This document shows positions 1 through 42,471 of a stretch of 42,471 bases of DNA, one piece after another. The position numbers were made by a program, and so were the translations under genes. Within the stretch, counting starts at the first letter, position 1. Each line of letters starts with the position of its first letter. The stretch comes from Chitinophagaceae bacterium (GTDB lineage Bacteria; Bacteroidota; Bacteroidia; Chitinophagales; Chitinophagaceae): NCBI GenBank assembly GCA_027486695.1, contig JAIXOS010000302.1:1-42471 (forward strand), in the 5' to 3' direction. The notes below the pieces were generated by a model, which saw only the letters and a list, made by a program, of their open reading frames with translations, was not told the DNA's origin and did no database searches.

Positions 1-1251
1 ATAATTATTGTACATAGGGCCGGCATACTCAATCTTTTCTTTGTACGCAATAGCCCTAGCCGCTATTGCCAATCTTGCACCCACAGGCTGTTTGTAAGGA
101 GGATGAATATACACTGAGTCACCACAGTCAATAGTGGATACCATAGCGGTGTTGGATACTTTAGACAATGTAAACAACTGTGCTTCTCTTATCCTTGGAG
201 TCATGCCTACCCATGGTGCAACCATTACATATAAAAATGGAAACTGTCCTTGACCAAAGTTGGTTCGCCAAGCATTTATCATTATTGGGAACAATCGTTT
301 ATACTGTTCTGCTTTATCTCTATCTGCTTCTCCTTGATACCAAATGACACCTTTGATGGCAAAGGGTATTAATGGATGAATCATTGAATTATATAATCCT
401 CCGGCTCCGCCTAATGGGTTAGCTGGAGGCATTGGTTTTTTAGGAATGGGCTTATTGGCCTGTGATGCCGCTAACGTGTCGGCCACCCACTGCGCTAATT
501 TTGCTTTTTCTTCCTCTTTGTACTTGGCACGTGCTAGTGGATATTCTTTTACAGCTTGATAGTAGGCATCAACAATTTTTTTCAATCCCGTATCAGCTGC
601 TAAAACATCGCGTGGAGTCCATCTTTCTGCGGGAGTACCTCCCCATGCTGTAAATAATAAGCCAATAGGAACTTGTAAACGGTTGTACAAGTCCTTTGCA
701 AAAAAGTAACCTACAGCCGAAAAATTTTTTGCTGTAGTAGTATCGCAAACCTGCCATACAGAATTTGCATCCCGAACCAATGTATCTGAAGCCCTACCTT
801 TACGAATAAAGTATTGACGTATAGAGGGATAATTGGCATTGGCAATTTCCTCCTTTGCATTGGTAATAGGCAAGGGCCAAAAGCCACCCAATGCCATCTC
901 CATGTTACTTTGTCCACTACAAATCCAGACTTCCCCCACCAAAACATTGTTAATTTCTACAAGATTATCGCCTTGAATCAACATTTTTTGAGGCACCGAA
1001 TTGGCTTTCATAGGTCGTAAACTTACTTGCCACACACCTTCCTTGGCAATAGTGGACACCTTTTGTCCTGCAAAACTTACAGTAATTTTTTCACCTTCAG
1101 ACGCTTTCCCCCATATTGGCACTTTTACACCCTGTTGTAGCACCATATTATTTGAAAATAAAGTATTTGGAACAACATTTGCCTGCACTTTCAAGTTGAC
1201 AATAATTACTATTGCACAACCTAACAAATATTTGAAACTCATTTTTTTCAT
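1..1251 (-). CDS. Sialate O-acetylesterase-like protein (SASA family), 3' end truncated by window edge
   Basis: Reverse-strand translation starts MKKMSFKYLLGCAIVIIVNLKVQANVVPNTLFSNNMVLQQGVKVPIWGKASEGEKITVSFAGQ and contains the family hallmark GEVWICSGQSNMEMALGG. It reads open to position 1 (AIAARAIAYKEKIEYAGPMYNNY). Not in the ORF track because it has no stop in the window. Confidence 0.88.
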   Translation of the reverse strand, partial: MKKMSFKYLLGCAIVIIVNLKVQANVVPNTLFSNNMVLQQGVKVPIWGKASEGEKITVSFAGQKVSTIAKEGVWQVSLRPMKANSVPQKMLIQGDNLVEINNVLVGEVWICSGQSNMEMALGGFWPLPITNAKEEIANANYPSIRQYFIRKGRASDTLVRDANSVWQVCDTTTAKNFSAVGYFFAKDLYNRLQVPIGLLFTAWGGTPAERWTPRDVLAADTGLKKIVDAYYQAVKEYPLARAKYKEEEKAKLAQWVADTLAASQANKPIPKKPMPPANPLGGAGGLYNSMIHPLIPFAIKGVIWYQGEADRDKAEQYKRLFPIMINAWRTNFGQGQFPFLYVMVAPWVGMTPRIREAQLFTLSKVSNTAMVSTIDCGDSVYIHPPYKQPVGARLAIAARAIAYKEKIEYAGPMYNNY

Positions 1252-1348
1252 AATTACCTTTTTTATTCTATAAATTATTAAGAATGAAGTTGTTTAAACT
1301 TTTGAATTGGATACCCAATAGAGGTTTACAATAGAAAAAGCATTCGAC

Positions 1349-1735
1349 TTAGATACTAGCAATAATGGCAAAACTATACGAAGGTAAAATCAAATCATTG
1401 AATTTACAACCTATACGTGTGGAATGCCCCTTTCGCCATACAGATACCGAAAAAGGAAAAAGGTGGTTGAATTGACAAAAAAATGAAAAAAACGAACAAT
1501 CCATACTGCTCGCAGGCCTTTTTGTACCTATGCCGGTAGCCATTACCAATAATGCTTCTCTATGATTGTTTTCCAAACTTTCTGCTACTTTTCTAATTGC
1601 TTGATGTTGATAATATTTATCGGTTATACTGTTATTAATGGTTTGTGAAACCACTAGTATCTTCGTCACTTTTCTTAACGGTCTAACAACTCTTTTTACT
1701 AATAGAGATTTAGGTGAGGTGCACATTGTATCGCT
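1349..1735 (-). pseudogene. Degenerate fragment of type I restriction enzyme R subunit (HsdR-like helicase motif I region)
   Basis: ORF contains INNSITDKYYQHQAIRKVAESLENNHREALLVMATGIGTK, resembling the HsdR pattern ITDRYYQxEAIxRVxEAxExxxRxALLVMATGTGKT. The Walker A is scrambled and downstream sequence loses similarity. Confidence 0.55.
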
Positions 1736-1999
1736 TGCTCAAAAGTGGCATTCCTCAAGCTTTTAAACATTGTGTGTCAATTCAAAAAACATACGCAACG
1801 ACTCAGGAAAAATAATGTCTAAAACTTGGGTAAATGATTCATGCATTCTTCTTGCAAAAATCCTACAAATTGTCTTGCTCCATAGTATATTTAATCTGCA
1901 ACTTTATTTAGAAAGGGAGCTAAACAAAAGGTTTCGATTACTCGAAACCTTTTATTATTTTACAACTATTTCGGCCAATACTCAATTTTACCCTTTTTT

Positions 2000-2626
2000 A
2001 TGCTGCTACATTCATGGCACTCAACAAGCACAATCATTACATTTACGCTAGTATTTATTTTAATAGGCTGCCAATCGCCCAAGCAAACGCCTATATCCAA
2101 TTGCAATATTCCCATCAACCATGCTTTATGGCCAACATTGGTAGCCAATGGAAAAGGCGATTCTGTGGCCTATTACCAATTGCCGGCTACTAAAAGCCAG
2201 CTAGCGCATTATTATACAAACGTATTACAGCTAGATGCGGAGTTGGCTTATAGTTGTCAAAACGACAGCGCTATGGCAAAACAGCTACAAAACAACCACA
2301 ACTACATTAGCACTTACATTGGCTCTTGGAACGGCTTTTTGGTATTTCAAATAAGCAATACCAACATTGGACACAGAAGCATTTTGCTCAAAGGCTGCGA
2401 CAGCTTGTTTCGAATTTTATACACTGAATTAGCCGCTAGCTATCCAAAACCCACGCACCCCGAACAACTGTTTCCAATTCCCAAACTGCTACCCTACCCA
2501 AAAACAACCTTTTTACAAATAGAACAATACATTGGTGGCAATCAGCTACCCTATGCTACACACTTTTGGACAATAGACAGCACCTCTAACTTACCGAGCT
2601 ATATAAATACAATAAGTAAATTATAA
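2000..2626 (+). CDS. Hypothetical lipoprotein (208 aa)
   Basis: Complete ORF with N-terminal hydrophobic segment followed by a lipobox-like LIGC; no antisense competitor. Confidence 0.6.
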   Translation: MLLHSWHSTSTIITFTLVFILIGCQSPKQTPISNCNIPINHALWPTLVANGKGDSVAYYQLPATKSQLAHYYTNVLQLDAELAYSCQNDSAMAKQLQNNHNYISTYIGSWNGFLVFQISNTNIGHRSILLKGCDSLFRILYTELAASYPKPTHPEQLFPIPKLLPYPKTTFLQIEQYIGGNQLPYATHFWTIDSTSNLPSYINTISKL

Positions 2627-2673
2627 TAACTGTATATCAACATTCAAGAACAAGCAATGTACCACATCTTTTT

Positions 2674-2760
2674 AACGGCTACACGGTAGCCTTTTTTCTT
2701 GATGAGCCAGGGGAAAGTACTACTATTAAGCTAAAGTGGCGTTGGCACCATTCAACAGTT
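2674..2760 (+). repeat. Interspersed ~87-bp repeat, copy A
   Basis: aacggctacacggtagcc...gagccaggggaaagtactactattaagctaaagtggcgttggcaccattcaacagtt; gap-free match to 24404-24490 (about 73/87 identical by eye). Contains the hairpin GGCTAC-acg-GTAGCC. Confidence 0.9.
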
Positions 2761-2968
2761 ACAGCACCTATTGAACTTACTCCAAACAAACAATCCGTAG
2801 CAAATAAGGCTCTTACATTTGCCCAATCGAGACAAAAAGAACCATATGCACTACGGATGTAATTTGTGTAATAAAGTAAACTAATACAACTTCAAAACGC
2901 TATCTATCTTGTAAGCGCCACCTAAACAGTTGTTACAGGCCAAAATATTCCTGCGTATTTATTGATTG

Positions 2969-4837
2969 TTACCTTCCCATGTATACCATTAAAATTTGAA
3001 CATCGCTCGGATTAACTCCTGAAATACGCGATGCCTGACCCAATGTTGACGGACGTATGCGCTTAAACTTTTGCAATGCTTCGTTCGAAATTGCGTGTAT
3101 TTTATCGTAGTCAAAATTGTCCGGAATAAGGGCATTTTCTAATTGACTCATTTTATCCACCACCTCTTTTTCCTTCTCTATATATCGTTCGTATTTGATT
3201 TGAATTTCGGCCTGTTCCAACACGTCCGGAGCGATGTGCTGTAAGGCACTCTGTAATTTAGGAACATAAGGCAACATTGCTGTTAACGAAACATTGGGAC
3301 GCAAAATCAATTTAGTAGCTTTTTGCTTTTCGGTAACAGGAGCCGATTGCAACGTATCGAAATAAGGATTGATTTCGGCAGGTTCTACAGAAAAAGTTTC
3401 TACCACTTGTTTTACTTGTGCCACGCCCTCCTGCTTAGCCCTAACCAATTGCATCCTATTTTCCTTTGCTAATCCAAGCTGATAGCCCATTTCTGTTAGT
3501 CGTAAATCTGCATTATCCTGCCTTAGCAAGGTTCTATACTCTGCCCTACTTGTAAACATTCGGTAAGGTTCATCGGTACCTTTACTTATCAAATCGTCAA
3601 TCAAAACACCAATATAAGCATCACTGCGTTTTAGTATAAACGGTGGCAAATGAAAGGCTTTTTGGTGCGCATTGATACCAGCCATCAATCCCTGACAGGC
3701 CGCCTCTTCGTATCCGGTGGTGCCGTTAATTTGCCCTGCAAAAAACAAATTATTGATTTGCTTAGTTTCTAATGTATAACGAAGTTGGGTTGGTGGAAAA
3801 TAATCGTATTCAATAGCGTATCCCGGTCTAAAAATGCGACAATTTTCAAAACCCGGTACCGTTCGCAAAGCTTGTATTTGCACCTCTTCTGGCAAAGAGG
3901 TAGAAAATCCATTTACATAAATCTCTACCGTATTAAAGCCTTCGGGCTCCACAAACAACTGATGCCTGTCCCTATCAGCAAATCGGTTGATTTTATCTTC
4001 TATGCTCGGGCAATACCTAGGTCCTACGCCTTCAATTCTTCCTTGGTACATAGGACTTCTATCGAAACCGGTTTTAAGAATGTCGTGTACGTCCGAATTG
4101 GTGTATGTAATAAAGCAACTACGCTGCTGTGCAGCGGTAATTTTTGGCACCTCTAAAAAAGAAAATCCCACTATTTCATCATCACCCTTTTGCTCTTCCA
4201 TTTTAGAATAGTCCAAACTACGACCATCTACTCTTGGCGGAGTACCTGTTTTTAATCTATCACTTTCAAAGCCCAAAGCAACCAACTGCTCCGTAATGCC
4301 GGTTGCAGCTTTTTCGGCCACACGACCACCGCCAAATTGTTTTTCACCAATATGAATAATACCATTCAAGAAAGTGCCACTTGTTACCACGACAGACTTG
4401 GCAGAGATATGATGCCCCAGACCCGTTACCACGCCACATGCTTGGTTGTTTTTAATAATAATGGACTGCACCATGTCTTGATAAAAATCCACGTTGGGCG
4501 TTTGCTCTAGCATTTCTCTCCATTTTGCAGCAAACAACATTCTGTCGCTTTGGCAACGAGGACTCCACATAGCAGGCCCTTTGCTTCGGTTCAACATTCT
4601 AAACTGTATCATACTAGCATCAGAAACAATACCACTGTAACCGCCAAGGGCATCAATCTCTCGAACAATTTGTCCTTTTGCAATTCCACCCATTGCCGGA
4701 TTGCAACTCATTTGGGCTATTGTTTGCATATTCATGGTAATCAACAATACCTTACTCCCCATATTTGCTGCGGCAGCAGCAGCCTCACAACCCGCATGAC
4801 CAGCACCCACTACTATAACATCGTAATTTGGAAACAT
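2969..4837 (-). CDS. mnmG: tRNA uridine-5-carboxymethylaminomethyl(34) synthesis enzyme MnmG (GidA)
   Basis: 622-aa ORF with YDVIVVGAGHAGCEAAAAAANMG (FAD-binding) and SCNPAMGGIAKGQIVREIDALGG. Confidence 0.97.
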   Translation of the reverse strand: MFPNYDVIVVGAGHAGCEAAAAAANMGSKVLLITMNMQTIAQMSCNPAMGGIAKGQIVREIDALGGYSGIVSDASMIQFRMLNRSKGPAMWSPRCQSDRMLFAAKWREMLEQTPNVDFYQDMVQSIIIKNNQACGVVTGLGHHISAKSVVVTSGTFLNGIIHIGEKQFGGGRVAEKAATGITEQLVALGFESDRLKTGTPPRVDGRSLDYSKMEEQKGDDEIVGFSFLEVPKITAAQQRSCFITYTNSDVHDILKTGFDRSPMYQGRIEGVGPRYCPSIEDKINRFADRDRHQLFVEPEGFNTVEIYVNGFSTSLPEEVQIQALRTVPGFENCRIFRPGYAIEYDYFPPTQLRYTLETKQINNLFFAGQINGTTGYEEAACQGLMAGINAHQKAFHLPPFILKRSDAYIGVLIDDLISKGTDEPYRMFTSRAEYRTLLRQDNADLRLTEMGYQLGLAKENRMQLVRAKQEGVAQVKQVVETFSVEPAEINPYFDTLQSAPVTEKQKATKLILRPNVSLTAMLPYVPKLQSALQHIAPDVLEQAEIQIKYERYIEKEKEVVDKMSQLENALIPDNFDYDKIHAISNEALQKFKRIRPSTLGQASRISGVNPSDVQILMVYMGR

Positions 4838-4863
4838 TTTTTATATTTAAGTACATGAAACTA

Positions 4864-4871
4864 CAAAAGTA
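4864..4871 (-). promoter_or_regulatory. Putative Bacteroidota -7 element (TACTTTTG on minus strand) upstream of mnmG
   Basis: CAAAAGTA on + strand = TAnnTTTG on -, 27 bp upstream of the mnmG start. Confidence 0.4.
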
Positions 4872-4901
4872 AAACATCTTAACAGCAAGCACAAAACAAC
4901 A

Positions 4902-5519
4902 CTATCCAAACCTAGCCATTAATTGTTGCTCAGCCAGAATTTCCTCCAAAAGAACACCCTCATTCAACTTTAAAAAAGCCGCCGCATCAAAGCCTGCAAT
5001 TTGACGCAAACAACTTGCCTCTTCTAACAAAAAAGCACCCAAACCCGTGGAAGCAGGCCGACTAGCCAAAAAAGCCGCCTCAATGGACTCGATTTTTGTT
5101 AAAAAACGTAGTACCAATTCGCTTTCAGACTGCGCATACAATTCTCTAAAATACAATCTAGCTTTTAGCAAATCGCCCCCTTTAAATCCACAAGAAGCAT
5201 CATGTAGCTTATCAAGCGGCTCAACCCGAACATTGACAAAATTCCAACACAAACGCAAATCTTCTTCATTGGTAAAATCAAAATAACTCATTGGCAAAAC
5301 ATGACCAAACTGCCATTTTGAAGAAAAGTTTTCCCACTGCAACCCATCGCTAAACTGCAAAGAAATCCATCGCCGAAATGCATCTACACCAATACCGAAA
5401 TAAGGAGCATAAACAAACGCCTTATTTTCTTTAAACACATACCTACGCAAAGCAATTTGCCACTTCCGCTTCTCTTTTGCCCTCCACAACTCTGCACCCA
5501 CATCCTGCACATTAACCAT
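4902..5519 (-). CDS. Hypothetical protein with HNH-nuclease-like motif (205 aa)
   Basis: Complete ORF; segment WQFGHVLPMSYFDFTNEEDLRLCWNFVNVRVEPLDK resembles HNH patterns of the type xIDHIxPxSxFDLTxxEExxxCxxxxNLxPL. Confidence 0.7.
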   Translation of the reverse strand: MVNVQDVGAELWRAKEKRKWQIALRRYVFKENKAFVYAPYFGIGVDAFRRWISLQFSDGLQWENFSSKWQFGHVLPMSYFDFTNEEDLRLCWNFVNVRVEPLDKLHDASCGFKGGDLLKARLYFRELYAQSESELVLRFLTKIESIEAAFLASRPASTGLGAFLLEEASCLRQIAGFDAAAFLKLNEGVLLEEILAEQQLMARFG

Positions 5520-5542
5520 AAATTCAAGATTGATTTATCAAC

Positions 5543-5573
5543 TGTTCCGAACCGAAACCGTGTTACGTGAAAC
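5543..5573 (+). repeat. 31-bp direct repeat, copy 1 (parS-like half site)
   Basis: TGTTCCGAACCGAAACCGTGTTACGTGAAAC; 28/31 identical to 5605-5635. Confidence 0.85.
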
Positions 5574-5604
5574 TGTTTTTCAAAATTAAGCATTTTTACA
5601 AACT

Positions 5605-5635
5605 TGTTCCCGCCCGAAACCGTGTTACGTGAAAC
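5605..5635 (+). repeat. 31-bp direct repeat, copy 2 (parS-like half site)
   Basis: TGTTCCCGCCCGAAACCGTGTTACGTGAAAC, followed by A, giving CGTGTTACGTGAAACA (13/16 match to canonical parS TGTTTCACGTGAAACA). Confidence 0.85.
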
Positions 5636-5638
5636 AAA

Positions 5639-6118
5639 TTATGATTCTGAAACAAATTGGCTTATGTAGTGGTTTTCCTTTTCTCTCATTAGTAGAATAT
5701 CTGCTTCGGACTTATCAAGATAGCCGCAAAGGTGTAGCGCTCCATGAAAAACAACTCGAAGCAGCTCCTCGTTGAGCCTTACATTGTGGGTTTTGGCGTT
5801 ATCCTTTACCCTTTCGAGGCTGATGTAAATCTCCCCTTCCGTGGGTAAGGTGTTGTCGTTTAAAAGGTCAAAGGTGATAATATCCGTGTAATAATCGTGG
5901 TTTAAAAATTGTCGATTGATGCCAAGCAGGAATTCGTCACTGCAAAAAACATACTGTAAATGTTGAAGGCGCCTGTTTTCTTGCACAAAAAGACTGGCTA
6001 TAAAATTTTTAAGCCTTGTTTTGGGGAATTTAGGTGGCTGAATGTCGGCATAATTGAATAAAACCTGTTGTTGCATGTTAAAAAGTTTGTTGCTCCAAAA
6101 TTCGTAACAAAAACACAA
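5639..6118 (-). CDS. ybeY: Endoribonuclease YbeY (rRNA maturation)
   Basis: 159-aa ORF with YbeY metal-binding motif VFHGALHLCGYLDKS and upstream FLNHDYYTDIITFDL. Confidence 0.92.
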   Translation of the reverse strand: MCFCYEFWSNKLFNMQQQVLFNYADIQPPKFPKTRLKNFIASLFVQENRRLQHLQYVFCSDEFLLGINRQFLNHDYYTDIITFDLLNDNTLPTEGEIYISLERVKDNAKTHNVRLNEELLRVVFHGALHLCGYLDKSEADILLMREKENHYISQFVSES

Positions 6119-6128
6119 ATTGTGCCGT

Positions 6129-6136
6129 TACATTTG
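6129..6136 (+). promoter_or_regulatory. Putative Bacteroidota -7 element (TACATTTG) upstream of feoA
   Basis: TAnnTTTG consensus match shortly before the feoA start. Confidence 0.35.
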
Positions 6137-6143
6137 CTGATAT

Positions 6144-6377
6144 TTGAAAAGAATGAAAAAATTAAATGAAATTGGAGTAGGTAGAAAAGCTAGGATCGTT
6201 TCTTTCGAAAAAGATGAGCTGTTTATTAAATTAATGGAAATGGGTTTTGTGCCGGGCGAAACAGTGAAAGTAGAACAAGTGGCACCACTAGGTGATCCAA
6301 TTTCAATATCGGTTGCCGGTTATATACTTAGCCTAAGGCTCAACGAGGCAAATAGTATATTTGTGGAAGAAGAATAG
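6144..6377 (+). CDS. feoA: Ferrous iron transport protein A (FeoA domain); start may be the internal ATG at 6153
   Basis: 77 aa, KLNEIGVGRKARIVSFEKDELFIKLMEMGFVPGETVKVEQVAPLGDPISISVAGYILSLRLNEANSIFVE is typical FeoA. Confidence 0.9.
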   Translation: MKRMKKLNEIGVGRKARIVSFEKDELFIKLMEMGFVPGETVKVEQVAPLGDPISISVAGYILSLRLNEANSIFVEEE

Positions 6378-6416
6378 CTACCGGTGCTATTAAAGATGAT
6401 TAACAAATAATGCATC

Positions 6417-7013
6417 ATGAATATTGGCTTATATTTTGGTTCTTTTAATCCTATACACATTGGTCATTTAATTATAGCTAACCATATTGCACAGAATAGC
6501 TCAGTTCAACAAGTATGGTTGGTAGTGAGTCCGCACAATCCACTCAAGTCCGCAAATAGTTTGTTAAACGAATACCATAGGTTACACTTGGTAAATATAG
6601 CAATTGAAGGCAATTTGCGTTTACGGGCTTGCGATATAGAACTTCAGCTGCCAAAACCGTCCTATACCATAGATACGCTTACCTATTTAAAAGAAAAATA
6701 TCCCTCATGCCAATTCTCTATCATTATTGGAAGCGATGGTTTGCAAAACCTACATAAATGGAAAAACTATGAAACACTTATAGCCAACTATCCATTCATT
6801 GTTTACGAACGACCCAATTATCCAATAAATGCTTCTCTTACAATCAAAAACAATCAGCTAAATCAATTAACTGTTGTTAAAGCCCCTCTTCTAGAAATTT
6901 CAGCAACCTACATACGACAATTAGTTAAAGAAGGGAAAATTCATTCGGCTACCTACTTATTGCCCGAAAAAGTATTGCAAGAAATTGACAAAAACAACTA
7001 CTACAAGAAATAA
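6417..7013 (+). CDS. nadD: Nicotinate-nucleotide adenylyltransferase
   Basis: MNIGLYFGSFNPIHIGHLIIANHIAQ (nucleotidyltransferase GxFNPxHxGH) and ISATYIRQLVKEGK (ISSTxIR-like). Confidence 0.95.
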   Translation: MNIGLYFGSFNPIHIGHLIIANHIAQNSSVQQVWLVVSPHNPLKSANSLLNEYHRLHLVNIAIEGNLRLRACDIELQLPKPSYTIDTLTYLKEKYPSCQFSIIIGSDGLQNLHKWKNYETLIANYPFIVYERPNYPINASLTIKNNQLNQLTVVKAPLLEISATYIRQLVKEGKIHSATYLLPEKVLQEIDKNNYYKK

Positions 7014-8386
7014 GAAAATAGAATTCCTGTTACAAAACATAGTCCCACAATAAAAGGAGCAGGAAACACTCTTTTATAAAGCATCCAAAATACTGCTGCC
7101 ACCATTAAACAGTCGGCAATAGTAATAGTAGTGCGGTGTATACTATACCAATCAGTAACTAGCATTGCCTTAAAGAGATAGCAAGAAGTGCCAATCATAA
7201 TACCTACCATAGCTGTAGATATTCCAGATAAAGCACTCAAAACAACGTCGTTGGATTTTACATATTGCCAAATAGGAAAGAAAAACAACACCAATAAAAA
7301 AAAAAAAAAAAAAACACCCATCGTAGCAATAACTGCACCTTGAACAGAACTTGATGACAACCAGACGGTTTTAGCATTGTTACTGCGTGTTTTATTGTAG
7401 TAACTAGGCATTGTATTCAACTGCTGATGTGGTTGCATAAGCACAGCACCAACATAACTGCTAATCGAAAAAACGGGACCCGGTATAGCCCTAATCATCC
7501 CACTACCCGTTAAGAATTCAGCGTGTGACATTTTTAAGACATCACGCCCGTTTTGCTTAATTGTGTTACTTTGAGGTCGTACAACATATTGCTCATACAT
7601 ATACGCCATTAATACATCTCCCCCACCAAAAACGAGAGTGCCAAACCGAAAAGTACTTTCAAATAAATTGAATTGCTTTCGATATTTCCAATTGTTTTGT
7701 GTGCCTAACTCCGAGCAACCACCAACAATTAAAAAAATAATCAGAAAAATAAAAATGCGTTTCCATCGTATGATACTAACAGAAGCCGCAGGTTTGGCTA
7801 CATAAGGATTAGCAGAGATAGATTTTTTATGAATAGAAAAGTACTTACTACAAAAAGCTCCCACAACAATGATGAGCGGAAATACCCACGGTGTAGTATA
7901 CAATACAAAAGTGGTAAAGGCAACAAAGGCAATAAACCATTTGCTTGCATCAGAATTATGCGGCTTATGTACTAACAATAGCATATGATAGGCTGCAAAA
8001 GCAACAAAACCTATAGCCATTGATTCTATAAACTTAAATAAATAAGGTAAACTGAATTGTCCATCGATTAAAGGATACAATACAGATAATAAAGACATTA
8101 ATAGGGAAGCAGGAAAAATCCAAACAAGCAAGGTTAAAATTGCCAATGGTATTCCACCTCTCTTATATCCAATCAGAGTAAGTGTTTGGGTTGACGATGC
8201 TCCCGGCAATACACTACAAAATGCTATATAATCGAGGAGTTCGGACTCTGAAAGATCTTTTCTCTTAAGCACAAAAGTGTTGTGCAACATGCCAAAATGA
8301 GCTTGTGGTCCTCCAAAAGCAGTACAGGCGTATGTAAAAACTGCTTTCAAAAATGGTATGTGGCGATATAGTTGTATCCAACTCAA
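7001..8386 (-). CDS. chrA: Chromate transporter, ChrA family (long form, 461 aa)
   Basis: Polytopic membrane ORF with ACTAFGGPQAHFGMLHNTFV and GTLVFGGGDVLMAYMYEQYV in the second half, plus GMIRAIPGPVFSISSYVGA. Confidence 0.88.
   Translation of the reverse strand: MSWIQLYRHIPFLKAVFTYACTAFGGPQAHFGMLHNTFVLKRKDLSESELLDYIAFCSVLPGASSTQTLTLIGYKRGGIPLAILTLLVWIFPASLLMSLLSVLYPLIDGQFSLPYLFKFIESMAIGFVAFAAYHMLLLVHKPHNSDASKWFIAFVAFTTFVLYTTPWVFPLIIVVGAFCSKYFSIHKKSISANPYVAKPAASVSIIRWKRIFIFLIIFLIVGGCSELGTQNNWKYRKQFNLFESTFRFGTLVFGGGDVLMAYMYEQYVVRPQSNTIKQNGRDVLKMSHAEFLTGSGMIRAIPGPVFSISSYVGAVLMQPHQQLNTMPSYYNKTRSNNAKTVWLSSSSVQGAVIATMGVFFFFFLLVLFFFPIWQYVKSNDVVLSALSGISTAMVGIMIGTSCYLFKAMLVTDWYSIHRTTITIADCLMVAAVFWMLYKRVFPAPFIVGLCFVTGILFSYFL
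7296..7314. repeat. 19-nt poly-A/poly-T homopolymer inside chrA
   Basis: Direct count of uninterrupted A on + strand; encodes MGVFFFFFFLLV on minus. Confidence 0.95.
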
Positions 8387-8811
8387 ATTAGTGCACCTTG
8401 TATATTTAAGTAACTAACAAAATGAAGCGCTTGTAAAAGTACGTGTAAATAAGATGATACAAATTTGAAGTAACAAATACACTATTGCTAAGAAAAAGCT
8501 ACCGCCAAAAAAGAATCAGATGGCATTAAGCTAACAAAAAACAGAAAGGCTCTTCAATTAGAAAAGCCTTTATATGTTTTAACAGATTGGTACACAGGAT
8601 AAAAAGAATCGACAACTTACATTAACAATGATTCTTATTTGTTGGATAAAACGGGACTGTTAAAGACGGAAAGAATAAACTTTATGAGGTGAAAATAGTT
8701 GCAAAAATGGCTCATATTCAATGGAATTCACGAAACTAGTTAAAACCTTCACCAATAGAAATAAAGAATTCATGCACAAGAACAAAAAAGGAAAAACAGT
8801 ACATTCACACG

Positions 8812-11760
8812 ATGAAAAAGATCCTCAAATTAGTATTGCTATTTTTGGCTTTGCATCACCAAGTGGGTGCACAGATAGAAAATACATTTGTACCTATTAA
8901 TGGATTACCCTCAAAAGAAGTTTACTCATTATTAGTAGATAAAAAAGGGTTTTTGTGGATTGGGCATGAATTGGGTTTGAGCAGATACGATGGCATATCA
9001 TTGACAAATTTTACGTGTACCAATCAAGTGTCCTTAAGTATTAGCGATTTACTTGAAGATGAAAACGGAAGAATATGGTGCCATAATTTTTCTGGACAAC
9101 TTTTTTGTGTAGAAAAAGAAAAAATGGTTGAAATAACCGACTACGATTATACAAAAGAAGATGCTTATCCTAAAATAGGGTTATTGGACAAGGAATTATT
9201 GGTAACTAGTAAACAAGGCCTTTTTATCTACCACACTGGTAATCATCAAAAAAAATACATTTTTAAAACGAGCAATGATCAAAAAGCACAGTCAACAGAA
9301 TCAATAGCTATTGCATCCAACTTTGCAATTTTGTACGGAAAAAAACAAATGTATGCCTACAATACAGCAACGGGCTTAAAGCCAATTACAGTATGTTCTA
9401 TGGACTCCAATAATAAACCTTTTAAAATCATGGGCATTTATGCCAATACCACTAATGATACCGTTTTTGGCCTAGACAACAACCAAACACAAATTCACAA
9501 ACTACTGCTGCGGAATGATACCCTTGTCTGTGTTGGCACTGTTCAGTGCTATAGTAGGGTAACATATATTTCAAAAAGCAACATTAATAAATATTGGATA
9601 CATGCAAGCAAACTGAGCCAATTAAATGATGGTACTATTCAAATTCACAATAAAAACATCAGCGATATAGTAGTAGACCATGAAAATAATTATTGGTTGA
9701 GTAGTTTAACAGGAGGCCTGTATTTTATTCCAAAAAAGAAAGCTTGGGAAGTAAAAAAAGATGTTTTCCTAAATAAAGATGAGTTTGTAAAAACCTTTAT
9801 AGCTAGTACAAAAGGGATTATTAAGGTCACCAATTTAGGTAATGTATATATTGGTAATCAACCTAATAAGAAATCTGTATTGCAACTGCCTCAAAATGCG
9901 GGAGAAGTGGTAAATATTGTTGAAGTAAACAAATCGGAGTATTTAATTATTACAGGCAATGCTTTGGTTTACCTCAATATTCAAACATCAATCATTAAAA
10001 CGTACATGGATAAAGTAGCAGTAAAAAAGGCAATTGTTGATAAAGAATATATCTACTTAGCCACTGCGGGAGGTTTCAAAATCATATCATCACACCTAGA
10101 GAAAGAACCTAGGTTTGTAACAGTGAGGGGTAAAAATGCAACAAAAGACAATACGGAAGCCAATTTTAATACAAACCAAAGAAGCAGAAGCATCGCCTAC
10201 AATCTTTCTACAGACCAAATGTATGTGGCGTATAAAACAGGATTGTACAAACTAACACAAGGAGGATATAAACCCATCCTGTACCAAAATATGCCTATTT
10301 ATGCTACAGACCTGATTCTACATAAGAACAAACTAGTAATTGCAACTATGAGCAATGGGCTTTTAATTATGGAGGACAACCGTATCAAGAATATTACAAC
10401 AAAAGATGGACTTACCTCTAACAGTATTATCAAACTACAACAAACGCAAGAATATATATGGTTATTGGGCGCAGGATTGGTGCAAGTGATTAACCTTAAA
10501 ACAGAAAAAATTGAAAATAATTGGGCGCTACCCGATATACATGGAACGGAAGTTTACGACATTAAAATTATCGAAAACAAAAATTGGATAGCCACCAATT
10601 CCGGTATTTACGAGTTTACGTTGCAAAACAACAAGGAACTAAAAAAACCCGTAAATCACTTACTTTTTGTAACAACCGATTTTACTGATACCATTTATAA
10701 CAACCACTCAAGCATTAGCTATAGTCACAACAATATTCAATTTCACATAGCGGCTTTGTGGTACAGCAAACCACTAACCTTACAAATAAAATACCGATTA
10801 TTAGGCAGTACCAATCAAAGTTGGCAAATGGTAAGCGCATTACAAAAAACGGTCAATTTTTCAGCATTAGAAGCAGGAAATTACACTTTTGAAGCCGTTG
10901 CAGTAAACGAATATGGAATAGAAGCAGAAACACCTATTGTTTACAAATTTGTAGTTACAAAACCTTGGTGGATGCAATGGTGGGTATACGCCATTATAGC
11001 AGGTATAATTATTGACATTGTGTATTTAGTAGTACAACAGCGCATTAACAACATCAATAAGCGCAATACCCTAGATTTGAACAATGTACAGCTAGAAGCA
11101 CAATTACGAAACAGCATGCTTACAGCTATGAAAAGCCAAATGAATCCACACTTCATTTTCAATGCACTTAATACTATTCAAAGTTATATTTATACCAACG
11201 ACAAAAGAAAAGCAAGTAGTTATTTAGGCAAGTTTAGCAACCTTATACGCACCATTTTAAGCGCAAGCAACAAAATCAATGTAACACTCACAGAAGAAAT
11301 AGAAATGTTACAATTGTATATAGACTTAGAAGAAATGCGTTTTGAGGATAATTTTGAAGCCACAATTGTAGTAGATCCGGAGTTGAATACGGATACCATA
11401 CAAATTCCTCCAATGCTCATACAGCCCTACGTAGAAAATGCCATTAAACACGGTTTATTGCACAAAGAAAGTAACCGACAACTATCTATCTCATTTCAAC
11501 TCATGAAAGAAATCAATGCGGTACACATTCAGATAGATGACAACGGCATTGGGCGTAAACAAAGTGGCCTTTTATACAAGAAGAAAAACGAAGGTTTGGG
11601 CTTTTCTACAAATGCCAACGATAAACGCATTCACATCCTTAATCAAACATTAAAAAACAAAATAGATATTTCTTTTATTGATAAAAAAGATGCAGAAGGT
11701 AACGCTACCGGAACAACCGTACTAATTTCATTTCCCTTAGAAATGGTACGCTTTAACTAA
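8812..11760 (+). CDS. LytS-type sensor histidine kinase with periplasmic beta-propeller and Y_Y_Y domain (982 aa)
   Basis: Signal peptide; propeller repeats (FLWIGHELGLSRYDG); TM WWVYAIIAGIIIDIVYLVV; His_kinase motif MKSQMNPHFIFNALNTIQSYI; HATPase IPPMLIQPYVENAIKHG. Confidence 0.95.
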   Translation: MKKILKLVLLFLALHHQVGAQIENTFVPINGLPSKEVYSLLVDKKGFLWIGHELGLSRYDGISLTNFTCTNQVSLSISDLLEDENGRIWCHNFSGQLFCVEKEKMVEITDYDYTKEDAYPKIGLLDKELLVTSKQGLFIYHTGNHQKKYIFKTSNDQKAQSTESIAIASNFAILYGKKQMYAYNTATGLKPITVCSMDSNNKPFKIMGIYANTTNDTVFGLDNNQTQIHKLLLRNDTLVCVGTVQCYSRVTYISKSNINKYWIHASKLSQLNDGTIQIHNKNISDIVVDHENNYWLSSLTGGLYFIPKKKAWEVKKDVFLNKDEFVKTFIASTKGIIKVTNLGNVYIGNQPNKKSVLQLPQNAGEVVNIVEVNKSEYLIITGNALVYLNIQTSIIKTYMDKVAVKKAIVDKEYIYLATAGGFKIISSHLEKEPRFVTVRGKNATKDNTEANFNTNQRSRSIAYNLSTDQMYVAYKTGLYKLTQGGYKPILYQNMPIYATDLILHKNKLVIATMSNGLLIMEDNRIKNITTKDGLTSNSIIKLQQTQEYIWLLGAGLVQVINLKTEKIENNWALPDIHGTEVYDIKIIENKNWIATNSGIYEFTLQNNKELKKPVNHLLFVTTDFTDTIYNNHSSISYSHNNIQFHIAALWYSKPLTLQIKYRLLGSTNQSWQMVSALQKTVNFSALEAGNYTFEAVAVNEYGIEAETPIVYKFVVTKPWWMQWWVYAIIAGIIIDIVYLVVQQRINNINKRNTLDLNNVQLEAQLRNSMLTAMKSQMNPHFIFNALNTIQSYIYTNDKRKASSYLGKFSNLIRTILSASNKINVTLTEEIEMLQLYIDLEEMRFEDNFEATIVVDPELNTDTIQIPPMLIQPYVENAIKHGLLHKESNRQLSISFQLMKEINAVHIQIDDNGIGRKQSGLLYKKKNEGLGFSTNANDKRIHILNQTLKNKIDISFIDKKDAEGNATGTTVLISFPLEMVRFN

Positions 11761-11891
11761 GCAATAACACAAAAAAAGCAAAAATTGTCACAGAATTGTA
11801 TAAAATATGTAATTTCAGCGAAAAGAACATTTGGTCATTTTTGTTACTAATTGAAAATCAATTCATCAATACACAATAACATAGTAATAAC

Positions 11892-12650
11892 ATGTCGGGA
11901 ATAAGGGCAATTATAATAGAAGACGAAGGAAAGGCGGCACAATTACTCGAACTCATGTTAACCAACATAGATCCTAGTGTAGTTGTGGTAGAAAAGTGCA
12001 AAGATTTGCCAAGCGGCGTGCGAAGTATCAAGAAAAATCAACCGGATATCGTTTTTCTCGACATTGAAATGCCGGGCTACAGCGGTTTGCAACTGCTAGA
12101 ATTTTTTAATGAAGACGAAATTGCATTTAGTATTGTGTTTACCACAGCGTTTAATGATTATGCCATTAAAGCTTTTGAACTAAGTGCAATTGACTATTTA
12201 TTAAAACCGTTGCAAGAAGACAAACTACAACATGCGCTCGATAAACATAAAAAAATAAAATCGAGTACCAATGCCAAAAACATTGCCTTACTAAAACACA
12301 ACTTACAATCCAATTTATCCCGAAAAATTGCCATTCCGGTAGCAAATGGTTTGGAAATAGTAAAAGTGGAAGACCTCAATTATTTTCAGGCCGAAGGTAG
12401 TTACACCAAAATATTCACTCGTGGTAAAACACCAATTTTAGTTAGTAAAAAGCTGAAATATTTTGAGGACTTATTAGAAGAAGATACTTCTTTTATCCGT
12501 TGTCATAGAAGTTATATGGTAAATATACACTCTATTAAAAAGTACGTAAAAAGCGATGGAGGCACTCTAATAATTGAAGATGGTGCTGAAATACCAATTT
12601 CGGTAGATAAAACGGAAGAAATATTGAAATTATTGAATAACCTTGTTTAG
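11892..12650 (+). CDS. LytTR-family response regulator
   Basis: REC domain (IEDE...VFLDIEMPGYSG...FTTAF...AIDYLLKP) followed by LytTR DNA-binding domain (YFQAEGSYTKIFT...FIRCHRSYMVNI). Confidence 0.95.
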   Translation: MSGIRAIIIEDEGKAAQLLELMLTNIDPSVVVVEKCKDLPSGVRSIKKNQPDIVFLDIEMPGYSGLQLLEFFNEDEIAFSIVFTTAFNDYAIKAFELSAIDYLLKPLQEDKLQHALDKHKKIKSSTNAKNIALLKHNLQSNLSRKIAIPVANGLEIVKVEDLNYFQAEGSYTKIFTRGKTPILVSKKLKYFEDLLEEDTSFIRCHRSYMVNIHSIKKYVKSDGGTLIIEDGAEIPISVDKTEEILKLLNNLV

Positions 12651-12659
12651 AATCATCAA

Positions 12660-12697
12660 CAAGAAAGCCAAATACAAAAATGTATTTGGCTTTCTTG
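12660..12697. terminator. Bidirectional hairpin terminator between LytTR regulator and recQ
   Basis: Perfect 17-bp inverted repeat CAAGAAAGCCAAATACA-AAAA-TGTATTTGGCTTTCTTG. Confidence 0.85.
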
Positions 12698-12721
12698 TTC
12701 TATAAAAGTAGGTACAATAAA

Positions 12722-15019
12722 TTAGTTGCCGTAAACGCTCAAAAACTTAATTCGCATAATTTTTAATTGTTCAAGTGTAAAATCGCCGTCTGCTAGCTCT
12801 TTTTGCGCTACTTCAAGCGATGAAGTTTCGCAACCTTTAAAATAATCAATAATTTCTTCTTGCTCATAATTATCTAGCCAATCGTCAATTGCATAGTCTA
12901 GGTTAAGTTTGGTACCGCTTGCTGCAATTGTTTCCATCTCTTCCAACAATTCGGTAAGGCTTAAGCTCTTATTTTTGGCAATGTTTTCTAAAGGTATTTT
13001 TTTGTCAATGTTTTGGATAATGTAAATTTTATTGCTGCTTTTATTGGCAACACTTTTCATTACAAAATCTTCCGGCTTGTCTATATTATTTTCCTCAACA
13101 TATTTACCAATCAGTTCTACAAAGGGTTTTCCGTATTTAAGCGCTTTACCCTTACTTACTCCTTGACAGCGCTCCAACTCGGCCAATGTGGTGGGGAATA
13201 GCGTACACATATCTTGCAAAGAATTTTCTAAGAAAATAACGAACGGTGGCAATGACTTTTTCTTAGCTTCTTTTTGTCGCAATTCCTTCAACATTTGTAG
13301 TAGCTGCTCATCTAAAGCAGTTGCCGCAGTGCTAGCACTACCCTCTCCTTCGTCATCATCTGCGTTTGCATCTTCAAACAAGTTGTTAAGTACAATTTTA
13401 AATGAAGTCGGTTTTTTCAAAAAGGCAATGCCTTTGTCTGTCAGTTTTAGTAACCCATATTCTTCAATATCTTTTCGAATCAAATTTTCTAATAACATTT
13501 GTCGGATAAGGCTATTCCACAAATGTTCTTCTTTATCTGTACCAATACCAAAAACGGGTAGTTTTTCGTGCTTGTACATAGTAATTTGCGATGTTGCTTT
13601 GCCTCGCAATACGCTTACCACATAATCGGTAGTAAAACGTTCGTCTAATGCTTGTATAACTTTGATTACTTTAACTACTTCTTCTTTGGTTTCAAGTTGT
13701 TCTTTTGGATGGTTACAATTATCGCAATTGCAACAATTATCGGTTTTCCATTCCTCACCAAAATAGTGTAATAAAATTTTTCTTCTACAAACACCACTTT
13801 CGGCGTAGGCTACAGTTTCATCTATCAATTGGGCACCTACTTCCCGCTCACTCAGTGGTTTATCGCGCATTAAATGTTCTAATTTAGACACATCTTTGTG
13901 CGAATAATACAAAATACACAAACCCTCTAAACCATCTCTTCCTGCCCTTCCGGTTTCTTGGTAATAATTTTCAATAGATTTGGGAATATTGTAGTGAATA
14001 ACAAAACGTATATCAGGTTTGTCAATACCCATACCAAACGCTACAGTAGCTACTATCACTTGTACATCTTCGTTCAAAAATTGGTCTTGTCTATCGGCAC
14101 GTAGTTTTTGATCTAAACCTGCATGGTAGGCAACCGCTTTAATATTATTGGCTACTAACAATTCTGCAAGTTCCTCAGTTGTTTTTCGGTTAAGGGTATA
14201 TATAATGCCACTCTTTCCTTTGTGTTGCGAAATAAATTTAACGATGCTTTTAACCGTTTGATCTTTCTTAATTTTTGGCTGTATTTCGTAATACAAATTG
14301 CTTCTATTGAAAGAGGAAATGAAAATATTCGGATTGCGAAGTCCCAAATTCTTTACGATATCACTTTGTACTTTCGGTGTAGCAGTAGCTGTAAGTGCAA
14401 TAACAGGGATGGTTGGGTTGATAATATCCATCATATCGCGGAGCCTACGGTATTCAGGTCTAAAATCGTGGCCCCATTCACTAATACAATGCGCTTCGTC
14501 TACAGCAAAAAAAGAAATATTTAAGTCAGCAAAATATTCTAAGTTTTCTTGTTTGGTGAGTGTTTCTGGCGCTACGTATAAAAGTTTGGTTTTTCCGGCA
14601 GTTAAATCCTGCTTTACAGCAGTAATTTGACCTTTGTTGAGCGAAGAATTGAGAAAATGTGCCACATTATCATTTTCGCTATAACCTCTTACCAAATCTA
14701 CTTGGTTTTTCATCAGGGCTATTAATGGCGAAACAATGATAGCACATCCGGGTAATACCATTGCGGGTAATTGATAGCACAAACTTTTTCCGCCGCCTGT
14801 AGGCATAATTACAAAAGTATCGTGACCGGCTAATAGACTTTTAATGGCATCTTCCTGACGACCTTTAAAGTCTTTAAAACCAAAATACTTTTGCAAGCCT
14901 TCCTGTATTTCTTGCATGCTTGTGTTTAAACTTACAAGAGGAATGTTTGCTGGAATAGGCGTTTTAGTAACCTTTGTTTTTGAAGTTGTGGTACCCGATG
15001 ATTTTCTTGCTGTTGACAT
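12722..15019 (-). CDS. recQ: ATP-dependent DNA helicase RecQ
   Basis: 765 aa; [63 protein letters not shown], and Zn-binding [12 protein letters not shown]...CCNCDNC. Confidence 0.97.
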
Positions 15020-15261
15020 AATAATAAGCCAATTTCGCTTTTAAAAAATATTGCGAATAAAAGTTACCTTTTTTTATCCAATAAAACTATTTTTCTTTTT
15101 AATAATGTTATAAAAAAAAATAATTGATTTGCGAAGGTGAGCGAAGTTACAAAAGCATTATTGTAAATGCAATGTTATTCAACAAAGATTAAAGGAAAAT
15201 GAAAAAAACTATTGGGAAGGCAATAAAAATTATACCAATCAGGTATTAACTTTACAATTAC

Positions 15262-16224
15262 ATGAATAGTATTATATTAGAAAGTGCAAAAAAAACCATT
15301 TTGGCCGAAGCAAATGCTATTAGCCAACTTGCGGAGTATTTAAACAGCGATTTTGAAGAAGTAGTTCAATATTTACACTCAACTACCGGCAGAATTGTAG
15401 TTAGTGGTATTGGCAAAAGTGCCATAATTGCACAAAAAATTGTTGCAACTTTCAACTCTACCGGAACTCCAGCTTTGTTTATGCATGCAGCAGATGCCAT
15501 ACATGGCGATTTGGGCATGATTCAAGAAAATGACTCTGTAATTATTATCAGCAAAAGCGGCGAAAGCCCGGAAATCAAATACTTGATTCCCATCATTAAA
15601 AACTTTAAAAACAAAATCATTGCCATTGTAGGCAATACCAACAGCTACTTAGCTACCAATGCTCATTACGTATTAAACACTACGGTTAGCGAAGAAGCCT
15701 GCCCAAACAACTTGGCACCAACAACAAGTACTACTGCACAAATGGTTATGGGCGATGCTTTGGCTATTTGTTTGATGCAGTTATCGGCCTTCACTAACAA
15801 AGATTTTGCAAAATACCATCCTGGAGGCAATTTGGGGAAAAAACTCTATTTGCGGGTAGAAGATTTAATTGCCAACAATGAAATACCAAAAGTATTGCCC
15901 ACAGCAGGTTTAAAGGAGGTAATTATTGAAATTACGGGTAAACGCTTAGGTGTAACTGCTGTTACAAATGCAGCAAATACCATACTAGGTATTATAACTG
16001 ATGGAGATTTACGAAGAATGCTGGAACACACCAACCAAATTTCGAACATTACAGCACTAGATATTTGTACAAAACAACCCAAACAAATTGAAAAAGAAGC
16101 GATGGCCATTGAAGCACTTGAAATGATGAAACAATACGACATTACACAATTATTGGTACACGAAAACAACCAATTTGTAGGCGTATTACATATTCACGAT
16201 TTGATGAGAGAAGGTATTCTGTAG
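15262..16224 (+). CDS. kdsD: Arabinose-5-phosphate isomerase, SIS + CBS domains (KpsF/GutQ family)
   Basis: 320 aa; VVSGIGKSAIIAQKIVATFNSTGTPALFMHAADAIHGDLGM, SKSGESPEI, FAKYHPGGNLGKKL and C-terminal CBS pair. Confidence 0.95.
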   Translation: MNSIILESAKKTILAEANAISQLAEYLNSDFEEVVQYLHSTTGRIVVSGIGKSAIIAQKIVATFNSTGTPALFMHAADAIHGDLGMIQENDSVIIISKSGESPEIKYLIPIIKNFKNKIIAIVGNTNSYLATNAHYVLNTTVSEEACPNNLAPTTSTTAQMVMGDALAICLMQLSAFTNKDFAKYHPGGNLGKKLYLRVEDLIANNEIPKVLPTAGLKEVIIEITGKRLGVTAVTNAANTILGIITDGDLRRMLEHTNQISNITALDICTKQPKQIEKEAMAIEALEMMKQYDITQLLVHENNQFVGVLHIHDLMREGIL

Positions 16225-16263
16225 AAAAAAAAGAAGACATTTTTAAAGTACGCTGCAACCCAT

Positions 16264-16271
16264 TATATTTG
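16264..16271 (+). promoter_or_regulatory. Putative -7 element (TATATTTG) upstream of manC
   Basis: TAnnTTTG match 28 bp before the start codon. Confidence 0.35.
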
Positions 16272-16298
16272 AGTACAACTTTTTAACTAAATTATTTT

Positions 16299-17384
16299 AT
16301 GAACAACAGTAACTATTATGTTGCCATCATGGCGGGAGGAATTGGAAGTCGTTTTTGGCCTCAAAGCCGTACGGGATATCCAAAGCAGTTTTTAGATATA
16401 TTAAATACAGGCAAAAGCCTCATTCAATGGACATTTGAACGTTATGCTAGCTTTGTTCCAAAAGAAAACATTTACGTAGTTACGGCAGTGGAATATAGCC
16501 ATATAGTAGCCGAACAACTGCCAGATATACCTGTAGAAAATATAATAGCCGAACCAAGTAAAAAAAATACAGCTCCTTGTGTGGCTTTAATCGCTTTTAA
16601 ACTACTTCAAAAAAATCCGAATGCAGCATTAGTGGTTGCTCCAAGCGATCATATGATTGTAGATACCGAAACCTTCAGAAATATTACTTTGAAAGCTTTG
16701 GATTTTGTATGTAAAACAAACTCGTTTGTAACCCTCGGTATTCAACCAACCTATCCCAATACCGGTTATGGCTACATACAACACGAAATGACCGATAGTG
16801 GCAATGGTATTTTTAAAGTAAAAACTTTTACTGAAAAACCCAATTTAGAATTGGCAAAAACCTTCATAGCAAGTGGCGATTTTTTATGGAATGGCGGCAT
16901 TTTTGTATGGCAGGCTAAAGATGTGGTAAAAGCATTTGAAATGTATGATCCTGAAACTTTTGATTTGTTTGATGCAGAAAAACAACTTTTCAATACATCG
17001 GAAGAAATAGCAGCTATTGATCGGATTTATCCATTATGTAAAAATGTAAGCATTGATATTGCTATAATGGAAAAAGCACAAAACGTGTATGTAATTCCTT
17101 CATCATTTGGTTGGAGCGATTTAGGTACATGGACAAGTGCCTACGACAATTTAGAAAAAGATCACTTAGGTAATGCTTTAGCTACCGAAAACGTTATTGT
17201 AATTGATGCTTCTAAATGTATGGTTAGCGCTCCGGCAAACAAATTGTTGTTATTACAAGGCTTAGACGATTTTATTATTGTTGATACGCCAGATGCATTG
17301 ATGATTTGTAAAAAAGAAAAGGAACAGGCAATTAAAGAATATGTTGCCGAAGTAAAGAGAACGAAAGGGGAACAATATTTATAA
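16299..17384 (+). CDS. manC: Mannose-1-phosphate guanylyltransferase
   Basis: 361 aa; IMAGGIGSRFWPQSRTGYPKQFLDI, AEPSKKNTAPCVALIA, FTEKPN, FLWNGGIFVW, FGWSDLGTW. Confidence 0.95.
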   Translation: MNNSNYYVAIMAGGIGSRFWPQSRTGYPKQFLDILNTGKSLIQWTFERYASFVPKENIYVVTAVEYSHIVAEQLPDIPVENIIAEPSKKNTAPCVALIAFKLLQKNPNAALVVAPSDHMIVDTETFRNITLKALDFVCKTNSFVTLGIQPTYPNTGYGYIQHEMTDSGNGIFKVKTFTEKPNLELAKTFIASGDFLWNGGIFVWQAKDVVKAFEMYDPETFDLFDAEKQLFNTSEEIAAIDRIYPLCKNVSIDIAIMEKAQNVYVIPSSFGWSDLGTWTSAYDNLEKDHLGNALATENVIVIDASKCMVSAPANKLLLLQGLDDFIIVDTPDALMICKKEKEQAIKEYVAEVKRTKGEQYL

Positions 17385-17387
17385 ATT

Positions 17388-17420
17388 AAAAAGCCGGTAA
17401 TATCGTTTTACCGGCTTTTT
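17388..17420. terminator. Bidirectional hairpin terminator
   Basis: AAAAAGCCGGTAA ... TTACCGGCTTTTT between convergent genes. Confidence 0.85.
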
Positions 17421-18890
17421 TTATTTAAAACGATAATGTAATACTTGTACAGATTGTTTTACTCTAGCAACACAACTAATTGTCTTTTTTTCATTGCCAC
17501 TCAGTAACTCTATACTGTTACTACCCTCTTGCAAAGGAACTCGCACATAGTTAATATAAGCAGGTAAAGTAAGCCAACTGCGGGTATCTGCCTTTTCTGT
17601 AGCCGTATTAAAAATATTGACAGCCAAACTTGTAATTATTCCGGCCATTTCAGCATCTTCTTGTTTCTTCTTTTCATCTTTTGAGTCAGAGGTACTTTTA
17701 GCTATAGCGGTAGCAGCCTCTTTAGAAGCTCGCTCAATTAATTTTTTGGCAATTTGACGTGCTATTGCATGTGCTATTTCGGTTAATTGTCTTTCTTGCA
17801 AAGTTGTTAGAGCCAATGCATTGATGTTTTCGGCTAATTCAGTTGTATAAAGAGATGAATTTACCAATACCGTAGGTACAATAGTATGATCGGTTTGTAC
17901 TACATAATAGGGAAGAGCTATACGGGTAACATTGACACTTTTAGAAGAAAAAGAATTACCATACATATTTCGGTAAAAACCATTATCGAAGGGTACACTA
18001 ATCCGATTGCCGCTAGCGTCGAAATAATAAAAATCACTATTGCCGTAGCCATCTCTCGACAAAACAAAATTTTGTTCACTTTTAATAGGTGCCCAACCTT
18101 GTTCAATAAAAATGATAGCTTCTGCAAACGATTTATTATCCACTAAAGTGGTATCTGAAAAACCAAATTTAGAACGATATTGCTGAGCTATATCAAAAAA
18201 ACCCATTTGACTAGCAGTTCGAATAACATCTTTTTTTAGTTGTTTTGGTATTGCAACTCCATAATACAAACTTTTTGCACTGAGAAAAATATCAGCTGCA
18301 TTACGATAGGCAATAAAAGCATTGTTAATATCTCCGGCAACTTCATAAAGTAATCCTTGTAACATGGTAGCAAAGGCATCCGTTGCATATACATTTTTCG
18401 GATTTTTGTAACTATCTAACAAAGCCTTGTTACGTAAACTTATTCTACGTGCCTCAACAATAGCATCATCAATTTTATTCAAATACAAATAATTAAGCGA
18501 TTTGTAATAATGAATCAAGAAAGGATCAAAAGGTTCTCCCAAATATTTCTGCATACTTGGATTGATCGTTAACGATTTTAGTACGTCGGCGCCTGAACGC
18601 TTATTTATATCTAAAAATGCATCCGCTAGGTTAAAAAAATAATTACTACTATCGTAATCGTGTGCTAAATGCAGTACAGTACCTTTTTCAATAAAATACA
18701 AAAATTTATTTCTGCTTTGTTGTATATAATTATTGTTATCAAGTGCGGTTAAAGCATCTTGGTATTGGTTAGTCCGTACTACTTGTTTATAGTATCCGGA
18801 CATTTTGTGATGGTAAGTGGCACACGAAAAAAGAAAAGGTATACACAGTAATACCATGCATACCCTATTCCGTTTATATACATCACTCAT
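17421..18890 (-). CDS. COG3014-like TPR-containing lipoprotein (489 aa)
   Basis: Lipobox FLFSC near the N-terminus; helical repeats; gene order with LpoB matches the known COG3014/LpoB association. Confidence 0.7.
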   Translation of the reverse strand: MSDVYKRNRVCMVLLCIPFLFSCATYHHKMSGYYKQVVRTNQYQDALTALDNNNYIQQSRNKFLYFIEKGTVLHLAHDYDSSNYFFNLADAFLDINKRSGADVLKSLTINPSMQKYLGEPFDPFLIHYYKSLNYLYLNKIDDAIVEARRISLRNKALLDSYKNPKNVYATDAFATMLQGLLYEVAGDINNAFIAYRNAADIFLSAKSLYYGVAIPKQLKKDVIRTASQMGFFDIAQQYRSKFGFSDTTLVDNKSFAEAIIFIEQGWAPIKSEQNFVLSRDGYGNSDFYYFDASGNRISVPFDNGFYRNMYGNSFSSKSVNVTRIALPYYVVQTDHTIVPTVLVNSSLYTTELAENINALALTTLQERQLTEIAHAIARQIAKKLIERASKEAATAIAKSTSDSKDEKKKQEDAEMAGIITSLAVNIFNTATEKADTRSWLTLPAYINYVRVPLQEGSNSIELLSGNEKKTISCVARVKQSVQVLHYRFK

Positions 18891-18921
18891 TCCTTTAAAT
18901 TTGATAAAACAATCGACTGAA

Positions 18922-19515
18922 TTAATTTTTTACATATTTGGCAATTTTTTTATCGCCAATCCATACAATTTCATTTGTTTCAATATTGGTTAACTCCAAA
19001 TTAATTTGATAAGTAACAGTTTTTTGCTTTTTATATGCATCAACAATAGAATTAATAGAACCTTGCAAAATATAGTCGGCTCCATTTTCTAAACCAAATT
19101 TTTTCATTGTACTAACAGATGCATTGGTTTGCATATCGGCTTTCTCGGCTCTTAAAGCTTCTCTTTTTTTACCACTTTGAACCAATCCTACCAACTGTGT
19201 ATTAATAAATGCCCGCTCTAAGTCTTTCATGAAAGTTTCAGACTCAATGTGTTCATGACTTTTATTAGTGATAATTCCAACTATTACTACGGGCTTTTTT
19301 CCTTTAGCAGCTGTATGGTTGGATAGCCATTTTTCGGCAATAATTTGTTTGGTCATTGCTTCAGCAGTTAATCTGCTGTCTGTATTGTTCCAACTTCCAC
19401 TGATATCAATTTGTTCAGCAGGATCTATACGGGTTACTTTTCTGTTGGCACAGCCGGATAATACAAATGAACTTACAGTTGTAAGCATGACAAACGACAA
19501 AAACGTTTTTTTCAT
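18922..19515 (-). CDS. lpoB: LpoB-like penicillin-binding-protein activator lipoprotein
   Basis: Lipobox LSGC; ANRKVTRIDPAEQIDISGSWNNTDSRLTAEAMTKQII and GADYILQGSINSIVDA typical of LpoB family. Confidence 0.8.
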   Translation of the reverse strand: MKKTFLSFVMLTTVSSFVLSGCANRKVTRIDPAEQIDISGSWNNTDSRLTAEAMTKQIIAEKWLSNHTAAKGKKPVVIVGIITNKSHEHIESETFMKDLERAFINTQLVGLVQSGKKREALRAEKADMQTNASVSTMKKFGLENGADYILQGSINSIVDAYKKQKTVTYQINLELTNIETNEIVWIGDKKIAKYVKN

Positions 19516-19539
19516 ATAAATAAATTATTGATAAATATT

Positions 19540-19935
19540 TTAAAACCAAAAACACCAATTACGCGATCTGTAACCAACTTGTGGCAAGAAAAAATTTGGC
19601 TGTTGAAAAAAAGGAGAAAAGCCATTGTAGCCAAATTGATTCCAATGATTAAAACCTTGAAAACCACTATTGTTAGCATAAGCCAATCGAACTTGCTGTC
19701 TGTTGTTGATACGTGCTTGTTTGTGTGCTAGTTTCTCTTGATACCAATCGTAAGCCTGATAGGTTTGCTGTACAGTAGTATTAAAATTTTGTAGCAAACT
19801 ATCTTTTAACAACATATAATGTTGTTGACTTTGCAAATAATTTGGATTTTGATCGGCTACAGGCAAAACGGAAGTTGACTGAGCATTTACTTGACAAACC
19901 ATAAAAGCCGCAACGATAAAAAGTAACTTTTTCAT
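19540..19935 (-). CDS. Small secreted Gln/Asn-rich hypothetical protein (131 aa)
   Basis: Signal peptide MKKLLFIVAAFMVCQVNA; same strand, 24 bp upstream of the LpoB start. Confidence 0.65.
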   Translation of the reverse strand: MKKLLFIVAAFMVCQVNAQSTSVLPVADQNPNYLQSQQHYMLLKDSLLQNFNTTVQQTYQAYDWYQEKLAHKQARINNRQQVRLAYANNSGFQGFNHWNQFGYNGFSPFFQQPNFFLPQVGYRSRNWCFWF

Positions 19936-20043
19936 GATAAAAAATTTTGCGTTGTTATTGCGTATCTACAAAATAGAAGACAACTAAAATTGGACCAATG
20001 ATACTTTTGAAATGTGAAAATATTGTTACAATAGAAATTAAAT

Positions 20044-20559
20044 TTAGGTATTTTTCTTCTTAAAAATAGGTACTGTACTACAAGGCTCTCCATACATAAT
20101 ACTTTTGGCATTGTTGCGCAATAATTGGGTTATAGCCACATAAGCTGCTGCAGGAATAGCTATTTCACCACATCCCTTTACCACCACTCGCTGATTGGTA
20201 AAGGTTTCAACATTGAGTGATTGTATATTTTTTAATAACAAATGTTGCTTAAAATCATCAATGGTACCAAAGAAAACCTCGGTTGCAATAGGCTGCAAGT
20301 AGGCGGTAATAAGCATATAAGCCCACATTGGTATAATGGCGTCGGCACTACAAAAAATGGCTACATTTTTTTGCTCATAAACCGACCAATCGGTAGTAAG
20401 TAAAGCTGCCCGAAAATCTTTTTCCTTTAAAATAAGTTCCATGAACAAATAGGGTTTTAAATCAAAACCCACAATAGTATCGCTCTTAGGAAAATAACTT
20501 TCTAAATCAATGCTTATAATGCCACTTTCGGCTACTTTATTTACAAATGTTTCCTGCAT
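20044..20559 (-). CDS. DUF2480 family protein
   Basis: IISIDLESYFP...LKEKDFR...CSADAIIPMWAYML...VVVKGCGEIAIPAAAYVAITQLLRNNAKSIMYGEPCSTVPIFK, a Bacteroidota-conserved pattern. Confidence 0.8.
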   Translation of the reverse strand: MQETFVNKVAESGIISIDLESYFPKSDTIVGFDLKPYLFMELILKEKDFRAALLTTDWSVYEQKNVAIFCSADAIIPMWAYMLITAYLQPIATEVFFGTIDDFKQHLLLKNIQSLNVETFTNQRVVVKGCGEIAIPAAAYVAITQLLRNNAKSIMYGEPCSTVPIFKKKNT

Positions 20560-20648
20560 ACAAGATAAGTTAAACGTTTATCAATGAACAAAGTTACAAC
20601 TCATTAGGGTGCTGTTGTTTTCGTTAAACGCAATTGAATAGTTAAAAA

Positions 20649-20679
20649 AAATAGGCCATCAAATTTTGATGGCCTATTT
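20649..20679 (-). terminator. Hairpin terminator downstream of the PPIase gene
   Basis: AAATAGGCCATCAAA/TTTGATGGCCTATTT inverted repeat, followed by a T-run in the minus direction. Confidence 0.85.
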
Positions 20680-20702
20680 CTATTGGTAAAGTGAAATATT
20701 GA

Positions 20703-22796
20703 TTAATAAAAAGTACTTCTGTTGTCTTTAATAACAGATGCTTTTTTCAAAGCTTCAGATGAACGGTAGATTGCCATTCTTTGTGCTTGTTGTAATTGTT
20801 GCTTAATACCTTCAGCATCGTTTACACTAGCTTTTGCACCAATCGAATTCACTTTTACAGCATAAACACCACTTGTACCCACAATAGGTTCGCTAATTTT
20901 GCCTTTCAATTCAGCGTTGAAAGCAGCTCCAAGTACTTTTGTTTCGTTACCCAAACCAGGTATAAAAGGATTGCTAAATAAAACGGTATCTACTTTAGCT
21001 ACAGTAGTACCTACATTTTTTGCAATTTCTTCTAAAGAGCTTCCTTTGAATTTACTTTCCAAAATTTGTTTTGCTTTCAATTCATTTCTTACAAGGTTTT
21101 CTACTTGCGGACGCAAAGTTTGAGCCGAAGGTAAACCAACAGGGTTAACAGCTGAAACGATAGCTACAATATATTTATCAGTAACTTCAAAAGGCTCGCT
21201 GATATCGCCAAGTTTGTGTTCGTATACCCAACGAACCAATTGTCGGTTAGATCCAATACCTGAAATTGTAAAATCGTTTGCTTTAATATCGGTACTGCTT
21301 ACACTTGGAATATTTTGTTTTTTTGCATTTTCTTCAAACAATTCTTTACTTTTTGCTGAAGCTACAAACTGTGCAGCGGCAGTACTTGCAGCATTTACAG
21401 TTTCGTTACTTGCTACAATTGGTTTTGCCAAGTAAGCTAGTTTGTAAGCAGGTTGTACATTTTTTTGGCCTAAAACCTCTATGTAGTGGTAGCCGTATTC
21501 AGTTTTTACAACTCCTTTGCTTCCTACAGTTTTATCGAAAGCAAATTCGTTAAAAGTGCCAACCATTTGTCCTTGAGGGAAGAAATCATATACACCACCT
21601 TTTGCTTTACTACCGGGATCATCGCTGTATTTTGCACAAAGACTATCAAAATTTGCACCACCTTTTATAGCAACTTCTACACTATCAATTTGTTTTTTAG
21701 CAATAGTATCTTGCTTAATCACTTGACCATTTTGAGGGTTGCTAGTAGCTATAAGGATATGACGTACTTTGGCACTATCGGGCCATTGCTTAACTCCTAC
21801 CATTTTAGCAATTACAAAATTAGAACCATCTACATAAGGACCATACGTTTGACCAACAGCCAAACGAGTTAATGAATCTTTGTTAGTTTGTTGAATTTTA
21901 CCTTTACTAAAATAGCTATCGTAAAAAGGCATTTCGCTACCAACCCTTCCTAAAAACGATTTTACATCAGTAGCGGCAACAAAATCGGCTTTTAAACCAA
22001 GTAATGTATTTAAAGTAGCAGCAGTATCGGCACCACTAGGCTGTGCACTAAAGCTAACATAATTAATTACCCTTGTTTCCTCATCTCTATCATACTCTTT
22101 GTGGTGTTTTTGAGCATAAGCAATTATAGCATCGTCAGAAACTTTTACCGTACTATCTACAATAGCACTGTAGGGAGCTGTTACGTAAGAAAAGCCTGCT
22201 ATAGCATTGTTATCGGCTTGTTGCTTTTCAACCAACCATTTGGGTACATAAATACTTTGTTGCAACAAATTATTGTACTTGGTACGCAACGCTTGTTGAA
22301 CAGTAGGTACAATGTAGGCTTGAGTAATCATTTCCAATTGATCGGCATCTTTGCTTTTTTTAATCTGAGCAAAAGCATTACGGGCTTCGTCAGCTTTAAA
22401 TCTTCCGGTTTGTTGGTCTGTAAATTCTCTTTTTAAGGGCGAGGTATTTTCATCGAACAAAATATCGCTTAATTCTTTGGGAGTAACAGTAATTCCCAAT
22501 TTGCTGTATTCTTGTTCCATAATAATTCTGTCCACTTCCTGATTCCAAACGCCACCAATCAATTGTTCTTTTGTACCGGCTTGAGCGCCATACATTTTTT
22601 CAATCATGGCAATTTTTCCATCAAAGTCGGTTCTTTGAATTTTAACACCATTAACCGTACCAACTACAGTGGTATTGCTAAATAAGTTGCCTCTAGAAAA
22701 AGAAGCATCTTGTAAAATAAATGCAAGCAAGGCAAGTGCAATGATGCCAAACATAATAATGGCACCTTTGTCGCGGATTCGTTGAATAACAGACAT
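20703..22796 (-). CDS. PpiD/SurA-type periplasmic peptidylprolyl isomerase (697 aa)
   Basis: SurA_N-like N-terminus with single TM (IIMFGIIALALLAFIL) and parvulin domain VRHILIAT...GGANFDSLCAKYSDDPGSKAKGGVYDFFPQGQMV. Confidence 0.93.
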   Translation of the reverse strand: MSVIQRIRDKGAIIMFGIIALALLAFILQDASFSRGNLFSNTTVVGTVNGVKIQRTDFDGKIAMIEKMYGAQAGTKEQLIGGVWNQEVDRIIMEQEYSKLGITVTPKELSDILFDENTSPLKREFTDQQTGRFKADEARNAFAQIKKSKDADQLEMITQAYIVPTVQQALRTKYNNLLQQSIYVPKWLVEKQQADNNAIAGFSYVTAPYSAIVDSTVKVSDDAIIAYAQKHHKEYDRDEETRVINYVSFSAQPSGADTAATLNTLLGLKADFVAATDVKSFLGRVGSEMPFYDSYFSKGKIQQTNKDSLTRLAVGQTYGPYVDGSNFVIAKMVGVKQWPDSAKVRHILIATSNPQNGQVIKQDTIAKKQIDSVEVAIKGGANFDSLCAKYSDDPGSKAKGGVYDFFPQGQMVGTFNEFAFDKTVGSKGVVKTEYGYHYIEVLGQKNVQPAYKLAYLAKPIVASNETVNAASTAAAQFVASAKSKELFEENAKKQNIPSVSSTDIKANDFTISGIGSNRQLVRWVYEHKLGDISEPFEVTDKYIVAIVSAVNPVGLPSAQTLRPQVENLVRNELKAKQILESKFKGSSLEEIAKNVGTTVAKVDTVLFSNPFIPGLGNETKVLGAAFNAELKGKISEPIVGTSGVYAVKVNSIGAKASVNDAEGIKQQLQQAQRMAIYRSSEALKKASVIKDNRSTFY

Positions 22797-22829
22797 AATA
22801 AATTAATTAGTATGATTTTTTAAGGATAG

Positions 22830-22837
22830 CAAAAATA
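22830..22837 (-). promoter_or_regulatory. Putative -7 element (TATTTTTG on minus) for the PPIase gene
   Basis: CAAAAATA on + strand, 34 bp upstream of the start. Confidence 0.35.
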
Positions 22838-22861
22838 GGGGAATAATAGGTTAGAACAAAT

Positions 22862-23275
22862 TGTGGAAAAAATACTGAAAGGTTTAATGGCAAAGGATTT
22901 AAAATATGGATAAAATAGAACAACAAAAGTGTAATTGCATAACAGCAAAAAAATATTTGAAGGGTAGTAAAAGTTGCAGCAAAAAATATCAACAATAGGG
23001 ATGTGTACAAACACCAAACTAGGTGGAAAACTCAGTTTTTTATCTTTTCAACTGTTAAAAAATAGCGAACAAACAAAATTTGGAAAAACGAGTAAATACA
23101 TTACGCAGCAAAAAATTGTGCCTTTGTTATCCCTGTTAATTCACACTGCATAACCTGTGAATAGGAGTTTGGGTATAACCAAGGTAACAACAATACCCAA
23201 TTGTTAAAAAAAGCACCAAAACTATGCTACATAACAATTTGGTAACAATGCTATAATGTGGATTAGAGTGGATAA
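22862..23275. other. Cluster of DnaA-box-like 9-mers in a ~600-bp AT-rich intergenic region; candidate replication origin
   Basis: TGTGGAAAA at 22862-22870 (exact to TGTGNAWAA); 8/9 matches TATGGATAA 22905-22913, GGTGGAAAA 23022-23030, TAATTCACA 23137-23145, TGTGAATAG 23156-23164, TGTGGATTA 23257-23265, AGTGGATAA 23267-23275. Confidence 0.4.
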
Positions 23276-23287
23276 CCCGATAGTAAT

Positions 23288-23295
23288 TAACTTTG
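23288..23295 (+). promoter_or_regulatory. Putative -7 element (TAACTTTG) upstream of nadA
   Basis: TAnnTTTG match; no convincing -33 TTTG found at the proper spacing. Confidence 0.3.
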
Positions 23296-23393
23296 TGCTA
23301 CCTTGATAAGTAAGTTACTACGATATACACACTCCTAATAGTAGTAGTTTGGTTATATAAATAATCTATTAATATTCTTTTATTACGGCAGTT

Positions 23394-24401
23394 ATGAACA
23401 TTGACAAAGCAAAAGCAAACTTAATTACCAACGGCTTTTTAGACATTGAGTTAGATCCAACACTCGACTTGTTTGCAGGAATAGAAAAATTAAAAAAAGA
23501 AAAAAATGCCATCGTATTGGCACACTACTATCAAGAACCCGATATACAGGATGTAGCAGATTATATTGGCGATAGTTTGGGATTGGCGCAAAAAGCGCAG
23601 CAAACCAATGCCGACATCATCGTTTTTGCCGGTGTTCACTTTATGGCCGAAACCGCTAAAATTCTCAATCCTCAAAAAAAGGTATTGCTGCCCGATTTAA
23701 AGGCCGGTTGCTCTTTGGCCGACTCAGCCCCCGCCGCACCGTTTAAAGCGTTTAAAGACAAACATCCGGACCATTTAGTGGTATCCTACATCAATTGCAC
23801 TTCCGAAATAAAAGCATTGAGCGATATTATTTGTACTAGCAGCAATGCCGAAAAAATAATTGAGTCTATTCCGGCCACTCAACCCATCATTTTTGCGCCG
23901 GATAAAAACCTAGGAGCTTACCTCAATAAAAAAACCGGTAGAAACATGGTTTTGTGGAATGGCGCTTGCATGGTACACGAAATATTTAGTGCCGAAAAAA
24001 TTACCAAACTCAAAGTAAGACACCCCGAAGCATTGGTGATTGCACATCCTGAGTGCGAAGAAGTGGTATTACAAATGGCCGATTTTATAGGCAGTACTAC
24101 CCAATTGCTCAAATATGCAGCTGCTAGCAAAGCACAAACCTTTATCGTTGTTACCGAAACCGGAATTTTGCACCAAATGCAAAAAGATGCACCCACCAAA
24201 ACATTTATTCCGGCACCGCCCAACAACAATTGCGCTTGCAATGATTGTGGGTACATGAAACTCAATACGCTCGAAAAACTATATATTTCAATGAAATATG
24301 AGCTACCTGAAATTACCATGAACGAAACATTGCGCTTAGCTGCCAAAAAACCTATTGAAAGAATGCTAGAAATTAGCAAAGCAGCCGGACTGTTGGGATA
24401 A
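23394..24401 (+). CDS. nadA: Quinolinate synthase NadA
   Basis: 335 aa; [110 protein letters not shown]. Confidence 0.97.
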
Positions 24402-24403
24402 TA

Positions 24404-24490
24404 AACGGCTACACGGTAGCCTATTTTGGGTATGAGCCAAGGGCTATTACTACTATTTGGCTGTAGTGGCGTTGGCACCGTTCAACAGTT
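24404..24490 (+). repeat. Interspersed ~87-bp repeat, copy B
   Basis: aacggctacacggtagcctattttgggtatgagccaagggctattactactatttggctgtagtggcgttggcaccgttcaacagtt; same length as copy A, no gaps. Confidence 0.9.
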
Positions 24491-24527
24491 AACAACCTGT
24501 ATCAACAGTTTTTCTTCCATTAATTGT

Positions 24528-24569
24528 AAAACAAAGCCCCTTGAATGTTGGTACAAGGGGCTTTGTTTT
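24528..24569. terminator. Bidirectional hairpin terminator
   Basis: AAAACAAAGCCCCTTG - loop - CAAGGGGCTTTGTTTT. Confidence 0.88.
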
Positions 24570-24592
24570 ATAAATAACTATTTTTAGCTGTA

Positions 24593-25462
24593 TTAAAAAT
24601 TGCTAAATCGAATACCTACAGCGTAAGGGTATTGTTCTATTTGTGTTTTGTTGTCGTGTAAACTATTAAAACTGTAACTGCCATATAGCCTAATAGGTCC
24701 TAGACCCAATTCAGCAATTCCGGCTAAGCGCCAAGGACTTAAGTTCAAGTTACCTCGGTATTTTTGTTTGCCCCTTTCGCTGCTGATTTGTTTGTTATAG
24801 CTTGATAAAAGGTATCCTGCACTTACGCCCGCGCTTATGTTGAATCCTTTTTTCTTGTTAGGTGTGGCATTAAAATTGAGCATTAATGGCACAGTTAAGT
24901 AGCTTGTGTACAATTTGTTTTTTGAAAAATGAATGCTATCGGTAAATACAAAAGGTTCCGGATTGTTTCGATAACTAATATTTTTTTCGTATCTGAAGTT
25001 ATACATTTCAAGGCCGGCACCATATTTCAAATTCACAACATGCTTAATCAAGTTCATTTTTTGCATAAACACCCAAATATTCACATTGCTCGATTTTCCG
25101 GTATTCAGATTAAAGCTGTTTTGATTAATAGGAGTACTATTGTTAATAACAGGCGTATAACTATTGGTAGCTAGGTTAGCATAGTTGGTTTGATCGTTGT
25201 AATTGGCAAATCCCAAATCAAAAATCCACCAATTGGTTTGCACATTCGACTTTTTTGGTGTGTTTGTTTTATTGATAATGATGTTGATGGCATGATTGCT
25301 ATTGTCTTTATCAGTCGATTTTTTGGAGGTATTTTTATCTTTTATAATAATAAAATTTCCCACTTTTATGGTGTCAGTGGTGGATTTATTGGTAGTATCG
25401 GTTTGTGCCAATCCGGTAAATACTGCGGCTAGTGCCACTGAAAAAAATAACAACTTTTTCAT
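24593..25462 (-). CDS. Outer-membrane beta-barrel-like hypothetical protein (likely start at 25462; ORF track start 25543)
   Basis: Signal peptide MKKLLFFSVALAAVFTGLAQ, C-terminal ending YAVGIRFSNF with aromatic terminal residue; porin-family-like pattern. Confidence 0.7.
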   Translation of the reverse strand: MKKLLFFSVALAAVFTGLAQTDTTNKSTTDTIKVGNFIIIKDKNTSKKSTDKDNSNHAINIIINKTNTPKKSNVQTNWWIFDLGFANYNDQTNYANLATNSYTPVINNSTPINQNSFNLNTGKSSNVNIWVFMQKMNLIKHVVNLKYGAGLEMYNFRYEKNISYRNNPEPFVFTDSIHFSKNKLYTSYLTVPLMLNFNATPNKKKGFNISAGVSAGYLLSSYNKQISSERGKQKYRGNLNLSPWRLAGIAELGLGPIRLYGSYSFNSLHDNKTQIEQYPYAVGIRFSNF

Positions 25463-25529
25463 GTGTAAGTGTTTTCTATAATAAAAAAATGAAAGAATTT
25501 TAATAAGTATTATTTTACAATGTAGAAGG

Positions 25530-26630
25530 TTAATTAACAGCAAAAGCTTCTTTAATATTTTCCTCCTCCTTTTTTACTTTTTTAGAAAAAAAGCTTGCTA
25601 TTTTGCGCGTTACACCGCGCAATTTATCTTTATTGATTTCCAAAGCCCCTATATAAAGGCTTTTATTATCGCTATCGGTATTTAATTCTCTATACACGTT
25701 GGCTTCGGAACTCGTATTACTTGTTGCTACAATTGCATTAGCTACGGGAACACTATTATTTGCTATAGATGAATTTTCTGTAGCAGTATACTCAATTGTT
25801 TTATTTGGTAAAGTTGTGTGGTTACTCGCATTTACTTGATTATTGGCAACTGCCGAATGTGTAGCCGATGTATGATTGATAGTTGAAGCAATTGGTTGCT
25901 CAATATTGTTTGTAGACAGTTCTGTTCCATTATGAGTTACCAATGCCGCAGTATTTTTTGGTGCATTGTTTTTTGGATTTGTGTTTTTGGCATTTTGTGC
26001 CACAGAATTATTATTAGAAACAGCTATTTTATTGGGCGTTTCTTTTTCAATTAAGTCATTTTTATTACTGCCTTTATTGGGTTTTTCCACTTGTTGTACA
26101 GTACTATCCACAAGTTTTTCCGGATTTTGCCAATCTACTATCCACAATGTGCTGATAAAACCAACCATTATTGCTGCTGCTACCCATTTTTGCCAATGGA
26201 ACAGTGGAATTACTTTGGTAGTGTTTTTATACAATAATTGTTTGTTAATAAAAGGTATGTTTTCAATAGGTAATTTGGTAGCCAAAAGTGCTTCAAAGGC
26301 AGTTTGGTAAAAGGGATTGTTTGCTACAAATTGTTCTACAGCTAATTTTTCGTTTGGTAGCAAAGCATTGTCAACATATAATAAAAAATAATTTTCATAG
26401 TTATGTTCATTCAACAATTGGTGGGCTTTTTTATACAAATATTCTTTATTAGGCATCAATACTTCCTTGTTGGAAGCAGGCAAGGTAACAGCTTGCAAGC
26501 TTTCCAATTCGGCTTGTAATTCCGGATGTTGCAACACAAACAAGTTTACCTGTATTTTTTCCTGTTCTGATAATTCATTATCTATGTACAGTAAAAAAAA
26601 TTCTTCGTAATTCTGTTTATTAATATCCAT
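25530..26630 (-). CDS. Putative anti-sigma factor-like membrane protein with duplicated N-terminal module (366 aa)
   Basis: Immediately downstream of an ECF sigma gene; two N-terminal copies of NYEeFFLLYiDNeLs..EK..veqFV...P.......L.A..LP; single TM WVAAAIMVGFISTLWIVDW. Confidence 0.65.
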   Translation of the reverse strand: MDINKQNYEEFFLLYIDNELSEQEKIQVNLFVLQHPELQAELESLQAVTLPASNKEVLMPNKEYLYKKAHQLLNEHNYENYFLLYVDNALLPNEKLAVEQFVANNPFYQTAFEALLATKLPIENIPFINKQLLYKNTTKVIPLFHWQKWVAAAIMVGFISTLWIVDWQNPEKLVDSTVQQVEKPNKGSNKNDLIEKETPNKIAVSNNNSVAQNAKNTNPKNNAPKNTAALVTHNGTELSTNNIEQPIASTINHTSATHSAVANNQVNASNHTTLPNKTIEYTATENSSIANNSVPVANAIVATSNTSSEANVYRELNTDSDNKSLYIGALEINKDKLRGVTRKIASFFSKKVKKEEENIKEAFAVN

Positions 26631-26648
26631 ACCTTTTTCATTAGTAGT

Positions 26649-27134
26649 TTACAAAACGTTATCGGCACTCACCAATACATTGCGCAGGGTAAGCCTAGCA
26701 CGATGTAAGTATACTTTTACCTGACTTTCGGTTAAATTCATGATTTGACCAATTTCTTCATAATTATAGCCTTCATAATCTTTCAGCATGACCAAACTTT
26801 TTTGTGTTTCGTTGAGTTGATTTAGGGCATGCATCAATGTTTTTTTGGTATCGTTGCTAGTTTGGTAACCAATTTTTGAGTTTTCGTCGAACGATTCGCT
26901 ATAGGTAATACGACTATTTTTTCTAATATGGTCTATCATTTGGTTGTAGGCCACGGTAAATAAATAACTTTTACTTTTTACATTATCCACTGTGGTTCTG
27001 TTGCGCCACAATTTTTCGAAAGCTGTTTGTACAATATCTCTAGCATCTTCTTCGTGTTTTAAATTTTTAACGATAAAGCGATACACATTATCCGCGTATA
27101 AATCAACACATGTATTGTATTCTTTTTCAGTCAT
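26649..27134 (-). CDS. ECF-type RNA polymerase sigma-70 factor
   Basis: 161 aa; YRFIVKNLKHEEDARDIVQTAFEKLWRNR (region 2) and LKDYEGYNYEEIGQIMNLTESQVKVYLHRARLTLRNVL (region 4). Confidence 0.95.
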   Translation of the reverse strand: MTEKEYNTCVDLYADNVYRFIVKNLKHEEDARDIVQTAFEKLWRNRTTVDNVKSKSYLFTVAYNQMIDHIRKNSRITYSESFDENSKIGYQTSNDTKKTLMHALNQLNETQKSLVMLKDYEGYNYEEIGQIMNLTESQVKVYLHRARLTLRNVLVSADNVL

Positions 27135-27298
27135 AAACAGCGGCAGAATGTAAATGTGACAATGTTTGGTATAAGTGATACGTTTTAGTAAATGAAAAGT
27201 TACATTTTTTATGGAATACTTTTTCTAAAAAGGGTGAGGCTTGATTTAGTTATTCATTTGCTGTTAGTTGAATCTAGATTGTTGAACAAAGCACTGTT

Positions 27299-27386
27299 TG
27301 TTGAACGGTGCCAACGCCACTGCAGCCAAATAGTAGTAATAGCCTATGGTCCATAATCATATTAGGGGGCTAAGGTGTTGCCGTTT
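27299..27386 (-). repeat. Interspersed ~87-bp repeat, copy C (inverted)
   Basis: Reverse complement aaacggcaacaccttagcc...ggctattactactatttggctgcagtggcgttggcaccgttcaacaa matches copy B strongly over its 3' half. Confidence 0.85.
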
Positions 27387-27545
27387 GTAAAAAAATTTGG
27401 GCTTTTGTGAGTGTAACAAATATTGTTTTGTATCGTTCTACTTTATTCGTCATCAATTAGTTTTTTATTAACAAACTTTTTGTACGAATTTGTTTCATTT
27501 ATGAACAGTCCTGATACCTAATTTAACCAAACTAATGCTGAATTC

Positions 27546-30020
27546 ATGAAATTATTGGCTTTACTGTGCATGCTAAGTAGTTGTTATTTGGCAACAGCAC
27601 AAAATGCAAATACAAGTAATGGTGTAGATACCTTATTACACAAATATTTACCCGCAATACGCACTACCGAAAAAATAGTGATAGATGGTGATATTAGCGA
27701 TGCTGCTTGGAGAAAAGCGGCAGTAGCCGATCAATTTGTAGAGTGGCGTCCATCGTTTGGACAACCGGAAAACCCGCTCAATAAAACCGAGATTCGTATT
27801 TTGTACAACAATGAAGCAATTTATATTAGTGGCTTTTGTCACGAACAAAGCAACGATAGCATTGCCAAAGAATTGGTGGGCAGAGATATGATTGGCGTAA
27901 ACGATTTTGTAGGTATAATGTTTGATACGTATAACGATAAAATCAATGGATTTGGCTATTACATAACCCCTCTTGGCGAACAATTTGATGCCAAATATTC
28001 CAATAGTGGCGAAGATCCCAATTGGAATAGTGTGTATGAAAGTGCTGCCAAAATAGTTTCAGGCGGTTGGGTTTTTGAAATGAAAATTCCCTATGCGGCC
28101 ATTCGATTTAGTAAAAAAAACGTGCAGGAATGGGGTATTAATATTACACGCAAACGCAGCAAAATTGGTAAACAATACATGTGGAATCCGGTAAATCCGG
28201 CTGTAAATGGTTTTTTTACACAATTTGGTTTGTGGACAGGCATTGCCAATATAAAGCCACCAATACGTTTATCTTTTTCTCCTTATTTTTCATTGTATGG
28301 CAATAGTTCGCCTTCAGTTACCAACAATCAGCAGTTATTTAGTAGTAGCGTTAGCGGTGGAATGGATGTAAAATATGGCATTAACCAAGCCATGACACTC
28401 GATATGACGTTGATTCCGGATTTTGGTCAGGTACAAAGCGATAACCGTGTGTTGAACTTAACGCCCTTTGAAGTAAAATACAACGAAAACAGGAGTTTTT
28501 TTACAGAAGGTACCGAATTGTTTGGCAAGGGCAACTTGTTTTATAGCAGGCGTATTGGTGGAGAACCCATTCATTATGGCGATGTAAATAACCAAACAAC
28601 GTCTACCGAAAAAATTCTGAGCAACCCAAGTGAAAGTAAGCTCATAAATGCTACAAAATTAAGTGGTCGTACAGCTAAAGGATTGGGTATTGGAGTGTTT
28701 AATGCTATTACAAAAGCACAGCAAGCCGTGATTGAAAATGAAAGTACCAAACAAAAACGACTGTACGAAACAGAGCCACTCACCAATTATAATATATTTG
28801 TTTTAGATCAAACGTTAAAGCACAATTCGAGCGTTTCTTTCATTAATACCAATGTGCTGCGCAATGGAACCGATTATGATGCTAACGTATCGGCTGCTTT
28901 GTGGGATTTATACGATAAGAAAAATAATTACAATTTTGGCGGAAAAGTAGCTACAAGTATGCTACGTGGCGTAAATGGTGATGGTAAACACGAAAATGGC
29001 TATTCGCACAGTATTTATTTTGGTAAATCTAGCGGTAGATTCAATTTTAATGTGTACCAAGATTTGGTAGACCATCGCTACAATCAAAATGATATGGGCT
29101 ACCTTACCAACAACAATTTTTTTGATCATGGTATTTGGGCAGCTTATCGTTGGTTAAAGCCAAGCAAATGGTATAACCGCTTTACCATTAATGGCAATAT
29201 GTGGTATTCCATGCGTTATTTTCCCCGTTCCTATCAAAATTTTGGTATCAATATCAATACCAATGGACAGTTAAAAAATTTATGGTTTGTAGGTGGTAGT
29301 GTTAATTACAATGCATCTGAGCAAGATTTTTATGAACCACGTATACAAGGCTATGTATTTAAACGACCACAAAATGTAAATGGAGGTATTTGGATAGAAA
29401 CCAATAGTGCCAATAAATATTCCGCTTCGGCACAGTATTATGTTACCGCAATGTCACAGTGGGGTAGTTTGGCGCACAATATTGGTTTTACCAATCAATA
29501 CAGGTTTAATACCAAATTTACATTAAGTACCAATAGTACCCTCGACTTTCGACACAACAATGTAGGTTTTGCTACTATTTACAATACCAATGATGTGATA
29601 GATAGCATTGTATTTGCCAAACGGCACAGAACAACCATCGAAAATATTGTAAACCTCAAGTATAATTTTACCAATAAAATGGGGCTCAATTGTAGAGTAA
29701 GGCATTATTGGAGTGTGGTAAATAACCAATCGTATTTTAAATTACAATCGTCCGGTAAGCTTGAAAACATAGCTGACATTAATAGAGATGTAAACCAAAA
29801 TTTGAACTTATTTAATGTTGATTTCGTGTACACTTGGCAGTTTGCGTTGGGTAGTTTTGTAAATGTAGTATGGAAAAATGCCATTTTTGGTTTTGACAGC
29901 AATATAAGCAATACCTATTTTAATAATTTGGGCAATGTATTGGCACAGCCACAAAGCAATAGTGTAAGTATTCGGGTTATTTACTTTTTAGACTATTTGA
30001 ATTTACACAAAAAAAGCTAG
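27546..30020 (+). CDS. DUF5916 family protein with carbohydrate-binding family 9-like N-terminal domain (824 aa)
   Basis: Signal peptide; IDGDISDAAWRKAAVADQFVEWRPSFGQPENPLNKTEIRILYNNEAIYISGFCHE; SRRIGG and beta-barrel-like C-terminus. Confidence 0.85.
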   Translation: MKLLALLCMLSSCYLATAQNANTSNGVDTLLHKYLPAIRTTEKIVIDGDISDAAWRKAAVADQFVEWRPSFGQPENPLNKTEIRILYNNEAIYISGFCHEQSNDSIAKELVGRDMIGVNDFVGIMFDTYNDKINGFGYYITPLGEQFDAKYSNSGEDPNWNSVYESAAKIVSGGWVFEMKIPYAAIRFSKKNVQEWGINITRKRSKIGKQYMWNPVNPAVNGFFTQFGLWTGIANIKPPIRLSFSPYFSLYGNSSPSVTNNQQLFSSSVSGGMDVKYGINQAMTLDMTLIPDFGQVQSDNRVLNLTPFEVKYNENRSFFTEGTELFGKGNLFYSRRIGGEPIHYGDVNNQTTSTEKILSNPSESKLINATKLSGRTAKGLGIGVFNAITKAQQAVIENESTKQKRLYETEPLTNYNIFVLDQTLKHNSSVSFINTNVLRNGTDYDANVSAALWDLYDKKNNYNFGGKVATSMLRGVNGDGKHENGYSHSIYFGKSSGRFNFNVYQDLVDHRYNQNDMGYLTNNNFFDHGIWAAYRWLKPSKWYNRFTINGNMWYSMRYFPRSYQNFGININTNGQLKNLWFVGGSVNYNASEQDFYEPRIQGYVFKRPQNVNGGIWIETNSANKYSASAQYYVTAMSQWGSLAHNIGFTNQYRFNTKFTLSTNSTLDFRHNNVGFATIYNTNDVIDSIVFAKRHRTTIENIVNLKYNFTNKMGLNCRVRHYWSVVNNQSYFKLQSSGKLENIADINRDVNQNLNLFNVDFVYTWQFALGSFVNVVWKNAIFGFDSNISNTYFNNLGNVLAQPQSNSVSIRVIYFLDYLNLHKKS

Positions 30021-30174
30021 GCAACTTGCAATTACCACATTCGAAAGCTTTTTCTCTTCGAAATAGTAGAGTAATGGCATCAAAAAAATAATAGGTCGCT
30101 TCATATATTAAAACAGCCATCGTTTTTGGCTAATAGTTGGAAAGAAAGAATGTTATTATTGTAAGGGCTGCAAT

Positions 30175-31281
30175 TTAATGACTCGTTACCGACTGTGATT
30201 GATTGGGAACTTTAACCGAAAAAATAGTGCCTTTACCTATTTCAGACTGTACCGAAATATTGCCATTCAACCGATTAAGGGCTTCTTTAACAATATACAA
30301 TCCCAATCCCAAACCTTTGCTATGGTCTATGCTGCGGAAAAACATTTGAAAAATACTGTTTAAATGGCTTTCAATAATGCCCAAACCATTGTCTTCAATA
30401 TCCAAACAAACTTCTTTTTCTGTTACATCAACCGATAGTTTAACAATAGGTTTTGTTTCGTCGGGTTTTCGATATTTAATTGCATTAGAAATTAGGTTAT
30501 TCATGATAATCGATATCCTAAAAGCATCGCCCGTAAATTTGACCGGTTGGTTGATATTGAGTTCAAAATGAATATTTTGACCCTGTAAGTCGGAAAAAGC
30601 AATACATTCTTTTAGTAGTGCTTCAAAATCAATCATTTCCCAATATTCACCTACCCGAATGCTGCGATAATATTCAATAATTTTATGAATATACATATCC
30701 ATACGGTTAACGCTGCTTTCAATCATTCCCAAGTAGTTATTTGGATCAATTACCGAATGATCGGTTTTTGCCAAATTAAGTATGGCCATAATATTGGCTA
30801 GTGGCGAGCGCAAATCGTGTGAAGTACTGTAAACAAAACGGTTCAGTTCATCGTTGGTTTTTTGGAGTTCAATTATTTTATCGTTTAAATCTTTTCGGGT
30901 ATTGAAAGTATCATATGCTTGATTAATAGCAACTTCTAATTCGGTTTGATCCCAAGGTTTTTTAATGTAGCGATAAATTTCGCCACTATTAATAGCATCA
31001 ATAATGGAATCAATATCGGTATAGCCCGTAATTAAAATGCGAATAGGATTCGGAATTACATTGCGAATAATTCTAAAAAATTCTACACCGGTAGTATGTG
31101 GCATTCGTTGATCGGCAATAATTACATGAACTTCTTCTTCGTTTAAAACATTCATGCCTTCGGCAACACAACTAGCAGTGAAAACAGTAAATTTTCGTCT
31201 AAAACTTGCTTGAAAAGCAGTAAGATTAGCCTGCTCATCATCGATGTACAAAACTTTAATAGGGGTAGGTAGGTGTTTCAT
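30175..31281 (-). CDS. Hybrid response regulator-histidine kinase (REC-HisKA-HATPase, 368 aa)
   Basis: REC: VLYIDDEQANL...IIADQRMPHTTG...ILITGYTD...YIKKPW; HisKA: FVYSTSHDLRSPLANIM; HATPase: MNNLISNAIKY...IEDNGLGI...GLGLGLYIVKEALNRL. Confidence 0.93.
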   Translation of the reverse strand: MKHLPTPIKVLYIDDEQANLTAFQASFRRKFTVFTASCVAEGMNVLNEEEVHVIIADQRMPHTTGVEFFRIIRNVIPNPIRILITGYTDIDSIIDAINSGEIYRYIKKPWDQTELEVAINQAYDTFNTRKDLNDKIIELQKTNDELNRFVYSTSHDLRSPLANIMAILNLAKTDHSVIDPNNYLGMIESSVNRMDMYIHKIIEYYRSIRVGEYWEMIDFEALLKECIAFSDLQGQNIHFELNINQPVKFTGDAFRISIIMNNLISNAIKYRKPDETKPIVKLSVDVTEKEVCLDIEDNGLGIIESHLNSIFQMFFRSIDHSKGLGLGLYIVKEALNRLNGNISVQSEIGKGTIFSVKVPNQSQSVTSH

Positions 31282-31293
31282 TTAAAAAATATA

Positions 31294-33474
31294 TTATGTG
31301 GTAGTAGCTTCTTTTGGTAGTGAATGGTATAAAGTTATTACAAATTCGGCACCATTTCTAGGCGACGAATTTACAACAATGGCACCGCCATGTTTTTGAA
31401 TTATTTTAAAAACAATAGCCAAACCCAAACCGGTACCTTCCCCTACATCTTTGGTTGTGAAAAAGGGGTCAAAAATCTTACTTTTTATTTCCGGAGTCAT
31501 ACCATTTCCGGAATCTTTGATTTTGATTTCAATTTTGTTATTGGAAATATCGCGGGTACTAATGGTAATAAATTCCTCGTTTCTGTCAGTAACTCCTTTG
31601 CATTTAATAGCATGTAAGGCGTTGCTAATGATATTCATAAATACCTGATTCAGTTTGCCTGGAAAACATTCAATAATGCCTTCAGCTTCAAACTGTTTAA
31701 TAATTTTAATATTGGTCGAGGTAGCATTGCGTAAAATGATAAGGGTAGATTCAATACCATCATGAATATCTACGGTTTTCACTTCGCTTTCGTCTAATCG
31801 GCTAAAAGTGCGCAGTCCACGAACAATTTCGGCAGTACGTTCGGCACCTTCTTCAATACCTTCCATCAAATTCGTGATTTCTTGTTTTAGATAGTCAATA
31901 TCTAATTGTTTTTCAAGTTGTTTTATTTTTGTGAGTTGTGGAGGAATATCAGTGATAGTTTGGCTGTGTAGTAAATGATAAGCCTCTATAATGTCAAAAA
32001 TATCTTTAACATCTATTTGAAGAGGTTTGATGTTGGATTTTACAAAGTTAATGGGGTTATTAATTTCGTGGGCAATACCGGCTGTTAATTGGCCAAGAGA
32101 GGCCATTTTTTCGGATTCCACCAACTGAATTTGTGCATCTTTTAATTCTTGCAATGCCGTACTTAGGTTAGCATTTGCTAGTTGCAATGCCTCGGTACGT
32201 TGATGTACCTTTTTTTCCAATTGCACATTTTGTTCTTTTACTAGTTCCTCATTTTTTTGCGATTGGTATAAAGCTTCCGCTTGAGATTTTTCTTTCTCTT
32301 TTTTGTATACATTAATTCTATCGGCTAGCGCAATAGATAATAAAACGGCTTGCGATGCCGATCCAATAAATAATATATAATTGGTATAATTATTAGCCGG
32401 TAAAACACCAAAATTGCGCAATACAAAAAGGAAAACAGAAACAATAAGAATAGACCATGAACCTAAAAAAAACCAAGCCGATCTGTTGCCATTGCGTGCT
32501 ATGATAGAGGAGGTAATTAACGCATAAATAACAAGTAAAAAAACATTTATATCAATAATGTAATAACTATAACTATAAAAGCCAATTAAAACCAAAAAAG
32601 AAGATACGGCATATAAATAGGCAAAAATATTAAATCCAATAATTATTTTTGGATAGTTAGGCTTTAATTCTAAAAACAATTTGCTGAAACCAATAGCCGA
32701 AATACCTGCAATACAAGGAAATAAAATAACGGCATATTGGTTAAGGTACGGACTGTTGGGCCAAAGAAATCGCCAAGTATAACCCATGAGGGTTAATTGG
32801 GTAAGTCCGATAAATAGAATGTACACAATATAATATAAATAGCTTTTATCTTTTATAGAAAGGAATAAAAATATATTATATAAAAAAAGTGCTATGATAA
32901 TACCAAAGTAGATGCCCGACAATATATCTTTGGTATTTAAATCTTTGTTAATAGCTGTGGATGTACCAATTTTTAGCGGTAATACAATTGGTACTTTGCT
33001 AGTAACTTTTAGAAAATAATAACCGGTATCGCCTTTTGCTAGATTTAAATCGAAAATATGCGATTGGTTATTGTATTTTTTTTCATTGATAGGAAAATCG
33101 AAGCCTTGAATAACCGAATCTAAAATTTCTTCTTTGTTAACCTTATATAAAACAACGCTGTTCAACAAAGGGTAATCTACATTCAGCAAAACATTTTGCG
33201 ATAAAGAATTGATAGCAGAAAAGCGCAACCAATAGGTATTAAATTTGCTGTAGAAATTTGGAATTTCTGTATTATTAGCTACAAATTGTTTGCTTTGTGC
33301 AACTTGCAAAAAAGAAAGTTGGTTGTGGTCGTCTTTTAATACAAAAGTGTTTTTTCCAATGATATTTACATTAATGGAGTCGGTAATAAGAAAGTAATTT
33401 TGCGATATACTAAATTTATTAATAATTAAAATGGATAAAATTATTAATAAAAAATATTTTTTACTTTTTAGCAT
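31294..33474 (-). CDS. 7TMR-DISM sensor histidine kinase (726 aa)
   Basis: N-terminal DISMED2-like extracellular domain (YWLRFSAINSLSQNVLLNVDYPLLNSVVLY), seven hydrophobic helices, coiled coil, HisKA MASLGQLTAGIAHEINNPINFVKSNI, HATPase GLGLAIVFKIIQKHGG. Confidence 0.93.
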   Translation of the reverse strand: MLKSKKYFLLIILSILIINKFSISQNYFLITDSINVNIIGKNTFVLKDDHNQLSFLQVAQSKQFVANNTEIPNFYSKFNTYWLRFSAINSLSQNVLLNVDYPLLNSVVLYKVNKEEILDSVIQGFDFPINEKKYNNQSHIFDLNLAKGDTGYYFLKVTSKVPIVLPLKIGTSTAINKDLNTKDILSGIYFGIIIALFLYNIFLFLSIKDKSYLYYIVYILFIGLTQLTLMGYTWRFLWPNSPYLNQYAVILFPCIAGISAIGFSKLFLELKPNYPKIIIGFNIFAYLYAVSSFLVLIGFYSYSYYIIDINVFLLVIYALITSSIIARNGNRSAWFFLGSWSILIVSVFLFVLRNFGVLPANNYTNYILFIGSASQAVLLSIALADRINVYKKEKEKSQAEALYQSQKNEELVKEQNVQLEKKVHQRTEALQLANANLSTALQELKDAQIQLVESEKMASLGQLTAGIAHEINNPINFVKSNIKPLQIDVKDIFDIIEAYHLLHSQTITDIPPQLTKIKQLEKQLDIDYLKQEITNLMEGIEEGAERTAEIVRGLRTFSRLDESEVKTVDIHDGIESTLIILRNATSTNIKIIKQFEAEGIIECFPGKLNQVFMNIISNALHAIKCKGVTDRNEEFITISTRDISNNKIEIKIKDSGNGMTPEIKSKIFDPFFTTKDVGEGTGLGLAIVFKIIQKHGGAIVVNSSPRNGAEFVITLYHSLPKEATTT

Positions 33475-33486
33475 ATATTTTTCTCG

Positions 33487-34263
33487 TTAATGCGTAATGC
33501 TCGATAGGTTAATGTTTGATAATTTAAATTCATTAGCATCAGCACTAGCAACTACCAAGTTGTAGTGTATTTCTATTTCTATTTTTCTAATTGGTGCTTT
33601 ATCTTTTACTACTTGAACCAGCTGATTGCGTAAAGCCCACATTTTTTCTCTTGCAGCAGCATCAGCATGTGGCAAATTAACCGAATCGTCTAATAAAACA
33701 GCGGTAGCCAACAAATCAATTTTTGGATAATAAAAAGTGCCATTATTACCAATTGAAGTAATTACACGGCAGCCAACCCATTGCGAAAACCGAACTGTGG
33801 GAGGTGCACAAAATGCAAACAAGGAATTTACACCAATTTGTGGGGTAATTACTACACCCGCAATAGTGGAAAAAAAGCTACCAATGCCCAAACCAGCCAC
33901 TTCTTTAGAATTCCACAAACCACACAATTCTCCAGTACCTTTTGCGGATTGTTCTTTTACAATATCAAAAATTCGGGTGTCAAATTCTTGAACAGCTTCT
34001 TCAATAGGCAATAAATATTTGCCATCTACCGCATGTATACGAGCTCCGCCGTAGGTTTTTGAACCATCTAACGACTCAATAAGAATCACAAAAACGGAGG
34101 GATTGTAAGCCCATTCATTGTTTGAGGAGGTTACTTTTTCTATTCCATGATTGTCCAATACCTTCCTATGCCCATCAATAAATTTCTGGCACGATTCAAA
34201 GTCGTCAGTAGCCCTAAAGGCGCGAATTTTAACTATTTTGGTATCTGTGGCCGTTGTTTCCAT
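33487..34263 (-). CDS. GNAT/autoinducer-synthase-fold-like protein (start probably METTATD at 34263; ORF track start 34308)
   Basis: TYGGARIHAVDGKYLLPIEEA, then TGELCGLWNSKEVAGLGIGSFFSTIAGVVITPQIGVNSLFAFCAPPTVRFSQWVGCRV: same order of elements as GNAT/LuxI-like and N-acyl amino acid synthases. Confidence 0.6.
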   Translation of the reverse strand: METTATDTKIVKIRAFRATDDFESCQKFIDGHRKVLDNHGIEKVTSSNNEWAYNPSVFVILIESLDGSKTYGGARIHAVDGKYLLPIEEAVQEFDTRIFDIVKEQSAKGTGELCGLWNSKEVAGLGIGSFFSTIAGVVITPQIGVNSLFAFCAPPTVRFSQWVGCRVITSIGNNGTFYYPKIDLLATAVLLDDSVNLPHADAAAREKMWALRNQLVQVVKDKAPIRKIEIEIHYNLVVASADANEFKLSNINLSSITH

Positions 34264-34282
34264 GCTAAAGCTTCTTAATAAA

Positions 34283-36589
34283 TTAGTCAATGAATAAAAT
34301 GTCTTCAATCGGTAACCTCAGTGAGCGTTCTTTTACGTCATCCGCTTCAAAAACACGAAAAAGAAAAACTTCGCCTCGTTTTTCCATACCCGGAAAAACT
34401 TGCATAAACTTTTCTCTTAATGCTACAAGTTCCTCGATGGTGCTATTTGATAAGCCCTCGCCATTACCGTACAAAATTCTGGGGAACAAATATAATGGTG
34501 CTATCAATGGTTGATAGGCAATTTTTAATGCAGTAGCCTGCAGCCATTGTCTTTGTGCTGCACGGCCGCCGTTAATAAAATCGATAGGTGTATAAGCAGG
34601 CATACAAATTAAGCCAACAGCCGCAGAATGAATGGTGTTTTGTACCGACACTTTTTTAAAAGCTTTAGCACCATCTATATCGCGTAGTACATCCATTACC
34701 TTACCATCGCTCAAAATTTTTAATGCGGCCAATGCCTGTTGTGGAATTTCGAGGGTTTGGATATCCATACCAGTTTTGGTTAAATGTGCCTGTTCGCTAC
34801 TCCAACGCATTTCCCTATGAAAAAAATCGTAGTGCCCATGCGGATGCATGATTCTGATTCTATCTACTGCCGAAATAATTTCGCCAACCAGTTGTAGTTG
34901 ATCAGGCTGTTCAATAAAAGTAACTGTAGCGCCAGGAACGGTTTCGGCAATTGCTTTAAGTTGGTGTAATGCATCGCCTTTTAACGCTTTTGGTGGAGTA
35001 ATATACCGATTGGTGCAGCGTTGGTGAATAACCGAAGCTAAATGACTTGCAATGTGTGGTTCAGTTTTGGACGATGAATTTTTTTGAAATTGAATATTGG
35101 CAATGCAAACACTATTATTGGGAATTGGAAACCAATCAATTACTACTTCCCAAGCATGTTTGTGTGCGCTAATAACCAAGTTTTCTACCAAGCTGCCAAA
35201 CGAAATATAGGAGGCCATGTGTTTGTAATCGCCAAAGGAGTACGACCTACTTATTTCATGAAAAAGGTACAATTGGTTGTATTTAAACAGCCACCTCCAA
35301 GGTTGGTCATTGCCCGACGAAGGAGCAGCACCTGAGTCTATCAGTATTTGTTGTAAGGTTTCCGAATCGGGGCATTCTGCTGCAATAGATACAGGAATCT
35401 TGTGTACTTGCTCGCGTAAAGTTGCTAAAGTCAAAGGTTCTAAAATCGGAGGAATGTAAGCCGGAACAATAGGAGCATCGTTCGGCAATATTGATTCGGT
35501 ATCAACATAAAATCGGCCCGAACTATTGAGTTGACCCAATAATAAACGGCGGCTAATATCGGCTACAATACCACCTCCCATAATTACCGAAGAAGCTAAC
35601 TGAGGCCAAGTGGTTAACGATTGGCCAAGTTCTATCAACGACACTTTTGATCTTAGCGATAGAGAGCCTACACCAATTAATTTTAGTATAAACGGAATTT
35701 TTTGCTCCGTGGTTAAGCCTTTTAAATGTTCGTATTGGATATTGCCAATAAGGCCATGTAGTATTGGATAATTGGGGTCAATGTCAAAGCGTTCTATATC
35801 AATCATGCCCCTATCGTTGGTTTCCATCAATACCGGAATACCTAAGGTTTTCGCTTTTTGTCGGCTAAGTATTTTAACGTCTAGCCCATCACACTCTTCT
35901 ATCAATAAATCCAAATGTCCGTTTTGGGTTAAAAAATCGGAAATATTGTTTTCCGTAATGCCATCGGTAAAGCAAACGACTTCAATAAAAGGGTCTATTT
36001 CGGCAATTTCTCTTGCTGCTACTACTACTTTTGGTAGGCCTAAGTGGTATAGGCCGGTTCTGATTCGGTTATAGTTGCTCAACTCAAGGGTGTCAAAATC
36101 GGCCAATCTAATTTCGCCACAACCGCGTTCCATGGCTAAAGCCAATGCAACCGACTGACCAACGGATAAACCGATAACACCAATTTTTTTGGAACCCAAA
36201 ATATCGCGTTCTTTTTTGGTAATTTTCTGTTGGTTTCTGTTGGTTCTTACTTCTATAAATTCTGTTTTGTCTAATAGGTGTACCAATTGGTTGTTCCACG
36301 AATAGTATACCCAAACGCCATACGCTTGCATGGAAACGCCGTTTAGCAAGGCGGCAATAGCCGAGTGGTAATCGTTTTCTTGTAATGTGACCGACGGATT
36401 TTGGCACTTAATCAACTCTTTTAATTGATCGGCAATGGTGTCGGAAACAGATAAATTATTATTTTCAAACAATAATTGCTCAAAAAGATGTTTGTCTGTG
36501 GCATTGGTGAGGCGAAAAAATTGAGGTTTTGTATTTAAATCAGGCTTGATGGATTGAAAATTTTGTAAAAGATTTTGATAACTCATCAC
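34283..36589 (-). CDS. Rv1355c-family-like protein: ThiF/E1-like adenylating domain fused to nitroreductase-like domain (768 aa)
   Basis: ThiF Rossmann: KKIGVIGLSVGQSVALALAMERGCGEIRLADFDTLELSNYNRI; nitroreductase-like: ILIDSGAAPSSGNDQPWRWLFKYNQLYLFHE and later segments. Confidence 0.8.
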   Translation of the reverse strand: MMSYQNLLQNFQSIKPDLNTKPQFFRLTNATDKHLFEQLLFENNNLSVSDTIADQLKELIKCQNPSVTLQENDYHSAIAALLNGVSMQAYGVWVYYSWNNQLVHLLDKTEFIEVRTNRNQQKITKKERDILGSKKIGVIGLSVGQSVALALAMERGCGEIRLADFDTLELSNYNRIRTGLYHLGLPKVVVAAREIAEIDPFIEVVCFTDGITENNISDFLTQNGHLDLLIEECDGLDVKILSRQKAKTLGIPVLMETNDRGMIDIERFDIDPNYPILHGLIGNIQYEHLKGLTTEQKIPFILKLIGVGSLSLRSKVSLIELGQSLTTWPQLASSVIMGGGIVADISRRLLLGQLNSSGRFYVDTESILPNDAPIVPAYIPPILEPLTLATLREQVHKIPVSIAAECPDSETLQQILIDSGAAPSSGNDQPWRWLFKYNQLYLFHEISRSYSFGDYKHMASYISFGSLVENLVISAHKHAWEVVIDWFPIPNNSVCIANIQFQKNSSSKTEPHIASHLASVIHQRCTNRYITPPKALKGDALHQLKAIAETVPGATVTFIEQPDQLQLVGEIISAVDRIRIMHPHGHYDFFHREMRWSSEQAHLTKTGMDIQTLEIPQQALAALKILSDGKVMDVLRDIDGAKAFKKVSVQNTIHSAAVGLICMPAYTPIDFINGGRAAQRQWLQATALKIAYQPLIAPLYLFPRILYGNGEGLSNSTIEELVALREKFMQVFPGMEKRGEVFLFRVFEADDVKERSLRLPIEDILFID

Positions 36590-36853
36590 CTATGAAGTTA
36601 ATTTATTTACAATGTAATATATGGCAGCGGTAGAAAAGGAACATCTTAACTCTATAAATGTAAAATTTTATTGTAAACTTTGCTTAAATTATTAAAATCT
36701 TTGACGAATAAAAAGCATTTTTGCTTTAGAAAGAAGTGTTAACCAAATAAATAACGAAAACTTTCTTAATTAATGTAGCTATGTAAATATGCTTTTGCTT
36801 TTTGTACACAATCGTAAACAAGCCACCTATTTTCATAAATTATTTTTTTACAA

Positions 36854-36861
36854 TACATTTG
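36854..36861 (+). promoter_or_regulatory. Putative -7 element (TACATTTG) for the divergent response regulator
   Basis: TAnnTTTG match 33 bp upstream of the ATG at 36895. Confidence 0.35.
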
Positions 36862-36894
36862 TAAGTAAAATTTGCTAAAAGAAAAATAAAACAA

Positions 36895-37359
36895 ATGGAA
36901 GAAACCCTAATCAATGTTTTATATATCGACGACGAAGTACACAACCTTACGTCATTCAAAGCGGCCTTTAGAAGAAAGTTCAATGTATTTATAGCAGAAA
37001 ATGCCGAAGATGGTCGGAAAATAGTTGAGCAAGAAAAAATACACATTATTTTAAGTGATCAGCGAATGCCTAAAATGACGGGGATAGAATTTTTTCAATC
37101 CATATTGGAAGTGCATCCCGATCCTATACGCATATTGATTACGGGTTATACCGATATAAACGCAGTGGTAGATGCCATTAATTTGGGACAAGTGTATAAA
37201 TACATCACCAAACCATGGCGCGATGATGAAATCATCAATTTTGTTACAAAAGCCTACGAAGTGTATACTTTGAGAGAAGCCAACAAGATATTGACAGAAA
37301 AACTACTCGATGCCAATCAAAAATTGGAATTTTTGGCACGTCAGAGTTTGCTTTCGTAA
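36895..37359 (+). CDS. Stand-alone response regulator receiver (no DNA-binding output domain)
   Basis: NVLYIDDEVHNLTSFKAAFRRKFNVF...IILSDQRMPKMTGIEFF...ILITGYTDINAVVDAINLGQVYKYITKPW; closely similar to the REC of 30175-31281; ends in a short coiled coil. Confidence 0.93.
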   Translation: MEETLINVLYIDDEVHNLTSFKAAFRRKFNVFIAENAEDGRKIVEQEKIHIILSDQRMPKMTGIEFFQSILEVHPDPIRILITGYTDINAVVDAINLGQVYKYITKPWRDDEIINFVTKAYEVYTLREANKILTEKLLDANQKLEFLARQSLLS

Positions 37360-37382
37360 GCACATATTGCTTGTTATAGCAT

Positions 37383-37429
37383 TAACGGCCATCACGCTTG
37401 TACAATGTATACAAGCATGATGGCCGTTA
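37383..37429. terminator. Bidirectional hairpin terminator
   Basis: TAACGGCCATCACGCTTGTA - loop - TACAAGCATGATGGCCGTTA (20-bp arms, two mismatches) between convergent genes. Confidence 0.85.
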
Positions 37430-37455
37430 TTACATGTGTGTAATAGATTAAGATA

Positions 37456-39498
37456 TTAAGGTTTATCTAATAAAATGCGCTTCAGCTTTTCAGGATTTTC
37501 ATAAACATCGTAATTTGCTGATAAAATATTGCCTTTTTTATTGATAATCATATATCTTGGAATGCCTTTAATATTGTATTGCGTGAGCAGCATTTGCCAA
37601 TCATCTGCGTTTAAATAATAATGAAAGCCCCTTATTTGTTTAATCATGGTTTTCCAAGTATCCTCCGGCGAGTTATCGGAAGCTATGTTAACAAAGGCTA
37701 CAGAATCTCTTTTAAGTTCCTCTTTCAAAGGGGCAAGTGTTTGCATACCTGCACGGCAGGGGGCACACCAAGTAGCCCAAAAGTCGACCAATATCATTTT
37801 TCCTTCATGCTGCTTAGCAATTGCCTGTAGCAGTTCATAATCATTGCTACGGGGTGTTTTCATGACTATTGATCCATCTATAGCAGGTTGCTTTTGGATT
37901 CGGCGAATTTCTTTGTCAATAATGCCTGTGATGGTTTTGGATTTGGCCGATTCTCGGTATTTAAAAAGCAAGCCTTCGTTATCAGTTGGGTTATTTTTTA
38001 TTTGATTCATTATGGGATAAAAAAGTAGTAAGTCATGTGTCCAATCTGGAAATTGGTAATAGTCTTGTAAATATTCCAATTCAGTTTTGGCATTTAATGC
38101 ATCGTTGTATTTTTCTATCTGTTTTCGGTAACGTTTTTTAAATTCTTGTGTAGCTACTTCTAAAGCGGCTAAATCCAAGCTACTATCTTCAATACCCATT
38201 TGTGCTTTTTTGAGTTGCGCATGCAAAGCAATATCTGCATTGGTTAGTAGCGTGCCTTTTTCTTGCAGTTGTTCAATTATCTTGATAATGCTTGTAGTAG
38301 GTTTTTTTGTATTCCTTTTGTTCAATAATGTCTTTAACAAATTTCTAGAATCAGCAGAGTAAAGTATTGCCGAATCGGCTAATGCGTGAATTAGCGCTTG
38401 CCGATAGCCCGTATCGGAATCAACATTAAGATTGATTGACAAATTGTTGGTTTTGATATTAATTAAATTATATTTTTTATATATTTCAACTTTTAGTTGA
38501 AATAAAAATAAATTTTCTGCATATTGTGCATTCAAATTTTTTTTCAAGATGGCGTATTCTTGAAAATCAACGATGTGATTATCGTATAACTTTTGAATAA
38601 ATTGATTGTTATCATTATAATAATTGGTTGTTGTTTTACGGTATCCAATTGGAGAGTCATAATTTAAACTATCCTCTATTGGCAGAGGTGGCAACATTTG
38701 TAAATTGTAATTAGCGTCTTGTGCTAAAAAAAGCAATACGTTATTTAAATTGGAATTACTACCCATGCATATATTTTGGCTATATGGTTTGTTGTTGGGA
38801 CGGTATTTATTAGCAATTAATTTGCTCTCATTTTTATTAAGAAAAAAATTATTTTTAGCCCCTGGTGTTACATACAGTGCGCTAGCTCTAGCGTAGTTTC
38901 TGCCATTGACATCAATTGTATAATTAACACTAATAATTTGAGCAAAATAAACAGGAATAGAAAAAAAATAACAATTATTGCGATAGTCTTTTGGAGTAAA
39001 TTCGCCAAAAGCAGAGCTTATTTTGCAGGTTGCATTTTTTTCAGTACTTGGTGTTACTACGGCAATTTCAGCCAAATTGTTGTAGGAAGAACTACTTGTA
39101 TAGGTAAAGGTGGGTACACTCATTTGTGTTTTAAGTAAATCGTTTGGCAGGTTATTGGTACAATTAACCATTGTGGAGGTGCTACTACCAATTTTGCAGG
39201 CTTCTTCGCTAATTGATTGAACAAAAATTTCTGTTTTTTGCTTATCATTTACCAGGGTTATGGAGTTGACTGTATTGCTAATGGCGGTTGTTTTTTCGTA
39301 TTGCCATATTTGATTTTTGTAAACAACGGTGTTTTCATGCACGCCTAATACCCATTCAAGTTGATGTGCCGCATTGAACCAATTACCTTTGAAGGTATTT
39401 GAAAACTGATCAATACTAGTGGTGGTGTTTTGGGCTTGTACAAAATGTAACAGACAACCCAGAAATACTGCTACATAAATAGACCATACGTGTTTCAT
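37456..39498 (-). CDS. TlpA-like thioredoxin-domain protein, secreted (start probably 39498; ORF track start 39537)
   Basis: Signal peptide MKHVWSIYVAVFLGCLLHFVQA; C-terminal MILVDFWATWCAPCRAGMQTLAPLKEEL with CxxC and cis-Pro IKGIPRYMII. Confidence 0.88.
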   Translation of the reverse strand: MKHVWSIYVAVFLGCLLHFVQAQNTTTSIDQFSNTFKGNWFNAAHQLEWVLGVHENTVVYKNQIWQYEKTTAISNTVNSITLVNDKQKTEIFVQSISEEACKIGSSTSTMVNCTNNLPNDLLKTQMSVPTFTYTSSSSYNNLAEIAVVTPSTEKNATCKISSAFGEFTPKDYRNNCYFFSIPVYFAQIISVNYTIDVNGRNYARASALYVTPGAKNNFFLNKNESKLIANKYRPNNKPYSQNICMGSNSNLNNVLLFLAQDANYNLQMLPPLPIEDSLNYDSPIGYRKTTTNYYNDNNQFIQKLYDNHIVDFQEYAILKKNLNAQYAENLFLFQLKVEIYKKYNLINIKTNNLSINLNVDSDTGYRQALIHALADSAILYSADSRNLLKTLLNKRNTKKPTTSIIKIIEQLQEKGTLLTNADIALHAQLKKAQMGIEDSSLDLAALEVATQEFKKRYRKQIEKYNDALNAKTELEYLQDYYQFPDWTHDLLLFYPIMNQIKNNPTDNEGLLFKYRESAKSKTITGIIDKEIRRIQKQPAIDGSIVMKTPRSNDYELLQAIAKQHEGKMILVDFWATWCAPCRAGMQTLAPLKEELKRDSVAFVNIASDNSPEDTWKTMIKQIRGFHYYLNADDWQMLLTQYNIKGIPRYMIINKKGNILSANYDVYENPEKLKRILLDKP

Positions 39499-39617
39499 TG
39501 CAAGTAAATAGCGTTTAATTAACAATGTTTCAAACATATGGGTTTTTTTGTAAAACCAATGTACGTGTATGTAAAAATTTATTTTTTAATTTAGTTATTT
39601 GTTAATAGTGGTTTTTT

Positions 39618-39711
39618 GCGTTAGGGATTGACGCGAATACCCCACAGCCGACATCCTGAAAGGTGGCGGCGAGGAGTAGCAGCAAAAGCCCGACCCGAAG
39701 GGGAACGCCCT
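39618..39711. repeat. GC-rich palindromic repeat element of the type common in Bacteroidota intergenic regions
   Basis: GCGTTAGGGATTGACGC...CATCCTGAAAGGTGGCGG...AGCCCGACCCGAAGGGGAACGCCC; GC much higher than flanks, internal hairpins, no ORF of its own. Confidence 0.65.
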
Positions 39712-39741
39712 GTTTTTGACTACTTAAAAAAACAATTGTGT

Positions 39742-40272
39742 TTAGGAATGAGGGGCAAAAGCGCGCTTTACAATGATACCCAATTCTTCGTCTATAAAAT
39801 CTTTGGTACCGTACTCCACTACACGTCCAATTTCTTTTCCGTTTTTGAGTACAATAAAGGTTGGTACGTTGGTAATATGGTATTTTTTGTGCAAGCCGTA
39901 ATAAGTTGTTTTGTTGCGGTCTACAGCAATGAGGGTAATATTTTGTTGGGGATAATTGCTTTTATTGACCAATCTAAAAAAAACAGGCCATAAGTTTTGT
40001 GTATCGCTGCACCAAGTGCCACCAAAAACAAGCATGGTAAATTGCGTTCCATATTGTTTAAACGCCTGTACAGCCGCCGCATTGGCTGTGCCATATTGTT
40101 GGTTTTGGGTAAACCATGAAAAGGCGGTATCCGATGCAATAACCTGTTGGTTGATAATGCCTTTTAATACCTTGGTTTTGCTGTCGGGAATTACTTGATA
40201 ATGCACTTGCTGTACATTTTTGCAGGCACTGAAAATTAGTAATAAACCACAGATAGCGAGAGTTTTACGCAT
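39742..40272 (-). CDS. Thioredoxin-family lipoprotein (176 aa)
   Basis: Lipobox FSAC; MLVFGGTWCSDTQNLWPVF (CxxT/Q-type active site) and ITNVPTFIVLKNGKEIGRVVEYG. Confidence 0.85.
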   Translation of the reverse strand: MRKTLAICGLLLIFSACKNVQQVHYQVIPDSKTKVLKGIINQQVIASDTAFSWFTQNQQYGTANAAAVQAFKQYGTQFTMLVFGGTWCSDTQNLWPVFFRLVNKSNYPQQNITLIAVDRNKTTYYGLHKKYHITNVPTFIVLKNGKEIGRVVEYGTKDFIDEELGIIVKRAFAPHS

Positions 40273-40285
40273 AACAGCAATATGT

Positions 40286-41401
40286 TTAGGATGCTTGTAA
40301 ATTGGTTTTGAGTTCTAGTAAAAACGAACGAAAATGGTTGAGCGATTGGATGAGCGTCATTTCCTTATCGGCTACAGATTTATTGGCTTTTAAATATTCT
40401 TTAGCACCCTCTATGCTGTATTTTTTGTTGCGCAGCAAATGGTGAATAAGTTGTAGGTTTTTAATGTCTTCTACCCTGAAAAGGCGATCACCTTTGCGTG
40501 TTTTGCGTGGTTGCAAAATATCGAATTCGTTTTCCCAAAACCGAATTTGCGAATTGTTTACTTTGAACCATCCGGCTACTTCTGAAATGCTGTAGTACAA
40601 TTTTTTTTCCAAAATGTCGATAGAGGGCACGTCAATCAGGTCGGCAGTGGCATCCATTTCTTTGAACGATTTACGGCCACGTTTGCCAAGTGGATTCTGC
40701 GTTGACGCTTCTGACTTTTCAGTTGATTCGTTAAGCAACACAGGTGAAGGCGTTATTTCGGAAAGGTCAATAGGGTCTGCAGAATTTAACCAATTGTCGG
40801 AGGATGTGGTGGTGGTGTGTTGCAAAGATGCCTCCTCTACAGCAACCGCTTCTGTGGACAAATCGGGGGTACTATCGGGTTCGATTGCGGTGGTGGCAGC
40901 TTTTATTTTTACTGCAATTGTGTTATTACTGTACACAATGGTAGAGGCCGATTCGGTATTTGCCGCAGTGTTTGAAGTGGTGGTTTCGGCCAATAAGTCT
41001 GCTGCTGTTGCATGCTCTTCTTCGCTGTTGCCCAATACATCAAGGGTAGTAGCAGTAGTTTGCGCTTCCACAAATGTTACAGCAGTATTTTCCAACAAGG
41101 TATCGGGTATATCTGCTATCGGATTTGTAGCTGCAAGCGGTTCGTTGATGGTAGAAGGCAAGTTATTTGTTGCAGGCGCTTCTTCGCTGTTGCTCATTAC
41201 ATCATGGGTAGCAGTAGCTGGGGCTTCCGCAAATGTTACAGCAGTAGTTTCCAACGATGTATCTGCTATTGGGTTTGTAGCTGCAAGCGGTTCGTTGGGG
41301 GTAGTAGGCAAATTGTTTGTTGCAGGCACTGCTTTGGCCTTTTTAGCAGGTGGTTGCGGCAAAATGGGATTGCCAAATAAATCTAATTGTACCGTATCCA
41401 T
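40286..41401 (-). CDS. MerR-family transcriptional regulator with long low-complexity N-terminal extension (start probably 41401)
   Basis: C-terminal MerR HTH: KKLYYSISEVAGWFKVNNSQIRFWENEFDILQPRKTRKGDRLFRVEDIKNLQLIHHLLRNKKYSIEGAKEYL; N-terminus starts MDTVQLDLFGNPILPQPPAKK. Confidence 0.88.
   Translation of the reverse strand: MDTVQLDLFGNPILPQPPAKKAKAVPATNNLPTTPNEPLAATNPIADTSLETTAVTFAEAPATATHDVMSNSEEAPATNNLPSTINEPLAATNPIADIPDTLLENTAVTFVEAQTTATTLDVLGNSEEEHATAADLLAETTTSNTAANTESASTIVYSNNTIAVKIKAATTAIEPDSTPDLSTEAVAVEEASLQHTTTTSSDNWLNSADPIDLSEITPSPVLLNESTEKSEASTQNPLGKRGRKSFKEMDATADLIDVPSIDILEKKLYYSISEVAGWFKVNNSQIRFWENEFDILQPRKTRKGDRLFRVEDIKNLQLIHHLLRNKKYSIEGAKEYLKANKSVADKEMTLIQSLNHFRSFLLELKTNLQAS
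41017..41327. repeat. Two-copy intragenic tandem repeat in the MerR-like gene (41017-41177 and 41179-41327)
   Basis: Both copies start cttcttcgctgttgc and end tttgttgcaggc; encode ATNNLPxTxNEPLAATNPIADxxxxxETTAVTFxEAxxTAT. Confidence 0.85.
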
Positions 41402-41590
41402 ACCGTAAAAATAACAAACACTTACGTGTGCTGATGCAAATGGTTTAAATGGTGGAAAAAAGTATGCCTTTTGTAGTACCATGAGTCAAAAATCGGGTAA
41501 ATGGCACTTCCAAATTTAAACAATCCTTTACCAATTGGGTCAACAAAAAATGGTAATTTCACCCATTCAAACATACTCAAAACGATTGTT

Positions 41591-42471
41591 ATGCCCCGCA
41601 GTAAAATAGCCGGAGTTGGCAAATATTTGCCATCTACCGTTGTTACCAATCAACAATTGACCGAATTAATGGATACAAGCGATGCTTGGATTCGGGAGCG
41701 TACCGGTATTGAACAACGCAGGTATGCCAAGCGTACCGAAGAAACAACGGCTACAATGGGTGCCGCAGCGGCAAAAATAGCTATTGAACGAGCCGGCATT
41801 ACACCACAAGACATCGATTTTATCATTTTTGCTACCCTATCGCCCGATTATTATTTTCCAGGCTGTGGTGTATTGGTGCAGCGGGCTTTACAAATGCGCG
41901 AAATAGGTGCTTTGGATGTGCGCAACCAATGCAGCGGTTTTATTTATGCACTGAGTATTGCCGACCAATTTATCAAAACAGGTATGTACCAAAACATATT
42001 GGTAATTGGTAGCGAAAAGCACAGTTTTGGTCTTGATTTTAGTACCCGCGGACGCAATGTGAGTGTCATTTTTGGCGATGGCGCAGGGGCGGTGGTAGTA
42101 CAGCCTACCAACGAACCCACACAAGGGATATTAAGTACCCACTTGCACAGCGATGGTGCCCATGCCGAAATGTTGGCCATGTTCAATCCCGGAACGCACG
42201 GCAATAGTTGGACACCAACACCATATGCTACCTACGATGATGCTGATTACGGACAAACGTTTGTGAGCCACGCAATGATTGACAAAGGCGAATTGTACCC
42301 CTTTATGGACGGACAAGCGGTATTTAAAAAAGCCGTAGTAAAATTTCCGGAAGTGATTCACGAAGCATTGGCTGCAAATGGCTTGGCCGCTAGCAACATA
42401 GATTTGTTAATACCACACCAAGCCAATTTGCGCATTAGCCAATATGTGCAGCAGCAGTTGGGTTTAAGCAA
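41591..42471 (+). CDS. fabH: 3-oxoacyl-ACP synthase III (FabH-like), 3' end truncated by window edge
   Basis: ATG at 41591: MPRSKIAGVGKYLPSTVVTNQQLTELMDTSDAWIRERTGIEQRRYAK, active-site DVRNQCSGFIYAL, GDGAGAVVV, LIPHQANLRI. Not in the ORF track because it runs off the window. Confidence 0.92.
   Translation, partial: MPRSKIAGVGKYLPSTVVTNQQLTELMDTSDAWIRERTGIEQRRYAKRTEETTATMGAAAAKIAIERAGITPQDIDFIIFATLSPDYYFPGCGVLVQRALQMREIGALDVRNQCSGFIYALSIADQFIKTGMYQNILVIGSEKHSFGLDFSTRGRNVSVIFGDGAGAVVVQPTNEPTQGILSTHLHSDGAHAEMLAMFNPGTHGNSWTPTPYATYDDADYGQTFVSHAMIDKGELYPFMDGQAVFKKAVVKFPEVIHEALAANGLAASNIDLLIPHQANLRISQYVQQQLGLS

What the first reader, a model, noticed from the sequence alone, without database searches (positions are those of the whole stretch)
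2674..2760. Three-copy interspersed ~87-bp repeat with hairpin potential (2674-2760, 24404-24490, 27299-27386)
Copies A and B are the same length with no indels and about 84% identity by eye; copy C is inverted and best conserved over GGCTATTACTACTATTTGGCTGyAGTGGCGTTGGCACCGTTCAACA. The elements are intergenic and contain inverted repeats (GGCTAC-acg-GTAGCC; AGCCAA...TTGGCT). Copy B starts 2 bp after the nadA stop codon. Could be a REP/MITE-like mobile element, an RNA structure or a protein-binding site.
Basis: seen in the sequence. Interest (0 to 1): 0.7.

Follow-up and report, generated by a model that had tools for sequence, protein, structure and literature searches.

The report
Dispersed intergenic repeat with invariant core
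A ~100-base DNA element sits between genes about 120 times in this Chitinophagaceae genome, and an asymmetric ~17-base core stays unchanged even when the same copy is compared between species. This suggests an unidentified protein reads it, so it is probably more than a decaying junk repeat.

Summary
The repeat is real and much larger than the three copies reported. The genome holds 122 copies of the core GGCGTTGGCACCRTTCA (<=1 mismatch; reversed control 0). The element is ~100 nt, not 87: a covarying 5' hairpin (GGCTACAYGGTAGCC, often followed by a T-run), an arm R1 (GGYCGGTACTACTATTNRGC), the core, and a weaker second copy of the arm, R2, 44 nt downstream of R1. Copies are intergenic and lie in all orientations. 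Twelve congeners have none; other Chitinophagaceae genera, and a few of their phages, carry the same core with different flanks.

It is not a RAYT-mobilised REP on the evidence here: none of 30 Y1-transposase loci is flanked by the element, several copy-rich genomes lack the transposase, and the core is not a palindrome. No RNA structure is conserved beyond the 5' hairpin. The core is under purifying selection in place: G169 and G289 share five orthologous copies with 1/85 core differences against 61/341 in the rest of the element (p=9e-6).

Best reading: a lineage-amplified intergenic cis-element whose core binds an unidentified sequence-specific protein, fused in this genome to an intrinsic terminator. 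Partner and mode of spread are unknown.

The parts
2674..2777 (+). Copy A of the element (hairpin, R1, core, degenerate R2), between a 208-aa ORF of unknown family (+, ends 2626) and mnmG/gidA (-, ends 2969)
2677..2691 (+). Copy A 5' hairpin GGCTACACGGTAGCC followed by a T-run
2738..2754 (+). Copy A core GGCGTTGGCACCATTCA
24404..24507 (+). Copy B; begins 2 nt after the nadA stop codon (nadA 23394-24401 +); next gene convergent (OMP beta-barrel, 24593-25462 -)
24407..24421 (+). Copy B 5' hairpin GGCTACACGGTAGCC plus TATTTT, scored as terminator-like
24441..24463 (+). Copy B arm R1, GGGCTATTACTACTATTTGGCTG
24468..24484 (+). Copy B core GGCGTTGGCACCGTTCA
27279..27386 (-). Copy C, inverted, 5' hairpin decayed (GGCAACACCTTAGCC); between divergent genes (ECF sigma factor 26649-27134 - and DUF5916 protein 27546-30020 +)
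27302..27318 (-). Copy C core GGCGTTGGCACCGTTCA

Best explanation
A dispersed intergenic cis-element that amplified in this lineage by unknown means and is then inherited vertically. Its asymmetric ~17-bp core GGCGWTRGCACCRTTCA is most likely the binding site of an unidentified sequence-specific DNA-binding protein, with looser contacts in two direct-repeat arms (CTATTNRGC, 44 bp apart) on either side. In this genome the unit also carries a hairpin with a T-run that should act as an intrinsic terminator for the gene on its left, so each copy would be a 'stop plus docking site' placed just after genes. Shown: copy number, anatomy, intergenic location, hairpin covariation, and core conservation in place between species. 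Inferred: protein binding, terminator activity, any insulating or roadblock role.
For: 122 core sites, reversed control 0. Core positions 1-10 identical in 101/101 copies while flanks vary. Check not biased by searching with the core: hairpin-anchored copies not already found through the core still carry GGCGTTGGCACC, with one decayed exception, L318. The same core with different flanks occurs in other genera of the family. Orthologous retention: the nuoG-nuoH gap in four species and five shared loci of G169 and G289; core 1/85 differences against 61/341 in the rest of the element, Fisher p=9e-6. No conserved base pairing outside the 5' hairpin, so it is the sequence that is conserved. The hairpin covaries at 5 of 6 pairs; 79/101 copies have it intact, 54 of these with at least 5 T in the next 8 nt. 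The left gene more often ends than starts at the hairpin side (56 vs 35, p=0.035). Adjacent gene functions look unrelated, which argues against an ordinary regulon.
Against: No binding protein was identified. Twelve congeners lack the core, so it is not essential. Orientation relative to genes is mixed, and the left-gene bias reverses in other genomes (35 vs 55). Hairpins are not shared across genera. The nuo-operon positions fit poorly with a terminator role. In G169/G289 the arms are no better conserved than the surroundings.
Confidence: 0.5

Rival explanations
1. A MITE- or REP-like non-autonomous mobile element moved in trans by an unidentified transposase; the core is the transposase recognition site and copies have no host function.
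For: Lineage-specific amplification from 0 to 122 copies; insertion close to gene ends; presence on phages.
Against: Core conserved in place between species after flanks diverged. No recurrent protein beside copies. No Y1 transposase flanked by the element, and copy-rich genomes without one. No terminal inverted repeats noted; target duplications could not be tested for lack of empty sites.
Confidence: 0.27
2. An RNA element (processing site, small RNA or UTR motif) acting after transcription.
For: Preference for ends of genes; position between genes of operons (nuo); a Mu-like phage contig with four copies all in one orientation just upstream of gene starts.
Against: No consensus structure beyond the 5' hairpin; fold z-scores -0.2 to -1.2; no Rfam match; both orientations relative to genes.
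Confidence: 0.13
3. Sequence kept by biased DNA exchange (molecular drive, as for DNA uptake sequences) and not by a cellular role.
For: Invariant short core with looser flanks, both orientations, intergenic, genus-specific dialects at two core positions.
Against: Only about 1 copy per 32 kb and hardly any inside genes; known uptake sequences are far denser (own knowledge).
Confidence: 0.07

Closest known systems
REP elements / BIMEs with RAYT transposases
   Same: Short, ~100-copy, intergenic, often near gene ends, hairpin present, lineage-specific
   Different: Core is asymmetric and not a palindrome; no RAYT flanked by copies; not the GTAG- or CGTC-tagged palindromes of PMC3733652
MITEs and other non-autonomous repeats of ~100 bp
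   Same: Size, dispersal, intergenic location
   Different: No terminal inverted repeats noted, no autonomous partner found, core conserved in place
Mycobacteriophage stoperators (PMC9283540)
   Same: Asymmetric invariant site, many copies across a genome; four copies in one phage contig share one orientation
   Different: Mostly chromosomal here, orientation mixed, ~100-nt composite, no repressor known
Intrinsic terminators
   Same: GC hairpin plus T-run on the 5' side
   Different: The invariant part is downstream of the hairpin and present in genera without it

Membership tests
REP/RAYT system | Many short intergenic copies in one genome | tested here: met
   122 sites, all or nearly all between genes
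REP/RAYT system | RAYT (Y1) transposase gene flanked by the repeat | tested here: not met
   0 of 30 Y1 loci flanked by it (one chance-like partial match without arms, L257); own genome's single hit not flanked
REP/RAYT system | Repeat unit is a palindrome with a GTAG or CGTC tag | tested here: not met
   Conserved unit is a non-palindromic core; the hairpin is genome-specific
MITE | Terminal inverted repeats and target-site duplication | tested here: inconclusive
   No inverted repeat at the ends noted in the alignment; empty sites unavailable, congeners too diverged
MITE | Related autonomous transposon | tested here: inconclusive
   No recurrent protein beside copies; assemblies incomplete
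Structured RNA family | Compensatory changes across a conserved fold | tested here: not met
   Only the 5' hairpin covaries; core and arms do not pair; no Rfam match
Protein-binding site under selection | Invariant sequence independent of structure, retained at orthologous places | tested here: met
Protein-binding site under selection | A protein that binds it | not testable with these tools
   Needs pull-down or ChIP

The most novel reading that the evidence does not exclude
A new class of orientation-independent chromosomal docking site of the Chitinophagaceae, read by an unknown protein that blocks or insulates transcription between genes, carried also by their transposable phages, and in this lineage fused to a mobile terminator.
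Probability: 0.18. Interest if true: 0.75.

Novelty: new variant of a known kind. Interest (0 to 1): 0.5.

Why it matters
Most dispersed intergenic repeats are set aside as REP or MITE debris. Here the core is shown to be kept in place while its surroundings diverge, so each copy probably does something. The family gives a defined 17-bp bait and natural variants (W and R positions) with which to look for an unknown DNA-binding protein, and a clear contrast of genomes with 0 and 122 copies. No matching sequence was found in the papers searched, which cover open-access text only.

Tried and rejected
RAYT mobilisation: rejected. Known RNA family: none (one search gave only sub-threshold matches, most of them on the separate terminator hairpin near 24521-24577). 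Coding origin of the core (reads ALAPFN in one frame): rejected by inspection, because third positions are invariant and the frame holds stops. Sigma-54 promoter: the TGGCAC box fits but the -12 GC does not. Pairing GTT..AAC within the core: no correlation across genera by inspection. Recurrent neighbour protein: none. Common regulon: neighbours include mnmA, ahcY, mgtE, aroB, pyk, histidine ammonia-lyase and a glycosyltransferase, named by inspection of the sequences. Empty-site comparison downstream of nadA: congeners too diverged. (order-wide pattern) used a wrong spacer, found only 2 of the own genome's copies, and is not used as evidence. INPHARED phages and plasmids: no convincing match.

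Full report
Observation. The window lies in a 3.87-Mb, 502-contig genome (G000, contig C404). Copies A and B match 84% over 88 nt and copy C is inverted. BLAST of copy B gives 40 scored matches. The 22-mer GTGGCGTTGGCACCRTTCAACA gives 95 matches with up to 3 mismatches and 0 for the reversed control; the 17-nt core gives 122 with up to 1 mismatch and 0 control.

Anatomy. From 101 distinct copies aligned on the core, the element runs from about -64 to +39. It has a 5' hairpin GGCTACAYGGTAGCC, often with a T-run; then TATGAGCCAAGGGCYGGTACTACTATTNRGC (R1); a short linker; the core GGCGTTGGCACCRTTCAAC; and a degenerate second arm ending CTATTNRGCAA (R2), 44 nt from R1. In some copies R2 is almost the same as R1 (for example L125, L129, L133, L134). 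The hairpin is intact in 79 of 101 copies, 54 of them with at least 5 T in the next 8 nt. It covaries at 5 of 6 pairs with 90.7% of cells paired; the proposed AGCC/GGCT pairing has 67% of cells paired and double changes at one pair only. RNAalifold finds no other supported structure, and single copies fold no better than shuffles.

Location. Nearly all copies lie between genes. Neighbour orientations (left, right) were (+,-) 25, (+,+) 30, (-,-) 20 and (-,+) 13 in the deduplicated set; a first count with another ORF rule gave 30, 26, 20 and 15. The left gene ends at the hairpin more often than it starts there (56 vs 35, p=0.035). In other genomes the bias is the other way (35 vs 55), so no single orientation rule holds. 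Copy B starts 2 nt after the nadA stop codon.

Distribution. Twelve congeners have no site. In 396 family genomes, 117 have at least one core match with up to 1 mismatch, many singletons probably chance; genera g22, g114, g127, g130, g46 and g28 have several copies each. A scan of 85,462 species genomes with the left arm plus core found 21 stretches, all titled Chitinophagaceae, Taibaiella (a Chitinophagaceae genus) or uncultured Bacteroidetes. Across genera the core is GGCGWTRGCACCRTTCA, with TTTT-GGTCCMAGC upstream and CTATTNAGC in both arms. A Mu-like phage contig (transposase phrog_310 and transposition protein phrog_296) carries four copies in one orientation, just upstream of gene starts. 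In G039 recent copies sit beside rRNA operons, near the 5S end, judged by reading the sequence.

Selection on the core. Two tests reduce the bias of having searched with the core. First, searching with the hairpin alone and fetching those not already known: every complete element so found keeps GGCGTTGGCACC except one, L318, which is decayed; the remaining hairpin matches have no element around them, and one is cut by a contig end. Second, in two species with nuo proteins about 99% identical, G169 and G289, five loci are orthologous by neighbours. G169 had six sites and G289 five in the same scan, so losses would have been visible. The core differs at 1 of 85 positions, the rest of the element at 61 of 341 (p=9e-6). 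The nuoG-nuoH gap keeps the element in the same orientation in four species.

What it is not. The own genome has one weak Y1 transposase hit, not flanked by the element. Among 27 genomes, copy-bearing G384, G273 and G376 have none and copy-free congeners have several; none of 30 fetched Y1 loci is flanked. No protein recurs beside copies in a way that suggests a transposase. No Rfam family matches.

Reading. An invariant, asymmetric, unstructured core kept in place, in either orientation, beside unrelated genes, points to a DNA-binding protein without a regulon in the usual sense. The hairpin and T-run point to termination of the gene to the left in this genome. Both functions are inferred. 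How the element reached 122 copies is unknown.

Noticed in passing
window 5543-5573 and 5605-5635: Two 31-nt direct repeats (90% identical, 62 bp apart) containing CCGTGTTACGTGAAAC, between two minus-strand genes; possibly an operator-like site.
   Followed up: no
window 41006-41334: Imperfect ~150-160-bp spaced repeats (85-88% identity) overlapping the ORF at 40286-41482.
   Followed up: no
window about 24540-24570: A separate strong hairpin (AAAGCCCCTTG...CAAGGGGCTTT) between the convergent genes downstream of copy B, so nadA is followed by two terminator-like structures.
   Followed up: partly
own genome, contigs with more than one copy: Neighbouring copies on one contig are more often inverted than direct (13 vs 4, p=0.049; pairs counted by hand, test).
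   Followed up: partly
L170, L149, L189, L289, L190, L280, L292, L300: The element occurs in the nuo operon at apparently three different gaps in several genera, which seems more than expected for so few loci.
   Followed up: partly
L212, L213, L220 (IMGVR_UViG_3300029953_001734): Mu-like phage contig with four copies; R2 overlaps the 3' ends of genes and the R1 side lies close to the next start codon.
   Followed up: partly
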